From Thiotrichaceae bacterium (lineage in GTDB: Bacteria; Pseudomonadota; Gammaproteobacteria; Beggiatoales; Beggiatoaceae): 64,000 bases of DNA. The DNA is taken from NCBI GenBank assembly GCA_028688145.1, contig JAQTYU010000006.1:1-64000 (forward strand). Direction: 5' to 3'. Position 1 is the first letter of the stretch. Each line of letters starts with the position of its first letter. Made by a program: the position numbers and the translations under genes. Under the pieces are notes generated by a model that saw only the letters and a program-made list of their open reading frames with translations, did not search any database and had not been told where the DNA came from. Of this stretch, positions 1 to 64,000 are shown piece after piece.

Positions 1-120
1 TTAGAAACCTATAGTTACACCACAGGTTACAGTTGGTTTGAAGCTAAAATGCAGATTATACGTGATGCCATTAGACACTATCTTGTCTCTCCAAGGTACA
101 ACCTAACTTCAACTGCGTAA
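1..120 (+). pseudogene. C-terminal remnant of an IS701-like DDE transposase
   Basis: The first 39 codons are open and end at TAA 118-120. The last ~60 bases of this frame and the following terminal repeat are almost identical to the end of the decayed transposase at 48959-49362, which carries a recognisable DDE signature. The piece is cut by the window edge, so I cannot say whether the copy outside is intact. The family assignment rests on the better preserved second copy. Confidence 0.6.
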
Positions 121-126
121 CTCCTA
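110..126. repeat. Terminal inverted repeat of IS701-like element
   Basis: CAACTGCGTAACTCCTA marks the right end of the IS. The same 17 bases are at 49346-49362, and their reverse complement is at 48960-48976, the left end of that element. It overlaps the last codons of the transposase remnant. Confidence 0.65.
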
Positions 127-162
127 TGAATATATGAATTAATTATATTTATGGGGGTATGT

Positions 163-561
163 ATGGCACAGGATGAGTTAATTGCATTGGCACAGAAGAA
201 ATTGCAAGAGTTGCAAACGGCGTTCATATTGGAAACTGACACAGCCGTTAAATTTAAGTTACAGCATGAAATTCAGGCATTAAAGGCACAAATTCAAGTA
301 TTGGGCGGGAATCCTGATGGGTTGTTAAATGAAAATATGCATAATCAAATAGATAACAATCAAATTATTGGAAATAACAATAAAATTCAGGTGATAATTT
401 ATTCTTGGCGGTGGTGGGGTTTGGGTGTTGTGGGGGTTTTGGTATTTATTTTTGTTTTGGGGAAGTTTTCTTCTAACTCGCAAATTGTCAACGGTAATTG
501 TAATACTGTTGTTGCAAGCGGTAGTCCTGCTTCGGCTTCTGTTAATTGCACATCTAAGTGA
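163..561 (+). CDS. Small coiled-coil, single-pass membrane protein, unknown function
   Basis: I chose ATG 163 because a GGGGGT stretch precedes it; an in-frame ATG at 151 is the alternative. The 132-residue product has an N-terminal helical, coiled-coil-like segment (about residues 1-45, with LETD followed by KFKLQHEI), an Asn-rich linker with IIGNNN-type repeats (about 58-72), one transmembrane helix (about 80-102) and a Ser/Ala-rich tail with two Cys. The N-terminal segment resembles short helical adaptor modules found in bacterial conflict proteins and the C-terminal tail of the protein at 46730-47257. The stop overlaps a possible GTG start of the TPR gene, so the two genes are probably one transcription unit. 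Function not recognised. Confidence 0.7.
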   Translation: MAQDELIALAQKKLQELQTAFILETDTAVKFKLQHEIQALKAQIQVLGGNPDGLLNENMHNQIDNNQIIGNNNKIQVIIYSWRWWGLGVVGVLVFIFVLGKFSSNSQIVNGNCNTVVASGSPASASVNCTSK

Positions 562-572
562 ATAGGAAAATC

Positions 573-2588
573 ATGCGTCATACAACAATTTATTTGGCAT
601 TGTGTTCAGTGTTATCGCCTGTTTATGCGTTTAATGACCAATCACAGCGGGTTGATAACGGGTATTGTAATGCGCTTGTGCAGGATAATAAGACGGCAAA
701 TGTGAGCATCGTTTGCGGTGTTGACCCGAAAATACATCAAAAAACACAGGATGAGAAATCTGAACTTGAGAAGAAATTACATACACTATATGAGAGACAA
801 ATTGCTTATTTAGAAGAAAAGAATGTGTTGGTTGATAAAGCGAAAGTTGCTGAAGAGGTTGTTAAGAATTACAACGAATTGCAAAAAGCGTATGCCAATT
901 TACAAACACAAGTGAATGCACAAACAGATGAGCATTTGTCTCAATTATTGGCAGAGGCACAAACGGCTTTATCAGCCGCCGAGTTGGAAAAAGCCAAGCA
1001 AATTCTGGATAAATTATTGGCTGCTTTGGAATCTGTAGAAAAACAAATTGATTTGAAAGCGGCTGCGCACTTCACACAAGCGCGTGTTGCATTGGCTAAT
1101 TTTAAACCGAATGAAGCCTATCCGCATTTAAAAAAGGCGTATGAGTTGCGTCCTGAAAATTTTGAATATGCACTGACTTATGCTGTTACGCTTCAAAACT
1201 CACCTAGAGACCATCGTGACCGCAACACGGCAATTCTAACTTATCAGACTATTTTGAATTGGTTGCGTCCTTTAGCAGAAACCGATAAAGCGCGCTTGTC
1301 TAATGTTGCCCTAACGCTCAATAACCTTGCTCTTTTATTTGCAAATGATACAAGCCGTCGTTCAGAGGCAGAGCAGTATTACCAAGAGGCATTGAAAATC
1401 AGACGGGAGTTAGCTGACAAGCAACCTGCGATCTATCGCCCTGATGTCGCAACTACGCTCAATAACCTTGCGATTTTATTTGCAAATGATACAAGCCGTC
1501 GTTCAGAGGCAGAGCAGAATTTCCAAGAGGCATTGAAAATCAGACGGGAGTTAGCCGACAGGCAACCTACACTCTATCGCGCTGATGTTGCAATGATGCT
1601 CAATAACCTTGCGAATTTATTGCAAAATGATACAAGCCGTCGTTCAGAGGCAGAGCAGTATTACCAAGAGGCATTGAAGATTCATCGGGACTTAGCCGAC
1701 AAGCAACCTGCGGTCTATCGCCCTTATGTTGCAGCAACGCTCAATAACCTTGCGAATTTATTTGCAGATGATACAACTCGTCGGGTAGAAGCAGAGCAGA
1801 ATTTCCAAGAGGCATTAAAGATTTATCGGGAGTTAGCCGACAAGCAACCTGCGGTCTATAGCCCTGATGTCGCAATGACACTCAATAACCTTGCTCTTTT
1901 ATTTGCAGATGATACAACTCGTCGAGTAGAAGCAGAGCAGTATTATCAAGAGGCATCAAAGATTTATCGGGAGTTAGCCGACAAGCAACCTGCGGTCTAT
2001 CGCCCTTATGTTGCAGCAACGCTCAATAACCTTGCTCTTTTATTTGCAAATGATACAACTCGTCGGGTAGAAGCAGAGCAGAATTACCAAGAGGCATTGA
2101 AAATCAGACGGGAGTTAGCCGACAAGCAACCTGCGGTCTATCGCCCTGATGTTGCAATGACGCTCAATAACCTTGCGAATTTAGTAGCAGATGATACAAA
2201 CCGTCGGGTAGAAGCAGAGCAGAATTACCAAGAGGCATTGAAAATCAGACGGGAGTTAGCCGACAAGCAACCTGCGGTCTATCGCCCTGATGTTGCAATG
2301 ACGCTCAATAACCTTGCGAATTTAGTGGCAGATGATACAAACCGTCGGGCAGAAGCTCGATCATTAATCACAGAAGCTATTGAAATTAGAACGATGCTAA
2401 ACAAAACTGCACCTACTATCTTTGGCGACTATTTAGCAAAAAGTTTTGGTGTCTTAGGGGCTATACAAATGCAAGCAGGAAAAACTCAGGCATCTTGTAA
2501 AGCATGGCGTAAAGCTTACGATGTATCCCAAACTGTAAGCTGGAAAGAACATTTTACAACGTTACTTAAAGAAAACTGCTCAAAATAA
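573..2588 (+). CDS. Secreted TPR-repeat protein
   Basis: The protein of ~671 residues begins with a signal peptide ending near VYA, then a coiled-coil region (about 65-165), a first TPR-like segment, and eight tandem 47-residue repeats of the TPR_12/kinesin-light-chain type (LNNLA...EAEQ..QEALKI.RELA). A final helical segment has two Cys. ATG 573 has AGGA at a good distance; GTG 558, overlapping the upstream stop, is also possible. It should be periplasmic or surface-bound and act as a protein-protein scaffold, perhaps with the upstream membrane protein. The repeats are so alike at DNA level that copy number is probably unstable. No enzymatic domain is visible. Confidence 0.85.
   Translation: MRHTTIYLALCSVLSPVYAFNDQSQRVDNGYCNALVQDNKTANVSIVCGVDPKIHQKTQDEKSELEKKLHTLYERQIAYLEEKNVLVDKAKVAEEVVKNYNELQKAYANLQTQVNAQTDEHLSQLLAEAQTALSAAELEKAKQILDKLLAALESVEKQIDLKAAAHFTQARVALANFKPNEAYPHLKKAYELRPENFEYALTYAVTLQNSPRDHRDRNTAILTYQTILNWLRPLAETDKARLSNVALTLNNLALLFANDTSRRSEAEQYYQEALKIRRELADKQPAIYRPDVATTLNNLAILFANDTSRRSEAEQNFQEALKIRRELADRQPTLYRADVAMMLNNLANLLQNDTSRRSEAEQYYQEALKIHRDLADKQPAVYRPYVAATLNNLANLFADDTTRRVEAEQNFQEALKIYRELADKQPAVYSPDVAMTLNNLALLFADDTTRRVEAEQYYQEASKIYRELADKQPAVYRPYVAATLNNLALLFANDTTRRVEAEQNYQEALKIRRELADKQPAVYRPDVAMTLNNLANLVADDTNRRVEAEQNYQEALKIRRELADKQPAVYRPDVAMTLNNLANLVADDTNRRAEARSLITEAIEIRTMLNKTAPTIFGDYLAKSFGVLGAIQMQAGKTQASCKAWRKAYDVSQTVSWKEHFTTLLKENCSK
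1317..2444 (+). repeat. Eight tandem 141-bp repeats inside the TPR gene
   Basis: CTCAATAACCTTGC recurs with exact 141-base spacing at 1317, 1458, 1599, 1740, 1881, 2022, 2163 and 2304. Units differ by few bases except at positions that alternate between variants (for example NDTSRRS and DDTTRRV), which suggests recent duplication and block conversion. The last unit diverges in its second half. Confidence 0.95.
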
Positions 2589-2946
2589 TCTGTTCTAATA
2601 TTTCACAGTTGGAACTGCATTTGTAGATAAACTCAGGCTAATTACCCCCTCAAACGCTCCCTTACACCAAACTGTCACCAATCATCCCGTATAATTTACC
2701 GATTTTTCCAAAAAATTTCCCAAGTCATAACATCTGCACGCAAATAGGGAGAATGCTTGCTGCACTTGCACTATATTCGGTAAAATACCTGCACTTAAAA
2801 AGTTACCTCACCGTCAGACCTCACAGCACTGTCTTTTGCCTCTGCGTCGAAACACAACTCGTGTCAATTTCTGACCTCATTTTCAAGTTTCTTCTATATT
2901 GCACCAATACACCCTAACGCAGTTTTGCACTAAAGTGGAGCAAGTT
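2589..2946 (+). promoter_or_regulatory. Non-coding leader with possible sigma70 promoter for carAB
   Basis: No gene is seen in these 358 bases. A possible promoter is TTGCTG at 2757-2762 and TAAAAT at 2781-2786 with an 18-base spacer, about 160 bases before the proposed carA start. Arginine/pyrimidine control, as known for carAB in other bacteria, would need operators that I cannot identify by eye. Confidence 0.35.
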
Positions 2947-4074
2947 TTGAAATATCCAGCCTTGTTAGCATTGGCAGACGGTAGTCTGTTTTACGGCGAA
3001 TCCATTGGCAGTACAGGACAAAGCGTCGGTGAGGTGGTTTTCAATACCGCCATCACTGGCTATCAAGAAATTTTGACTGACCCCTCGTATTATCGCCAAA
3101 TCGTAACCCTCACCTATCCTCATATCGGCAATGTAGGCTGTAATCCAGAAGACGAAGAATCCCCCCGTGTCTACGCGGCGGGCTTAGTCATTCGAGATTT
3201 GCCCCTGACTGTGAGCAGTTGGCGTTCTCAAGAACCCTTAGATGCTTATTTGAAACGTCATAATGTTGTCGCCATTGCAGGCATCGACACCCGCCGTTTA
3301 ACCCGTTTATTGCGGGAAAAAGGCGCGCAAAGTGGCTGCTTAGTCGCTGGGGATAATATTGATCCCAAAGCCGCCATTGCCGCCGCCCAAGCCTTTGCAG
3401 GTTTAAAAGGCATGGATTTAGCCAAAGAAGTGAGCACGGCTGAATCCTACACTTGGGATAAAGGCGAGTGGCATTTAGAAAATAATATCAGCCCCAAACC
3501 CGTAAAATATCATGTGGTTGCCTATGACTTTGGGGTCAAACAAAATATTCTGCGGATGTTGGTGGAACGCGGCTGCAAAGTCACCGTCGTGCCCGCACAA
3601 ACGCCCGCACAAACCGTATTAAATTATAAACCTGATGGCATTTTCCTCTCCAACGGTCCTGGCGATCCTGAACCTTGTGATTATGCGATTACTGCCATTC
3701 AACAAATTTTAACCACCCATATTCCCGTGTTTGGTATTTGCCTCGGACATCAATTGTTAGGGCTTGCCAGCGGTGCTAAAACTGTCAAGATGAAATTTGG
3801 GCATCATGGGGCAAATCATCCGGTGCAAGATTTACACAGCCGCCAAGTGATGATTACCAGCCAAAACCACGGTTTTGCCGTCGATGAAGCCACGCTCCCC
3901 AGCCATGTCGAAGCCACGCATCGTTCCTTGTTTGATGGATCATTACAAGGCATACGACGCACTGATGTGCCCGCGTTTAGCTTTCAGGGACACCCCGAAG
4001 CCAGCCCAGGCCCGTACGATGTGGCAGGACTGTTCGACCAATTCATCGCGCTTATGCACACCGCCCGTGGGTAA
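2947..4074 (+). CDS. carA: Carbamoyl-phosphate synthase small (glutaminase) subunit
   Basis: CarA hydrolyses glutamine and passes ammonia to CarB for carbamoyl phosphate, the precursor of arginine and pyrimidines. The 375-residue product has the N-terminal CarA domain ([22 protein letters not shown]) and a class I glutamine amidotransferase domain with nucleophile Cys in FGICLGHQL, substrate-binding SNGPGDP, and His/Glu in [10 protein letters not shown]. The frame is open from 2899, but GGAG at 2937-2940 lies six bases before TTG 2947, which gives MKYPALLAL, the normal start of the family. carB follows after 30 bases. Confidence 0.96.
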
Positions 4075-4104
4075 TGCCCCTTTAGATTCACAGAGATTGA
4101 CAAT

Positions 4105-7100
4105 ATGCCAAAACGTACTGACATAAAAAGCATCCTTATTATTGGCGCAGGTCCCATTGTGATTGGTCAAGCCTGTGAATTCGACTATTCTGGCGCGCAA
4201 GCCTGTAAAGCCCTGCGCGAGGAAGGCTATCGCGTCATTCTGGTCAATTCCAATCCTGCCACCATCATGACCGATCCCGATATGGCGGATGCCACCTATA
4301 TCGAACCGATTCACTGGGAAACCGTAGAACGCATCATTGCCAAAGAACGCCCCGATGCCTTATTGCCCACGATGGGCGGGCAAACCGCGCTCAACTGTGC
4401 CTTGGATTTAGTGCGGCATGGCGTGCTGGAAAAATATAATGTCGCCATGATCGGCGCGTCGCAAGAAGCGATTGATAAAGCTGAAGACCGCGATAAATTT
4501 CGCCAAGCGATGCGTAAGATTGGTTTAGACATGCCAAAATCTTTCATCGCCCACAGCATGGAAGAATCACTCGCAGCGCAAAAAGAATTAGGCTTTCCTA
4601 CGGTGATTCGTCCTTCATTCACGATGGGCGGCAGCGGCGGCGGGATTGCGTACAATGAAGAAGAATTCATTACCATTTGCGAGCGCGGTTTAGACCTCTC
4701 GCCTACCCGCGAATTGCTGATTGAAGAATCTGCACTGGGTTGGAAAGAATATGAAATGGAAGTGGTACGCGATTGCAAAGACAACTGCATCATCGTGTGC
4801 TCGATTGAAAACTTCGACCCGATGGGCGTGCATACGGGCGATTCAATCACCGTGGCTCCGATTCAAACCCTGACCGATAAAGAATACCAAATCATGCGCA
4901 ATGCCTCGATTGCGGTATTGCGTGAAATCGGGGTGGATACGGGCGGCTCAAACGTCCAGTTTGCGATTAATCCCAAAGACGGGCGCATGATCATTATTGA
5001 AATGAATCCACGCGTGTCGCGTTCTTCGGCATTGGCTTCTAAAGCCACGGGCTTCCCAATTGCGAAAGTTGCGGCGAAATTGGCAGTCGGCTACACCTTG
5101 GATGAATTGGCAAATGAAATCACGGGCGGCGTAACTCCCGCGTCTTTCGAGCCAACCATTGATTACGTGGTCACCAAAGTGCCACGTTTCACCTTTGAAA
5201 AGTTCCCCCAAGCTGAACCTTTACTGACCACGCAAATGAAATCGGTTGGCGAAGTAATGGCGATTGGGCGTACTTTCCAAGAATCTTTACAAAAAGCTTT
5301 GCGCGGTTTGGAAACGGGCGTGCATGGTTTGGATGAAATTCTGCCTAAGCATTCTGATAAATCTGCAACTGGCATTCAAAAGAAACTGGAACGTGAATTA
5401 AGCATTCCAGGCCCTGAACGCTTGTGGTATGTCGCTGATGCGATACGTGCAGGCTGGAGCTTGGAAAAGATTCACCAACTTTCTGCGATTGATCCGTGGT
5501 TTTTAACCCAATTAGCGGATTTAGTGCGTGAAGAACAGCAATTGCAAGCGGAAGGGCTGGACAGCTTAAATGCCCAGCGTTTGTATCAATTGAAGCGCAA
5601 AGGTTTTGCCGACACGCGTTTAGCCCAATTGTTGAATGTCAAAGAGCAAGTGGTGCGGGATTTGCGCCATCAAGCCAAGATTCGCCCCGTGTACAAGCGC
5701 GTCGATTCTTGTGCGGCAGAATTTGCAGCCCCGACGGCGTACATGTATTCAACCTACGAGGAAGAATGCGAATCGCAACCGACACAACGTGATAAAATTA
5801 TTGTCTTAGGCGGCGGTCCGAATCGCATTGGGCAAGGGATTGAATTTGATTATTGTTGCGTGCAAGCGGCTTTAGCTTTGCGTGCCGATGGCTATGAAAC
5901 CATCATGATCAACTGTAATCCTGAAACCGTTTCTACCGATTACGACACTTCGGATCGTTTATATTTCGAGCCTTTGACTTTGGAAGATGTGCTGGAAATT
6001 ATCGATTTGGAAAAACCCAAGGGCGTGATCGTGCAATACGGCGGGCAAACCCCGCTGAAATTAGCCCGTCCTTTAGAAGCCGCAGGCGCGCCCATTATCG
6101 GCACGCTGCCTGATTCTATCGACCTTGCAGAAGATCGGGAACGTTTCCAACAATTGATTGAACAATTGGGCTTGCGTCAACCACCCAATCGTACCGCACG
6201 TTCTACCGAAGCCGCAGTCATTGCAGCAGAAGAAATCGGCTATCCTTTAGTGGTTCGTCCTTCTTATGTGCTCGGTGGGCGCGCGATGGAAATCGTGTAC
6301 AACGCTGATGATTTACGCAATTACATGAAAAATGCAGTCGCAGTGTCGAATGATTCGCCTGTGTTGTTAGACCGTTTCTTAGATGACGCGATTGAAGTGG
6401 ACGTGGATGCAATTTGTGACGGTCAGCAAGTGTTGATCGGCGGGATTATGGAACACATCGAACAAGCCGGGATTCACTCCGGGGATTCTGCTTGCTCGTT
6501 GCCGCCTTATAATTTATCTGCTTTGTTGCAAGATCAATTGCGTGAACAAATGACGCAAATGTCCAAAGCCTTAAATGTCGTCGGTTTGGTCAATGCGCAA
6601 TTTGCGATTCAACAAGACACGATTTTTGTGTTAGAAGTGAATCCTCGTGCCTCGCGTACCGTGCCTTTCGTGTCCAAAGCCACGGGCTTAAGTCTGGCGC
6701 AAATTGCCGCGCGTTGCATGGTCGGGCAAACTTTGGCAAGCCAAGGCGCAACTCAAGAATGTATTCCTAGCTATTACTCGGTGAAAGAAGCGGTATTTCC
6801 CTTTGTGAAATTCCCCGGCGTTGATCCTTTACTCAGTCCTGAAATGAAATCCACGGGCGAAGTCATGGGCATCGGGCGCAGTTTTGGCGAGGCTTTTGGC
6901 AAGGCACAACAAGCGGCGGGGATTGATTTACCTGCGTCTGGGTCTGCGTTTATCAGTGTGCGTGATGCCGATAAAAAGCGCGTGCTCACCATTGCGAAAG
7001 GTTTGGTGGGTCTAGGCTTTGAAGTGTTGGCAACTCACGGCACGGCGGCAACGCTGCAACAAGAAGGTATTCCTTGCACCGCTGTGAACAAGGTATTGGA

Positions 7101-7344
7101 AGGCAGTCCGCACATTGTTGATAAGATTAAAAACAATGAAATCAGTTTCATTGTGAACACCACCGAAGGCAAGCAAGCGATTGCGGATTCCTTCACGATT
7201 CGGCGCACGGCATTGCAGCATAAAGTGCCTTACACCACCACCCTTGCGGGGGCTTATGCAACGCTGCTGGCACTAAAAGCCTTAGATGCTAAAGAAGTCA
7301 ACCGCTTACAAGATTTACATAAAGAATTATTAGGGGCAAACTAA
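4105..7344 (+). CDS. carB: Carbamoyl-phosphate synthase large subunit
   Basis: CarB (1079 residues, like the ~1073 of E. coli) makes carbamoyl phosphate from bicarbonate, two ATP and ammonia from CarA. Two homologous ATP-grasp halves are visible: the first starts at [18 protein letters not shown] and the second at [35 protein letters not shown] and [18 protein letters not shown] are the paired metal/ATP-binding segments. An MGS-like allosteric domain forms the C-terminus, from about residue 940. Its TAA overlaps the greA ATG, so greA is translationally coupled. Confidence 0.98.
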
Positions 7345-7820
7345 TGAAAAAGACTCCGATGACGGTAGGCGGGGCGCAAAAACTGCGTGATGAATTGCAG
7401 CACCTGAAATCAGTCGAAAGACCACGGATTATCCAAGCGATTGCGGAAGCGCGGGCTTTGGGCGATTTGAAGGAAAATGCAGAATATCATGCAGCACGGG
7501 AACAACAAGGATTTGCTGAGGGACGGATTGCGGAGTTAGAAAGCAAGCTTTCCCTGTCAGAAATCATTGATGTGAAAACCTTGAACGCGAACGGACGTGT
7601 GGTGTTCGGGGCAACCGTGCAATTGTTGAATCTGGAAACAGAGGAAGAAGTCGCTTACCAGATCGTCGGAGATGATGAAGCAGATTTGAAGATTAATTTA
7701 GTCTCTATCAATTCTCCGATTGCGCGCGCCTTAATTGGCAAGCAAGCGGGGGATGAAGTGGTGGTTAAAGCCCCGAGTGGTGATAAAGATTACGAAATCT
7801 TGGAAGTTAAGTATATTTAA
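7344..7820 (+). CDS. greA: Transcription elongation factor GreA
   Basis: GreA enters the RNA polymerase secondary channel and stimulates cleavage of backtracked RNA. The 158-residue product has the usual length, an N-terminal antiparallel coiled coil with the acidic tip region ([13 protein letters not shown]) and a C-terminal FKBP-like domain ending in [13 protein letters not shown]. Its ATG overlaps the carB stop by one base, and a strong terminator follows, so carA-carB-greA is one operon. The same gene order is common in gammaproteobacteria. Confidence 0.97.
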
Positions 7821-7850
7821 TCTATTGATTTTGTAGTTTTTATAGAAAAG

Positions 7851-7886
7851 AAAGCCCCCGTTGTGAATGTTGCGGGGGCTTTTTTA
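7851..7886 (+). terminator. Rho-independent terminator of carAB-greA
   Basis: AAAGCCCCCG and CGGGGGCTTT form a GC-rich stem with a short loop, followed by a T tract (TTTTTT), 30 bases after the greA stop. Confidence 0.9.
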
Positions 7887-7924
7887 TGGGTATTAATCGT
7901 AATTCAGGTAAATACGATAATTTT

Positions 7925-7978
7925 TAATGCTTACAATTGGGGTAATTGTGTTAATTATGATAATTGTGGTTCAGACAA
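7925..7978. repeat. AATTGTGGTTCAGACA-type repeat fragment
   Basis: The AT-rich gap between the convergent greA and lpxB holds AATTGTGGTTCAGACA near 7960. Its reverse complement, TGTCTGAACCACAATT, lies near 36425 upstream of the fumarase gene. Only two partial copies are seen, so the element is poorly defined. Confidence 0.4.
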
Positions 7979-8007
7979 TCAAACATTCCCCAGTTTCAAG
8001 GAAGTGT

Positions 8008-9171
8008 TTATCTCATCGTGATTGAGTTTCCCTGCGATAATCCCAACAATCCCATAATTGCCCGCGCCGCCTGTTCACTCGCATTCTTGCGCAATTCTTG
8101 ATGCAATTCCATAAAACGCGCTTGCAAAGCTTGAACTTCTTCAGGACGTTGCAGCCAATTCAACACCGCCACCCCTAAATTTTCAGGAGTCACCGCATGT
8201 TGTAAAAACTCAGGGACAAGGGCTTGTCGTGCTAATAAATTGGGCAAGGCAAAATGCGGAATTTTAATTAAAGGTTTGGCAATCCAATAAGTTAATGCTG
8301 CAACCCGATACGCAACCACCATCGGACGCTTTAACAACATCGCTTCTAAAGTTGCTGTGCCCGATGCCATCAACACCACATCAGCCGCAGCCATCACTTC
8401 ACGGGATTTTCCATCGACTAAAGTCATCGGTAATTCTGGGGCAAATTCGGCAATTAATTGTTCAATAATCGGGCGTAATTTGGCTTGAGCCACGGGCAAA
8501 ATAAACTGTAACTGCGGTTGTTTCGCGTGTAACCATTGCGCGGCTTGTAAAAACACTTGGGTGAGTTGCTTAACTTCCATTTGCCGACTGCCGGGCAATA
8601 AGGCTACCCATTGCCCAGTTTCCGCTATTCCTAAACCACGCCGCGCCGACAAGGCATCATTTTCCAACGGAATTTCATCTGCCAAAGGATGCCCAACAAA
8701 GTGCACAGGAATTTTTTGTTGTTGGTAATATTCGGCTTCAAAAGGAAACAGCGTCAGCATTAAATCGCAGCTTTTGGCGATGCGTTTCACCCGATATTGT
8801 CGCCACGCCCACACCGAGGGGCTGACATAATGCACGCTGGGAATGTGGGCTTGTTTTAACAGACGTTCCAAAGGCAGGTTAAAATCGGGTGCGTCGATGC
8901 CGATAAAGACATCAGGCGGTTGTGCGAGGAAGTGGGCATGTAATTGATTGAAACAACGTTTTATTTCCCAATAATGTGCCAGCACTTCGGCTAAACCCAT
9001 CACGGAAAGCGTTTCTAGGGGAAATTGACTGTGCAAGCCCGCCGCGATCATATTCGGGCCGCCAATGCCAGTGCTGTAAAAATTTTCGGGATTTTGCTGT
9101 TGCAGGGCTTTCAGCAGACCGACTCCGAGTAAGTCCCCTGAAAGCTCTCCTGCGACCATGCCAAGTTGCAT
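8008..9171 (-). CDS. lpxB: Lipid-A-disaccharide synthase
   Basis: LpxB is a GT19 glycosyltransferase joining UDP-2,3-diacylglucosamine and lipid X into the lipid A disaccharide at the inner membrane. The 387-residue product starts with the family hallmark AGELSGDLLG and has YYVSPSVWAW-type sequence (HYVSPSVWAWRQ), LFPFEAEYY, LLPGSRQMEV and a C-terminal donor-binding region with ASGTATLEAML. It is the last gene of the lpxD-fabZ-lpxA-lpxB run, nine bases after lpxA. Confidence 0.97.
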   Translation of the reverse strand: MQLGMVAGELSGDLLGVGLLKALQQQNPENFYSTGIGGPNMIAAGLHSQFPLETLSVMGLAEVLAHYWEIKRCFNQLHAHFLAQPPDVFIGIDAPDFNLPLERLLKQAHIPSVHYVSPSVWAWRQYRVKRIAKSCDLMLTLFPFEAEYYQQQKIPVHFVGHPLADEIPLENDALSARRGLGIAETGQWVALLPGSRQMEVKQLTQVFLQAAQWLHAKQPQLQFILPVAQAKLRPIIEQLIAEFAPELPMTLVDGKSREVMAAADVVLMASGTATLEAMLLKRPMVVAYRVAALTYWIAKPLIKIPHFALPNLLARQALVPEFLQHAVTPENLGVAVLNWLQRPEEVQALQARFMELHQELRKNASEQAARAIMGLLGLSQGNSITMR

Positions 9172-9180
9172 GAGATAAAC

Positions 9181-9951
9181 TTAGCGCACAATGCCGCGTT
9201 TAGAATTTTTGAGAAAATCGACCATTAAACCCACTTCGGGGAATTCTGCAACTTTTTCGCTAAGAATTTCAATGGCTTGTTCCGTTGTGTGATTACTGCG
9301 GTAAATCGTTTTATAGGCATTATGTAAAGCTTGAATAGTTTCGGGGCTGAAACCGTGACGTTTCAAACCTTCTTTATTTAAACCATAAGCTTCAGCGCGA
9401 TTGCCCCAGACGGTGACAAAGGGCGGCACATCTTTAAAAATCAGTGAACTTGCCCCTGAAAAACTATATTTTCCCATCGAGCAAAATTGATGAACTAGGC
9501 TAAAGCCGCCTAAAATCACGTAATCATCAATGGTGACATGTCCCGCAAGCGATGCCCCATTTGCAAAAATGGTGTGATTGCCCACGATGCAATCGTGCGC
9601 AAAATGGGTATACGCCATAATCCAATTGTCATTACCAATACGAGTCATACCGCCGCCTTGAACCGTACCCCGATTCATGGTGCAGTATTCACGGATTTCA
9701 TTGCGATCCCCGATTTCTAAGTGGGTGACTTCGCCTGCATATTTTTTATCTTGCGGGTCTTCGCCCAGCGAAGAGAACTGATAAATTTTATTCTCTTTAC
9801 CGATGCGTGTATGCCCTTTAATCATCACATGCGGCGCGATACACGTTCCTGCATCAATCTGCACATTCGCCCCGATGATCGAATAAGCACCAACCGTCAC
9901 CGAACTATCAAGTTCTGCGCTGGGGTCGATAACTGCGCGTGGATCAATCAA
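9181..9951 (-). CDS. lpxA: UDP-N-acetylglucosamine acyltransferase
   Basis: LpxA transfers the 3-hydroxyacyl chain from ACP to UDP-GlcNAc, the first step of lipid A synthesis. The 256 residues form a left-handed beta-helix of hexapeptide repeats (from [17 protein letters not shown] onward) and a C-terminal helical domain. The catalytic His is in AYTHFAHDC. The start overlaps the fabZ stop by eight bases, and length matches the family (~260). Confidence 0.97.
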
Positions 9952-10402
9952 TTGGAATATCCCTTTTCATGCACATCAATTCAGCAGTGGAAACCACTTT
10001 ATTATCTACACTAGAGGTCGCCGAATATTTCCAAACCCCGCGCGTAGTGCGCAGTAATTTGACTTCAATCAGTAATTGGTCACCGGGTTCCACGGGTTGT
10101 TTAAAGCGCGCATTGTCGATGCCAACTAAATAATAAAGTGAATTTTTATCAGGCTGGGCGGCACTGGTTTTAAACGCTAAAACGCCCGTCGCCTGCGCCA
10201 TCGCTTCCACAATTAAAACGCCTGGCATCACGGGACGATGCGGGAAATGTCCTTGAAAGAAAGGCTCATTCACGGTGACATTTTTGATTGCAGTCAGCGA
10301 TTCACCTAAGGTGTAATCTAACACTCTATCAATCAGTAAAAACGGATAGCGATGCGGCAAATGCTGAAAAATTTTATGAATATCCATGCTGTTGAGCATC
10401 AT
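9944..10402 (-). CDS. fabZ: 3-hydroxyacyl-ACP dehydratase FabZ
   Basis: FabZ dehydrates 3-hydroxyacyl-ACP in fatty acid elongation. The 152-residue hotdog-fold protein has [13 protein letters not shown] with the catalytic His, and [20 protein letters not shown] with the catalytic Glu. ATG codons at 10402, 10399 and 10387 are all possible; the last gives MDIHKIFQ, close to the usual start. Its place between lpxD and lpxA is conserved and couples membrane and lipid A fatty acid supply. Confidence 0.96.
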
Positions 10403-10439
10403 TGCCCACAGCCTTGTTTAATATTAAATATCAAGTTAA

Positions 10440-11465
10440 TCATAGTTTTAAAGGTTGTTCTAACTGTTGTAAACGTTTCGCCAATTCATCAAGCTGCTTA
10501 AATCGATGGTAATTACGGTGCCATTGTTGATTGGTTTGCAAAGGTGTTCCCGAAGAATACACGCCTGGTTCGGTAATCGACTGCAAAATCACTGAGCCGC
10601 CTGTCACATTCACGTTATCTGCCAGTTCAATATGTCCCACAATGCCGACCCCGCCAGCAATCATGCAATGTTTACCAATGCGGGTGCTGCCTGCAATCCC
10701 GACACAACCCGCAATTGCGGTATGATCGCCAATTTGCACGTTATGGGCAATTTGAATCTGATTATCGAGTTTGACCCCGTTGCCAATAATGGTATCTTCG
10801 AGTGCGCCGCGATCAATCGTGGTATTTGCGCCAACTTCGACATCATCACCGAGCACCACCCCGCCTAATTGGGGGACTTTTAACCATTGCCCGCGATCAT
10901 TTGCCAAGCCAAAGCCATCCGCGCCCAGCACTGCGCCTGAATGAATCAGACAACGTTCGCCGATATGGGTGTTGCTGTATAAAGTGACATTCGGCATTAA
11001 CTGGCTGTGCGCCCCAATGCTAATATTTTCATTGAGTACGCAACCTGCACCAATACTCACACCTTCGGCTAAAACCGCCCCTGCTTCAATCACAGCCTGC
11101 GCACCAATGGCAACGCTGGGATGTAATTGAGCATGAGGGCTGACCCATGCCGTGGGGTGAATTTCTGGAATGTGGGGCTTAGGTGGATTAAATAAACGCG
11201 CTGCCAAGGCATAACCCAAATAAGGATTATTCATCACCAACTTAGGCACGGCACAATAACGCAGGTCTTTAGTGGCAATAATCACCGCCGCCGCCTGCGT
11301 TTGGGCTAGTTCTTCACGGTACAATCGATTGGAGAAAAAACTAATCTCATGTGCAGTGGCGCGTTTTAAGGTGGTCACGCCGCGCACACAATGTTCAGGA
11401 TCGCCCTCGTGTAATTGCGCCCCCAATTGTGTCGCCAATGCTGCCAGACTTAGCGTCATACTCAT
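10440..11465 (-). CDS. lpxD: UDP-3-O-acylglucosamine N-acyltransferase
   Basis: LpxD adds the second hydroxyacyl chain (N-linked) to UDP-3-O-acylglucosamine. The 341-residue product has the N-terminal uridine-binding domain (LAALATQLGAQL, ISFFSNRLY) and then many hexapeptide repeats of the left-handed beta-helix, including IAHNVQIGDHTAIAGCVGIAG with the catalytic His, and a short C-terminal helix. It lies between ompH and fabZ as in other gammaproteobacteria. Confidence 0.96.
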   Translation of the reverse strand: MSMTLSLAALATQLGAQLHEGDPEHCVRGVTTLKRATAHEISFFSNRLYREELAQTQAAAVIIATKDLRYCAVPKLVMNNPYLGYALAARLFNPPKPHIPEIHPTAWVSPHAQLHPSVAIGAQAVIEAGAVLAEGVSIGAGCVLNENISIGAHSQLMPNVTLYSNTHIGERCLIHSGAVLGADGFGLANDRGQWLKVPQLGGVVLGDDVEVGANTTIDRGALEDTIIGNGVKLDNQIQIAHNVQIGDHTAIAGCVGIAGSTRIGKHCMIAGGVGIVGHIELADNVNVTGGSVILQSITEPGVYSSGTPLQTNQQWHRNYHRFKQLDELAKRLQQLEQPLKL

Positions 11466-11488
11466 GCCATTATTCCAGTTACGAGGGC

Positions 11489-12001
11489 TTATTTTTGGGT
11501 TAAACGACGTAAAACTTTATCGGTAATATCGACCCGTTCACTGGCCCAAACCACGCCATCACTTAAAATAAAATCGTAGCCTTCTTCTTTGGCTAAGCCT
11601 TGAATCACTTCAACAATGCGCTTTTGTAATTTGTCCAATTCTTCATTGCGACGAATATTATAATCTTCACGGAATTCATCTTGTTCGCGCTTTAAATCCC
11701 GTTTTTTTGCCATTAAATCCCGGCTTAAATTACGGCTTTCCGTATCGCTGCTGGTGGTTTCTTCTTTGGCTAATTTTTCTTCTAAACGCCGCACTTCTTG
11801 CTGTGCGGTGACGATGCGACGTTGACGGGGCGCAAATTCTTGTTCAAGTCGTGCATTGGCTTTTTCAACCTGGGGCGCGGCTTCCATCACCTTGACGGCA
11901 TTAACAAACCCCGCTTTCAATTCAGCAGAAGCTGCGGCGGGTAAGAGACTTAGCAAAGCTAAGAGATAGGCGGAATGCTTGGAAAACTTCATCATGACCA
12001 T
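11489..12001 (-). CDS. ompH: Periplasmic chaperone OmpH/Skp
   Basis: Skp-type trimeric chaperones hold unfolded outer membrane proteins in the periplasm for BAM. The ~170-residue product has a signal peptide (MKFSKHSAYLLALLSLLPAAASA), the short beta segment LKAGFVNAVKVMEAAP and a long charged coiled coil. Several close starts exist (GTG 12004, ATG 12001, 11995, 11992), and I chose the first ATG. It directly follows bamA, with which it functions. Confidence 0.93.
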   Translation of the reverse strand: MVMMKFSKHSAYLLALLSLLPAAASAELKAGFVNAVKVMEAAPQVEKANARLEQEFAPRQRRIVTAQQEVRRLEEKLAKEETTSSDTESRNLSRDLMAKKRDLKREQDEFREDYNIRRNEELDKLQKRIVEVIQGLAKEEGYDFILSDGVVWASERVDITDKVLRRLTQK

Positions 12002-12003
12002 CA

Positions 12004-14304
12004 CTAGAACGTAGTACCAATTGAGAATTGAAAGGCTTGGGTTTGATCAGTCGATTTTGAATTCAAGGGTTTTGCCACGCTGAAACTTAACGCACCAATG
12101 GGAGAAAGCCACATTGCGGCAACACCTGTCGAATAGCGTAACGAGGAGGTTGAAAACTTATCGGCTTCGCTGTACACGTTCCCAATATCAAAAAATCCTG
12201 AGAGTCTAAAGGAACGCGCTGATTTAAACAGCGGAGGTAAAATTAATTCGGCATTCCCCACCACACGTAAATTCCCCCCTAAAGGCAAGCCATTGGAATC
12301 TAAAGGCCCTAGGGTATTTTCTTTGAAACCGCGTACCGTGCGTGGACCGCCTGCGGTGTAGTTTTCAAAGAAGGGTAAATTATGGGTTTTACCATAGCCT
12401 TTCCCGTAGGCGACTTCACCTTTGAGGGCAAGCACATAATTTTTGATGATGGGATAATACCATTGTTGACGGAAATTCACCTTATAAAAAGTTAAATCAC
12501 TGAAAGGTAAATTTAAATCCGCGCCGAATGACTGTAACATCCCTTCATTAGGCAATACGATGTTATTCCGTGTGTCACGCGCCCAGCTTAGGCTCATCCG
12601 ATAGGAGTTATACTGATTCCCATTGGCTTTGATAAAGTCAAAGACTTCGGTCGCGCTGTAATCCGTGGTTTTTAATAAAGTTCTGTCTACGTCAAAACCA
12701 AGCCGAATCGAGTTGTATTCACTAATCGGAATCCCATAACTCAAGCCCGCGCCAATCACGTCGGTGGCATAACGGCTTAAGTTTGCCTGTGCCGCATCGG
12801 TTTTGCGGTAAAACATGTTAAAACCACGGCTGACACCATCAATATCAGAATAGGGATTGAGATAGGAGAAGTTATAAGTGGTGGTGACTTTACTGTTATT
12901 AAAACCCAACCCGATGCGTTTCCCAGAACCTAGGAAGTTATCTTGTAAAATACTGGCGTTAAACAACACCCCTTGGGTTTGCGAATAGCCCACGCCTGCC
13001 ATCAAATTCCCCGAGGCTTTTTCCACCACGGTATAATTGACATCGACTTGATCGGTGCTGTCAGCGACTAACGGCGTTTCCACGTTGACATCATCGAAAT
13101 AATTCAGGCGTTGTAAACGTTGCAAAGAGCGTTTCACCGCTTTGGTCGAAATCCAACCGCCTTCCATTTGGCGCATTTCACGGCGCAACACTTCGTCGCG
13201 GGTGCGCACGTTGCCGATATAATTAATGCGGCGCACATAAGCGCGTTTGCCGGGATCGATAAAGAATTTTAAGGCAACGGTTTTATTTTTATTATCGACT
13301 TCAGGAATCGCGTTGATGTTGGCGAAAGCATAGCCTTCATCACCAATGCGTTCGGTAATTGATTCGGTGCTGGCGGTGACATCTTTGCGTGAAAATACAT
13401 TGCCCGTTTTCACCGTGACTTTTTGCATTAATTCAGCTTCGGGCGCGATTAAATTGCCCACTAATTTCACATCGGAAACCGTGTATTTATCACCTTCGGT
13501 CAAATTCACCGTGAGATAAACCGATTGTTTATCAGGCGTTAAGGAAACTTGAGTGGAGTCGATATTGAAATTAATGTAACCGCGATCCAGATAGAAAGAA
13601 CGCAGAATTTCTAAATCAGCAGACAGCTTTTGTTTAGAATATTGATTATCTTTGGTAAATAAAGACAGCCAGCCGCCCGTACTCAGCTCGATTTCTTCGA
13701 GTAATTCCTTGCTACTAAAAGCCTGATTACCGACAAAATTAATCTGGTCAATTTGTGCAACCACGCCTTCTGAAACATCAACTTGGATTTCTACCCGATT
13801 GCGATCCACGGGGGTCACCGTCGATTTAATCTTAACTGCGTATTTTCCCAGATTGAAATATTGGCGTTGTAATTCTAATTCTACTTTTTCCAAAATCGAG
13901 CGGTTAAACACTCGACCTTCGGTGAAGCCAATACTTTTTAAAGACTTGGTCAAATCTTCCGTTGCAATGTCTTTATTGCCCACAAAAGTGACTTTTGCGA
14001 TGGAGGGACGTTCATCAATACGCACCACTAACACGTTACCTTCACGTTCTAGGCGCACATCTTTAAACAAACCTGTTTTGAATAAAGCTTCAATGGCGCT
14101 ACTGGCATTTTCAGGCGTGAACTTTTCTCCGACTTTGACGGGCAAATAGTTAAACACCGTCCCTGCGGAAATGCGCCGTAAACCTTCTAAACGAATATCT
14201 GCCACATTAAAAGCGTCAAAAGCATAGCTTTGTTGACCGAGCAAACACGCCCCTAAAACTGTTGTGCCCCAAAGGGTGCTCCGAATCAGTTTGCTAACTT
14301 TCAT
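12004..14304 (-). CDS. bamA: Outer membrane protein assembly factor BamA
   Basis: BamA inserts beta-barrel proteins into the outer membrane. The 766-residue precursor has a signal peptide ([18 protein letters not shown]...), five POTRA domains (about residues 25-425, beginning [14 protein letters not shown]) and a 16-strand barrel of the Omp85 family with the conserved loop segment GGPRTVRGF. The frame is open further upstream, but ATG 14304 starts the signal peptide and overlaps the rseP TGA in an ATGA arrangement, so I chose it. Confidence 0.97.
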
Positions 14305-15668
14305 CCTAATAACCGTCCTACATCGTTCACCAAGGCTACGCTCATCAACATTAAGATCAGGGTTAAGCCGACACGTTGCAATAAAGATTGGGCATTCTCG
14401 TCCAAAGGACTGCCCTTGAGCCATTCTATCAGATAAAACAGTAAATGCCCGCCGTCTAACATTGGAACAGGCAATAAGTTTAAAACGCCTAAGCTGATAC
14501 TCACCAAGGCGAGGAAAGAAATAAACGTGACAATCCCCAATTGTGCCGAGCGTCCTGCAAACTCAGCGATACTGAGTGGACCGCTGATATTTTTCATAGA
14601 AACTTCTAAACTCAGCATTTTACCCATCAAGCGCAGCGTCAACAAACTCATATCCCAAGTTTTTTCAAGACTGTGTGAAACTGCGTCAAACAGCCCGTAA
14701 TGTTCCATCACTACATATTCATCAGGCAAAACATAATCTTGTAACACAGCAATGCCAATGCGTCCGTCACCTTTCACATTTTCAGGAATGACTTTTACGG
14801 TAAAATTGGCTTGTCCCGCTCTTTCCACTTCCAGCGTCAAGCTTTGTTGGGGATGACGATTAATATACTGCGCCAAACTGATCCAGTCAGTAATTGCCAG
14901 CGCGTCAACCCGCACGATTTTATCGCCAACTTTTAAACCTGCTTTTTCTGCAATCCCATTCGGGCTAAGAGCGCCCACAATCGCGGGAATTTTTGGACGG
15001 AATGGCTTAATGCCTAATTTTTCGAGAAAATGCCCTTGCGCCAAATCGTCAATATTTAGCTTTTGCAAATCTAAATCCGCATCATATTGAATCTGCTCAC
15101 TGCCATGTTGGCGCAAACGGTAAGTGACGCTGCTGTCATTGCGCGACAAACTTTGTAAGGTCTGATTGACCACGCTTTCCCAACGTTCTGCGTTGTGACC
15201 GTTGACCGTCATCACTTCATAATTGGGTTTAATGCCTGCTTTCGCTGCAACGCTGTCGGGAATAACTTCGCCCACCATCGCCCGCATTCCTGAAATACCT
15301 AGCATAAACATCAAAATATATGCAGCAATTGCCAGCAGAAAATTAGCCACAGGGCCTGCTACCACAATCGCAGCGCGCACACTTAAAGTTTGACGATTAA
15401 AAGCACGATTTAATTCCGCTTCGGGAACAACGCCTTCGCGCTCGTCTAACATTTGCACATAACCGCCCAAAGGAATCGCGGCAATCACGAATTCCGTGCG
15501 GTCTTTTCCGAAATGGCGTTTCCACAAAGTGGGGCCAAAGCCAATGGAAAAGCGCAAAATTTTCACACCGAGGCGTTTCGCAACCCAATAATGCCCATAT
15601 TCGTGAATAGTGACCAAGAGAGCAATTACCACGAGAAAAGCGAGTAAGCTTTGCAAGAGAGACATCAT
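14301..15668 (-). CDS. rseP: Site-2 intramembrane metalloprotease RseP
   Basis: RseP cleaves the anti-sigma factor RseA within the membrane after DegS and removes leftover signal peptides. The 455-residue product has the zinc motif HEYGH in the first transmembrane helix, two PDZ domains (about 125-305), and the third metal-ligand motif [13 protein letters not shown] in the C-terminal membrane part. It overlaps bamA by four bases, linking envelope stress signalling with outer membrane assembly. ATG 15668 or 15665 could be the start. Confidence 0.96.
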
Positions 15669-16849
15669 AAAGTTGTGAGTAATTCCTCAGCGAGTTGGCG
15701 GGCGCGGGTATCGTCTTCCAAAATAATTTCTAGCGTATTTGCCGCACGTCCATTCAGACGGGATAAAGTTTGTTCAATCAATTCTGCGATCGCGGTGAAG
15801 CGCAATTTACCTGCTAAAAACGCCTCAACTGCGATTTCATTCGCTGCATTTAAAATAGCGGTGGTGGTGCCGCCTGCCTGCATCGCTTCATACGCCAAGC
15901 GTAAACAGGGAAAACGTGCAAAATCCATCGGCTCAAATTCAAGTTTGGCAATTTCTAATAAATTCAAACGCGCCACGCCCGAAGTCATGCGCTCGGGAAA
16001 TGCCAACGCGTGCGCTATCGGGGTGCGCATGTCGGGGTTGCCCAACTGCGCTAATGTCGAACCGTCCACATATTCCACCATTGAATGAATCACGCTTTGT
16101 GGATGAATTAATACTTCAATGCGCTCGGGTGGCGTGTTAAATAACCAGCAGGCTTCAATCACTTCCAAGCCCTTATTCATCATTGTGGCAGAATCGACGG
16201 AGATTTTACGCCCCATTTTCCACTTTGGATGATTGCAGGCTTGTTCAGGGGTGACGCTGCCTAATTGTTCCAACGGGTAATTCCGAAAGGGGCCACCCGA
16301 AGCGGTCAACAAAATTCGACTCACACCCACAGCGGTTAAATTTTTAACCCCATGCTGGGTAAAACTCGCGGGCATACATTGGAAAATCGCATTGTGTTCG
16401 CTGTCGATGGGCAAGAGTTGCGCGCCATGCTGATGCACTGCATCAAGAAATAATTGCCCCGACATCACCAAAGCTTCTTTATTTGCCAACAACACCCGTT
16501 TGCCTGCTTGGGCAGCGGCTAAAGTTGGTAATAAACCCGCACCGCCGACAATTGCCGCCATTACGGTATCGACTTCGGGTAAGCTTGCAACGTGCTTTAA
16601 ACCTTCAACGCCACTTAACACGGTGATTTCATCAAAGTGCGCCAAACGCGCCGCCAATTGCTCGGCGGCGGCAGCATCTGCCATCACCGCATAACTCGGT
16701 AAAAATTCAACACATTGCTGAAATAAACGTTCGACATCTTGATTGGCGGTCAGCGCAACGACTTTGAATTGATGGGCGTGTTGCTTGATAACATCGAGCG
16801 TACTCACGCCAATGCTACCCGTCGCGCCCAAAATACAAACTCGAATCAC
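15665..16849 (-). CDS. dxr: 1-deoxy-D-xylulose 5-phosphate reductoisomerase
   Basis: Dxr converts DXP to MEP with NADPH, the first committed step of the MEP isoprenoid pathway. The product (~394 residues) has the nucleotide-binding [15 protein letters not shown], the DSEHNAIFQ metal/substrate segment, TASGGPFR, and [15 protein letters not shown] chose GTG 16849, which overlaps the cdsA TGA (GTGA) and gives [14 protein letters not shown] as in homologues; GTG 16858 upstream is also in frame. Confidence 0.95.
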
Positions 16850-17682
16850 CACACCCACCCCAACACCGTAATCCCGCCAACAAACAACGGAGCGGCAGCG
16901 GTTAAGCTATCGATGCGGTCTAAAATGCCGCCGTGACCGGGTAATAATTGGCTGCTATCTTTAAGATTGGCTTTGCGCTTGTATAAGCTTTCAAACAAGT
17001 CGCCCAAGATGGAAGCCAGCACGATGAACATACAAAATGCCACAAAGCCCCATAATTTATAGCCTGTGAATCCGTACCATAAGCCTGCGCTAAGGGTAAA
17101 TAAACTGCTGAAAAACAGACCGCCCGCCACGCCTTCCCAGGTTTTTCCGGGGCTGACTTGTGCGGCTAATTTATGTTTGCCGAAATTTCTGCCGAAGAAA
17201 TACGCGCCCGTATCTGCCACCCAAATCAACAGCAACAGGAAGAAAACTAATTCAACGCGGGTATTGTATAAATAGAACAAACTGAACCAAGTTGGGAGCA
17301 ACAGCAACATCCCAACCAGCACATTGGCGAAATCGCTGCTGGGCAACACATCATTGCCGCACTGGTATTGAATCACCCAATATAAGGCAAGCCCCCAGAA
17401 CAACATACCCACGATATTTATCAGCAACATCAAGGGCGCGGCAAGAATCCATGTTTGTGAAAACGCCATCAGCGTAAATGCGACAAGACCTGTGCCTAAA
17501 ATGCTCGCGGCATAATAGTGACGCTGTTTACTGTCCCATGAACATAAGCCGCCCCATTCCCACGCGCCTAAGCCCACGAAAATGCCGAGCATACTGACAA
17601 ACAGTGCGGTAGAACCACTAAATAACACCAATAAAATCAGAGGAATAAGAATAGCGGCGGTAATCAGACGTGTTTTAAGCAT
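16846..17682 (-). CDS. cdsA: Phosphatidate cytidylyltransferase
   Basis: CdsA makes CDP-diacylglycerol from phosphatidate and CTP at the inner membrane, feeding all phospholipid synthesis. The ~278-residue polytopic protein carries the family signature near its C-terminus ([13 protein letters not shown]...[19 protein letters not shown]). Start ATG 17682 (MLKTRLITA) overlaps the end of uppS by eight bases and fits homologues; the frame is open for 12 more codons upstream. Confidence 0.96.
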
Positions 17683-18418
17683 TTTTATCTTGTTCGACTT
17701 GATCGCCAGTGCGCCCAAAACGGCGTTGGCGTTTGCTGAAGGATTCTAATGCACTGGCAAAAGCTTCACGCCCAAAGTCAGGCCATAGAATGTCGGTGAA
17801 ATAAAACTCAGTGTAAGCCAATTGCCACAGCAAGAAGTTACTGATCCGCTGCTCGCCACCCGTGCGGATAAATAAATCGGGTTCGGGCAATTCAGGTAAA
17901 CTCAAATATTGGGCAAGTTTCGCCTCGTCAACTTCTTCAGGATTCAATTGACCAGCGGCAACTTGTCGCGCCAGCTGTTTGGCTGCCTGCACGATGTCCC
18001 AATGCCCGCCGTAATTGGCAGCAATCACCAAGGTTAAACCCGTATTATTTGCAGTTTGCGCCTCGGCTTTTAAAATTAATTGTTGTAATTCTTCGGAAAA
18101 CGCACTGCGATCCCCGATGATGCGTAAGCGCACCTTATTTTTATCTAACTTATTCACTTCGCGCTGCAAGGCGGTGGAAAATAATTGCATTAACGCGGTG
18201 ACTTCGGTGGGGGGTCTGCGCCAGTTTTCGCTGCTAAAGGCAAACAGCGTCAACACTTCAATTTTTAATTCTGCGCATTGCTTAACGATTTGCCGCACCG
18301 TCTCCACACCTACGACATGTCCAGCAAAACGCGGCATCAGACGTTTTTTTGCCCAACGTCCGTTACCATCCATAATTACTGCGACATGTCGCGGTAGGCG
18401 CGAAGAGGTTTCTGTCAT
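17675..18418 (-). CDS. uppS: Undecaprenyl diphosphate synthase
   Basis: This cis-prenyltransferase extends farnesyl diphosphate with eight IPP units to make undecaprenyl diphosphate, the carrier for peptidoglycan and O-antigen. The 247 residues contain VAVIMDGNGRWAKKR (catalytic Asp), LTLFAFSSENWRRP, and the C-terminal RTGGEQRISNFLLWQ with AYTEFYF. Its neighbours dxr and cdsA supply isoprenoid and lipid precursors. Confidence 0.97.
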   Translation of the reverse strand: MTETSSRLPRHVAVIMDGNGRWAKKRLMPRFAGHVVGVETVRQIVKQCAELKIEVLTLFAFSSENWRRPPTEVTALMQLFSTALQREVNKLDKNKVRLRIIGDRSAFSEELQQLILKAEAQTANNTGLTLVIAANYGGHWDIVQAAKQLARQVAAGQLNPEEVDEAKLAQYLSLPELPEPDLFIRTGGEQRISNFLLWQLAYTEFYFTDILWPDFGREAFASALESFSKRQRRFGRTGDQVEQDKNA

Positions 18419-18434
18419 TTGGCTCGCCGTGGGG

Positions 18435-18992
18435 CTAAACTTCCATCAATTCAGCTTCTTTATCAAGCAATAATTGATCAACTTGCTTGATATATTTATC
18501 GGTGACTTTTTGTACTGCATCTTCTGCACCGCGTTCATCATCTTCTGAAATATCTTTGCTTTTCACCAAGGCTTTTAATTGTGCATTGGCATCGCGGCGA
18601 ATATTCCGAATCGCTACTTTAACATTTTCAGTTTCATGTTTAACCACTTTCACCAATTCGCGACGACGTTCTTCGCTCATCGGGGGCAAGGGCACACGCA
18701 ATAAATTCCCAACGTTAGTCGGATTTAAGCCTAAATCGGAATTCCGAATCGCTTTTTCCACTTCGCTGAGCATATTTTTTTCCCAAGGTGTCACCCCGAG
18801 CGTGCGATTGTCTAACACGGTGACGTTCGCAACTTGGGTTAAAGGCATGGGAGAACCGTAATAAGAAACGCTCACATGATCCAGCAAGCTGGTGTGGGCG
18901 CGTCCCGTCCGAATTTTAATGAATTCACCTTTGAGGGTCTCAATGGTTTTTTTCATGCGCTCTTCAGCGTCTTTTTTGATCTCAGCAATCAT
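18435..18992 (-). CDS. frr: Ribosome recycling factor
   Basis: RRF splits post-termination ribosomes together with EF-G. The 185-residue product has the standard length, with [37 protein letters not shown] and the three-helix bundle ending in [11 protein letters not shown]. It starts two bases after the pyrH stop, within the rpsB-tsf-pyrH-frr order nearly universal in bacteria. Confidence 0.98.
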
Positions 18993-18994
18993 GC

Positions 18995-19723
18995 TTATTC
19001 CTCACTGTGAATCAATGTCCCTTCTTCCTGTCCTGTGATTGCCCGCAATAAGGCACTGGGTTTCCCCATATCCAAGACCCGCAAGGGCATTTTATTATCC
19101 CGACATAAGACCACAGCGGTCGCATCCATAACCCCGAGTTGTCGGGAAAGGACTTCGTTATAACTTAAACGGCTAAAACGGACTGCGGTGGGATCGCGCA
19201 CGGGGTCAGACGCATAAACCCCATCGACCTTGGTGGCTTTGATCATTAAATCTGCCCCAATTTCGATAGCGCGTAAACTTGCGGCAGAATCCGTGGTAAA
19301 AAATGGATTGCCTGTGCCCGCTGCAAAAATCACCACCCGTCCCTTTTCCAAATGGCTGACCGCACGCCGCCGTACATAGTCTTCGCACACCGCATCAATG
19401 CGGATTGCAGACATTACCCGCGCGTGAATATCGGCTTTTTGCAAGGCATCTTGCATCGCTAAAGCGTTCATCACCGTGGCTAACATCCCCATGTAATCAG
19501 CGGAGACGCGGTCAATTCCATTGGCAGTGAGACCTGCGCCCCGAAAGATATTCCCCCCGCCAATGACTAAGCCTAATTGTACCCCTAAGTCCAAAATCTC
19601 ACGGATTTCAACAGCTAACCGTGCCATCACCTTGGGATCAATGCCAAAGCCAAGCGAACCCATCAGGGCCTCGCCACTCAGTTTTAATAAAACACGACGA
19701 TACGCGGGGGTCAATTCTGTCAT
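18995..19723 (-). CDS. pyrH: UMP kinase
   Basis: PyrH phosphorylates UMP to UDP and belongs to the amino acid kinase superfamily. The 242-residue product shows [13 protein letters not shown], the glycine-rich [26 protein letters not shown] and [13 protein letters not shown]. It lies between tsf and frr with gaps of only two bases on both sides, so all three are probably co-transcribed. Confidence 0.98.
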
Positions 19724-19725
19724 AG

Positions 19726-20604
19726 TTAAGCGAGTCCTTTGACTTGTTGCATGACTTCTTCAGCGAAGTTTTCAACTTTCTTTTCGATGCCTTCGCCGAC
19801 TTCGATTCTTGCAAATTGTAGCACAGTTGCGCCATTGGCTTTGAGCAGTTGTTCAACGGTTTGATCAGGATTCTTCACAAAGGCTTGTCCAACCAAGGTC
19901 ACTTCGGCTAAGAATTTCTTCACACGCCCTTCAACCATTTTTTCAATCACGTTGGCAGGCTTGCCACTTTCAGCGGCTTGTTCGCTGAAAATACGGCGTT
20001 CTCTGGCGATGTCTTCCGCAGGTACTTGGTCTTCAGAAACACAGACAGGACGGCTTGCAGCAATGTGCATCGCAACGTCTTTTGCGAGTTCAGGCGTGCC
20101 GCCTTGCATCTGGACTAATACCGCAATGCGCGTGCCGTGAGGATAAACCCCTAAATTGCCGCCTGCGACATTTTCATACAAGCTGAAACGGCGCACGTTA
20201 ATGTTTTCGCCAATTTTCGCGACTAAATCATTACGGGTTTCTTCAACGGTTTTACCATTTAAATCAGCGGCTAATAAAGCTTCTAAGCTGGCAGGACGCA
20301 CTTTGAAAATGGTGTCGATAACGGCTTGTGCGAATTCTTTGAAATCATCGCCTTTGGCAACGAAGTCGGTTTCGCTGTTGATTTCAACAGAGGCAGCAAG
20401 ATTGTCTTGTTTTTGTGCTAATACAATCCCTTCAGCAGCAATACGACCTGCTTTCTTGGCGGCTTTAGCTTGACCGCTTTTACGCATGGCTTCGATGGCA
20501 GCTTCGATGTCGCCTTGTGCTTCTACTAAGGCTTTTTTACATTCCATCATGCCAGAGCCAGTACGTTCACGTAATTCTTTCACTAAGGATGCGGTGATTT
20601 CCAT
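19726..20604 (-). CDS. tsf: Elongation factor Ts
   Basis: EF-Ts is the nucleotide exchange factor of EF-Tu. The 292-residue product has the N-terminal UBA-like domain with [16 protein letters not shown], the core with ETDFVAKG and the C-terminal coiled region. It follows rpsB after 116 bases that contain a stem-loop, and precedes pyrH by two bases. Confidence 0.98.
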
Positions 20605-20663
20605 GCAGTATACCCTCTTAAATCAATGTTATGCGGTGATGAGCGAGATAATTAAACATAGCA

Positions 20664-20703
20664 AACCCCCTGTTCCTAAATCGTGTTCGGAGGGCAGGGG
20701 GTT
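20664..20703 (-). promoter_or_regulatory. Stem-loop between rpsB and tsf
   Basis: AACCCCCTG and CAGGGGGTT form a 9-bp stem with a 22-base loop in the rpsB-tsf gap. On the transcribed strand only a weak T-rich stretch follows, so a partial terminator or mRNA-processing site that lets some transcripts reach tsf is more likely than a full stop. Confidence 0.6.
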
Positions 20704-20720
20704 GGCTGAAAGCTTAAGGC

Positions 20721-21488
20721 TTAGTCTTCGGATTTAGCGGCTTCAGAAGCGTTAGATTCTTCTTTAACTTCTACGAAATCGTCGTCTGCACCAGCGAGTT
20801 GTAAGCTGGCTTGCCGTCCTTCAATAATCGCGTCGGCAATGGTATTGGCATACAAGGAAATTGCACGAATTGCGTCGTCATTACCAGGAATGACATAGTC
20901 AATGTTCAGCGGGCTGTTGTTGGTATCGACCACACCGACCACGGGAATACCCAATTTGTTGGCTTCGCTCACTGCGATTTTTTCATGACCTACGTCGATG
21001 ATAAATAAAGCATCTGGCAACACGGGCATGTCTTTAATCCCGCCTAAGCTGCGTTCCAATTTTTCCAGTTCGCGGCTGATAGAAAGGGCTTCTTTCTTGG
21101 TCAAGCGGTTGACAGTGCCGTCAGCCGTGATGGCTTCTAAATCGCGTAAACGCTTGATAGAAGATTTAACGGTGCGATAGTTGGTGAGCATTCCGCCTAA
21201 CCAACGGCGATTCACGTAAGGCATTCCACAACGAATCGCAGCGGCTTTGACTTCTTCTTGCGCGGCGCGTTTCGTACCTACAAATAATACCGTGCCTTTC
21301 TTAGCGGCTAATTTGCCGATAAAATTGGTGGCATCATTGAACATCGGTAAGCTGTGTTCTAAGTTGATGATGTGGATTTTGTTGCGTTCGCCGAAGATAT
21401 AGGGAGCCATTAAGGGCTTCCAGAAGCGGGTTTGGTGACCAAAGTGCACGCCTGCTTCTAACATTTGACGCATTGAAACTGTTGCCAT
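20721..21488 (-). CDS. rpsB: Ribosomal protein uS2
   Basis: uS2 is the last-assembled small-subunit protein, bridging head and body of the 30S subunit. The 255-residue product shows [47 protein letters not shown] and [23 protein letters not shown] in parts, and a variable acidic C-terminus. It is the first gene of the large minus-strand run down to lpxB. Confidence 0.98.
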
Positions 21489-21626
21489 AATTTAAAACTC
21501 CGTTAGGGTTCAACCTCCACACATCCCATATATCGACCCTCTAAAGAGCACCCCGTATATGTGTCGATGTGTGTGTGATGTTACACTATATTGTTTACAG
21601 TAAAGTTTGCTTGATAAAGCGCGTGC

Positions 21627-21655
21627 TTTATACCATATAAGACAATTAACAACAA
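21627..21655 (-). promoter_or_regulatory. Putative sigma70 promoter of rpsB
   Basis: On the minus strand TTGTTG (21650-21655) and TATAAA (21627-21632) are separated by exactly 17 bases. Start would be near 21620, leaving a ~130-base leader before rpsB, long enough for S2 autoregulation as known in other proteobacteria. The divergent gene map starts 16 bases beyond the -35 box. Confidence 0.45.
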
Positions 21656-21670
21656 TCTATAATTTACAAA

Positions 21671-22462
21671 ATGATGCCTATCAAAATCAAAACCGCTGAA
21701 GAAATTGAGAAAATGCGCGTGGCAGGACGGCTTGCCGCCGAAGTTTTAGAAATGATTACGCCGCAGGTTCAAGCAGGAATAACCACCAATCAATTAGATC
21801 AAATTTGTCATGATTATATTGTGAATGTGCAAGGCGCAATTCCCGCGCCACTCAATTATCACGGCTTTCCGAAATCTATTTGTACTTCGGTGAATCATCA
21901 GATTTGCCACGGCATTCCCAATGATAAGAAATTAAAAGAAGGGGATATTGTTAATGTCGATATTACCATTATTAAAGATGGTTATCATGGCGACACCAGC
22001 GCGATGTTTACCATCGGTGAAACCAGTATTCGCGCAAAACGCTTGATTGAAATTTGCTATCAATGCTTATGGTTAGGCATTGCTGAAGTCAAAGCAGGTA
22101 AACGTTTGGGCGATGTCGGGCACGCCATTCAGCGTCATGCGGAAAGTTTAAATTGCTCAGTGGTGCAAGAATATTGTGGGCACGGCATTGGGTTAGCCTT
22201 CCATGAAGAGCCGCAAGTGTTGCATTACGGTTCACCCAATACGGGTATCTTGCTCGAAGAAGGCATGATTTTCACCATCGAACCGATGATTAACGTGGGC
22301 AAACGTCACATTAAATTAATGCCTGATGGCTGGACAGTGGTGACTAAAGATCACAGTTTATCTGCGCAATGGGAACACATGGTGGTAGTAACGGCGGAAG
22401 GCGCGGAAGTGTTGACTTTACGCAACGGAGAAGTGCCGTTTCAAGTTCAAAAGAAAGTCTGA
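21671..22462 (+). CDS. map: Type I methionine aminopeptidase
   Basis: Map removes the initiator Met from nascent proteins. The 263-residue pita-bread-fold metalloprotease has the five metal ligands in the expected order: Asp in NVDITIIKDGYHGDTSAMF (two), His in EYCGHGIGLAFHEEP, Glu in FTIEPMIN, and Glu in AQWEHMVVV. It is divergent from rpsB, a common arrangement in gammaproteobacteria. ATG codons at 21671 and 21674 are both possible. Confidence 0.97.
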   Translation: MMPIKIKTAEEIEKMRVAGRLAAEVLEMITPQVQAGITTNQLDQICHDYIVNVQGAIPAPLNYHGFPKSICTSVNHQICHGIPNDKKLKEGDIVNVDITIIKDGYHGDTSAMFTIGETSIRAKRLIEICYQCLWLGIAEVKAGKRLGDVGHAIQRHAESLNCSVVQEYCGHGIGLAFHEEPQVLHYGSPNTGILLEEGMIFTIEPMINVGKRHIKLMPDGWTVVTKDHSLSAQWEHMVVVTAEGAEVLTLRNGEVPFQVQKKV

Positions 22463-22467
22463 AAATC

Positions 22468-22628
22468 TTAACTGCGCCCCCAACCCCCTAAAGGGGGTTA
22501 AACCTAAACAAGTCTTGGTGTTTAAAGTCCCCTTTAGGGGATTTAGGGGCTTCTTTAAGGGTTTAAACAATATTTTAGGGACTGATTTTAATCTTTAGCC
22601 CCCTTCAGGGGGTTGGGGGCGCAGTTAA
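22468..22628. repeat. Dispersed palindromic element, TTAACTGCGCCCCC type (copy 1)
   Basis: The element begins CTTAACTGCGCCCCCAACCC and ends with the near-exact reverse complement. Inside, a second palindrome pairs CCCCTTTAGGGG-type segments. Related copies are at 38169-38257 and 59935-60063, and a partial one near 32664. It follows the map stop and can fold into strong hairpins, so it may also end transcription. No ORF is inside. Confidence 0.9.
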
Positions 22629-22645
22629 GTTTTTAACTAAAAATA

Positions 22646-22691
22646 CAATGACCCCAATAATTTACAAAAATAGCCATTATTGGGGTCATTG
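22646..22691. terminator. 16-bp perfect hairpin between convergent map and CBS gene
   Basis: CAATGACCCCAATAAT (22646-22661) and ATTATTGGGGTCATTG (22676-22691) are exact inverted repeats with a 14-base loop. It sits between convergent genes, which suggests a bidirectional terminator, though no good T tract is present. Confidence 0.5.
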
Positions 22692-22718
22692 TGAGGCTGG
22701 ATTCAGACAAATAACGGC

Positions 22719-23147
22719 TTACTGTGCGATATAATCGCGTAAATTCTTCGCTTCAAAAGCGGCTTCGTCGAGTTTAGCTTTCACCAAATCACCGATAGAC
22801 ACTAAACCTGTGACTTTGCCATTTTCGGCGACGGGTAAGTGACGGAAACGTTTATCACTCATGATAGTCAGCGCGTCGTCTAAACTGGTGCTAGGCGTGC
22901 CAAATAACAAATGACTGGTCATAATTTCTTCGACCAAGGTTGTTGCCAATTCTGCGGAGCGATTTGCACAAAAACGTAACATATCACGTTCTGTGATAAT
23001 GCCCACGATGTCGCCACTGGCATTTTGTGCTAACAGTGCGCCCACTTTGAGATCACACATTTTTTGTACTGCTGCCAACAGACTTTTTGAAGGGTCAATG
23101 GTTTCCAATGCGCCCGTTTTCTTATTCAGCAATTCCTTCAGCGTCAT
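22719..23147 (-). CDS. CBS-domain-pair protein
   Basis: The 142-residue product consists almost only of two CBS motifs (about residues 8-65 and 75-135, with VGALLAQNASGDIVGIITER in parts and KVTGLVSIGDLVKA). Such stand-alone pairs usually bind adenosine nucleotides and regulate a partner. I chose ATG 23147 because AGGAGG precedes it directly; the frame is open to 23270. The nearby adenosine-kinase-like genes make a nucleotide-sensing role attractive, but that is only inference. Confidence 0.88.
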   Translation of the reverse strand: MTLKELLNKKTGALETIDPSKSLLAAVQKMCDLKVGALLAQNASGDIVGIITERDMLRFCANRSAELATTLVEEIMTSHLLFGTPSTSLDDALTIMSDKRFRHLPVAENGKVTGLVSIGDLVKAKLDEAAFEAKNLRDYIAQ

Positions 23148-23326
23148 AATATCCTCCTGCATACAGTGTGTAAAAAGCGTATTAAAATTATAAACTGCAA
23201 CGGTTTCATCCACTTTTCTTTGTGGTCTGAAACCTCCCCCTTCAGGGGGATAGTTCAATTGTGCCAACATGCGTTAGCATGTTATCCTTTTTAACAACCT
23301 CTTCGTTTACGGAGAGAGAATCCGCC

Positions 23327-23388
23327 GACCTCATATCTGTCGATGGCTTTTTCACTCGACAGATGAGGTTGAGTATGGATAGAAACAT
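23327..23388 (+). repeat. CRISPR-repeat-like hairpin, copy A
   Basis: ACCTCAT-AT-CTGTCGA (23328-23343) pairs with TCGACAGATGAGGT (23356-23369), and is followed by GAGTATGGATAGAAACA. Stem sequence differs from copy C (25349) while pairing is kept, so structure appears conserved. The 3' end resembles the TGGATTGAAAC end of type I-C CRISPR repeats. No array and no cas gene is nearby. Confidence 0.7.
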
Positions 23389-23448
23389 GTTGCCACAGGC
23401 ATCGCCTTTCTCGCAAGCAGTTTTCTCAGCTTTCATATAAGTTTCACC

Positions 23449-23493
23449 GACCTTGTGGAATGCCATCGACAGGTTGGATGTGGATTGAAACAT
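23449..23493 (+). repeat. CRISPR-repeat-like element, copy B
   Basis: It begins GACCTTGTGG, contains CATCGACAGGTTGGATG and ends TGGATTGAAACA, the same 3' segment as copies A and C. The stem is short and imperfect, and the middle part is in reverse orientation relative to A and C, so this is a decayed or rearranged copy. It lies just upstream of the likely TTG start of the transpeptidase. Confidence 0.55.
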
Positions 23494-23510
23494 CAATCGA
23501 GAGTTTTATC

Positions 23511-24032
23511 TTGTCTCCCGACCTTATCAACTCAGTATTTCCAGTTCCCACACAGGCTTATTTAAAAATCAGCTTGGCACAGCAACGCTTATTTCTTATA
23601 GAAAATAGTCAAGTATTATTTGAATGTCCAGTGTCCACAGGTAAAAATGGTGCGGGCGAAATTTATGGTAGTGGTTGTACGCCGCGTGGCTGGCTGGTGA
23701 TTAAGGCAAAAATCGGGGCAGACTGTCCTGAAAATTCGGTATTTATTGGGCGACGCGCCACAGGTGAAATCTACAATCCACAATTGCAAGCACAATTCCC
23801 AGAACGCGATTGGATTCTGAGCCGCATTTTATGGCTGGGCGGGCTAGAACCTGGAAAAAATCGTTATGGCGCGGTGGATACTTTACGACGTTTTATTTAT
23901 TTGCATGGCACGCCCGACGCGGTGCCGCTCGGTGTGGCAAATTCTAAAGGCTGCATACGGCTGCATAATGCGGAATTAATTCATTTATTCGAGCAGGTCA
24001 CGGTGGGAACGAGGGTGTTTATTGGCAAATAA
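23511..24032 (+). CDS. L,D-transpeptidase (YkuD) family protein
   Basis: The YkuD domain forms 3-3 peptidoglycan cross-links or attaches proteins to peptidoglycan. The ~173-residue product shows LKISLAQQRLFLIENSQ, STGKNGAGEIYGSGCTPRG, IYLHGTPD (His) and the catalytic SKGCIRLHN (Cys). No signal peptide is seen, which is usual for this short subfamily but odd for a periplasmic enzyme. The frame is open from ATG 23460, but that start lies inside hairpin copy B; TTG 23511 with GAGAG upstream is more likely. Confidence 0.85.
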   Translation: MSPDLINSVFPVPTQAYLKISLAQQRLFLIENSQVLFECPVSTGKNGAGEIYGSGCTPRGWLVIKAKIGADCPENSVFIGRRATGEIYNPQLQAQFPERDWILSRILWLGGLEPGKNRYGAVDTLRRFIYLHGTPDAVPLGVANSKGCIRLHNAELIHLFEQVTVGTRVFIGK

Positions 24033-24156
24033 TGCGTCCAAAATTGAGTATTTTTTCAGTCAATAGGTGCATTTTCTCGTAATTCCTATAGAATTTCAGC
24101 ATTATCGAATTCATACCCCGTCTTTTTTCAGCCTTTATTAGAGAGTAAATGATACG

Positions 24157-25095
24157 ATGTCCGCATTGATTTGTGGTTCTTATGCCTACGATACCATCAT
24201 GGTATTTAATGATAAATTTAAAAATCATATCCTGCCCGAACACGTTCATATTTTGAATGTATCCTTTCTCGTGCCCGACATGCGCCGCGAATTTGGTGGT
24301 TGTGCTGGCAATATTGCCTACAATTTAAATCTGTTGGGCGGCAAAGCTCAAGCGATGGCAACTGTGGGCAAAGATTTCGCACCCTATGCCGAGTGGATGG
24401 ATAAATGCGGCTTATCGCGCGAGCATGTGTTGGTGGTGGATAATTCTTACACCGCACAAGCTTTCATCACCACCGATATGGATGATAATCAAATCACTGC
24501 GTTTCACCCCGGTGCAATGAGCCATTCGCATTTGAATAAAGTCAGTGATGCGAAAGGGGTGCGAGTGGGAATTGTGTCGCCTGACGGGCGCGAAGGCATG
24601 ATTGAACATGCTTTGCAATTTAGCAGTGCAGGTATTCCGTTTGTGTTCGATCCCGGTCAAGGCTTGCCAATGTTTGACGGCAATGATTTATTGGCATTTA
24701 TCGAACAAGCCTCATGGGTTATCGTGAATGATTATGAATGGCAAATGATGCAGCAACGCACAGGGCTTACGCCAGAACAAATGCGTGGACGGGTCAAAGC
24801 TTTAATCATTACTAAAGGCAGCCAAGGTTCTACGATTTACACCGCTGAGGCTGTGCATGAAATTCCTGCGGCAAAAGCGCAAAATGTTTACGACCCCACG
24901 GGCTGTGGCGATGCGTTTCGCGGGGGCTTGTTATATGGTTTGATGAATGATATTGATTGGGAAACCACGGGGCGTATTTCCTCGCTGATGGGCGCACTCA
25001 AGATTGAACATTACGGCACGCAAAACCACAGTTTCACTTTGAATGAGTTTAAAGCGCGTTTTCAAGAAAACTTCGGTTATGAATTGATGTTGTAA
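24157..25095 (+). CDS. PfkB-family sugar/adenosine kinase
   Basis: The 312-residue product is a ribokinase-fold kinase, closest in character to adenosine-kinase-like proteins of proteobacteria. It has the N-terminal ICGSYAYDTIMVF, the glycine-rich substrate segment REFGGCAGNIAYNL, VNDYEWQMM, the ATP-site KGSQGSTIY and the PfkB signature DPTGCGDAFRGG with the catalytic Asp. Substrate cannot be fixed from sequence alone; adenosine or a ribose-like sugar is plausible. A paralogue lacking key residues follows at 25436. Confidence 0.9.
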   Translation: MSALICGSYAYDTIMVFNDKFKNHILPEHVHILNVSFLVPDMRREFGGCAGNIAYNLNLLGGKAQAMATVGKDFAPYAEWMDKCGLSREHVLVVDNSYTAQAFITTDMDDNQITAFHPGAMSHSHLNKVSDAKGVRVGIVSPDGREGMIEHALQFSSAGIPFVFDPGQGLPMFDGNDLLAFIEQASWVIVNDYEWQMMQQRTGLTPEQMRGRVKALIITKGSQGSTIYTAEAVHEIPAAKAQNVYDPTGCGDAFRGGLLYGLMNDIDWETTGRISSLMGALKIEHYGTQNHSFTLNEFKARFQENFGYELML

Positions 25096-25102
25096 GTCTG
25101 TT

Positions 25103-25169
25103 AATTTCAGCATCAGCACAATCTTCGTGTGTAGGAGCACGTTGCGCGTATAAAGCTGATGCTGAAATT
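25103..25169. repeat. 15-bp inverted repeat after first kinase gene
   Basis: AATTTCAGCATCAGC (25103-25117) and GCTGATGCTGAAATT (25155-25169) are perfectly complementary, with a 37-base loop. It starts eight bases after the kinase stop and may act as transcription terminator or RNA-stabilising hairpin. No T tract follows. Confidence 0.6.
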
Positions 25170-25348
25170 GCGATAATACAGGCTGACGGTGCAGCAAATT
25201 AACCAAGCCCGCTTAACATAGTATAAAATTGCGCTATGCTCACAAAACTATTTGTGAATGCTGGTTCTAATTAGATATGTCAGAAATATATCCATAAATG
25301 GGACATGTTCTAAAAAGTTTTTATTGATTTAGTTTTAAAAAAATCTCT

Positions 25349-25409
25349 GACCTCTCTCTGTCGATGGCTTTGTTACTCGACAGAGAGAGGTTGGGTGTGG
25401 ATTGAAACA
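25349..25409 (+). repeat. CRISPR-repeat-like hairpin, copy C
   Basis: ACCTCTCTCTGTCGA (25350-25364) and its exact complement (25377-25391) form a 15-bp stem around a 12-base loop, followed by TGGGTGTGGATTGAAACA. It ends 27 bases before the ATG of the second kinase. The remaining gap 25170-25348 holds no other feature I can recognise. Confidence 0.75.
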
Positions 25410-25435
25410 TTGCATTATTTTTAGGAAGCATTTAG

Positions 25436-26371
25436 ATGTCTGCCCTTATCTGCGGCTTTCTCAGTTACGATACTGTGATGGTGTTTAACGATAAATTTAA
25501 ACATCATCTGCAATCGAATATGCCTGCATTGGATGTACGTTTTCTCGTGCCCGACATTCGCCGCCAGTTTGGGGGGAATGCGGGCAATATTGCATATAAC
25601 CTGAAATTATTGGGCGAGAAGACTTTGCCAATGGCGACCGTGGGCATGGATTTTCATCAGTATGCAGACTGGTTGGATACCTGTGGAATTTCGCGGCAAT
25701 ATATTTCTGTGATGGAACATTGCTATACCCCACAAAACTTTATCACTATTGATATGGATGATAACCATATCACCGCCTTTCATCCTGGCGCAATGAGTTT
25801 TTCCCAATTTAACCGTGTGCCGCACAATGTTCATTTTGATGTGGGAGTCATCACCGCTGATAACACTGAAGCGATGTTGAAACATGCCTTAGAATTGGTG
25901 GAAGCTAATATTCCATTTGTGTTTCATCCTGCGCAAAGTATTCATGATTTGGATGGCGATGAGCTGATGAAATTTGTGGAGCAGGCGACGTGGATTTTAG
26001 TGAACCGCAGCGAATGGCAAATTATGCAAAAGCGTCTGGGCTTAAGTCCGCAGCAAGTGGCGCAACGTGTCCAAGCTTTAATTGTCACCATTGGAGCGGA
26101 AGGGTCGCTGATTTACTCGAATGAAACTCGTTATCAAATTCCTGCGGCGGCTGCCAAAGCGGTCAATGACCGTATGGGCTGCGGCGCGGCGTATTGTGCG
26201 GGTTTGGTCTATGGCTTGATTAAAGACATTGATTGGGAAACTACAGGGCGCATTGCTTCATTGATGGGGGCGATTAAAGTCGAACATCACGGCACGCAAA
26301 ATCATAGTTTTACCCTTGAACTGTTTAAAGCGCGTTTTAAGAAAAATTTTGGATATGCGTTGATTATTTAA
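25436..26371 (+). CDS. PfkB-family paralogue, probable pseudokinase
   Basis: The 311-residue product aligns along its whole length with the kinase at 24157 (same start MSALICG, same QFGGNAGNIAYNL, same GTQNHSFTL end), so it arose by tandem duplication. The catalytic signature DPTGCGDAF has become NDRMGCGAAY: the general-base Asp is Ala. The ATP-site KGSQGS is IGAEGS, and FDPGQ is FHPAQ. The frame is intact, so the protein is probably kept for a non-catalytic or regulatory role. An AGGAAG ribosome-binding site precedes the ATG. Confidence 0.88.
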   Translation: MSALICGFLSYDTVMVFNDKFKHHLQSNMPALDVRFLVPDIRRQFGGNAGNIAYNLKLLGEKTLPMATVGMDFHQYADWLDTCGISRQYISVMEHCYTPQNFITIDMDDNHITAFHPGAMSFSQFNRVPHNVHFDVGVITADNTEAMLKHALELVEANIPFVFHPAQSIHDLDGDELMKFVEQATWILVNRSEWQIMQKRLGLSPQQVAQRVQALIVTIGAEGSLIYSNETRYQIPAAAAKAVNDRMGCGAAYCAGLVYGLIKDIDWETTGRIASLMGAIKVEHHGTQNHSFTLELFKARFKKNFGYALII

Positions 26372-26380
26372 CTTGTAGCC

Positions 26381-26487
26381 GTTACGCAGTTTAATCTGTA
26401 ACTGTTTGATTTTACTATAAGTGCTATTGTGCGGTGCATAATACTAACTCATTGTAAATAAAAGAATTATAATTTTAACTGCGTAAT
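26381..26487. repeat. MITE-like element with IS701-type ends
   Basis: In the 466-base gap before fabI, GTTACGCAGTT and AACTGCGTAA form terminal inverted repeats 107 bases apart. The same core is in the IS701-like terminal repeats at 110 and 48960. The rest of the gap (26488-26837) has a degraded TTGGGTTAG-type repeat near 26520-26600 and the AAAGGAGC ribosome-binding site of fabI. Confidence 0.55.
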
Positions 26488-26837
26488 GCCTCACTTGTTT
26501 TAATCTTTGAAAAGTTGGCTTGCTGTTGGCAAGCCCACACAAATTTCAACTTCCCCTAACATCAGATTATTTTCTAAGTTTTCGTTGAGTTAGCTGATTT
26601 CTAACCCAAGCTACGAATTGCTGATTAATGATAAAAATGAGAAAAACCCCGCTTTAATCATGTGAATCCGCTCATTGTAAAAATTACTGTTCAGATATTC
26701 CCTCAATTTCAAACCACAGCGCGTAAGCAAAGCCCCCCTATTTGCTGTACACTGCTAGCAGTTTTTACCCCTCAAAATGAAATACTCTCTCACGCATTAT
26801 TCAATCCTACAACCTTAAAAAATAAAGGAGCAAAATC

Positions 26838-27623
26838 ATGGGATTTTTAGCAGGAAAACGCGCCCTTATCGTCGGTCTCGCCAGTACCCGTTCTATCGCT
26901 TGGGGCATCGCACAAGCCATGCACCGCGAAGGCGCGGAACTCGCTTTCACCTATCAAACTGAAAAATTACGTGAGCGCGTCGAGAAAATGGCGGCGGAAT
27001 GTGGTTCAAGTTTAGTGATGCCTTGCGATGTCGGCAGCGACGAACAAATTCAAGCGGTGTTTGATGAATTAGCAAAATCTTGGGACGGCTTAGACAGTAT
27101 TGTGCACTCGGTTGCATTCGCGCCCGCTGAAGAATTAAAAGGCGAATATTTAGAAAATGCCACCCGCGAAGGTTTCCGCACCGCGCATGAAATCAGCTCT
27201 TATAGCTTTTCAGCCTTGGCAATGGCAGGGCGCAAATTGATGCAAGGGCGCAAAGGCTCATTAATTACCCTGAGCTATTTAGGCGCGGAACGCACAGTGC
27301 CCAATTACAACGTCATGGGTTTGGCAAAGGCTAGTTTAGAAGCTAATGTGCGCTATATGGCGTATAGTCTTGGGGCGGAAGGCACGCGTGTTAATGGCAT
27401 TTCCGCAGGCCCAATTCGTACGCTTGCCGCCTCAGGCATCGCGGATTTCCGTAAAATGTTGGATTATTTTGAAGAAAATACCCCCTTGCGCCGCAATGTC
27501 ACCATTGAAGATGTGGGCAACGTCGCTGCATTTTTATGTTCCGATTTAGCCGCAGGGATTACGGGCGAAATCACCCATGTGGACTGCGGTTTCAGCATCA
27601 CCGCCATGCCACGCTTGAGTTAA
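26838..27623 (+). CDS. fabI: Enoyl-ACP reductase (NADH) FabI
   Basis: FabI reduces trans-2-enoyl-ACP in each cycle of fatty acid elongation and is the known target of triclosan. The 261-residue SDR-type protein starts [22 protein letters not shown] (nucleotide binding), and has the catalytic YNVMGLAK Tyr/Lys pair, [13 protein letters not shown] and a C-terminal [18 protein letters not shown] site lies before the ATG. It probably forms a unit with rpiA, six bases downstream. Confidence 0.97.
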
Positions 27624-27629
27624 GGAATT

Positions 27630-28292
27630 ATGATGAATAATGCAGAACTGAAAAAACAACAAGTTGCGAATGCCGCTTTGACTTATGTTGTGCCTGATAC
27701 CGTCATTGGCGTGGGCACGGGCAGCACTGCTAATTATTTCATCGACGCGCTTGCCACGATTAAACACACGATTGAAGGCGCAGTTGCCAGCTCACAAGCC
27801 ACTGCAGACCGTTTGAAATCACACGGAATTCGGGTGTTTGATTTGAACGGCGTGGGTGAATTGTCGGTGTATATCGACGGGGCTGACGAATCCAGCCAAT
27901 ACTTGCATTTAATCAAGGGCGGCGGTGCTGCCTTGACCCGTGAAAAAATCGTGGCGGCGGCAAGTAAGCAATTTGTGTGTATCGCTGATGAAAGCAAATT
28001 AGTGGATGTGTTGGGGAAATTCCCCTTGCCGATTGAAGTGATTCCGATGGCGCGTAGTTATGTGGCGCGGAAATTGGTGGCTTTGGGCGGCAATCCTATC
28101 TTGCGTGAAGGCGTTATCACGGACAACGGCAACATTATTTTAGATGTGCACGGGCTGCACATTGCCGAACCTGTGAAATTAGAAACGGAATTAAACAATA
28201 TTACAGGGATTGTTGAAAACGGTTTATTTGCACGTCGCCCTGCGGATATTTTATTGCTGGGCACGGATAACGGCGTGCGTTTGATTGAGTGA
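27630..28292 (+). CDS. rpiA: Ribose-5-phosphate isomerase A
   Basis: RpiA interconverts ribose-5-phosphate and ribulose-5-phosphate in the pentose phosphate pathway. The 220-residue product has the usual length and motifs: [20 protein letters not shown] with catalytic Asp, [12 protein letters not shown] and [11 protein letters not shown]. It follows fabI closely and is ended by a terminator ~130 bases downstream. Confidence 0.97.
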
Positions 28293-28299
28293 TTTCATT

Positions 28300-28410
28300 G
28301 TCTGAATAAGGATTCACAGGATTTAATCAATTTTTAGGATTAAAGATAAAACAGGGTGATGTGGGTTAATCCTGCTTAATTCGGATAATCCTGTAAATCC
28401 TGATTCAGAC
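28300..28410. repeat. GTCTGAAT...ATTCAGAC inverted-repeat element
   Basis: GTCTGAAT..GGATT.ACAGGATT (28300-28323) pairs with the near-exact reverse complement at 28387-28410, giving a 111-base palindromic element with no ORF, between rpiA and its terminator. The spacing and arms are MITE-like. Confidence 0.75.
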
Positions 28411-28420
28411 ATCAGAAATA

Positions 28421-28461
28421 AAAAAGCCCCGATGCTTTTAAAAAACATCGGGGCTTTTTTT
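28421..28461 (+). terminator. Rho-independent terminator after rpiA
   Basis: AAAAAGCCCCGATG and CATCGGGGCTTTTTTT form a 13-bp stem with a small loop and a long T tract; the A tract on the other side makes it usable in both directions. Confidence 0.9.
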
Positions 28462-28525
28462 CTTATTTGCCTCCCCCTTTGAAAAAGGGGGAATGAGGGG
28501 AGTAGAGTCCCAAAGTAGAAGAAGT

Positions 28526-28996
28526 TTAAAATGTCTGCAAAAGAAGCCAAGGATGTTGAAACTGAGCCTGCATAAACATAAAACCCTCTGTGCAGGAATC
28601 AATACCTGAAAGCCTTAACAAATCGACTAAGAGATGTAGCTTGAAACCATAAAACCATCCTGTTGAAGATTTGCCTCTTTCCGCGTCATCCTTGAAGATT
28701 TTGTGACGTGAAATCCGCAGATTATCGCAAACCCGTAAAGGCGTTGAATCAATAAAGGCAATCCCATTCCCTATAGCACAACGGCTTTTCATGAAGAAAG
28801 TCAGTAGAATCAAGATGTCAGGTAAAAGCTCAATGAAACGATTGTAGGAGACAAACTTCGGAAATGCTTGAGACAGATGTTGATGACGGGTGTAAAACCA
28901 TATAATCGTGTTAAATTCATGGTAGGCAAGCTCATTGAGAATTATGAAATGTAGAGACTTTATATTTTCTCAGATTTTATTCAGCTTGCCTTCCTT
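28526..28996 (-). pseudogene. IS982-family transposase remnant
   Basis: On the minus strand, from about 28950 to 28620, the translation shows SYNRFIELLPDILILLTF, GIAFIDSTPLRVCDN and RGKSSTGWFYGFKLHLLVD, typical of IS982 transposases. The 3' half is missing and the frame runs into unrelated sequence. Bases 28981-28996 match the inner left end of the IS982 copy at 55104, so the element is truncated at both ends. Confidence 0.75.
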
Positions 28997-29258
28997 GACG
29001 GGTACAAAACCTGTTTTACCTAGGGCTGCCTTCTTTTGAGGGTTTAGCTGATAGCTCAAATTGGAGTTTATCCCTGATTTCAGGGTAAAACTTCTCTAAC
29101 TCTTTCCGAATACGTTCTGGATGATAGCCCTTATCCAACAAGATTGTAGTCTTTCCGCTCTCTCGGAGTTTCTCCCTGAAATAATCGAGGGACTGCTTGA
29201 ACATCTCAATCAAACCTACGTCATCACTAATATTGGCTTTTGTACAGTGCGTGAACAA
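28997..29258 (-). pseudogene. IS5-superfamily-like transposase fragment
   Basis: The minus-strand frame from 29258 has TKANISDDVGLIEMF, TTILLDKGYHPERIRKELEK and LQFELSAKPSK, as in DDE transposases of the IS5 group. A frameshift follows; the continuation GKTGFVPV is in another frame and stops abruptly at the IS982 end at 28996. It is therefore an older element cut by the IS982-like insertion or deletion. Confidence 0.6.
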
Positions 29259-29264
29259 GGGAAA

Positions 29265-29310
29265 AATTATTTTAGGGCTAGTTATATATGCATAAACGAA
29301 CTAGCCCTTT
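29265..29310 (-). terminator. Terminator of the repeat-protein gene
   Basis: AGGGCTAGTT and AACTAGCCCT form a 10-bp stem. Read on the minus strand, it follows the stop at 29322 and is followed by an AT-rich stretch ending in TTTTT. Confidence 0.55.
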
Positions 29311-29321
29311 GGGGTGCAAAA

Positions 29322-30431
29322 TTACTTATTGACTTCTCTCGAGTAAATCTTCGATTTTTGAGAATTTATCAAATCAACGGGGGCAGAAACAGGGCTAACC
29401 ACCGGCAAGGTATGGATAGCAATTCCTCCACCAGTACCCACATAAATTGCATTTCCATTTACATAAAGACCATACACCGCAGTACCTCCCAACCCATCCG
29501 CTGTGGTTTTGTTCGTCCAAGTTGTCCCTCCATCAGTAGATATTGATAAACCGCCTTTTGTTCCTACGTAGAGAGTAGAACCACTGCCATAAATAGTCGT
29601 TGGAGTTCCTGCTAAACCATCAACAACCGTTTTATTTATAAAACTCGTACCACCATTTGTAGAAATCGATAAACCACTCTTGGTTGCTACATAAATATTT
29701 GTACCTGTTGCATAAGCATTGAATGTCAGATTATTGCCGAGTCCATCCGCTGTGGTTTTGTTCGTCCAAGTTGCCCCACCATCAGTAGAAATTGAAAAAC
29801 CGTTAAGAGTTGCCGCATAAACGTTTGAACCACTGATATAAACGCCATAAATAGTATCACTCGCTAAACCATTTGCGGTGGTTTTATTAATAAAACTCAT
29901 GCCGCCGTCAGTAGAAATCGATAACCCACCCCTAGTTGCTACATAAACAGTTGAGCCAACGACAACAACACCATAAAGGTAATTATGACCTAAGCCGTCA
30001 GCTATGGTTTTATTAGTAAAACTCATGCCACCATCTGTAGAAATCGATAGACCGTCAAGAGTAGCAACATAAACAGTCGATCCATTCGCGTAAATACCTT
30101 GAGTATAGTCATACCCTAAACCATTTACGGTGGTTTTATTAGCAAAACTCGTACCGCCGTCAGTGGAAATCGATAACCCACTCGTAGTTGCTGCATAAAT
30201 AGTTGAACCGTTTACATAGATAGCAAATACATTATTACTTCCTAATCCATTAACGGTGGTCATGTTGGTGTATTCTAAAGCTGACACTAACGGTGAAAAG
30301 AGGAAACACAGCATCAACATTAGAGTGGCGGAACATCGCAAAAGAAATTTTGATGTTATGCTCATGCCTACTGGATTTGACAGGCGCGTAAAGGTTTTTA
30401 CGCTACGTTTTGATTGATTGATTAATTTCAT
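29322..30431 (-). CDS. Secreted seven-repeat protein, probable beta-propeller
   Basis: The product (369 residues, or ~347 from ATG 30365) has a signal peptide (LLRCSATLMLMLCFLFSPLVSA) and then seven repeats of about 42 residues, each with NGLG, GSTVYVAT, GLSISTDGG and SFxNKTT. The STDGGxSF/W segment is an Asp-box (BNR-like). Seven short blades fit a seven-bladed beta-propeller outside the cytoplasm. No catalytic residues are evident, so ligand binding or adhesion is more likely than enzyme activity. It is flanked by IS debris. Confidence 0.8.
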   Translation of the reverse strand: MKLINQSKRSVKTFTRLSNPVGMSITSKFLLRCSATLMLMLCFLFSPLVSALEYTNMTTVNGLGSNNVFAIYVNGSTIYAATTSGLSISTDGGTSFANKTTVNGLGYDYTQGIYANGSTVYVATLDGLSISTDGGMSFTNKTIADGLGHNYLYGVVVVGSTVYVATRGGLSISTDGGMSFINKTTANGLASDTIYGVYISGSNVYAATLNGFSISTDGGATWTNKTTADGLGNNLTFNAYATGTNIYVATKSGLSISTNGGTSFINKTVVDGLAGTPTTIYGSGSTLYVGTKGGLSISTDGGTTWTNKTTADGLGGTAVYGLYVNGNAIYVGTGGGIAIHTLPVVSPVSAPVDLINSQKSKIYSREVNK

Positions 30432-30561
30432 CGGCTTTATCTCTAGGTCGCGTTATAAGTGCGTTATGATAAATTAATGACTATCTAAAAGATATAATTC
30501 TGGTCAGAATTATTAGTAAATTAAATAGGTTATTGGTATTTGTAATACTGCGTGGCGAAAT

Positions 30562-30864
30562 TCAGTTTGTGGCGGTGGGCAGTTTACCGACAGGCGGCGG
30601 GATGCGTATCCATAAGGCTTTTAACACTAAAAAAGTGACTACGCCCAAGCCCAAAATCAACTTGAAGGCAATTGCTGAATGTAGGGCGGTAAATTCAAAA
30701 TAACTCAGTGTCGCTAAACTAAGCAGTAGCAGAAAAATAATTATAAAAACATAGGAATATCCTAAAATCGTAAGCAGCCACACCCGAAATTTATATTTAT
30801 CAGAATAATCTTTTGCAAACAGGGTGAGTTTTTGTACCAGCGCGTCAAAAGCAGGTTTTTCCAT
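30562..30864 (-). CDS. Short two-helix membrane protein, possible truncated M48 peptidase
   Basis: The 100-residue product has a soluble N-terminus (FDALVQKLTLFAKDYSDKYKFR), two transmembrane helices and then LWIRIPPPVGKLP before a stop. This layout resembles the N-terminus of M48-type membrane metallopeptidases, where the PPP-G segment leads into the protease domain; no HExxH is present downstream. It is likely a truncated gene, though a small membrane protein cannot be excluded. Confidence 0.5.
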   Translation of the reverse strand: MEKPAFDALVQKLTLFAKDYSDKYKFRVWLLTILGYSYVFIIIFLLLLSLATLSYFEFTALHSAIAFKLILGLGVVTFLVLKALWIRIPPPVGKLPTATN

Positions 30865-31019
30865 GATTAATAACCAGTAAAATTAAAGTATTTTATTTTG
30901 TTAGGGAATAATGACGAAAAATACTTATCTTTTTAAGTGGTTTTAATAATTCAGGCTTTAACACTCAAGAGATTGGTTTGCAGCTATCGGATTGTTAAAT
31001 ATATTTGATTTAGAACGAG

Positions 31020-31193
31020 ATGCACTTGAAAACCGTGGAATTGGTCAAAATTGAAGATGAGGGCGAGATAACTTATCGCAGTGAAGTGCAGTTTTTTCAA
31101 GGAAAACCGCTACGACTTAAACGTTTTCATGAAGAAACTGCCGTTACTGCCTATCATGTAAAACTGCAACAATGGTTAGCAAATGCCACTTAG
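31020..31193 (+). CDS. Small hypothetical protein (57 aa)
   Basis: ATG 31020 opens a 57-codon frame to TAG 31191-31193, with an in-frame stop just before it. The product is highly charged (VKIEDEGEITYRSEVQFF, KPLRLKRFHEETAV). I do not recognise it. Neighbouring bases 30865-31019 and 31194-31320 show nothing else. Confidence 0.35.
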   Translation: MHLKTVELVKIEDEGEITYRSEVQFFQGKPLRLKRFHEETAVTAYHVKLQQWLANAT

Positions 31194-31320
31194 CCAGCGA
31201 TGAGCGCAGTTTAAAAAACGTATAGATTACTTATTTAGTAGGCTAATACTTTGCCTAAGTTCCCCAGATTGTATAAAATACCTCGCTCTAATTCATTCAT
31301 TATGCTGTAAAAAAATTATT

Positions 31321-32655
31321 ATGGGACACAAGCTTTTTATTAAAACTTTTGGCTGCCAGATGAACGAGTATGATTCATCACGCATGGCGCAAGCATTGGA
31401 AGCTTCTCATGGCTTAGAAACCACCGAGAATCCCGAAGATGCGGATGTATTATTGCTCAATACCTGCTCGATTCGTGAAAAAGCGCAAGAGAAAGTATTT
31501 TCACTGCTCGGGGTGTGGCGCGAGTTGAAATTGAAACGCCCAGATTTAATTATTGGCGTGGGCGGTTGCGTTGCCAGCCAAGAAGGCGATGCAATTCGGC
31601 GGCGTGCCCCTTATGTCGATTTGATTTTTGGGCCGCAAACCCTGCACCGTTTGCCTGAAATGTTGAACGAAACCCGCAAATCACATAAACCGCAAATCGA
31701 TGTTTCCTTTCCCGAAATTGAGAAATTCGACCGCCTGCCCGAGCCGCGTGCCGATGGCGTGACTGCGGGCGTGTCCATCATGGAAGGTTGTAGCCGTTAT
31801 TGCACTTATTGCGTGGTGCCCTATACCCGTGGCGAAGAAGTCAATCGTCCGTTTGAAGATATTATCTTTGAAGTGGCAACGCTTGCCGCCCAAGGCGTGC
31901 GTGAAGTGAATTTGTTGGGGCAGAATGTTAATGCTTACCGTGGCGCAATCGGTGAAGACGGCGAAACCGCTGATTTAGCTTTGCTAATCAGTTATGTGGC
32001 TGAAATTGAGGGTATTGAACGCATTCGTTACACCACTTCCCACCCGATGGAAATGACCGACAGTTTAATTAATGTTTACAAAACTGTGCCGAAATTGGTC
32101 AGCCATTTACATTTGCCCGTGCAAAGTGGCTCGGATCGCATTCTCAGTTTAATGAAGCGTGGACACACCGCGATTGAATATAAACAAAAAATTCGCCAGT
32201 TGCGTGAAGTGCGCCCTGATTTAGGTTTGTCTTCTGATTTTATCGTGGGTTTTCCCGGTGAAACGGAAGAGGATTTTCAAGCGACTTTGAAGTTAATTGA
32301 TGAAATGGCGTTCGACCATTCTTTCAGCTTTATTTATAGCCCTCGCCCCGGCACGCCCGCCGCCGATATGCCTGACGATGTGGACATGGAAGTGAAAAAG
32401 CAACGGCTGCAAATCTTACAGGCGCGTTTAAATGGATTAGAAGCGATGTACAGTCGGCGCATGGTTGGCACGGTTCAAAAAGTTTTGGTCGAGCGTGAAG
32501 CTTCACGTAAAGACATTGGACAATTGGCAGGACATACGGAAAATAATCGGGTGGTGAATTTTGAAGCAGATGCGTCTTTAATTGGGCAATTCGTGCAAGT
32601 TCGCATCACCGAAGCCTTGCGGAATTCTTTGCGTGGTGAATTGGTGAAAGATTGA
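31321..32655 (+). CDS. miaB: tRNA-2-methylthio-N6-dimethylallyladenosine synthase
   Basis: MiaB is a radical-SAM methylthiotransferase that modifies i6A37 in tRNAs reading UNN codons. The 444-residue product has the N-terminal UPF0004 domain with [21 protein letters not shown] and [11 protein letters not shown] (three cluster Cys), the radical SAM motif [15 protein letters not shown], and a C-terminal TRAM domain. Length matches the family. It appears monocistronic. Confidence 0.97.
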
Positions 32656-32943
32656 AAGCTGCTTAACTGCGCCCCTAAATCTCCTCCAGGGGCGGGCTGC
32701 GTCAAAGATTTAAATCACGTTTTTAAATAAGCAGTTAAAGTAAATATTATTGTAACTCCCTCTTATCCAAACACTTTGCTTAAGGGGGAAGCTGGCTAAT
32801 CAGGCTTTCAACCCCTGCACACATTTTCATTATTCCCTCACTCATTTCCGAAAACCTCAATAAGTTTAATTCGATACTCCGTAAAATACCCATCACTAAG
32901 GCTGAATTCGGTTTAGAGATTCCGCAGCTATCTTCTTCTAAAA
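32656..32943. other. Repeat-bearing gap after miaB
   Basis: It begins with a partial TTAACTGCGCCCC element (near 32664-32700). The rest is AT-rich. A 37-codon minus-strand frame (32780-32893) has no clear ribosome-binding site or recognisable motif, so I do not call it a gene. Confidence 0.4.
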
Positions 32944-33198
32944 TAACCTGAGTTCGGAATAAGAAAGGCGAGCTGAATAAAATCTAAGAAAATATAAAGT
33001 CTCTGCATTTCATAATTCTCAATAAGCTTGTCTACCATGAATTTAACACGATTATTTTGTGAAACGGATGATTTCTGCAAAGGATTTATTCCAGAATGGG
33101 AAAAAACTCATTTTCTTGGATAATGGCTGTCATCCTGAACATCTTAAGAAATAATTAGAAAAGTTCTATTCTGAAATCATGGATAAAATCCAATAGGC
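32944..33198 (+). pseudogene. IS982-like element remnant with left end
   Basis: TAACCTGAGTTCGGAATAAG is the left terminal repeat (compare 55104). About 115 bases follow that match the IS982 copy, to AACACGATTATTTTG. Then a stretch with LDNGCHPEHLKK and KFYSEIMDKIQ resembles the IS5-like fragment at 29016-29258, not IS982. The remnant thus shows the same two-element junction, independently decayed. Confidence 0.6.
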
Positions 33199-33208
33199 TT
33201 CTTAATAA

Positions 33209-34870
33209 CTATTCTTCCATCCATGCCCACAACAACAAAACACAGCCCAAGGCCCCTAATAATGCCCCGAGCATGGGTAAATTCCACGTTGCATAAAACA
33301 TAGTCCACGTTTTCAGTGCCAAAATAATGCTGCCACTGATCAAGAACATGCCGCCGACAAAAGTTAATTGACTGCGTCGATGTTGATGATGTAAATTTTG
33401 GCGCAATAATTTCACTTCTTTCGCCAATTGTTTGAGCTGAATGCTTTCTTGTTGCTTCAGGGTCAAAGCTTCATGCACCAGCATCGGCAAACTCGGCAAA
33501 TGTTCTGCCCACAGCGGCGCATTACTTTTAATACCGCGCACAAACGCCCGCCAACCAATGCGTTCACTCATCCAGCGTTCTAAAAAGGGTTTGGCAGTTT
33601 TCCATAAATCCAATTCGGGATAAAGTTGTCGTCCTAAACCTTCAATATTTAACAAAGTTTTCTGTAATAAGACTAATTGCGGCTGCACTTCCATTTGAAA
33701 ACGCCGCGCGGTTTGGAACAGGCGCAGCAGCAATAAACCAAAAGAAATATCTTTCAAGGGGCGATTAAAAATCGGTTCGCACACGCTGCGAATCGCGCCT
33801 TCAAATTCTTCAATGCGCGTGCCTGCGGGCACCCATTCCGAATGCACATGCAGCTCGGCAACGCGCCGATAATCGCGGTGAAAAAACGCGAGAAAATTTT
33901 CCGCTAAATAATGCTGATCTTTGCTGCTCAGCGTGCCCATGATGCCGAAATCGACCGCAATATAAAACGGATTTTCTAAATCCGTGGTATCGACAAAAAT
34001 ATTGCCGGGGTGCATGTCGGCATGGAAAAAATTATCCCGAAACACTTGGGTGAAAAAGATTTCCACGCCCGCTTCTGCCAAATGTTTTAAATTCACATTG
34101 CGTTGTTTTAATTCATTAATATTGCTGATCGGCAAGCCATAAATGCGCTCGACCACCATCACATTGCGCTGGGTGTATTCCCATTCGATGGTGGGCACGT
34201 AAAGCAATTTAGAGCCTTCAAAATTGCGTTTCAACGAGGTGCAATTGGCGGCTTCCTGCATTAAATCTAATTCGTCATGCAGATTTTTTTCAAATTCGGC
34301 GACCACTTCCAGAGGGCGCAAACGCCGCCCTTCTTTCCAATAACGCTGTGCCAGCCGTGCGATTAAATACAGTAAATCAATATCATGCTGAATTCGCGCT
34401 TCAATGCCGGGGCGCACCACTTTCACCACCACCGCGCGCCCATCGTGTAAGCGTGCGGCATGAACTTGCGCAATCGAAGCGGCTGCCATCGGCGTGGTTT
34501 CAAACTCGCTGAATACTTCGTCAATGCGTTTTCCATACGCAGTTTCAATAATTTGGCGGGCTTCATTGCCACAAAACGGGGTGACATTGTCCTGCAATTT
34601 TGCCAATTCAAAGGCAATATCGTCGGGCAATAAATCGCGGCGCGTGGAAAGAATTTGTCCAAATTTAATAAAAATCGGACCCAATTCTTCCAAGGCGAGG
34701 CGAATCCGCGCTCCGCGCGCTAGGTTTTTGGGACGAAACCAATAACCTGGCGTGAAATAGGAAACAAAGCGCAGCGGGCGCAAAACTTCGAGAGAAAGCA
34801 GTAATTCATCTAAACCATAGCGAACAATGACCAGATAAATTCTTATCAAATTAATGGATTGTCGAAACAT
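33209..34870 (-). CDS. ubiB: Ubiquinone biosynthesis ABC1-type kinase UbiB
   Basis: UbiB is an atypical kinase/ATPase needed for coenzyme Q synthesis and lipid handling in the inner membrane. The 553-residue product has the KxGQ motif in [16 protein letters not shown], the Ala-rich loop [11 protein letters not shown], Lys in [25 protein letters not shown], and two C-terminal transmembrane helices. It ends the ubiE-ubiJ-ubiB unit, starting two bases after ubiJ. Confidence 0.97.
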
Positions 34871-34872
34871 TA

Positions 34873-35481
34873 TCAGGCTTTGGTGAGGCGTTGAATACGC
34901 TGTTCAAGACGCGCGACATCATCTCGGAGATGATCAGTTGCAGTGAGAAAATGATCGACTTCAGTCGCAGCAGGCAAGTGTTGAGTCTCTTGTTGTAAAT
35001 AATCTTCGAGATTATTGTGTAAGTTATCGATGCTTTCACGCAAGTGTGTATGTCCTCGGCGCAATAAACTGCCGATTCCATGCGCGGGCACATCGCCCAG
35101 CACTTTTGAAAATTGTTCTTCCCAGTCAAGGTCTAAATGCTGGAGAATATTTTGGAGTTGTTGCGCCACGCCTAAATCCCCGTGAATGGTTATCTCAGGC
35201 ATACTGGCAAGATTCGCCTCAGTTTGCAATAACAAACGCAATAAACTAAAGGGTGCACCTTGGATGCAGACATCAGCTTCGCCCTTGTAGCTTGAAAATA
35301 CCAAAATATTATGTGCAGAAGGCAATAGGGTGAAATTCAGATTTAAATCGAGAACTTCAATTCTAATGCGTTTTCCAGATAAGGCTGCCATTTTTTCCAA
35401 GCTTTGCGGTGCGAGGTAAAGGGCATGATTTAAAATGGTTTCGGCAACGGTTGCCAATAACACAGGAAAAGTAAATTGCAT
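34873..35481 (-). CDS. ubiJ: Ubiquinone biosynthesis accessory factor UbiJ
   Basis: UbiJ has an SCP2-type lipid-binding domain and organises the Ubi metabolon with UbiK. The 202-residue product has the SCP2 region (about 10-115, with [23 protein letters not shown]) and a C-terminal coiled coil. I chose ATG 35481 ([21 protein letters not shown]), which matches E. coli length; upstream codons are probably untranslated. It lies between ubiE and ubiB, as in E. coli. Confidence 0.94.
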
Positions 35482-35494
35482 GGTATGACCCCAA

Positions 35495-36241
35495 TTAGAG
35501 TTTATAACCCCGATGAATCGCAACGATTCCACCGCTGAGATTGTAATAATTACATTGTGCAAATCCGACTTGTTCCATCATGCCTTGCAAAGTTTTCTGG
35601 TTGGGGTGCATTCGGATGGATTCTGCTAAATAACGATAACTGTCAGCATCTTTCGCAATCAGTTTGCCCAGAAAAGGCAAGATTTTGAAAGAATAGGCAT
35701 CATACAAGGGTTTAAGTGGGGCAACTTGCAATTCGGAAAATTCAAGGATAATCACGCGCCCGCCGGGTTTGAGCACGCGGAGCATGGAAGCCAAAGCAGC
35801 AGATTTGTCGGTGACATTGCGCAAGCCAAAGGCAATGCTGATCACGTCAAAACTGTTGTCGGCAAAGGGTAATTTTTCGGCATTGACTTGGGCATAATCG
35901 ACTAAAATGCCTTCGTTTAACAGGCGGGTGCGTCCTTGTTGTAACATGGCGGGGTTAATATCGGCTAACACGACTTTGCCTGTTTCCCCGACTAATTTGG
36001 AGAATTTTGCGGCTAAATCGCCCGTGCCGCCTGCTAAGTCGAGGACACGTTGTCCGCGTTGTACGTTGGCAAGTTCAATCGCGAAACGTTTCCACAGGCG
36101 ATGAATGCCTAAGGACATTAAATCATTCATTAAGTCATAGTGGGGCGCAACAGATTCAAAGACTTGGGCAACTCGTTTCACTTTTTCGGGCAAGGGAACT
36201 TGGGTAAAGCCAAAATGGGTAGTAGATTCAGATTCGTTCAT
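35495..36241 (-). CDS. ubiE: Ubiquinone/menaquinone C-methyltransferase UbiE
   Basis: UbiE is the SAM-dependent C-methyltransferase of ubiquinone and menaquinone synthesis. The 248-residue product has the UbiE signatures [21 protein letters not shown] (in parts), the SAM motif [22 protein letters not shown] and the C-terminal [21 protein letters not shown] 36241 gives [12 protein letters not shown], near the usual start; codons up to 36262 are open. Confidence 0.97.
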
Positions 36242-36639
36242 GATATAGGTTCTCGTAAGCAAATTTTTTGGGTACGCAAGCTGTAAATATGCATATTCCG
36301 TGCAAAATAGTCAGATAAGTAATAGATGGGGCTAAACGCTATTTGTTAATAGTCGGTGGGATTGTATTTGGAAATGTGCATGTTGTGGGGGCGGTCTAAA
36401 ATATTGTGTCGTTAATTATAATGATGTCTGAACCACAATTCACTTAATTTACACGATGATTGTGATTAAACTCGGAAAACATCTTTTTTTTGGAACAGTG
36501 AGGGTGGCTAAGTTTTAAAAGCCCAGCAGCTCTTAACAATTAAGCACCCACAAAAAATAACACAGTCCTGTGCTAAATGTTAAAATACGCGGTTTGTAGG
36601 CAGCCCTTTTCGTTCACCCCCACCAAGAGAATAGCCCCG
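36242..36639. other. Divergent promoter region ubiE / fumarase
   Basis: This gap must hold the promoters of ubiE and of the fumarase gene. A TGTCTGAACCACAATT repeat fragment lies near 36423-36440, matching one at ~7960. I see no clear -10/-35 pair. AAGAGA near 36625 could serve the fumarase start. Confidence 0.35.
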
Positions 36640-38163
36640 ATGACAACGATTCGTGAAGAAGACTTTATTCAAAGCATTGCCGATGGTTTTCAATTCATAT
36701 CCTATTACCATCCCGCCGATTACATCAAAGCCTTAGGTCAAGCCTACGAACGTGAACAGTCTGAAGCCGCCAAAGATGCAATGGCGCAAATTCTGGTCAA
36801 TTCGCGTATGTGTGCAGAAGGACACCGTCCGATTTGCCAAGACACAGGCATTGGCATGGTGTTTTTGAAAATCGGGATGAATGTGCGTTTCGACACCCAA
36901 CGCAGCATTACCGACTTGGTGAATGAAGGGGTGCGACGCGCCTATCTCAATGCTGACAATCCCTTACGCGCTTCGATTTTAAGCGATCCCGCAGGCGCAC
37001 GTAAAAATACCAAAGACAACACCCCCGCTGTAGTTCACATGGAACTCGTGCTCGGCGACACCGTCGAAGTACATTTGGCAGCCAAAGGCGGCGGCTCTGA
37101 AAATAAGAGTAAATTCGTGATGCTCAATCCCAGCGATAGTATTGTGGATTGGGTGTTGAAAACCGTGCCTACGATGGGCGCGGGCTGGTGTCCGCCTGGA
37201 ATTTTAGGGATTGGGATTGGGGGCACGGCTGAAAAAGCGATGTTACTTGCCAAAGAATCTTTATTAGATCACATTGATATTCAAGAATTACAAGCCCGTG
37301 GCGCGAAAAATCGCGTTGAAGAATTGCGTTTAGAACTCTATGAAAAAGTGAACGCTTTAGGGATTGGCGCACAAGGTTTGGGCGGTTTGACCACGGTTTT
37401 AGACGTGAAAATTCTCGACTTCCCCACCCACGCCGCCTCTTTACCCGTGGCAATGATTCCAAACTGCGCCGCAACCCGTCACGTACATTTCACTTTAGAT
37501 GGCAGCGGCGTGGCAAAATTACCCGTGCCCAGCCTATCCGATTGGCCCGAAGTCACTTGGGCAGCCAGTGCCGACACCGTGCATGTCAATTTAGACACCG
37601 TCACCCGTGAAGAAATCCAAAACTGGAAACCCGGTCAACGCTTATTACTGAACGGCAAATTATTGACGGGACGCGATGCCGCCCACAAGCGCATTGCTGA
37701 CATGTTTGCACGCGGTGAAAGTTTGCCGCCTGAAGTCGATTTCAACAATCGCTTTATTTATTATGTCGGGCCTGTGGATGCGGTGCGTGATGAAGTGGTC
37801 GGGCCTGCAGGCCCTACAACCGCAACCCGTATGGATAAATTCACCGAAATGATGCTCGCCAAAACGGGCTTAATGGGCATGGTGGGCAAGTCTGAACGCG
37901 GTCCTAGCGGGATTGAAGCGATTAAAAAACACAAAGCGGTGTATTTAATGGCGGTGGGTGGCGCGGCTTATTTGGTGTCAAAAGCGATTCGTTCCGCGCG
38001 GGTGGTGGCGTTTGCGGATTTGGGCATGGAAGCAATTCACGAATTTGAAGTGAAAGATATGCCTGTCACCGTGGCGGTGGATGTGAATGGCGAATCTGTT
38101 CACAATACGGGCCCTGCGGAATGGCAAGCTAAAATCGGTAAAATTCCTGTGAAATCTGCGTAG
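36640..38163 (+). CDS. Class I fumarate hydratase (Fe-S)
   Basis: Class I fumarases hydrate fumarate to malate with an oxygen-sensitive [4Fe-4S] cluster. The 507-residue product joins the alpha part (ICQDTGIGMVF, GGGSENKSK, GWCPPGILGIGIGGTAE, IPNCAATRH) and the beta part (YVGPVDAV, GPAGPTTATRMDKF, KSERGPSG). Conserved Cys at ICQDTG, PNCAAT and GWCPPG are candidate cluster ligands. ATG 36640 gives the usual MTTIREEDF; earlier codons to 36577 are unlikely. It is closer to the shorter ~507-residue form than to E. coli FumA (548). Confidence 0.94.
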   Translation: MTTIREEDFIQSIADGFQFISYYHPADYIKALGQAYEREQSEAAKDAMAQILVNSRMCAEGHRPICQDTGIGMVFLKIGMNVRFDTQRSITDLVNEGVRRAYLNADNPLRASILSDPAGARKNTKDNTPAVVHMELVLGDTVEVHLAAKGGGSENKSKFVMLNPSDSIVDWVLKTVPTMGAGWCPPGILGIGIGGTAEKAMLLAKESLLDHIDIQELQARGAKNRVEELRLELYEKVNALGIGAQGLGGLTTVLDVKILDFPTHAASLPVAMIPNCAATRHVHFTLDGSGVAKLPVPSLSDWPEVTWAASADTVHVNLDTVTREEIQNWKPGQRLLLNGKLLTGRDAAHKRIADMFARGESLPPEVDFNNRFIYYVGPVDAVRDEVVGPAGPTTATRMDKFTEMMLAKTGLMGMVGKSERGPSGIEAIKKHKAVYLMAVGGAAYLVSKAIRSARVVAFADLGMEAIHEFEVKDMPVTVAVDVNGESVHNTGPAEWQAKIGKIPVKSA

Positions 38164-38168
38164 TCATT

Positions 38169-38257
38169 TTAACTGCGCCCCCAACCCCCTGAAGGGGGCT
38201 AAACACTAAAGATGTTTGTTTTTAAAGTCCCCTTCAGGGGATTTAGGGGCGCAGTTA
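38169..38257. repeat. Dispersed palindromic element, TTAACTGCGCCCCC type (copy 2)
   Basis: The short copy starts TTTAACTGCGCCCCCAACCC and ends GGGGCGCAGTTA, with CCCCTGAAGGGG and CCCCTTCAGGGG palindromes inside. It lies right after the fumarase stop, as copy 1 lies after map and copy 3 after the gene ending at 59916. Confidence 0.9.
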
Positions 38258-38370
38258 TCTTTCATCTTTCCCTCAGTTAAATAACTTTACTTACAAATAG
38301 TTATAATTCTATACTTCCCAAAATTGGGAATATTTTTTATTGGTTCACGAGTACACGAGATAGCATAACA

Positions 38371-39466
38371 ATGGAATTAAATCTGAATTACCAGCATATC
38401 GACGACATGCAAACCCGCGTGATCGCGCTCAGGGGGTATCTTTGACTATGAGCAAAAACAAGAGCGGCTCGAAGAAGTTCGCCTTGAATTAGCTGACCCG
38501 AATTTATGGAGTAATCCCGAACGCGCTCAAGAATTGGGCAAAGAAAAGGTTATTCTGGAAAAAGTGGTGCAAACTCTTGATAATTTACAACAACATTTGC
38601 ACGACAGCCATGAATTGCTCAGCATGGCAGAACAAGAAGTCGATGAGGGCGCAATTGAATTAGTGCTGCTCGATTTGGATAAATACGAGAAAGAATTAGC
38701 GCAGTTAGAATTTAATCGCATGTTTGCAGGCGAGATGGACATGCACAACGCATTTTTGGATATTCAAGCAGGTTCTGGCGGCACGGAAGCGCAGGATTGG
38801 GCGGATATGCTGTTGCGGATGTATTTGCGCTGGGCAGAACGGCGCGGCTTCAAAACCGAAATGATTGATATTAACGATGGCGACGTGGCAGGGATTAAAA
38901 GTGCCACAATTCGGGTGGAAGGTGAATATGCTTACGGCTGGTTGCGTACCGAAACGGGCGTGCATCGCTTAGTGCGCAAATCACCGTTTGACTCGGGAAA
39001 TCGTCGTCACACTTCGTTCGCCGCAATTTTTATCTCGCCTGAAGTCGATGATGATATTGATATTGACATCAATCCTGCTGATTTACGCATTGACGTATAT
39101 CGTGCCAGTGGCGCGGGCGGGCAGCATGTGAACCGCACGGAATCAGCGGTGCGTATCACCCACTTGCCGACCAACAGCGTGGTGCAATGTCAAAATGACC
39201 GCTCGCAACACAAGAACAAAGCTACGGCAATGAAGCAGTTGAAAGCGAAGCTTTATCAGTTGGAAGTGCAAAAACGCAGTGCAACACAACAAACGCTAGA
39301 AGACAGCAAGTCTGATATTGGCTGGGGTCATCAAATCCGTTCTTATGTGTTGGATCAATCGCGAATTAAAGATTTACGCACCAACATGGAAACGGGCAAC
39401 ACCCAAGGCTTTTTAGATGGTGATTTAGATGCGTTTATTGAAGCCAGTTTGAAAAGTGGGCTGTAA
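38371..39466 (+). CDS. prfB: Peptide chain release factor 2, programmed +1 frameshift
   Basis: RF2 reads UGA and UAA. Frame 0 starts at ATG 38371 and stops at UGA 38443-38445 after 24 codons. The site AGGGGGTATCTTTGAC (38431-38446) has the internal Shine-Dalgarno AGGGGG and CTT TGA C exactly as in E. coli. The +1 frame (from 38444) continues to 39466, giving ~364 residues: join 38371-38442 and 38444-39466. [15 protein letters not shown] carries the catalytic GGQ, and [14 protein letters not shown] the SPF recognition motif. Low RF2 favours shifting, so it controls itself. Confidence 0.97.
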
Positions 39467-39540
39467 GTTATTTTAAATTCAATCGGATGCGGTCAGCGGA
39501 TTAAACCGCATCTGTACTAGTCGATGGGAGTTCAAAGTTT

Positions 39541-40017
39541 ATGGGACGCAAACATACTTTTATGGATCGTGAATTTGGGAGAGATGCTTATGATTCGAAA
39601 GATGAAGGAACATTTGAAGAAGGATTAGTCTTTCTAATAACACCTATTCAAGGAAACAACATGGCAGAAGTTCATTCTGCTATTGAAGATGAATGTAAAA
39701 AACTACAATTAAATGCTGTGCGTGTGGATGAAAATGTCGGTTCAGGATTAGTAATTCGGGAGATTACTGATTTGATTGAACGTGCTGAGTTTATTATTTG
39801 TGATTTAACAAGCGAACGCCCTAATGTTTATTATGAATTAGGATATGCTCATGGAATTGGTAATGAAGCAATGGAAATTTTACTGATTGCAAGAGAGGGA
39901 ACTACTTTACATTTTGACATAGCCCCATTCAGAGTTCAGTATTATTCATCAACTGAACACTTAAGAACAATAATCAATAAAAATTTGGTAGCGATGATTA
40001 AGAAGTCTAGAAAATAA
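39541..40017 (+). CDS. TIR/nucleoside-deoxyribosyltransferase-like protein
   Basis: The 158-residue product has the pattern VFLITPIQGN near the start, then ICDLTSERPNVYYELGYAHGIG and IAPFRVQYY. The CDLT..NPNVYYELG pattern belongs to the predicted nucleotide-processing clade related to TIR domains and nucleoside 2-deoxyribosyltransferases, often tied to defence or signalling. Glu in YYELG is the usual catalytic-type residue. GGAG lies before ATG 39541. Its lower-GC codon use differs from prfB, and the genes after it are broken, so this looks like an acquired patch. Confidence 0.75.
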   Translation: MGRKHTFMDREFGRDAYDSKDEGTFEEGLVFLITPIQGNNMAEVHSAIEDECKKLQLNAVRVDENVGSGLVIREITDLIERAEFIICDLTSERPNVYYELGYAHGIGNEAMEILLIAREGTTLHFDIAPFRVQYYSSTEHLRTIINKNLVAMIKKSRK

Positions 40018-40019
40018 CT

Positions 40020-40190
40020 TCATAATCCCAACCTACCCTCTCCCCGCTGAAAACACCGCATAATCTGCTGCATCCACTCACTGGCTATTTCAGGCTCAGT
40101 GTAAAAAAATTCAAATTTCACTTGTTTCACAAGAAAACTTAAGAGCGCAATTTTGCGCTCGGTGAGAGAGAAACTGCCATACGCTGCCGT
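40020..40190 (-). other. Short open stretch of uncertain coding value
   Basis: A minus-strand frame of 56 codons reads TERKIALLSFLVKQVKFEFF and later EIASEWMQQIMRCFQ with no good start codon or ribosome-binding site except GTG inside. It could be the tail of a lost gene. I do not recognise it. Bases 40191-40303 show only a GTAGGGTGTATA repeat scrap near 40228. Confidence 0.2.
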
Positions 40191-40303
40191 TCAATACTTA
40201 GATGATTATCTTGATATAAATTAGTTTGTAGGGTGTATATAACCCATTTGGAATCTATTGTAAGATGTAAAAGATGAGTAATAGAGAATCCAAGCTAAAC
40301 AAC

Positions 40304-40354
40304 ATGAGCCCTTATTCAAGTAGCCTGAACGATGCAGAGTGAGCACTGGTTGAG
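40304..40354 (+). pseudogene. Start of an IS5-like transposase, cut off
   Basis: ATG 40304 reads MSPYSSSLNDAE, then TGA in place of the usual Trp codon, then ALVEG. This is the typical beginning of IS5-group transposases (SDLTDAEWALVE type). After 17 codons the sequence switches to a cyclase fragment. Confidence 0.5.
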
Positions 40355-40528
40355 GGTTTGGTGGGCAGCCACAAAGTGAAGGCTTATGACATTATTGGCG
40401 ACACTGTGAACACGGCGAAGCGCATTTGTGATGCGGCGGCGCGGGGCGAATTATTAATTTCTGAACAAGCCTATGATACCTTGCTCACTCAACCCAAAAG
40501 TGAGGAATTACGCGCTTTGATGGCTTAA
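40355..40528 (+). pseudogene. Class III adenylate/guanylate cyclase fragment
   Basis: The 57 codons read VGSHKVKAYDIIGDTVNTAKR and then GELLISEQAYDTL, the end of a class III nucleotidyl cyclase domain (GDTVNTAxR is the diagnostic element with the transition-state residues). The metal-binding Asp half is absent, so it is only a relic joined to the transposase start. Confidence 0.7.
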
Positions 40529-40785
40529 GTTCTGGACAAAAAGAAATGATAGCAAGCTTATTTCTGATTTGGAAAAATACCCGTGAACAAGCGTGTATTG
40601 TTTTGATTGATGAACCTGAATTGCATCTGAATGCTGAATGGCATAGTGATTTTATTATGCAATTACATAATCTTGCCCCTCAAAATCAATATATTCTAGC
40701 AACGCATTCGAGAGAAATATTTCGTTCTGTAGAACCGCGCCATCGTGCCATTCTTGTACCTGATGAAAATGAGAGTGGTTTTTAA
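40525..40785 (+). pseudogene. 5'-truncated AAA/ABC-type ATPase (defence type)
   Basis: The frame retains the ABC signature LSSGQKEM (from 40525), Walker B IVLIDEPELHLN, and the switch His in ILATHSREIFRS. The P-loop half is missing, replaced by the cyclase relic. It stops at TAA 40783-40785, which overlaps the next ATG (TAATG). ATPases of this type paired with TOPRIM proteins belong to OLD-like defence systems. Confidence 0.65.
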
Positions 40786-41327
40786 TGAGGTTGCAAACTG
40801 AGCAAAATAATGCTGACCAAATTGATCAGGCGGCGCAACATAAGATTTTTGTGGAAGGAAAACCAAATAACATTGGTATTGATGCTATTGTCATTCGTGA
40901 GCTGCTAAGAAATAGCAGACTATCGCACATAGAAGTTATATAAATGAACAGTTGTGAAAATGTTCGCAATGCTGTCCAAGCCTTGATTAAAGCTCATCCG
41001 CATTATTATTTTCTCATCGATCGCGATGATCGTAACCTAGAAACGGTAGAAAGTTCTTGGAGAGATTTCCCGAATCCTGAAAAACAAAATATCTTGATTT
41101 GGCGAAAACGCGAATTAGAAAATTATTTTCTTGATCCCAATTATCTCGCGCTGTCTATATTCTTAAAAGCCACACCTGAACAGCTCAAGCAAGAAATTCT
41201 TGAAACTTGTAAACGACGCTTCTATCTTGATGCCGCTAATTTAACATTAATGTCTATTGGAAATGAAATCAGACAACTATTTAAGATACCTAGCTTTTTT
41301 AAAAAGGTAGCGGATTTCAAAAATTAA
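40785..41327 (+). pseudogene. TOPRIM/DUF4435-like protein gene with internal stop
   Basis: The frame from ATG 40785 reads KIFVEGKPNNIGIDAIVIRE, then meets an in-frame TAA at 40941-40943, and resumes from ATG 40944 with SCENVRNAV, YYFLIDRDDR and RELENYFLDPNYL. EGK near the start and IDRDD later are the paired acidic motifs of TOPRIM/DUF4435 proteins. The stop splits the domain, so the gene is probably inactive. It was the partner of the preceding ATPase. Confidence 0.65.
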
Positions 41328-41390
41328 GAAAATGGCGAACAACAATAGTGCCACTTGGGAACGAGAAATTAACATGCCCTGTACCAATAT

Positions 41391-42206
41391 TCACTTAAAC
41401 AAATACCCAAACTTTTGTTGATAAAATTTATCATATTCTTTTTCAACCAATTCCCCGAACCATTTTTGATAAATCGTATTATATTCACCCGCAGTCCGAA
41501 TTTTCCGCAAGGCAGTATTCACCGCCTCAAGCATCATTTCATCCCCCTTGCGCACCGCAATTCCATAAGATTCAAAAGTGAAAAAACCGCCCACCATCTG
41601 TAAATCAGGATTATCTTTCTGAATGCCCATTAAAATTCCACTGCCCGTAACCAAAGCAACCCCTTCCCCTTTACGCAAGGCTTTGACCGCCTCCACATAA
41701 TTTTCATATTGCAGCAATTTCGCACTGGGCATTTTCTTGGGCAAAATCGTGGCAGCGTGTGTGCCTTTCACCACAATCACTTTTTTACGCGCTAAATCAT
41801 TTAAATTGGTAATTTTTGACTGACTATCGACTAAAATAGATTCACCCACTTCAAAATAACTTTCTGAAAAATCCGCAAGATGCTTACGTTCTTCAGTAAT
41901 TGCCACAGTGGCGATTAAAATATCAACTTCCGCATTTTGTAATATAGGAAAGCGAGTCTGTGCATTGACGGCTTTCAACACCACTTTTTGCTCATCTCCC
42001 AATAAATAACGTGTAATTAATCCCGCAAGTTCAATATCAAATCCCTTAATTTCCCCCGTGCTTGGCTCTTGAAATCCAAACAAAGGCGCATCGATTTTTA
42101 CCCCGACAATCAATCTATCGCGCTCTTGAGCCAACAACAACGCGCTGGATTCATCATTGGCAAACACGGAAGCACTTAGCAATAACAAACTCAGCAGTTT
42201 CTTCAT
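41391..42206 (-). CDS. Polar amino-acid-type substrate-binding protein (paralogue 1)
   Basis: The 271-residue product has a signal peptide (MKKLLSLLLLSASVFA) and an SBP_bac_3 fold: LIVGVKIDAPLFGFQ, IKGFDIELAGLI, IATVAITEERKHLADFSESYF and a C-terminal IYQKWFGELVEK. Such proteins bind amino acids in the periplasm for ABC importers, or act as stand-alone sensors. No permease or ATPase gene is next to it. It is about half identical to the protein at 42315-43148. Confidence 0.88.
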   Translation of the reverse strand: MKKLLSLLLLSASVFANDESSALLLAQERDRLIVGVKIDAPLFGFQEPSTGEIKGFDIELAGLITRYLLGDEQKVVLKAVNAQTRFPILQNAEVDILIATVAITEERKHLADFSESYFEVGESILVDSQSKITNLNDLARKKVIVVKGTHAATILPKKMPSAKLLQYENYVEAVKALRKGEGVALVTGSGILMGIQKDNPDLQMVGGFFTFESYGIAVRKGDEMMLEAVNTALRKIRTAGEYNTIYQKWFGELVEKEYDKFYQQKFGYLFK

Positions 42207-42314
42207 AAACCCGTCTCAATAAATACTAAAATGTTTGTTATTCTAGCCTGTAATGCTTTAAATACGTAGTGACTTGAGGTGAAATTTAGTGAGTATCACT
42301 CCTTCTTGAAATCT

Positions 42315-43148
42315 TTACTGTTTGAACAAAAATCCAAAGCTTTTTTGATAAAAATCATCATATTCTTTTTCAACAATCGCCCCGAACCATTTTTGATAAA
42401 TCGCATTATATTCACCCGAAGCACGGATTTTACGCAAAACCGTATTAACTGCATGTTGCATCAGCTTATCGCCTTTTTGAACTACGACTCCAAACGATTC
42501 AAAAGTGAATAATCCACCGACTAAATGCAAATCAGGATTATTCTTTTGCAGCCCCAACAAAATTGCACTGCTAGTCACCAATGCCACGCCTTTTCCTGCA
42601 CGTAAAGCATCAATGGCAGCTTCATAAGTTTCATATTGAATGAGTTTCGCGCTGGGCATTTTTTTCGGCAAAATACTGAGCGCAACCGCGCCTTTCACCA
42701 CGATGACATTTTGAAAAGCTAAATCTCGTAACTCACGAATTTTTGAGTTTTTAGGCACTAAAATAGACTGCCCTAAATCGAAATAACTTTCTGAAAAATC
42801 AACTAATTTCTTACGTTCATCGGTAATGGTGGTGGTGGCGACCAATACATCAATTTCAGCGGTTTGCAACAAAGGCAGTCGAGAACTACTCGTGACTGAT
42901 TTTAATTCAAGTTTTTCTTCATCCCCGAGCAGGTACTTCGCCAGTTTCTTTGCAATATCAATATCAAAGCCGTCTATTTCATCAGATTCTGGCTTTTCAA
43001 ATCCAAATAAAGGCACGTCCGTTTTTACCCCAATGATTAATTTATCGCGCTCTCGTGCTTGAAGTAAGGCACTTTTTTCCTCGGTTGCCATACTGTTTGA
43101 GACGATTAATAACAGCATTACGCAAAGTAAGACGAACGATTTTTTCAT
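42315..43148 (-). CDS. Polar amino-acid-type substrate-binding protein (paralogue 2)
   Basis: The 277-residue precursor has a signal peptide (MKKSFVLLCVMLLLIVSNSMA) and the same SBP_bac_3 motifs (LIIGVKTDVPLFGFE, IDGFDIDIAKKLAKYLLGD, TTTITDERKKLVDFSESYF). The two genes are 108 bases apart in the same direction and were made by tandem duplication. ATG 43148 begins the signal peptide; codons to 43190 are open but improbable. Bases 43149-43389 are AT-rich and must hold the divergent promoters to argH. Confidence 0.87.
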   Translation of the reverse strand: MKKSFVLLCVMLLLIVSNSMATEEKSALLQARERDKLIIGVKTDVPLFGFEKPESDEIDGFDIDIAKKLAKYLLGDEEKLELKSVTSSSRLPLLQTAEIDVLVATTTITDERKKLVDFSESYFDLGQSILVPKNSKIRELRDLAFQNVIVVKGAVALSILPKKMPSAKLIQYETYEAAIDALRAGKGVALVTSSAILLGLQKNNPDLHLVGGLFTFESFGVVVQKGDKLMQHAVNTVLRKIRASGEYNAIYQKWFGAIVEKEYDDFYQKSFGFLFKQ

Positions 43149-43389
43149 AGCAGTAATAACATGGGGAGGTCTAGAAATGAGAGTGATCACAGTGATTTAT
43201 CCTACACACAAATTGTAACTTATTAAAAAATAATATTTTTTAATAAGAATATCTTATAAACAAGCAAAATATATACCATATAATAACTAATTACTTGGTT
43301 TTTGCCGTGTAAAGCCACCCCGCCACATACCAATTGCAATATAAATTCAGTACACTAACTCATTTCAATTTTTCACAAAATGAGCACGT

Positions 43390-44769
43390 ATGAGCACCTT
43401 AGAAAAACCTTGGAGCGGGCGTTTTACCGAGCCTACCGATGCCTTTGTCGAAGCCTTCACTGCCTCAGTGAGTTTTGATCAACGTTTATATGCTTACGAC
43501 ATCATGGGTTCTATCGCCCATGCGAAAATGTTGAGCCGTGTCGGGGTGTTGACTGCGGACGAATGTCAACAAATCGAAACGGGCTTAAACGAAATTAAGC
43601 AAGAAATCGAAAACGGCACGTTGCAATGGTCAATTGCGCTGGAAGACGTGCACATGAACGTCGAAACCCGTTTGACCCAAAAAATTGGCAATATCGGCAA
43701 GAAATTACACACGGGGCGTTCTCGCAATGACCAAGTCGCCACCGATATTCGCCTGTATTTGCGCCACGAAATTGACCTGATTATTGAAGCTTTAACTCGC
43801 TTGCTGACAGCTTTGGCAAATCGTGCCGAGCAAGAAGCGGAAACCATTCTGCCCGGTTTCACCCATTTGCAAAGTGCGCAACCGATTACTTTTGGACATC
43901 ATTTATTGGCGTGGTGTGAAATGTTAGTGCGGGATCGTGCACGCTTACAAGATTGTCGCAAGCGCGTGAACAGTATGCCGTTGGGCGCGGCAGCTTTAGC
44001 AGGCACAACTTACCCGATTGACCGCTATTACACCGCCGAATTATTGGGCTTTGAAAGTGTTGCTGAAAATTCTTTAGATGCCGTTAGCGACCGCGATTTC
44101 GCGATTGAATTTTCCAGTGCCGCTGCTTTAATCATGATGCACTTGTCGCGTTTTTCAGAAGAATTGGTGCTGTGGTCGTCTTCGCAATTCGATTTTATCG
44201 AACTCAGCGATGCGTTTTGTACGGGTTCATCCATCATGCCGCAAAAGAAAAATCCTGACGTGCCTGAATTAGTGCGCGGCAAAACGGGGCGAGTTTACGG
44301 GCATTTATTCAGTTTATTAACGCTGATGAAATCCCAGCCTTTGGCGTATAACAAAGATAATCAAGAAGATAAAGAACCGATTTTCGACATTGTGGACACG
44401 CTCAAGGGCAGTTTACGCGTCTATGCCGACATGATTCCGAGTATGCGCGTCAAACATGAAAATATGCGCAATGCGGCGTTACGCGGTTTCACCACGGCGA
44501 CAGATTTAGCAGATTATTTAGTGGGTAAAGGCGTGCCTTTCCGTGACGCGCATGAAATTGTGGGGAAATCGGTGCGGTACTGCGTGGAAAATCGATGCAG
44601 TTTGGAATCTTTAAGCTTGGAATTATTACAAAGCTTCTCCGATCTAATTCAAGCCGATGTGCACGCCGCTTTGACGTTGGAAGGTTCAATCGCTGCCCGT
44701 AACCACGTCGGGGGCACTGCGCCTGTGCAAGTTCGCGCCGCGATTCAGCGTTTACGTAGCCGTTTATAA
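43390..44769 (+). CDS. argH: Argininosuccinate lyase
   Basis: ArgH cleaves argininosuccinate to arginine and fumarate, the last step of arginine synthesis. The 459-residue product has [49 protein letters not shown] and the signature [12 protein letters not shown] with the catalytic Ser. The fumarate made here can feed the fumarase encoded at 36640. trpF follows after one base. Confidence 0.97.
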
Positions 44770-44770
44770 A

Positions 44771-45415
44771 ATGAGTTCCCCCATCACTCCCTCACGCACG
44801 CGGGTCAAAATCTGTGGCATTACCCGCATTGAAGATGCGCTGCTTGCGGCAAACTTAGGCGCGGACGCTATTGGCTTGGTATTTTACGCGCCCAGTCCAC
44901 GCGCGGTACACATCGCTCAAGCGCGGGAAATTGTGCAGGCGTTACCGCCTTTTGTCACCACAGTCGGTTTATTTGTGAATGCGAAGGTTGCCGAAGTGCA
45001 GCAAACTTTGCAGGCATTGCCGCTGGATTTATTACAATTTCATGGCGAAGAGTCGCCCGAATATTGCGCCCAATTTAATCGCCCCTATATCAAAGCGATT
45101 CGTATGCAAGCGTCTACTGATTTAGTACAGTTGGCGCGGGAATATGCGACAGCGCATGCTTTGTTATTAGATACTTATGTGGCAGGGGTACAAGGCGGCA
45201 CGGGGATTGCGTTTGATTGGCAACAAGTGCCGCGTGAATTTTCAAAACCGCTGATTCTTGCAGGCGGTTTGAATCCTGAAAATGTGCAGGCGGCAATTTC
45301 ACAAGTGCGCCCGTATGCGGTCGATGTGAGTGGCGGGGTTGAAGCGAGCAAGGGCATTAAAGACCCTGAAAAATTAATAGCCTTTATGCGAGGTGCAGGC
45401 AATGACAATCAATAG
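44771..45415 (+). CDS. trpF: Phosphoribosylanthranilate isomerase
   Basis: TrpF converts PRA to CdRP in tryptophan synthesis. The 214-residue TIM barrel starts [16 protein letters not shown] (catalytic Cys), and has [34 protein letters not shown] and VDVSGGVE. Its end overlaps the trpB start, so the two are coupled. Its TGG-free start region between argH and trpF is a single base, which suggests an argH-trpF-trpB transcript. Confidence 0.96.
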
Positions 45416-46622
45416 TTTACTTTCAACGCCCCAAAGTTTACCTGATGCGCAGGGACATTTCGGGCGGTATGGCGGGCGTTTCGTCGCTGAAACCTTGATG
45501 CAGCCTTTAGAAGAATTACAACAGGCTTATGATCATTATCGCAGTGACGCGGGTTTTGTGGCGGAACTCGATGAGGATTTGCAGCATTATGTGGGCAGAC
45601 CTTCGCCTTTATATCATGCGAAACGCTGGTCTCGGATTTTGGGCGGGGCGCAGATTTATTTAAAACGTGAAGATTTGAATCATACGGGCGCACACAAGAT
45701 TAACAGTGCCTTGGGGCAAGCTTTATTAGCCAAGCGCATGGGCAAATCACGGATTATTGCAGAAACGGGCGCAGGACAACACGGGGTTGCCAGTGCGACG
45801 GTGGCGGCGCGTTTGGGGCTGAATTGCGTGGTGTATATGGGTTCGGAAGACATGAAGCGTCAAGCCCTGAATGTCTATCGGATGCGTTTGTTGGGTGCGG
45901 AAGTGCGGGCGGTGGAATCTGGCTCGAAAACCTTGAAAGACGCGCTCAATGAAGCGATGCGCGATTGGGTGAGCAATGTCGATAATACATTTTATATTAT
46001 TGGCACGGTTTCAGGACCGCATCCATATCCTGCGATGGTTCGCGATTTTCAGGCAATTATCGGGCGTGAAGCCAAGCAGCAATTATTGACGATGGAAGGG
46101 CGTTTGCCTGATGCTTTGGTGGCATGTGTCGGCGGCGGTTCTAATGCGATGGGTTTATTTTATCCCTTTATAGGCGATAAAGAAGTCGCAATGTATGGCG
46201 TGGAAGCGGCGGGTAAAGGCATTGAAACGGGTTTACATGCGGCGGCTTTGTGTGCGGGCACGACGGGGGTTTTGCACGGCAATCGAACTTATCTGATGAG
46301 TGATGAGGACGGTTTGGTGATTGAAACTCATTCGATTTCTGCGGGCTTGGATTATCCCGGTGTAGGGCCTGAACATGCGTGGCTGAAAGATACGGGGCGG
46401 GCGCATTATGTGGCGATTAAAGATGATGAGGCTTTAACTGCGTTTCATGATTTGACGCGGATTGAGGGCATTATGCCTGCTTTGGAATCGAGTCATGCCT
46501 TGGCATATTGTAAGAAGCTCGCGCCCACGATGCGTAAAGATCAAATTATCATCGCGAATCTGTCGGGACGGGGGGATAAGGATATTCACACGGTGGCGAC
46601 GTTGGAAGGGATGCAGTTTTAG
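45393..46622 (+). CDS. trpB: Tryptophan synthase beta chain
   Basis: TrpB condenses indole and serine with PLP. The product (409 residues; ATG 45402 would give 406) has [14 protein letters not shown], the PLP Lys in [38 protein letters not shown] and SGRGDKD. It overlaps trpF by ~20 bases. trpA, which normally follows, is not present downstream: repeats and accessory genes come instead. Confidence 0.97.
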
Positions 46623-46636
46623 GGGAAACCACAGTT

Positions 46637-46727
46637 GTTATGCGTAGGTTGGGCTGCCAACGGCAACCCAACTTTTTCCCCAATATCACGTTTTCGTTGG
46701 GTTAGCTTCCGCCAACCCAACCTACGC
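46637..46727. repeat. REP-like inverted repeat after trpB
   Basis: GCGTAGGTTGGG (46639-46650) and CCCAACCTACGC (46716-46727) are exact inverted repeats, with inner CCAAC/GTTGG palindromes. It stands between the convergent trpB and the AbiJ-like gene, and may end transcription from both. Confidence 0.75.
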
Positions 46728-46729
46728 GG

Positions 46730-47257
46730 CTACAGTTTTTCTAATGGGCATGGTTCACCCAATAACTTCGCAAACTCGATACATTTCTGTTTAGTTTCTC
46801 TAATATCTACTTCAAGCTGCATTTTACGGATGGGATGAGTCTCTAGTAACAAAGAGCTATGCAATATATGCCACTTATTCATAGCCAAATTATATAGTTC
46901 ACGATTTTTGGCATATGAATTTTCATGCTCAAAAATTTCTTGTATTTCAAGATTTTTCACTATCTCTAAACATTTATCGTGCAGTTCAGGAATTATTTTA
47001 TTTTTAGATTCAATATAATCAAGTAGAGACTTTATCAGTTTGGCAACCACGGCATTAGATTCTTCCTGCCAAAATGCTCTCAATCTCTTTGCTTTAGAAG
47101 TACCAAAACATAAGTATTTATCAGCATAAATATCCAATTCTGTGTGTTTGAAAACAAATGCTGTGAATGTTTTGTTGGAAAAATCTAGAACATAGCCATC
47201 AGACGTATCAAGATACTGTTCTAAATAAAGTTTATCTACATTAGTTAACGAAGCCAT
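46730..47257 (-). CDS. AbiJ-N-like abortive-infection type protein
   Basis: The 175-residue product begins MASLTNVDKLYLEQYLDTSD and has GYVLDFSNKTFTAFV, ELDIYADKY and TSKAKRLRAFWQEE. This pattern resembles the N-terminal domain seen in AbiJ-like and other abortive-infection proteins. The C-terminus (about 133-170, LLLETHPIRKMQLEVDI) resembles the helical segment of the small membrane protein at 163-561. No effector domain is fused. AT-rich, unlike trpB, so probably acquired. Confidence 0.55.
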   Translation of the reverse strand: MASLTNVDKLYLEQYLDTSDGYVLDFSNKTFTAFVFKHTELDIYADKYLCFGTSKAKRLRAFWQEESNAVVAKLIKSLLDYIESKNKIIPELHDKCLEIVKNLEIQEIFEHENSYAKNRELYNLAMNKWHILHSSLLLETHPIRKMQLEVDIRETKQKCIEFAKLLGEPCPLEKL

Positions 47258-47359
47258 ATTATCCGTAAGTATTTTATAAAAAATTTAACTTATCCATATG
47301 TGAAGTGACGTACTTGAATTGGTAGCTGTTTGATTTTACCACATGATTGTGTAGCAAGA

Positions 47360-47453
47360 GTAGGGTGTATAAGCGCAGCGTCATACACCTTAACCCACTA
47401 AAAATAACCACGCTTCATAATTAAGAAATTGGCACGTTGGTGCATGGCGGCTA
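47360..47453 (+). repeat. Left copy of ~100-bp direct repeat flanking RusA cassette
   Basis: From GTAGGGTGTATAAGC through CATACACCTTAA, CCCACTAAAAATAACCACGC and GGTGCATGGCGGCTA it matches 48596-48690 in the same orientation. Here the right arm (CCTTATGCACCCTAC) is missing, so this copy is truncated. The rest of the gap 47258-47519 contains CTGTTTGATTTTAC, also seen at ~26403, and AGGAAA before TTG 47520. Confidence 0.85.
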
Positions 47454-47519
47454 TACGGACGTATGGAAATGTTATTTACTAATATTTATCCATAATAACG
47501 ATATGATAGGAAAGATTTA

Positions 47520-47915
47520 TTGTTTGAGTTACTTATTCCAAGAAGACCTGTATCACATCAAACTAAAAGTAGAGAGAATCTACAAATTTGGAAAGATTAT
47601 GTGTACGGTCGAGCACACAATCAATGGCGCGGTATCCCACTCACTCAAGATGGTATTAGGCTAACCTTAGTATATCTTTGCAATGACAGACCAGCGGATG
47701 TCGATAATATTATTAAGCCGATACAAGATGCGCTCATCGGTGTTGTCTTAGCCGATGACTCTCAGATTACCGATGTAGACAGTCACAGAAGATTTCTTGA
47801 TGACCCAATAGATACAACCCATTTACCACCGCTTCTGAGAGAAGGTGTTATCTCGGGTGTGGAATGCGTCTATGTGCGTATTTCTCTCGCAAATGAATTA
47901 GAGAGTTATTTATGA
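47520..47915 (+). CDS. RusA-family Holliday junction endonuclease-like protein
   Basis: The 131-residue product carries the RusA pattern DRPADVDNIIKPIQDALIG followed by DDSQITDVDSHRR; the three Asp (DVDN, DD and DV) are metal ligands in RusA. RusA resolvases cleave four-way junctions and are usually from phages. AGGAAA lies before TTG 47520. It overlaps the next gene by four bases (ATGA), so the two proteins probably work together. Other codons upstream in another frame are not convincing. Confidence 0.85.
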   Translation: MFELLIPRRPVSHQTKSRENLQIWKDYVYGRAHNQWRGIPLTQDGIRLTLVYLCNDRPADVDNIIKPIQDALIGVVLADDSQITDVDSHRRFLDDPIDTTHLPPLLREGVISGVECVYVRISLANELESYL

Positions 47916-48580
47916 TGAATGAATCCATAAAAAGTTTACATGACCAAAAAGTTGAATCCCTTGCTAATGAACTGCTTCAGAAAGGCTACAAGGTGACTGT
48001 AGAACCTTTAGTGACTGATTTACCTTTCAAATTGGGAAATTATAGACCTGATTTAATTGCATCCAAGGATAAGGGGGGAATTATCTTAGAGGTAAAAACC
48101 AATCAACGTTTTTCAGTCGATCGGTTTCAAGAATTGGCTCAAAAAATTGCTGAACATGAGCATTGGCGATTTCTTCTTGTCACCCTTGATGATGTGACAA
48201 AAAATCTACTCCCTGAATCTGATGATGACCTTCCTTCTTGGAACGAACTATCGGCTAAGACGGAAAGCATTTCAGCACTAATTCAGCAGCGCATGTTAGA
48301 GCCTGCTGTACTGTATTTGTGGGGAACTATAGAAGCCATGCTCAGAAAAAGAGCGATTGTCCAGAAGCTTCCAATCGAAAGACTTCACGTAGTCACACTA
48401 CTTGATCACATGTATTCGAGTGGTGAAGTGTCTATGAGTGAATTTGATTCATTTAAATCCATTTTAGACAAGAGAAATCGCGTTGCACATGGACTGGTGA
48501 CTTCATTGAAAGCAACAGAACTTGAAGATTGCTTATCAATGACATGTTCATTGATTGAACAATGGAAAGAGTGTAACTAA
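47912..48580 (+). CDS. PD-(D/E)xK nuclease domain with C-terminal HEPN-like domain
   Basis: The 222-residue protein has a restriction-endonuclease-like half: YRPDLIASKDKGGIILEVKT gives PD...ExK at about residues 45-61. The C-terminal half is helical and has DKRNRVAHGLV, matching the RNxxxH signature of HEPN nucleases. DNase and RNase-type domains in one protein, translated with a RusA-like junction nuclease, suggest a defence module. Assignment is from motifs only. ATG 47912 overlaps the RusA TGA. Confidence 0.75.
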   Translation: MMNESIKSLHDQKVESLANELLQKGYKVTVEPLVTDLPFKLGNYRPDLIASKDKGGIILEVKTNQRFSVDRFQELAQKIAEHEHWRFLLVTLDDVTKNLLPESDDDLPSWNELSAKTESISALIQQRMLEPAVLYLWGTIEAMLRKRAIVQKLPIERLHVVTLLDHMYSSGEVSMSEFDSFKSILDKRNRVAHGLVTSLKATELEDCLSMTCSLIEQWKECN

Positions 48581-48595
48581 ATAGTAATAGCCAGT

Positions 48596-48707
48596 GTAGG
48601 GTGTATAAGCATAGCGTCATACACCTTAAACCCACTAAAAATAACCACGCTTCACAATTGAAAACTCCGCACACAGGTGCATGGCGGCTACGCCTTATGC
48701 ACCCTAC
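48596..48707 (+). repeat. Right copy of the direct repeat, complete MITE-like form
   Basis: It runs from GTAGGGTGTATAAGC to GCCTTATGCACCCTAC; the ends are inverted repeats of each other and an inner GGTGTAT...ATACACC hairpin is present. It starts 15 bases after the nuclease gene. Its left ~95 bases match 47360-47453. Confidence 0.85.
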
Positions 48708-48784
48708 GAACTGATTATGTGTTTTTCCCCAATTTTTCCGCAAGCTTCGCCCCGAGATTCAAACGTTCAAATATCTCATTCATT

Positions 48785-48931
48785 TTATGAAATGAATCCC
48801 ATTTTCTGCAATAATTCGATTTCGGAGGCTGTCAACATCCTTCTTTGAGTGGATAATGTAACGGGCTTCTGACTCTGTAAAACAGTCAAATCCATATCCG
48901 AATTCATCAATTCAGTATGTTTCAAGCTCAT
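48785..48931 (-). CDS. Small hypothetical protein (48 aa)
   Basis: On the minus strand, GAGAG precedes ATG 48931 by eight bases and the frame runs to TAA 48785. The sequence (VLQSQKPVTLSTQRRMLTAS) is polar and helical at the end (ASEIELLQKMGF). No family recognised. Confidence 0.35.
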   Translation of the reverse strand: MSLKHTELMNSDMDLTVLQSQKPVTLSTQRRMLTASEIELLQKMGFIS

Positions 48932-48958
48932 GATATTGCTCTCTTAAAATTGATAGTG

Positions 48959-49362
48959 TTAGGAGTTACGCAGTTGTCGCAAAACTGGCATCGAAAAGGG
49001 AATGAATCCGAAACGATGTGACGAATACGATTATATAAACTTTCTGGTTGCAGCTCAGAAAAACGAAGCTAGTCGGGTACAACCCACACACGCCCATGCA
49101 CCCGCGTATGATGCGATAACACGATGTTTATTGGCAAGAAGTCGAACCAATGATAGAGAAAAATAAGGGCTTGCTTGTGTTAGACGATTCAACACTAGAT
49201 AAACCCTATGCCCAGAAAATCCCCTTGATCTATCGACATGGGTCAGGAAAACATCACAACATTGTCAAAGGTATTAATCTCCTAACGCTGTTTATACGTG
49301 ACGCCATTAGACACTATCTTGTCTCTCCAAGGTGCAACCTTGTTTCAACTGCGTAACTCCTA
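48959..49362 (+). pseudogene. Decayed IS701-like insertion sequence
   Basis: TAGGAGTTACGCAGTTG (48960-48976) and its complement at 49346-49362 are the terminal repeats. ATG 49002 reads NPKRCDEYDYINFLVAAQ; after a frameshift the frame from ~49123 continues WQEVEPMIEKNKGLLVLDD with STLDKPYA, a DDE-transposase hallmark. At ~49290 the frame jumps to the C-terminus (IRDAIRHYLVSP), so most of the gene is deleted. The remaining ~400 bases keep both ends, making it MITE-like. Confidence 0.8.
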
Positions 49363-49387
49363 TGATTATTTAAAAAACTTAAGTTTT

Positions 49388-49407
49388 CTTATCCCGAACT
49401 CAGGTTA
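49388..49407. repeat. Solitary IS982-type terminal repeat
   Basis: CTTATCCCGAACTCAGGTTA is the right terminal repeat of the IS982-like elements (compare 55625-55644 and, inverted, 55104-55123). No transposase sequence is attached, only the end remains, 25 bases after the IS701-like relic. Confidence 0.75.
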
Positions 49408-49465
49408 AATTAGGCTGTTTATCAGTCGCACAGTTTATTTCAATAACCCCCCTCCGATACGAAAC

Positions 49466-49494
49466 ATGACAAGCTATCTTGAAATAGCGATAAT
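49466..49494 (+). promoter_or_regulatory. Putative sigma70 promoter of arnADT
   Basis: ATGACA (49466-49471) and GATAAT (49489-49494) are 17 bases apart, ~50 bases before the arnA start. The spacer holds CTAT-6-ATAG, a short palindrome that could be an operator. No PhoP or PmrA box was identified with confidence. Confidence 0.45.
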
Positions 49495-49544
49495 GTTACC
49501 TAATTACCTACTTCCTCATTACTTCTAACGATTGCGAGAACCGA

Positions 49545-51533
49545 ATGAAAGCTGTTGTTTTAGCCTATCACAATATAGGTTGTGCGGGCATTGAAGCCCT
49601 GTTACGCAATGGATTTGATATTGTTGCCGTCTTCACCCATCAAGATGACCCTCAAGAAAATCAATGGTTTGATTCGGTTGCAGAATTTTGTGCAATCCGC
49701 AATATTCCCGTGTTTGCCCCCGAAAATATTAATCATCCCTTGTGGCAAGCAAAAATCCAAGCCCTTGCCCCTGACATCTTGTTTTCTTTCTATTATCGCA
49801 ACTTGGTTAAACAAGAAATTCTCAGTATTCCACCCCAAGGCTGCTTAAATTTACACGGTTCTTTGCTGCCCAAATATCGCGGACGCGCCCCGATTAACTG
49901 GGTTTTAGTGCACGGCGAAACGGAAACAGGCATCACTTTACACTACATGACCCCGCGCCCTGACGATGGCGACATTGTGGGACAAGCGAAAGTCGCCATC
50001 AGTGAAGACGACACCGCCAAAACTTTAAATAACAAACTCACCCACGCCGCCAACGAATTATTAGATGAATGTTTGCCCAAATTATTAGCAGGCACTGCGC
50101 CCCGCATTCCCCAAAATCACAGCCTAGCCAGCTATTTCGGCGGTCGTCGCCCCGCAGATGGGGAAATTAATTGGGAAGGCTCTGCCAGCAGCGTGCGTAA
50201 TTTAGTGCGTGCCGTGACCCGCCCTTATCCCGGCGCATTCACCACGATGAATGGTCAAAAATGCTTTATTTGGCAAGCCACCCGCCTTCCTGTAGCACAT
50301 GCCCAAGCCGCTGGCACAGTGATTTCGACCAATCCCTTAATCATTGCTTGCGGACAAGAACAAGTCAAAATCGACTTCGCCCAATCTGAAAAAGGCTTAT
50401 ATTCCACAGGCAGCCAATTGGCGCGCGAACTGAATTTAGTCGAAGGCGTGCAAGTCGGCGGCAAAAAAATCAGCTTAGAAGCCCCGCGTAAAAAGAAAGT
50501 GCTGATTTTAGGCGTAGACGGTTTTATCGGGAATTTCCTTAGCGAACGTTTATTACAAAGCGGTAAATATGAAGTTTACGGCTTAGATTTGCGCTGTCAT
50601 CACACGCAACGCCTGCTTTCACACCCCGATTTCCATTTTTTTGAAGGCGACATCAGCATTCACCGCGATTGGATTGATTACCACATTAAAAAGTGTGACG
50701 TGGTGCTGCCTTTGGTCGCGATTGCCACCCCGATTGAATACACCCGCAATCCCTTGCGCGTGTTCGAGTTGGATTTTGAAGAAAATTTACGCATCGTGCG
50801 CCAATGCGTCAAATACAAAAAACGCATTATTTTCCCTTCAACTTCCGAAGTTTACGGCATGTGCACCGACGAAGCTTTTGATGAAGATAATTCGCCTTTA
50901 GTGCTCGGCCCGGTACGGATGAAACGCTGGATTTATTCTTGCAGCAAGCAATTATTAGATCGCGTAATTTGGGGTTATGGTGAACAAGGTTTGCGCTTCA
51001 CAATTTTCCGCCCGTTTAATTGGATTGGACCGCGTTTAGACAGTTTAGCCGCCGCCCGCACGGGAAATGCCCGCGCCATCACCCAATTAATTTTAAATTT
51101 AATCGACGGCACCCCAATTTTATTAGTCGATGGCGGCGCACAACAACGCTGTTTCACCGACATTGACGAAGGCGTAGATTGCTTATTCCGCATCATTGAA
51201 GCCGACGATGGCAGTTGTGACGGCAAAATTTTCAACATCGGCAATCCCGACAACGAATTCAGCATTAAAGAATTCGCGCAAGTCGTGGTTGAGCAATTCC
51301 ATGCGCATCCTTTGCACACGCATTTCCCGCCCTTTGCAGGTTTTCACGAAACCGAAAGCGGCAATTATTACGGCACGGGCTATCAAGATGTGCAACGCCG
51401 TCGTCCTTCGATTCGTAATGCCCAACGCAGTTTACACTGGCAACCTGTCACCGCTTTAGCGGAAACCGTGGCGAAAACTATGGACTTTTTCCTGCGCGAA
51501 GTGATTGAACAGGAGAAAAAATCCCATGAATGA
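49545..51533 (+). CDS. arnA: Bifunctional UDP-GlcA decarboxylase / UDP-Ara4N formyltransferase
   Basis: ArnA oxidatively decarboxylates UDP-glucuronate (C-terminal domain) and N-formylates UDP-L-Ara4N (N-terminal domain) for lipid A modification. The 662-residue product has the formyltransferase site [19 protein letters not shown] with Asn/His, and [10 protein letters not shown] with Asp. The SDR half starts [18 protein letters not shown], with PSTSEVYG and [13 protein letters not shown] (Tyr/Lys). It overlaps arnD by eight bases. Length matches E. coli ArnA (660). Confidence 0.95.
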
Positions 51534-52434
51534 GCCGATCACCGTGGGCTTGCGCGTCGATGTTGACACTTTGCGGGGCACACGCGAGGGCGTGGTCAAA
51601 CTTTTAGCGCTGTTCGATAAATATTCCATTCAAGCCAGCTTTTTCTGCTGCGTCGGCCCCGACAATATGGGGCGGCATTTGTGGCGATTATTGCGCCCTG
51701 CGTTTTTGAAAAAAATGTTGCGCTCCAAAGCCGCCAGCTTGTATGGCTGGGATATTTTATTGCAGGGCACGTTTTGGCCAGGCACCGTGATTGGGCGCAA
51801 ACTCGCCCCGATTATCAAAGCCACCGCAGACGCAGGGCACGAAGTCGGGCTGCACGCCTGGGATCATCATGCCTGGCAAATGCGGCTTGAGGGCTGGGAC
51901 AGGGAACAGATTTACGAAGCGATTGCCAAAGGCGTGGAAGGTTTAACCGATATTCTCGGCACGCCGCCCACTTGCTCCGCCGTCGCGGGCTGGAAATGCA
52001 ACGAAGCGGTGTTATTGGAAAAGGAAAAATTTCCGTTTACCTATAACAGCGATGGGCGCGGCGACTCGATTTTTCGCCCCGTGGTTAAAAACAATATTTG
52101 CACCCCACAAATTCCCGTCACCTTGCCCACTTATGATGAAATTATTGGGCAACGCGGCATTACTAACGCCAATTACAACGCGCATTTATTATCTTTATTG
52201 CGCCCTAATGCTTTGAATGTGCTCACCATTCATGCGGAAGTGGAAGGCATTATTTGTGCGGACTTATTCGAGCAATTTTTGCAACAAGCGCAACAGCGTC
52301 AAGTGCGTTTCGTGCCTTTGGTGCAATTATTACCCGAACAGCGCGAACAAATTCCCGTCGGCAAAATTGAATTACAAGAAATTGTCGGGCGTGAAGGCTG
52401 GGTTTGTGTGCAAGCAGGAGCGCGTGATGTCTAA
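51526..52434 (+). CDS. arnD: 4-deoxy-4-formamido-L-arabinose-undecaprenol-P deformylase
   Basis: ArnD removes the formyl group from the lipid-linked sugar before transfer to lipid A; it is a NodB/polysaccharide-deacetylase-type enzyme. The 302-residue product has [17 protein letters not shown] (Asp ligands), [14 protein letters not shown] (His ligands) and a C-terminal [13 protein letters not shown] 51526 has AGGAG before it and overlaps arnA. The end overlaps arnT, so the three genes are translationally coupled. Confidence 0.93.
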
Positions 52435-54076
52435 GTCTTTGAAATATTTATTATGGGCTTTGCCGCTGGGCTTTATTTTGATTTACCTCTTGCCCTTGGA
52501 TGTGCGCCCAATGGTGATTCCTGATGAAGCGCGCTATGCGGAAATTCCGCGTGAAATGTTGGAAAGCGGCAACTGGATTGTGCCGTATTTGAACGGCTTA
52601 CGCTATTTTGAAAAGCCCGTGCTCGGCTATTGGATGAATGCTTTATCGCTGTCCGCTTTTGGCGAAACTGCGTTTGCAATCCGTTTGCCTTCCGCTTTGG
52701 CGGCAGGATTTTCTGCCTTATTCTTATTTTTACTGAGCTTGCGTTTTGTGGGCAATCGCAGCGTTGCCGCGCTGAGTGCCGCGATTTTCCTCACTTGTTT
52801 AGAAGTGTTTGCAGTCGGGGTGTTCAGCGTTTTAGATAGCTTGTTCGCGTTTTTAGTCACTGCAAGTTTGGTGGCTTTTTTCTTTGGAATTCAAAGCACG
52901 GGCAAAGCAAGACACGGCTATTTAGCTTTATTCGGGGTGGCGTGCGGGCTGGCATTTTTAACCAAAGGTTTTTTAGCTTTTGCCTTGCCCGTTATCGTCA
53001 TCGTGCCGTTTATGTTGTGGGAAGGACGCTGGAAAGAATTGTTCACCTGCGGCTGGTTGCCAATGGGAACAGCGTTTTTAACGATTTTGCCGTGGGCGTG
53101 GGCGGTGCATTTACAAGCCCCTGACTATTGGCATTATTTCTTTTGGGAAGAACATATTAAGCGTTTCAGCAGTTCGACTAATGCCCAACACCTACAGCCA
53201 TTTTGGTTTTTTATCCCGGTGTTATTGCTGGGCGCGTTGCCGTGGACAAGTTTAGTGCCGCAGGCGGTGCGCGGTTTGTGGCGCGACGGTTTGAATACGC
53301 CCTTGCTGCGTTATGCTTTGTGTTGGCTGATATTGCCCTTTCTGTTTTTCTCGATTTCTAAAGGAAAATTAGGGACTTATATTCTTCCCTGTTTTGCACC
53401 GCTGGCAATTTTGCTGAGTGTGGGCTTGTGGCAACATTTCAGCCAACACACGGAAAAACGTGCGACCTGGGGCGATTGGTTAAATATTGCCTTGGCGGGT
53501 GTGTTTGGCTTGGCATTGTTTATAATCCAACTGTTTGATTTTGGTGTAAAAGCTTATACCCAGTCGGGCGAGGCGTGGAAATGGTTGTTAGTGCTGTTAA
53601 GCGTTGGCGTGTGGATTGGGCTGACTTGGTCTGCGCGAAATTGCTCTGACCCCTTGCAACGTTTAACCCGTTATGTCGCCACGCCCTTGGCGTTTATGCT
53701 GAGTGTGCATTTTGCTTTTCCGCAACAGGTTGAAGACAGCAAAGCGCCCGATGCGTTTTTGCACAGTGTCGCGGCACAAATTTCCCCGCAAACCTTGTTA
53801 GTGAGTGATAGCAGCATGGTTCATGCGGTGGCGTGGGCGTATAAACGCAAAGATATTTATATGCTGTCGCACGGTGAACTGGAATATGGTTTGAAATATC
53901 CTGATTCGGAACAGCGGTTTTTAGATGAAGGGAAATTCAAGCAATTTGTGACAGAAAACCAAGGCAAACGCCCGATTGCAATTATTTATCGGGGCGATCA
54001 GTTTTTTTATAAAAACCTGTTGCCTGCGAATGTAAAACGTTTTGAACAGGGTAAGTTTATACTGCTATTATTGTAA
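52427..54076 (+). CDS. arnT: Undecaprenyl-P-L-Ara4N:lipid A transferase
   Basis: ArnT (GT83) moves L-Ara4N to lipid A phosphates on the periplasmic side, lowering negative charge and so polymyxin binding. The 549-residue polytopic protein begins [20 protein letters not shown] and has the periplasmic-loop motif PDEARYAEIPREM with the catalytic Asp/Glu, and YFEKPVLGYW. ATG 52427 with AGGAG upstream is chosen; the frame is open to 52217 inside arnD. No arnB or arnC gene is nearby. Confidence 0.94.
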   Translation: MSKSLKYLLWALPLGFILIYLLPLDVRPMVIPDEARYAEIPREMLESGNWIVPYLNGLRYFEKPVLGYWMNALSLSAFGETAFAIRLPSALAAGFSALFLFLLSLRFVGNRSVAALSAAIFLTCLEVFAVGVFSVLDSLFAFLVTASLVAFFFGIQSTGKARHGYLALFGVACGLAFLTKGFLAFALPVIVIVPFMLWEGRWKELFTCGWLPMGTAFLTILPWAWAVHLQAPDYWHYFFWEEHIKRFSSSTNAQHLQPFWFFIPVLLLGALPWTSLVPQAVRGLWRDGLNTPLLRYALCWLILPFLFFSISKGKLGTYILPCFAPLAILLSVGLWQHFSQHTEKRATWGDWLNIALAGVFGLALFIIQLFDFGVKAYTQSGEAWKWLLVLLSVGVWIGLTWSARNCSDPLQRLTRYVATPLAFMLSVHFAFPQQVEDSKAPDAFLHSVAAQISPQTLLVSDSSMVHAVAWAYKRKDIYMLSHGELEYGLKYPDSEQRFLDEGKFKQFVTENQGKRPIAIIYRGDQFFYKNLLPANVKRFEQGKFILLLL

Positions 54077-54155
54077 GGTATTTCGGAAGGAGTTACTGGG
54101 TTTGGAAAATCTAGTAACTCTGATATATCTCTCAATATTAGGCGGTGAATCGAGC

Positions 54156-54587
54156 ATGTTAAAAGCTGATGACGTACTGTTGCGCTCAGAAAAGATTTTA
54201 GCGTGGTTTGCGTTGCTAAATGGTGTGTTATGTATGGCTTTTTTGATAGGAAATATATTTCTCAGGAAAGTTATAGCTTTTGATGTTTTCCTAATTTGTC
54301 TCGTCCTAGGGGTACTGAATCTCTCTGCAGGTTACTACGGTCTCAAAGCTAAATCGTGGGCATTTTGGCTGCTGTTTGCTACTTTCGCTTTTCAATTGGT
54401 GGAGTATTTCTCCAATAGTTTTTATTTTTCATTTATCGGACCGTTTTATCTGAAGTTTGGATTTCAGTGGGGACAAACGCGGGACCATTTCAGCATTATC
54501 AATTTTAATATTCTTGCTGTGGTTGTTTGTTTTTATGCGGTACGAGCTGCGCACCACCTGAAACGAAATAACACTCAAGAGAATTAA
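54156..54587 (+). CDS. Four-helix membrane protein, unknown
   Basis: The 143-residue product has about four transmembrane segments (LAWFALLNGVLCMAFLIG, VFLICLVLGVLNLSAGYYG, FWLLFATFAFQLVEYF, IINFNILAVVVCFYAV). I chose ATG 54156 with AGGCGG upstream; earlier in-frame codons overlap arnT. It follows arnT by 79 bases and might be in the same transcript. It is not recognisably ArnE or ArnF. Confidence 0.65.
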   Translation: MLKADDVLLRSEKILAWFALLNGVLCMAFLIGNIFLRKVIAFDVFLICLVLGVLNLSAGYYGLKAKSWAFWLLFATFAFQLVEYFSNSFYFSFIGPFYLKFGFQWGQTRDHFSIINFNILAVVVCFYAVRAAHHLKRNNTQEN

Positions 54588-55103
54588 AGGCTACGGCAGT
54601 TTGAGCAGAATAAGTACTGTTTTAAATCTCGAAATATTAAAAATTATGGCGGACAGTTTGTAAGTGATAGTTGTCCGTTCTTGAACTTAGGATATTTTGA
54701 AATGCAAAACTTAAACTATGTTTTATCAGACTTATGATTGTTCGGCTCGCTTTCTTTTAATCTTTTTAAAGATTCCAAATCGGTTCTATGAAATATATAG
54801 TTAAGAATCTAATCCTGCTGCAAGCATTCACAATGAGTTAGCCCTCATTTGAAAAAGGCAACAGGAGGGATTTAAAACTCTCCAAACTAATTATTCGATA
54901 TTTGCGTAATACGTTTAAGAAAACCGCAAAACTATATCGCATTGGATTTTTCAAAAAATATTCAGCTTCATCGAACCATGCCGCATAAAACCTACCACGC
55001 CATATCCCACCATATCCCGCCAAAGTATACTCCAAGGATAACGAGGCATTCACCCCAGTATGGGAACGATCCAAAGCTTTTTAAATTTAAATCGCCTATA
55101 TAT
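54588..55103. other. AT-rich gap with decayed sequence
   Basis: A CGGACA...TGTCCG hairpin lies near 54653-54682. A minus-strand frame 54838-55074 (78 codons) has no ribosome-binding site and no recognisable family; its reading frame borders a second broken frame, so it may be a relic. No gene called. Confidence 0.4.
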
Positions 55104-55644
55104 TAACCTGAGTTCGGGATAAGGAAGGCAAGCTGAATAACATCTGAGAAAATATAAAGTCTCTACATTTCATAATTCTCAATGAGCTTGCCTACCATGA
55201 ATTTAACACGATTATATGGTTTTACACCCGTCATCAACATCTGTCTCAAGCATTTCCGAAGCTTATCTCCTACAATCGTTTCATTGAGCTTTTACCTGAC
55301 ATCTTGATTCCACTGACTTTCTTCATGATCGGATTACACGCGGTAATGTCGATGATAGAAAGCCTGTTCCGAATAGCTTGAAAAACTTCATTGGTGAAGC
55401 CTAGAGTACTAGCCGCTTTTGATAAGCTCTTGTTACGTAAGCGTTGTATTATAGAAACTATTAATGACCCATTGAAAAATATCTTTGACCTAGAACACTC
55501 GCGGCATCGTTCACTAAGCAATTATATGATTAATATTGTTGTAGGTTTGGTCGCTTATTCTTATCAGGATAACAAACCTTCCTTGAATATTGCTAAAAAG
55601 AATTTGATTCCTTTATTCCAATCGCTTATACCGAACTCAGGTTA
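55104..55644 (+). pseudogene. IS982-family element with both ends, internally deleted
   Basis: TAACCTGAGTTCGGGATAAG (left) and CTTATACCGAACTCAGGTTA (right) are terminal inverted repeats. The transposase N-terminus reads FPKLISYNRFIELLPDILIP and breaks at ~55330. After rearranged sequence, the frame from 55391 gives the IS982 C-terminus (RKRCIIETINDPLKNI, HSRHRSLSNYMINIV). The central catalytic part is mostly missing, so it cannot move on its own. Confidence 0.82.
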
Positions 55645-55973
55645 GTTAAGAACTTTGAGCGCAGTCTTGAGAACGCTAATACCAAACTCAAATTAAGCTC
55701 TCTATTTCTCCAATTATCTTATTTTAATATCACTGCTTCTTTAGCGCTACCTATTATTTTAATCTGAGTATATTCCCTAAAAATATCTGATTTAAACTTA
55801 AATTTTCTGGATTATTAATTTTTAAATACCCTCTTTATTTTTCTTATTAGCTACTGTACGATTAGTCGGACATACTTAGTTTGAAGTATGTCCGAGCGTA
55901 CAGAATCAAAACTAACAACTCATTTGTACGCGATTATTCATTGATTTTGATATAGTTTATAAGGAGTGCGATC
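55645..55973 (+). promoter_or_regulatory. AT-rich leader with strong hairpin before next gene
   Basis: CTGTACG...CGGACATACTT (55854-55877) pairs with AAGTATGTCCG..CGTACAG (55884-55903), an 11-bp inner stem plus a 7-bp outer stem. It lies ~70 bases upstream of the AAGGAG site of the next gene. It could be a terminator for read-through from the IS, or an operator. Nothing else is seen in the gap. Confidence 0.5.
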
Positions 55974-56993
55974 ATGCCTGTAACACCAACTCCACCCGAA
56001 TTACCCGCCACAAATCTTACCCCACAAAGCTTTAACCAATGTATGACTGAGTGTTTTGCGCTAATGGGCACACAAACACGCGAATTTGTCATAAACACGA
56101 TTAAAATCCACATTGACCAACTCATCAGCGGCGGCAATTTTGATGTTAATCACTACAAGCAAGTGATTGACGAAATCATCAAAGCCCTCGATGGTGATGA
56201 AAAACAAGAAGGTTTTCAACGCTTTGTTCAGTTGATTACCGATGTCAACATCCTGAAGCAAGAACACATCACTGAAATCGATGTAGTCAACATCATCAAG
56301 CGGGTTTTTGTTTCTGAAAACGTTCAGGTGAACAATAATTTCATTACGAGCATTGCTCAAAATGAAACTTTCATCAACGAAATCAAGAACAACTCGACTG
56401 TTGTTAATGTAATGGTCAATAACACGATTACGACCATTATTAATTACCTGTCGCGTTCTTCTAACAATGATGCAATGGGCGACCAATTTGTCGCAATTCT
56501 GAGCCAATTCATCAACAACCAAATCCTGCAAATCAATAATAACGTTACTAATCAGATAACGCAGGTCAAAACCGACTTAACCAACCAAATCAATGTTTCG
56601 ATTGAAAGCGTGCAAACCAATATCACGCGCATCAGCACGGAATTGACGCGGATTAATACCTGGATTAACAACTGTTCCACCAAGGATGAACTGGCAGGCA
56701 TTCGCAAGGAAATTGATATTTTCAATTCCTTACGCATTCAGTTTATTCAACTGCAATCCGATGTGAATGAATTATCAAAGAAATGTGGCGATGCTAATTT
56801 CTACGCGAACATCGATTTAAGCCGCAACATTTCCATCGTCAATATTGTGTCGCAACTGACCAATATTACCCAAAGCATCACTGATCTGAACGTGAAGATT
56901 TCGCAATATTCAGATTGCGTGAACAAGAATGACTTAGCGAACGCTTGTGCCGCCGCCTGCGCAATTTTTGTGAAGACACTCACAGGGAAGTAA
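55974..56993 (+). CDS. Asn/Ile-rich coiled-coil protein, unknown
   Basis: The 339-residue product starts PVTPTPPELPATNLTPQSF, has a helical first half, an Asn-rich stretch (NNSTVVNVMVNNTITTI) and long heptad regions (about 180-260, IESVQTNITRISTELTRINT). Cys occur at NQCMTEC, NNCSTK, KKCGD, SDCVN and NACAAAC. No signal peptide or transmembrane helix is seen. The composition is reminiscent of fibre or phage-tail proteins, but no domain is recognised. AAGGAG gives a good start. Two secreted-protein genes follow. Confidence 0.8.
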   Translation: MPVTPTPPELPATNLTPQSFNQCMTECFALMGTQTREFVINTIKIHIDQLISGGNFDVNHYKQVIDEIIKALDGDEKQEGFQRFVQLITDVNILKQEHITEIDVVNIIKRVFVSENVQVNNNFITSIAQNETFINEIKNNSTVVNVMVNNTITTIINYLSRSSNNDAMGDQFVAILSQFINNQILQINNNVTNQITQVKTDLTNQINVSIESVQTNITRISTELTRINTWINNCSTKDELAGIRKEIDIFNSLRIQFIQLQSDVNELSKKCGDANFYANIDLSRNISIVNIVSQLTNITQSITDLNVKISQYSDCVNKNDLANACAAACAIFVKTLTGK

Positions 56994-57144
56994 GACGGGT
57001 TTGGGAAAATGCTCCCGAGTGCTTGTCGAATAGAGTCAGACTTTGATAAGCACTCCGCTTGATTTACAAAGATTTTTCGGGAAAATGCCAGACTATTGCT
57101 AACATGCGGAGCTGGTACTTTTACACCTTCATGGAGGACATCTG

Positions 57145-58539
57145 ATGAATAAAATGAAATTGTGTGCCATGCTCGTTGGCGCAACTTTAGCCAGTGGCGG
57201 CGCAACTGCTAAAACGCTGTGGGTGGACGATTTTGAAAACGGTTTAAGCAAGTGGGTGGGGAAAAGTAATGCTGCTCCCGAAAACTTTGCCCGTTTGGAA
57301 AATGACCCCGTCAATGCAGGACACGGTAAAGTTATCACCTTCACCTCGCTGGTGATTGAAGGCGCAGTTTACACACAAACCAGTTTTAATCATGCAGAGC
57401 TTAAAAAACCCCTCAAACTCGAATTTGATTATTTAGGCATACCGGGTCGTGGTGGGGTTGCAGGCGATTTGGGCGGTTATATTGGGTATGCCCGAAATTC
57501 AAGCCCAGGCCCTGGTGCTGAGAATCATCGTTGGGTGGGCGGTACTAATCCCAGTTATGGCGTTTACAAAGGCGATAACTATATTCATATCGAAGATGAT
57601 GGACAATGGCATCATTATAAAGTCGATATGTCCGCTTCTGATTTCCCGAATTTTCAATTGATGTTAGAAGATTATGCCTATGCTAATGGCGTTGCAGGCG
57701 ATGCTTATTTTGACAACATCACCTTGACCGATGCCGATGGTGTGGACGTTCCGCCCGTTAAACCGCCAGTTAATCCTGTTAAACCCATCGACCCAGTTAA
57801 ACCACCTGTCGAACCCGTTAAACCGCCAGTTAATCCTGTTAAGCCCATCGACCCAGTTAAACCACCCGTCGAACCCGTTAAACCGCCAGTTAATCCTGTT
57901 AAACCCATCGACCCAGTTAAACCACCCGTCGAACCCGTTAAACCGCCAGTTAATCCTGTTAAGCCCGTCGACCCAGTTAAACCACCCGTGCCCCCAACGG
58001 CTTGCCAATGTGCGACTTACACTTCTTCTGACCATTCTTTGAATTTGCCAGAAATCAAGATGTCGTTATCGAATGGCTTGACAGGCGAAGCCACGGGCGA
58101 AACGCAACGCTTTACGGGCAGAATGAAACGCTTTGAATTGTATAGCACCGCTAAAGGTCCTGTGTACGGTTTCAATGTGTTGTGTGACACCACCGCTGAA
58201 GTGGTCACGCCCAATGGCAATCCTCAATGTGTGTCTACACTTGAAAATGGCACTTTGGTGATTCCTTGCGTAGAAATTCCTGCGAACGGCTTGTGTGATG
58301 ATGGCAGCGGTTCAACCAAGAAATGCACCACTACGGAAAAGTATGAAGTCATTTTGGACAAGATTACTTATCCCAAGAGCTGCAATAACTGCGAAACCAG
58401 CGACGGCGGCATGTCTTTCATTTTGAGAGAAATGAAGAAATTAGAAGCTACGGCTTCTAAAACCACTGTTTCTACTACTGAAATCAAATCGTCCAGTTCT
58501 TCTACGACGACCAGTTCTAGCACTGTTATTGTGAAATAG
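57145..58539 (+). CDS. Secreted protein with lectin-like domain and Pro-rich repeats
   Basis: The 464-residue precursor has a signal peptide ([22 protein letters not shown]), then a probable carbohydrate-binding/LamG-like beta-sandwich (about 25-195, [15 protein letters not shown] to [13 protein letters not shown]). Next comes a Pro/Val/Lys linker of four 20-residue repeats ([20 protein letters not shown]), then a Cys-containing C-terminal domain (about 290-440) and a Ser/Thr-rich tail. GGAGG precedes ATG 57145. It is likely exported to the cell surface or sheath; no enzyme motif is seen. Confidence 0.82.
57754..57993 (+). repeat. Four tandem 60-bp repeats (Pro-rich linker)
   Basis: Units of exactly 60 bases (AAACCGCCAGTTAATCCTGTT in each) are almost identical, differing at a handful of sites such as AAACCC/AAGCCC. 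They encode the 20-residue Pro/Lys linker, and copy number is probably variable. Confidence 0.93.
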
Positions 58540-58623
58540 TGATTCCACGCGCTGGGGTGAATATTTTCGTGATATTCGCCCCAGCAGCGCACCGAATTTT
58601 CTCAAGCGAAATGCCATCCTCCT

Positions 58624-59916
58624 ATGAAAAACATTGCTCCCCTCATTGCATTGCTTTCGGGGTATGCGGGAATGTTGCAGGCTGCTGCTTTAGAGCTACC
58701 CAATTCCTCCGCATTGCCTGAATTTCAGTATCAAAACTGTACATCGTCACAAAATATCACGACAAGTTTTTGTCCTATAGCGCGTTATTCGCGAACCGTC
58801 GTTAAAAAGCGTATTACCGATTGGCGAGTTGAACGTGCGCCCGCCGCCAGCAATCCGAGTTTACCCACAGGTTTGCAACTGAATTGTGTAGACGCGCAAA
58901 CGCTCGCAGTAAGTTCGAGTTGTTTAATTCTGAAATCAGCGGATTATAGTTATTGGATTTACAACGCTACGGATAAGCAGGCAGGCATCTCGATTGTCGC
59001 TTATGACAAATCGGGCGCGCTGGTGCAACGTTGGAATCGGACAGAATTTCACTCGCTGATTGATATTAAAATTAATTTGATGATTGACACGATTGTGTTC
59101 ACCGATAATTTTGGCAAAACCATTAGTTTTACGTGGACAGAATTAACTCCATTTGCAACGCCACAGCCGCCCAAAGTTGCCGCAAAACTGGAACAAGTTA
59201 TCAACTTTGAATTGCCGAAAACTGCGATTTTAGGCGATGTGCCTGTGAAGTTGAAAGCGACAGGCGGGGCTTCGGAAAATGCAGTGCTGTTTGAAACTGC
59301 CACGCCTGCGGTTTGTACGGTCACGGCGAACACGCTGACTTTTGTCAGTGCAGGTGTTTGTACAGTGCTTGCGAATCAAGCGGGAAATGAGCGTTATCTT
59401 GCCGCGCCTGTGGTGAAACAAAGTATGACGATTACGCAAGCCGTGGTTACGCCTACACCGCCTGTCACGCCAAAACCGAATAATACTGCACCCAGTCAGT
59501 TGTGTTTTAATGTGACGGGAATGTATGATTCTGAACGTGCAGCTTATTGTAATGATTTCAGTTTTAGCACGGGCAATGTGCCCTGTGTGACGGTGGGCAA
59601 TGGCGAAGTGAATGCGGGTGAATGCGTCGTTGATAAATTAACGCCACGTCCTTCTCCCACGAAGCAGCTCGCTTATACCGCACAGGCATTTGTGGGTAAA
59701 AATTATTCTGCGGGCACGCCACGTTGCGACAGTTCTACGGAGTTTTATCCTACGAATAAAACCAAAGTTCCTGATAATATGGCGTTTGTTTGCTTGCGTT
59801 ATGAACGCGAGGCAGGCAGTTTTTATTATGGGGTGGCTTTGATTAATAATGCGCAGGTGCTCAGTTATAAGCTGGAAACTACGGCGGATAAATGTGTGGG
59901 GAATTGTCCTAAATAA
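58624..59916 (+). CDS. Secreted protein with Ig-like (Asn/Ala-Gly) domain
   Basis: The 430-residue precursor has a signal peptide (MKNIAPLIALLSGYAGMLQA), an N-terminal domain with several Cys, and a bacterial Ig-like repeat (about 205-285) with TPAVCTVTANTLTFVSAGVC and QAGNERYLAAPVV, then a Pro linker and a Cys-rich C-terminal domain. It follows the previous gene by 84 bases and shares its Cys-rich character and Pro linker, so they may form a common surface structure. Function not recognised. Confidence 0.78.
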   Translation: MKNIAPLIALLSGYAGMLQAAALELPNSSALPEFQYQNCTSSQNITTSFCPIARYSRTVVKKRITDWRVERAPAASNPSLPTGLQLNCVDAQTLAVSSSCLILKSADYSYWIYNATDKQAGISIVAYDKSGALVQRWNRTEFHSLIDIKINLMIDTIVFTDNFGKTISFTWTELTPFATPQPPKVAAKLEQVINFELPKTAILGDVPVKLKATGGASENAVLFETATPAVCTVTANTLTFVSAGVCTVLANQAGNERYLAAPVVKQSMTITQAVVTPTPPVTPKPNNTAPSQLCFNVTGMYDSERAAYCNDFSFSTGNVPCVTVGNGEVNAGECVVDKLTPRPSPTKQLAYTAQAFVGKNYSAGTPRCDSSTEFYPTNKTKVPDNMAFVCLRYEREAGSFYYGVALINNAQVLSYKLETTADKCVGNCPK

Positions 59917-59934
59917 TGGGGTTTTGGGTGAGAT

Positions 59935-60063
59935 TTACTGCGCCCCCAACCCCCTAAAGGGGGCTAAAGATTAAACATTTTTTGTCTTTAAAAGTCCCCT
60001 TTAGGGGATTTAGGGGCTTGTTTTAATGTTTAGTCCCCTTCAGGGGGTTGGGGGTGCAGTTAA
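59935..60063. repeat. Dispersed palindromic element, TTAACTGCGCCCCC type (copy 3)
   Basis: It starts TTACTGCGCCCCCAACCCCC and ends with GGGGGTTGGGGGTGCAGTTAA; inside is CCCCTTTAGGGGATTTAGGGG as in copy 1. It separates the convergent secreted-protein gene and the Roco gene. Confidence 0.9.
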
Positions 60064-60091
60064 GATTTAAATCCGCTGCGCTCGATACGGG

Positions 60092-63000
60092 CTACATGCC
60101 TAAAAACTTAGCAGATAAAAAAGCCATCAGCGTTTTTCCATCTTCGCCTAGCCATTCACCCAAATTTTTGCCAATGGGAACGAGTTGGGTTTTAATTGCT
60201 TCTGACAGTTTGCCTGTTTTTTCGATGAGTTTGAAAATACGTTCTAATGCGTTGCTGGCTTCTTCTGTGTCGGGAACTGGTTTTTTGGCTTCAGTTGCGA
60301 GAGTGTTCACCAACTTTTCACCTTTGCTTTTGTCTGCTTCGTTTAAAGGCAAGCTGCTGAGTAGTTTACGCAAATTTTCTATATCGGTTTGAATGCCGTG
60401 GCTTGGAATGTTTTCGTTGTAATGGATGTTGTTATGATCACCTGTACTAATTACTCCAGCCGTTGAACCGTCTGACACACGAACCGAGCGGTTTTCAAGA
60501 TGGCTGTGGTCGCCTGCTTGTTGGAAGTTTTCAACTTTTCCAATGTGGATAACACTAGAATCACCTGATTTTCTATCATCTTTCACGTTTAACACTCCTT
60601 CGATTAAGTATCGGGCATCTAATAGTTTTCGACAGCCGCGTTTTTGACATTGAATAGCCGCTCTGTCTGCCTCAAATTCTTTTAATTTTTCAAAATTGAA
60701 GTAGTCAGGTTCTTCACAGCTACAGGGTAATAAAACTTCATATTCCAGTCTATTGTGATAGCTAGCATGAATTTTATTGAGTTCGTACATCACAATACTC
60801 ATTAAATCACGGCGGTTTTGTCCGACGACGCAAATTTTAATTTCGCGTTTTCCGTAATTTTCAATGATTTCTGCGCGGGTTTGGTCTTTTTCTAACACAA
60901 CGCCATTTTTCCAAACCAGATGCTGCTTTTCTGCAATATATTCATGCAGCACGACGATTAATTGTCTCACCATGCCTTTTGGCATAAATTCATAACCTTT
61001 GTAATAAACGGTGACGCTGTCTTGTGTGGGTAATTCGTAATCAGGTGGATTTTCTCTGAGCAGTTGCGGGGCGATGTAAGTATTTTTGCAATAACTGAGC
61101 GGATAACAAAGTTTGAATTTCACCATCAATTGCAGCAGTTCATTGTGCATAAAATCATATTCGGGTTCATACCAAATATCTTTTACCTGCTGATGTGTAA
61201 ATTTCCCATGATTGGCTTTAACTTGTGCATTATCCAAGACGTGATAAACCGCTGTGGTTGCCCAGTGAGGTTTTAGGAAAATAGTGTTTTCGAGTAATGG
61301 CTCTTCTTGAAAATGTAAAATCGTTCCAAGTTCATGCAAGGTTTTGCTGAGGTGAAGTTTATCTTCTTTGTGTTTGAAATCATGTTGTTCACAAAGGCTT
61401 AAGAACTCGCCTAACTCTATGTAATTACGTGGGTCTGCTTCTAAAATATTACGTATGGTAAGCCATGTTTTAGGTAAGGCTTTGCCAATATGAGGAAGCC
61501 GTCTTAAATAATATGGCAATATCTCAGTAATAAACTGAGTGAAATTGTTAGAACAGGTTTTTAGGTCAGTTGCATAGGTTTCTCTAAAATTCGAGAATTC
61601 TGCTCTCAATGCTGATTCACTAATTTCCCATTGCCGACCAAGCTTTTCATTTTTGATAAGTAATAAGGGGCTATTATCGCTGAGTGATTTCACGACATTA
61701 AGCCAGTAATAAAAATCAGTGTCTTCTTTGCGATTGTCCGCAACTAATAAGTACAGTGCGTTTTGTGTTAGAAAAAATTGATGCGTCGCATGGTAAATTT
61801 CTTGTCCTCCAAAATCCCAAATATTGACGCGATAAGTATGTTCATGATTGTAGGGAAATTGCCATTTAATCACGTCAATCCCTTCTGTGCTGTCAATATC
61901 GACAGCAGGTAATTGGTAAGCTACATTTTTAATTTTACGGGCTAAGGTGGTTTTTCCCGCCCCACCTTCACCGACTATTAAAAGTTTGGCTTCATATAAA
62001 TGCACCACTTCACCAGCCGCTAACTGGCGTAAATAATTGCGGACACGAAAGAGGTTTGCTGCTCCTAAAGAGCCTTCAAGTTCTAGTTGTTCAAGCGGCG
62101 GATAAGTAATTGCAGTTTCTCTTTTAAGAAATTCAAACAGTCTCAAATTCTCTAATTTAGGTAATTTGAATAATTCATCATCCAATTTTTCTAATGTCTT
62201 ATTTTCCCCTATATTTAATGTAGTTAAATGAAAGAGTTTTTCTATCCCTGACAAGCTGTTTAATTGGTTATTCCCCAAATCTAAAGAAGAGAGATTGACC
62301 AACTTTTCTATCCCTGACAGACTGCTTAATTGGTTATAACTCAAATCTAAAGAAGAGAGATTGACCAGTGTTTCTAGCCCTGACAGACTACCTAATTGGT
62401 TATACCTCAAATCTAAAGAAGAGAGATTGACCAATGTTTCTAGCCCTGACAGGCTGCTTAATGGGTTAGAACTCAAAGATAAAGAAGAGAGATTGAGCAG
62501 CATTTCTATCCCTGACAGACTGCTTAATTCGTTAGAACTCAAATCTAAAGAAAAGAGATTGAGCAGCATTTCTATCCCTGACAGACTGCTTAATGGGTTA
62601 GAACTCAAATTTAGAGAAGAGAGATTAACCAGCGTTTCTAGCTCTGACCAACTGCTCAATTGGTTAGAACTCAAATTTAGAGAAGAGAGATTGACCAATT
62701 TTTCTATCCCTGACAGGCTGCTCAATTGGTTAGAACTCAAATTTAAAGAAGAGGGATTGACCAGCGTTTCTAGCCCTGACAGGCTGTTTAATTCGTTAGA
62801 ACTCAAATCTAAAGAAGAGAGATTGACCAGCGTTTCTAGCCCTGACAGGCTGTTTAATTCGTTAGAACTCAAATCTAAAGAAGAGAGATTGACCAGCGTT
62901 TCTAGCCCTGACAAGCTGTTTAATTCGTTAGAACTCAAATCTAAAGAAGAGAGATTGACCAGCGTTTCTAGCCCTGACAGGCTGCTCAATTGGTTAGAAC

Positions 63001-63937
63001 TCAAATTTAGAGAAGAGAGATTGACCAGCGTTTCTAGCCCTGACAGGCTGCTTAATTGGTTATAACTCAAATCTAAAGAAGAGATGTTGACCAGCGTTTC
63101 TAGCCCTGACAGGCTGCTTAATTGGTTTCTACTCAAATCTAAAGAAGAGAGATTGACCAGCGTTTCTATCCCTGACAGGCTGCTTAATGGGTTATTCCTC
63201 AAATTTAAAGAAGAGAGATTGACCAGCGTTTCTATCCCTGACAGGCTGCTTAATTGGTTAGAACTCAAATCTAAAGAAGAGAGATTGACCAGCGTTTCTA
63301 GCCCTAACAGGCTGTTTAATCGGTTATAACTTAAATCTAAAGAAGAGAGATTGACCAATGTTTTTAGCCCTGACAGGTTGTTTAATTGGTTAATACTTAA
63401 ATCTAAAGAAGAAAGATTGATCAGTGTTTCTAGTCCTGATGTTTCTCTCAATCTATTTCTACTAACATCCAACTCCGTGAGCTTTTCTAATTTCAACACC
63501 CAGTCAGGAATCTGAGTTAAACGATGATTACTAATTTCTAAAGCGGTTAAATTGGGCAGTTCAAAAATATGTTCGGGCGCGTCATGAGAAAATAATGTCA
63601 GTTTTAAACCGATAATATTTTTAGGCGGTAAATTTAACTTTACAAAATCCGCATAGTGCACAAATAAACCCGCCACATCTGCCACTTGCCGTAAAGGATT
63701 GCCACGTAAATCCAAGCGTTTCAACTGAGTTAATTGTTTAATCTCATCAGGCACAACTTGAATCGCATTATCGCGTAAATCGAGGCTTTCCAAGTGGCTT
63801 AAAGTAAACACTTCAGGCGGGATAGCAATCAGCCGAATTTCTCCAAAATCATCACATACACATAAATCCAAAGACTTCGCTTGTTTGGCGCGGCATTCCT
63901 CAATTTTCTTCAGAATAAAACTGGGAGTTTTGGGCAT
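60092..63937 (-). CDS. Roco protein: LRR - Roc GTPase - COR
   Basis: The 1281-residue protein has an N-terminal LRR region (about 1-590) with 18 tandem 22-residue repeats (LETLVNLSSLDLSSNQLSSL), then a Roc GTPase (about 645-800) with P-loop VGEGGAGKTT, switch DFGGQEIYHATHQFF and KNEK in place of NKxD. A COR domain follows (about 800-1010). The C-terminal part has GDHSHLENRSVRV and ISTGDHNNIHY, then a helical end. Roco proteins dimerise through COR and act as GTP-controlled switches; targets are unknown in bacteria. The end continues to 60092; it appears monocistronic. Confidence 0.93.
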   Translation of the reverse strand: MPKTPSFILKKIEECRAKQAKSLDLCVCDDFGEIRLIAIPPEVFTLSHLESLDLRDNAIQVVPDEIKQLTQLKRLDLRGNPLRQVADVAGLFVHYADFVKLNLPPKNIIGLKLTLFSHDAPEHIFELPNLTALEISNHRLTQIPDWVLKLEKLTELDVSRNRLRETSGLETLINLSSLDLSINQLNNLSGLKTLVNLSSLDLSYNRLNSLLGLETLVNLSSLDLSSNQLSSLSGIETLVNLSSLNLRNNPLSSLSGIETLVNLSSLDLSRNQLSSLSGLETLVNISSLDLSYNQLSSLSGLETLVNLSSLNLSSNQLSSLSGLETLVNLSSLDLSSNELNSLSGLETLVNLSSLDLSSNELNSLSGLETLVNLSSLDLSSNELNSLSGLETLVNPSSLNLSSNQLSSLSGIEKLVNLSSLNLSSNQLSSWSELETLVNLSSLNLSSNPLSSLSGIEMLLNLFSLDLSSNELSSLSGIEMLLNLSSLSLSSNPLSSLSGLETLVNLSSLDLRYNQLGSLSGLETLVNLSSLDLSYNQLSSLSGIEKLVNLSSLDLGNNQLNSLSGIEKLFHLTTLNIGENKTLEKLDDELFKLPKLENLRLFEFLKRETAITYPPLEQLELEGSLGAANLFRVRNYLRQLAAGEVVHLYEAKLLIVGEGGAGKTTLARKIKNVAYQLPAVDIDSTEGIDVIKWQFPYNHEHTYRVNIWDFGGQEIYHATHQFFLTQNALYLLVADNRKEDTDFYYWLNVVKSLSDNSPLLLIKNEKLGRQWEISESALRAEFSNFRETYATDLKTCSNNFTQFITEILPYYLRRLPHIGKALPKTWLTIRNILEADPRNYIELGEFLSLCEQHDFKHKEDKLHLSKTLHELGTILHFQEEPLLENTIFLKPHWATTAVYHVLDNAQVKANHGKFTHQQVKDIWYEPEYDFMHNELLQLMVKFKLCYPLSYCKNTYIAPQLLRENPPDYELPTQDSVTVYYKGYEFMPKGMVRQLIVVLHEYIAEKQHLVWKNGVVLEKDQTRAEIIENYGKREIKICVVGQNRRDLMSIVMYELNKIHASYHNRLEYEVLLPCSCEEPDYFNFEKLKEFEADRAAIQCQKRGCRKLLDARYLIEGVLNVKDDRKSGDSSVIHIGKVENFQQAGDHSHLENRSVRVSDGSTAGVISTGDHNNIHYNENIPSHGIQTDIENLRKLLSSLPLNEADKSKGEKLVNTLATEAKKPVPDTEEASNALERIFKLIEKTGKLSEAIKTQLVPIGKNLGEWLGEDGKTLMAFLSAKFLGM
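62246..63433 (-). repeat. Eighteen tandem 66-bp LRR repeats in the Roco gene
   Basis: The 66-base unit (on the plus strand GACCAGCGTTTCTAGCCC...) recurs without gaps 18 times; several adjacent units (63 kb side to 62.8 kb) are nearly identical, which shows recent expansion. The opposite strand is open over long stretches because of this periodicity, but that is not a gene. Confidence 0.93.
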
Positions 63938-64000
63938 GGTTTGGAGAAATCCTTGTGGGGTGAATGGGTAGTTTATACTAGAAATTGGGGGATTTAAAAA

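Follow-up and report, generated by a model that had tools for sequence, protein, structure and literature searches.

A nucleoside kinase homologue and a paralogue with an altered catalytic core in a family of large sulfur bacteria

The gene pair and its surroundings

The window, a stretch of 64,000 nucleotides from a Thiotrichaceae bacterium, carries two neighbouring genes of the PfkB/ribokinase family, P1 and P2, with the following features.

24157..25095, + strand: P1, predicted Burkholderia thailandensis nucleoside kinase (BthNK)-type nucleoside kinase (PfkB/ribokinase family), intact, 312 aa, DPTGCGDAF complete
24889-24918, + strand: YDPTGCGDAF of P1, residues 245-254 counted from the P1 start at 24157, counterpart of NDRMGCGAAY in P2
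25096..25435, + strand: P1-P2 gap of 340 bp with strong hairpins and a copy of a palindromic repeat
25436..26371, + strand: P2, paralogue of P1, putatively catalytically impaired, 311 aa, with Ala251 for the catalytic Asp, Cys254 for Arg, and the ribose-binding residues retained
26165..26194, + strand: altered heptad region NDRMGCGAAY of P2, residues 244-253 counted from the P2 start at 25436

The first-pass annotation had described two genes that align end to end, and this was borne out: both frames are open and the proteins share 59% identity over their full length. The PfkB domain (Pfam PF00294, cut-off 25.8 bits) spanned nearly the whole length of P1 (133.5 bits, E 1e-38) and of P2 (115 bits, E 6e-33), which places both in the PfkB/ribokinase family. 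They were the sole two matches reported in the window's genome.

In a phmmer search of solved structures, P1 matched PDB 3b1n, the BthNK structure, most closely (E 2.4e-120), and P2 matched the same entry with an E-value of 3e-78. The predicted fold of P2 (mean pLDDT 86.7) superposed on BthNK with a Z of 42.9 and an rmsd of 3.1 over 301 residues at 42% identity, and its Z values against ribokinase-family structures were 31-43. The entry titles of the 3b1n group name a nucleoside kinase with inosine or mizoribine bound. Because P1 and P2 match BthNK in sequence, and P2 also in its predicted fold, they are of the nucleoside kinase kind and not sugar kinases. As P1 has all the active-site motifs, including the complete DPTGCGD heptad, together with close homology to 3b1n, it is predicted to be an active BthNK-type nucleoside kinase of purine salvage.

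The 340 bases between P1 and P2 fold far better than shuffled sequences (z −5.8). A long hairpin lies right after the P1 stop (25105-25170) and has no other match in the genome. Separate from it, an interspersed palindromic repeat of about 60 bp was found at 25349-25411, its arms at 25351-25364 and 25377-25390 being perfect over 14 bp; the genome has 20 more matches to it, including one at 23327-23388 of the window, upstream of the gene for a CBS protein. A functional link of P2 to this nearby CBS protein had been suggested earlier, but the CBS gene is no conserved neighbour in 41 other stretches from 36 genomes, and none of the neighbours of the window's pair clusters with any gene there. At 23460-24032 the window encodes a YkuD-domain protein, whose nearest model is the L,D-carboxypeptidase ElsL of cell-wall recycling (192.5 bits, below the cut-off of 270). 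Two short frames at 28526-29258 on the minus strand are presumably broken transposase pieces, to judge by the letters.

Catalytic core and ligand site of P2

Adenosine kinases build their anion hole from the heptad (DTNGAGD in mouse), whose last residue is the catalytic Asp; adenosine is the first ligand to bind, the lid shuts by means of a Gly-Gly hinge, and the anion hole takes shape with the arrival of ATP (excerpts of PMC6086891 and PMC3101181). The window's P2 reads DRMGCGA where P1 reads DPTGCGD, and the comparison of NDRMGCGAAY with YDPTGCGDAF puts Ala in the place of the catalytic Asp (GCGD to GCGA). This loss had been pointed out in the first-pass annotation and is clear from the alignment, so that the window's P2 lacks the catalytic Asp in the GxGD motif of an active BthNK-type nucleoside kinase. 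Two other replacements had been noted beside it. The Asp to His change lies at P1 D165 (P2 H164), a position with Asp in 63/63 P1-type and outgroup proteins. The Lys to Ile change (K220/I219) is present as well, but it is not diagnostic, as P1 copies of the family also carry Arg or Gln there.

P2 was compared with its relatives in an alignment of 18 P2-type proteins, the family's 37 P1 proteins, and 26 homologues found in the class outside the family. These 26 are the new loci taken up outside the family from the 202 class genomes with a match. Asp252 (P1 numbering) was present in 63/63 P1 and outgroup proteins and in 16/18 P2 proteins, with Ala in the window and Glu in genome G015. The loss of an essential Asp therefore holds for the window's P2 but not as a rule of the clade. 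Gly251 was kept in 8/18 P2 proteins and replaced by Asp, Glu or Arg in the rest, which sets a charged residue right before the catalytic-Asp place in 10 of the 18; Gly249 was kept in 13 and non-Gly in five. Taken as a unit, the core Gly249-x-Gly251-Asp252 was altered in 14/18 P2 proteins, compared with 0/63 P1 and outgroup proteins, and it was whole in four (G014, G016, G020, and G021), which may be active enzymes. Parsimony required at least four state changes at position 251, two at 252, and two at 249 within P2. The core has thus been broken in differing ways by several independent changes. Arg255 was replaced by Cys in all 18 P2 proteins.

Retention was also assessed over 102 near-invariant columns, defined as those with one residue in at least 98% of the 63 P1 and outgroup proteins. 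P2 proteins kept 60% of the heptad compared with a mean of 71% (P 0.19), and the heptad was accordingly rejected as an exceptional hot spot of change. The most diverged part of P2 was the lid stretch 17-39, with 38% of its near-invariant residues kept (P 0.0001). The four ribose and hinge residues were better kept (97%, P 0.037). Asp12, Gly48, and Asn52 (P1 numbering) were found in 18/18 P2 proteins and Gly47 in 16/18, so the ribose-binding Asp, Gly-Gly, and Asn of BthNK-type nucleoside kinases are present in P2. Mapped by motif, Asp12, Gly48, and Asn52 correspond to Asp34, Gly80, and Asn84 of mouse adenosine kinase, which hold the ribose (excerpt of PMC6086891).

The surroundings of the base showed a different picture. 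Ser36 was replaced in all 18 P2 proteins (by Tyr in 10 and His in five) and Gln168 in 13. In Mycobacterium tuberculosis adenosine kinase (AdoK), Ser8, Ser36, Phe116, Gln172, Gln173, and Asp257 are ligand contacts, and residues of the lid stretch touch the base. By these contacts, the residues around the base are poorly kept in P2, and its ligand need not therefore be the substrate of P1. The diverged lid would suit a new ligand and an altered contact with a partner equally well. Low model confidence in the P2 lid (residues 17-41, pLDDT <50) was rejected as evidence that the lid has gone, because the P1 control model was equally poor there (20-42).

A changed base pocket and lid could also mean that P2 is still a kinase which acts on another substrate after neofunctionalisation, the anion-hole changes slowing catalysis and not abolishing it. 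The replacements at Ser36 and Gln168, the strongly diverged lid, the Asp252 kept by 16 P2 proteins, and the complete core of four would all suit such an enzyme. The charged residues before the catalytic-Asp place, the five non-Gly residues at 249, and the Ala of the window's P2 would not, and the heptad drifts even among relatives, which is unexpected in a working active site. We regard this explanation as unlikely, though it deserves to be taken seriously.

Selection, age, and linkage of the pair

Four pairs of relatives with both genes, none from the window's own genus, were used to estimate selection. The dN/dS values were 0.078, 0.042, 0.046, and 0.062 for P2 and 0.029, 0.042, 0.063, and 0.044 for P1 (NG86, or maximum likelihood where NG86 failed), and they are rough, with dS above 1 in three pairs. 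Over the whole protein, P2 differed at 182/1248 sites and P1 at 176/1245. At the heptad, P2 differed at 6/28 sites and P1 at 0/28; the 6/28 against 32/380 gave a Fisher P of 0.035, a small test with interdependent cells. Since the dN/dS values and whole-protein differences of the two genes are similar while the heptads differ, selection holds the P2 protein with much the same strength as P1, and only its phosphate-transfer loop drifts by comparison. An intact gene under selection whose catalytic residues are lost, which is the mark of a pseudokinase, is thus seen across the four pairs and the 14 altered cores; for the window's own P2, selection is only bounded.

Neutral decay in close relatives had been named beforehand as an observation that would speak against a kept function. 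It is rejected for the lineages of the four pairs (dN/dS 0.04-0.08), whereas genome G019 has only a remnant of P2. In the window's lineage, differences between its P2 and that of G014 were distributed over the three codon positions as 0.27/0.15/0.61, similarly to P1 (0.23/0.13/0.53), and 311 codons without a stop give neutral drift of at least 0.1 substitutions per site a probability of at most 0.04. P2 might nevertheless have become useless recently in this lineage, with decay just beginning. The Asp252 to Ala change, found in the window alone among the 18 P2 proteins, would agree with this, as would the lineages that have no P2 and the G019 remnant. The frame and length of the window's P2 are intact, however, and the third-position excess and the absence of stops also stand against it, so recent decay appears improbable to us.

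In a tree of 81 proteins, a branch of length 0.28, with support 100/99, divided the 18 P2 proteins from the 63 P1 and outgroup rows. Across the 42 genomes of the window's family, which were also those of the order search, P1 was found in 37 and P2 in 18; the absences are soft because some of these genomes are incomplete. Records with P2 include Thiomargarita, Thioploca, and Albibeggiatoa. A P2 paralogue with a damaged core occurs in other genomes too, and for this reason chance does not account for the observation in the window. P2 was missing from 19/37 genomes with P1, among them the 99% complete G018 with P1 alone, which means that P1 does not generally need P2. In G019 (L066 4007-4177), a C-terminal P2 remnant of 57 residues lies directly downstream of an intact P1; here P2 has been lost through decay or deletion.

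Outside the family, two copies were found in one genome only (G299) in the class search, where 202/369 genomes had matches. These were rejected as P2-type, since both read DPTGCGDAYRAG with the motif intact. At the level of the phylum, matches occurred in 39/398 genomes, and the window's genome was the only one with two copies. By its place in the tree and its spread, the P1-P2 pair is old, P2 having arisen through an early duplication of P1 within the family.

The first-pass annotation had proposed looking for the pair in related genomes, and there P2 followed directly after P1 on the same strand in 13/18 cases, with gaps of 15-340 bp. Flanking genes vary widely among these genomes, though the order and strand of the pair are kept. 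In the other five genomes, P2 lies apart from P1, in G035 by about 450 kb on one contig. Such separation would be expected if P2 were an independent, nucleoside-responsive scaffold for other proteins, with adjacency to P1 a mere relic of tandem duplication; the PfkB-type proteins FLN1 and FLN2, which are reported to belong to the plastid RNA polymerase complex, offer a parallel. The linkage has survived in 13 genomes despite the changing flanks, however, and no conserved neighbour of P2 in the 41 other stretches points to another partner. We therefore consider an independent role very improbable.

Proposed role and comparison with known systems

The explanation we prefer, with roughly even confidence, is that P2 is a maintained, catalytically impaired, ribonucleoside-binding paralogue that acts as a subunit or partner of the working nucleoside kinase P1. 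P1 would phosphorylate purine nucleosides for salvage. P2 would be a folded, ribonucleoside-binding protein with weak or absent phosphate transfer; a nucleoside would be bound through the kept ribose site (Asp12, Gly48, Asn52) and the Gly-Gly hinge, and the lid would close. As a subunit or partner, P2 may then alter the activity or stability of P1, by analogy with dead paralogues elsewhere. For the window, we infer the inactivity of P2, its nucleoside binding, and its action through P1. On this account, P2 catalysis weakened or disappeared repeatedly. The earlier suggestion of a kept non-catalytic function stands in so far as P2 is kept under purifying selection with an impaired core, but it may not extend to the four P2 proteins that could be active. 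P1 columns were also searched for those separating the 18 P1 proteins with P2 from the 19 without. Only columns 42 and 218 did so, weakly and by conservative swaps; they give no sign of a co-evolved P1-P2 contact, and co-evolution of P1 with the presence of P2 was rejected.

A more specific and rather doubtful form of the subunit proposal is that P2 is a nucleoside-sensing regulatory subunit, which would keep ribose recognition, read a different base or ligand, and gate the adjacent kinase. The changed reading is suggested by the replacement of Ser36 in all 18 P2 proteins, with Tyr or His in 15. If this were true, it would represent prozyme-like control of purine salvage in bacteria, restricted to a single family of large sulfur bacteria, with several independent losses of catalysis in that family. 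More generally, P1 and P2 would be a case of a bacterial small-molecule metabolic kinase kept beside a dead twin across a whole family. The relatives show stages in the loss of catalysis, from an intact core through an altered anion hole and a lost Asp to a bare remnant, and with these natural variants the role of an enzyme copy after its catalysis ends can be tested directly by comparison.

A literature search by title gave nothing on a PfkB pseudokinase pair or a catalytically dead nucleoside or adenosine kinase, and nothing on a Beggiatoa adenosine kinase. Among known proteins, BthNK (PDB 3b1n-3b1r) is a close relative of P1 and shares its fold and ribose residues with P2. BthNK has the complete motif, whereas the window's P2 is without the catalytic Asp and the following Arg and its lid stretch has diverged. 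AdoK of M. tuberculosis (PDB 2pkf among other entries) belongs to the same subfamily (E 4e-53 with P1, 1.6e-35 with P2) and is an active enzyme, unlike the apparently impaired P2; it is not known to have a paralogous partner. It has been reported as a dimer formed through the lid (excerpt of PMC3101181).

For plant FRUCTOKINASE-LIKE 1 and 2, which are likewise of the PfkB type, a non-metabolic role as part of a complex has been proposed (excerpt of PMC3409070). They differ from P2 in belonging to the fructokinase branch and in being plastid proteins. Further parallels are enzyme pairs of trypanosomes. The AdoMetDC prozyme of T. brucei is a dead paralogue that activates the enzyme (excerpt of PMC5201418), and in the deoxyhypusine synthase pair, too, the paralogue of the enzyme is catalytically dead (excerpt of PMC3663545). 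These pairs have unrelated folds, are eukaryotic, and their activation has been measured, whereas activation of P1 by P2 is a proposal. P1 and P2 are thus not a new kind of system, as dead-paralogue pairs and non-metabolic PfkB proteins such as FLN1 and FLN2 are already known.

Follow-up and report, generated by a model that had tools for sequence, protein, structure and literature searches.

RusA is generally regarded as a recombination enzyme of prophage origin, and HEPN domains form very diverse families, for which a Pfam profile above its cut-off is desirable and not defining. The fusion of an AHJR-like REase to a HEPN domain was already noted by Anantharaman et al. 2013 (PMC3710099), and the same paper lists occasional fusions of DUF86-type HEPN domains to a REase resembling archaeal Holliday-junction resolvases (PMC3710099). 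The window analysed here (the whole 64,000-nucleotide stretch of DNA) encodes a protein with the same domain fusion as the PF18743-HEPN fusion of that study, immediately preceded by a RusA-family gene. RusA is unmentioned in the main text of PMC3710099, which describes neither the gene pair nor its 4-nt overlap or mobility. No description of the RusA/AHJR-HEPN pair was found in PADLOC, NCBIfam or the open-access literature searched, and RusA is absent from the main text of the phosphorothioate (PT) and BREX surveys PMC10853773 and PMC12839542.

The two genes together measure about 1.1 kb and are laid out as follows:

47520..47915 (+): RusA-family Holliday-junction endonuclease gene, 131 aa, TTG start
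47912..48580 (+): AHJR-HEPN gene, 222 aa
47912..47915 (+): ATGA overlap of RusA and AHJR-HEPN, in which ATG and TGA share 4 nt
47921..48226 (+): AHJR-type PD-(D/E)xK nuclease domain, residues 4-105, with D47, E60 and K62
48239..48577 (+): HEPN domain, about residues 110-222, with R188xxxxH193

An earlier note on this DNA had described a RusA gene and a PD-(D/E)xK-HEPN gene overlapping by ATGA, and a second protein of 222 aa carrying PD...ExK and RNxxxH motifs. The overlap is where it was said to be and both motifs are present (Y-R-P-D47...E60-V-K62 and R188-N-R-V-A-H193). A scan of the cassette region for promoters and terminators gave a number of sites no higher than in shuffles, and an Rfam search of the same region returned no match.

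The first protein is matched by PF05866 in Pfam (E=1e-6; 29.8 bits, gathering cut-off 22.8) and by PHROG 140 (E=9.8e-9), and residues D60, D62, K66, D70, D79 and D80 are near-invariant among 44 relatives. Foldseek matched its AlphaFold2 model to 1q8r, 2h8c and 2h8e (E 8e-5 to 6e-4), with a TMt of 0.76 for E. coli RusA (1q8r); a search of PDB sequences with the RusA profile gave no match. By profile, modelled fold and acidic cluster the protein is a RusA family member, and junction cleavage is its predicted activity. The same note had associated RusA with phages. The present subfamily turned out not to be of the phage type: phages contained no match at E<=1e-5, and its relatives on viral contigs are distant ones only. 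AHJR-HEPN relatives were likewise searched for among phages and viral contigs and none were found. With neither a phage RusA match nor a phage or viral-contig AHJR-HEPN relative, a phage origin of the pair was rejected.

AHJR-like PF18743 matches the second protein with E=1.9e-18 (66.6 bits, cut-off 26.1). The best Pfam HEPN profile is HEPN_RiboL-PSP (E=1.8e-4), whose 21.9 bits lie under the cut-off of 28.4. The AlphaFold2 model (pLDDT 91) contains an archaeal Hjc-like nuclease fold and a HEPN fold, in keeping with the domain reading made from the letters. Foldseek matched its N-terminal part to Hjc (TMt 0.45) and the R2 RLE, and its C-terminal part to 2hsb (TMt 0.72) and HepT 5yep (TMt 0.59). 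The placement of the two domains relative to each other is uncertain because the model has a pTM of 0.61. Among PDB sequences the single protein had no match and the AHJR-HEPN profile had weak Hjc-like matches only (2eo0, E=0.011). On its PF18743 profile, motifs and predicted fold, the protein is assigned as an AHJR-like REase joined to a HEPN superfamily member. The HEPN RxxxxH motif is intact in 64 of 68 relatives, and in 23 of the 24 loci where RusA is broken or absent. Of the PD-ExK triads, 51/68 are intact and 17/68 degenerate, so a DNA-cutting role of the AHJR domain is not universal. As judged by conservation, the putative HEPN RNase motif is the best-conserved catalytic site of the protein. 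A link between PD-ExK loss and RusA loss was rejected (Fisher p 0.57).

The AHJR-HEPN scan recovered 70 loci in six phyla (Cyanobacteria, Pseudomonadota, Desulfobacterota, Chloroflexota, Planctomycetota and Bacteroidota, as named in record titles). Intact RusA is found directly upstream in 43 of them, 39 of which keep the 4-nt overlap. RusA is broken or partial in another 14 and was undetected in the remaining 13, although in most of these the final codons of RusA or a piece of it survive. When 292 cyanobacteria were searched with RusA, 28 genomes were positive, and in all 30 fetched loci AHJR(-HEPN) lies downstream on the same strand; this set takes in a sister clade that branches more deeply, as well as forms with AHJR alone (L193, L195, L197). 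PF18743-seeded family loci have RusA or a piece of it in 23/25 cases. In Alphaproteobacteria, RusA and AHJR-HEPN searches return the same six plasmid records, and one alphaproteobacterial plasmid record annotates the pair as RusA + HepT-like. The RusA and AHJR-HEPN trees co-vary, with a Mantel r of 0.49 against 0.20 for the best permutation, and relatives from different phyla intermingle. Since searches seeded with either protein recover both, the pairing is no peculiarity of this locus: RusA and AHJR-HEPN are a conserved gene pair across six phyla. The earlier proposal of a two-gene module, with its advice to look for the same pair in other genomes, is strongly supported, as independent seeds lead to the same pair and the homologues co-occur nearly always. 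Its occurrence is patchy (4/92 relatives, 28/292 cyanobacteria, 2/274 class members), usually with a single copy per genome.

Some loci depart from this organisation. L106 and L265 are internal-deletion remnants in which the first ~30 RusA residues are joined to the last 30-65 AHJR-HEPN residues. In L111 (771-1842, minus strand; G040) a more distant RusA-like gene overlaps a downstream ORF that has a nuclease-like motif and no family match; judging from this locus, the RusA-nuclease theme may be wider than the present family.

The surroundings of the pair in the window contain the following elements:

47352..47453 (+): left direct repeat, a copy of a dispersed palindromic (REPIN-like) element that has only its first ~103 nt and lacks the 3' arm
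48588..48690 (+): right direct repeat, which begins 7 nt past the AHJR-HEPN stop codon
48596..48712 (no strand): complete palindromic element, fold -38.5 kcal/mol
48604..48949 (no strand): ~350-nt unit containing the right element, with a 90% identical copy elsewhere in the genome (C18:31261-31616)

The pair had been noted to lie between direct repeats with a complete palindromic element as the right copy, and this arrangement was confirmed. The repeats (102/103 nt) are 86% identical and in the same orientation. A query around the right palindromic element had 53 matches in this genome. With about 17 near-full-length copies in the 3.63-Mb genome, ~0.09 pairs at so short a distance would be expected on any strand, which makes a chance pairing unlikely. 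On the side facing the cassette the left copy breaks off within the element, whereas the right copy runs on into a context common to another genomic copy, with similarity also in the 8 nt that precede the element. This layout is what duplication of an insertion site would leave. Immediately beyond the right end of the cassette, at 48953-49369, 24-nt inverted repeats surround a transposase-like fragment (ORF 49150-49356); this is a decayed insertion-sequence remnant.

Comparison of the loci indicates that the pair moves as a cassette made up of its ORFs only. It usually lands closely behind a gene of the same orientation, and in some cases the target sequence is duplicated on both flanks. Of 40 scorable loci, 37 have an upstream neighbour in the same orientation, at most 150 nt away in 30 of them; many of these loci are non-independent, with about 20 distinct sites agreeing and one opposing. 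Direct repeats within about 110 nt of both ends were found in 7/~66 loci, compared with 1/197 shifted controls. Two Cyanobium-like genomes have as their repeat the terminal 178-194 nt of an apparent type II R-M gene (named by eye); the right copy starts 2 nt after the AHJR-HEPN stop, and the left copy is native-like while the right one has drifted. In an empty site of a relative, the R-M gene is directly followed by an ATPase gene like that found after the insertion in L072. At the dppC site of Pseudanabaenaceae the pair is present in some genomes and absent from many. Carry-over of the dppC tail between Pseudanabaena sites is only suggestive (alignment score 33 against a shuffle maximum of 30). 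For the repeats at L069/L074 a gene-end duplication was considered, but a dispersed repeat is the likelier reading, since the gene itself holds a third copy. In Nostocales the pair occupies one orthologous site in about 16 species, and RusA-less AHJR-HEPN copies are found at different sites. The suggestion that the cassette was moved or duplicated with the repeats is plausible: the pair has direct repeats close to its ends at further sites as well, but their sequences differ there (target-gene ends, other repeats). Because the flanking sequences differ between loci, the repeats look like duplicated insertion sites and not like a carrier of the cassette.

Several explanations of this mobility were weighed. 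A composite unit, in which the flanking palindromic REPIN-/MITE-like elements carry and move the cassette, is highly improbable. Two elements of the same subfamily do flank the pair in the window and a Y1 transposase family protein is present in the genome, but elsewhere the flanks are different gene ends and other repeats and not one element at both ends, and the truncation of the left copy in the window faces the cassette, which is what a duplicated target should show. Alternatively, the pair could be a self-spreading homing-like element whose two DNA nucleases cut a target and drive insertion of their own ORFs behind host genes, with HEPN in a regulatory or addiction role. Cyanobacteria do have homing enzymes of the PD-(D/E)xK type (I-Ssp6803I), and the ORF-only cassette at many unrelated sites behind co-oriented genes, the excess of close direct repeats over controls, the host-gene-end duplications with an empty site in a relative, and the filled and empty dppC sites within one cyanobacterial family all speak for such an element. 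It is nevertheless unlikely: the sites are too diverse for classical homing, no terminal sequences common to cassettes at different loci were seen, genomes usually hold a single copy, and AHJR-HEPN is under purifying selection after RusA loss, with RusA-less copies at different sites. A further variant is a minimal element lacking transposase and integrase, in which two resolvase-type nucleases (one HEPN-fused) would insert their own ORFs behind host genes, duplicate roughly 60-190 nt and double as defence in some hosts; we consider it quite improbable.

Other readings concern the function of the pair. As an accessory of DNA repair or recombination, RusA and AHJR would resolve junctions while HEPN would process RNA or merely dimerise. 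Both DNA domains are relatives of Holliday-junction resolvases, the site in Nostocales is stable and orthologous, and ligD and imuA adjoin the pair on an Agrobacterium plasmid. The patchy occurrence, the transfer across phyla, the conserved RNase motif and the frequent decay of RusA make this role doubtful. For a toxin-antitoxin system, with AHJR-HEPN as the toxin and RusA as the antitoxin, the chance is very small. The genes are small and overlapping, HEPN toxins such as HepT exist, and PIN, ParE-like and Shedu genes are attached in some Nostocales. However, the RusA catalytic residues are near-invariant, which is unexpected in an antitoxin. In the RusA-less lineage of L101, L103 and L227 the dN/dS of AHJR-HEPN is 0.10-0.16, indicating purifying selection, and no RusA of this type was found in genomes with RusA-less AHJR-HEPN. 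RusA as an antitoxin is disfavoured by this persisting selection, which also means that AHJR-HEPN is useful alone. On sequence grounds, RusA is an apparently active yet losable partner.

The neighbours of the pair include defence genes in several lineages. In Hymenobacter (L100, 2157-8758) it sits inside a phosphorothioate (Ssp) operon, sspB-sspC-[pair]-sspD. An AbiE-type pair is directly upstream of it in Rhizobium, GmrSD is near it in Beggiatoa, and the apparent type II R-M gene adjoins it in the Cyanobium-like genomes. In several Nostocales species a Shedu-like SduA or PIN gene overlaps the AHJR-HEPN end by 4 nt. Also in Nostocales, AHJR-HEPN has a 150-200-aa C-terminal extension at L044, L057-L060, L163 and L176, and a ParE-like ORF follows it at L040. 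Most neighbours are housekeeping genes. PADLOC model families (E<=1e-20) numbered 102 near and 75 far, with no clear difference in defence enrichment; this comparison of 132 near with 125 far neighbours is weak, its counts being models and not proteins. The defence neighbours may therefore simply be insertion sites. Neither protein of the pair matches a known system in PADLOC-DB v2.0.0 (best DruK, E=0.02). The defence module proposed in the earlier note is possible on circumstantial grounds, with no clear overall enrichment of defence genes nearby. Its adjacent AbiJ-like gene was not confirmed. The ORF nearest to the pair, probably the one meant, encodes 175 aa at 46730-47257 (minus strand); Pfam, PADLOC, PHROG and NCBIfam searches gave no convincing match for it and no support for the AbiJ reading.

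A module for phage defence or genetic conflict that has so far gone undescribed is the probable nature of the pair. More specifically, the reading that we tentatively prefer, at somewhat below an even chance, is that of a horizontally mobile two-gene conflict module most likely directed against invaders (phage or foreign DNA). The 4-nt overlap would couple translation of RusA and AHJR-HEPN. RusA would cut branched DNA arising in phage replication or recombination, and the AHJR domain would act as a sensor by binding or cutting branched or foreign DNA of the same class. The HEPN RNase would be the effector, cutting RNA and halting the cell or the infection. In the window, the pair would have inserted into a dispersed palindromic element, the two repeats being the duplicated insertion site. 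Against defence, the fixed orthologous site in Nostocales is unlike fast-turnover defence genes. If phage protection is indeed its role, the pair connects the recognition of branched DNA with the cleavage of RNA; if it is self-spreading, it represents a new type of mobile element.

Among described systems, Shedu, Ssp, AbiE and GmrSD loci are occasional direct neighbours or operon partners of the pair; they are not homologous to it and the association is not general. Free-standing homing endonucleases resemble the pair in being nuclease ORFs placed between host genes, but the pair has two nucleases plus HEPN, many unrelated sites and long duplicated flanks. The window RusA is like E. coli RusA and PF05866 in fold and in its catalytic Asp/Lys pattern. 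Its lineage differs from the RusA family in being non-prophage-borne with a fixed partner gene; a non-phage RusA lineage is thereby tied to a nuclease-HEPN partner across six phyla. With HEPN-MNT (HepT-MntA), AHJR-HEPN has in common the RxxxxH motif and a HepT-like fold. No MNT nucleotidyltransferase adjoins AHJR-HEPN; unlike HEPN-MNT, its partner is an apparently active RusA, and its HEPN domain is fused to a DNA-nuclease domain.
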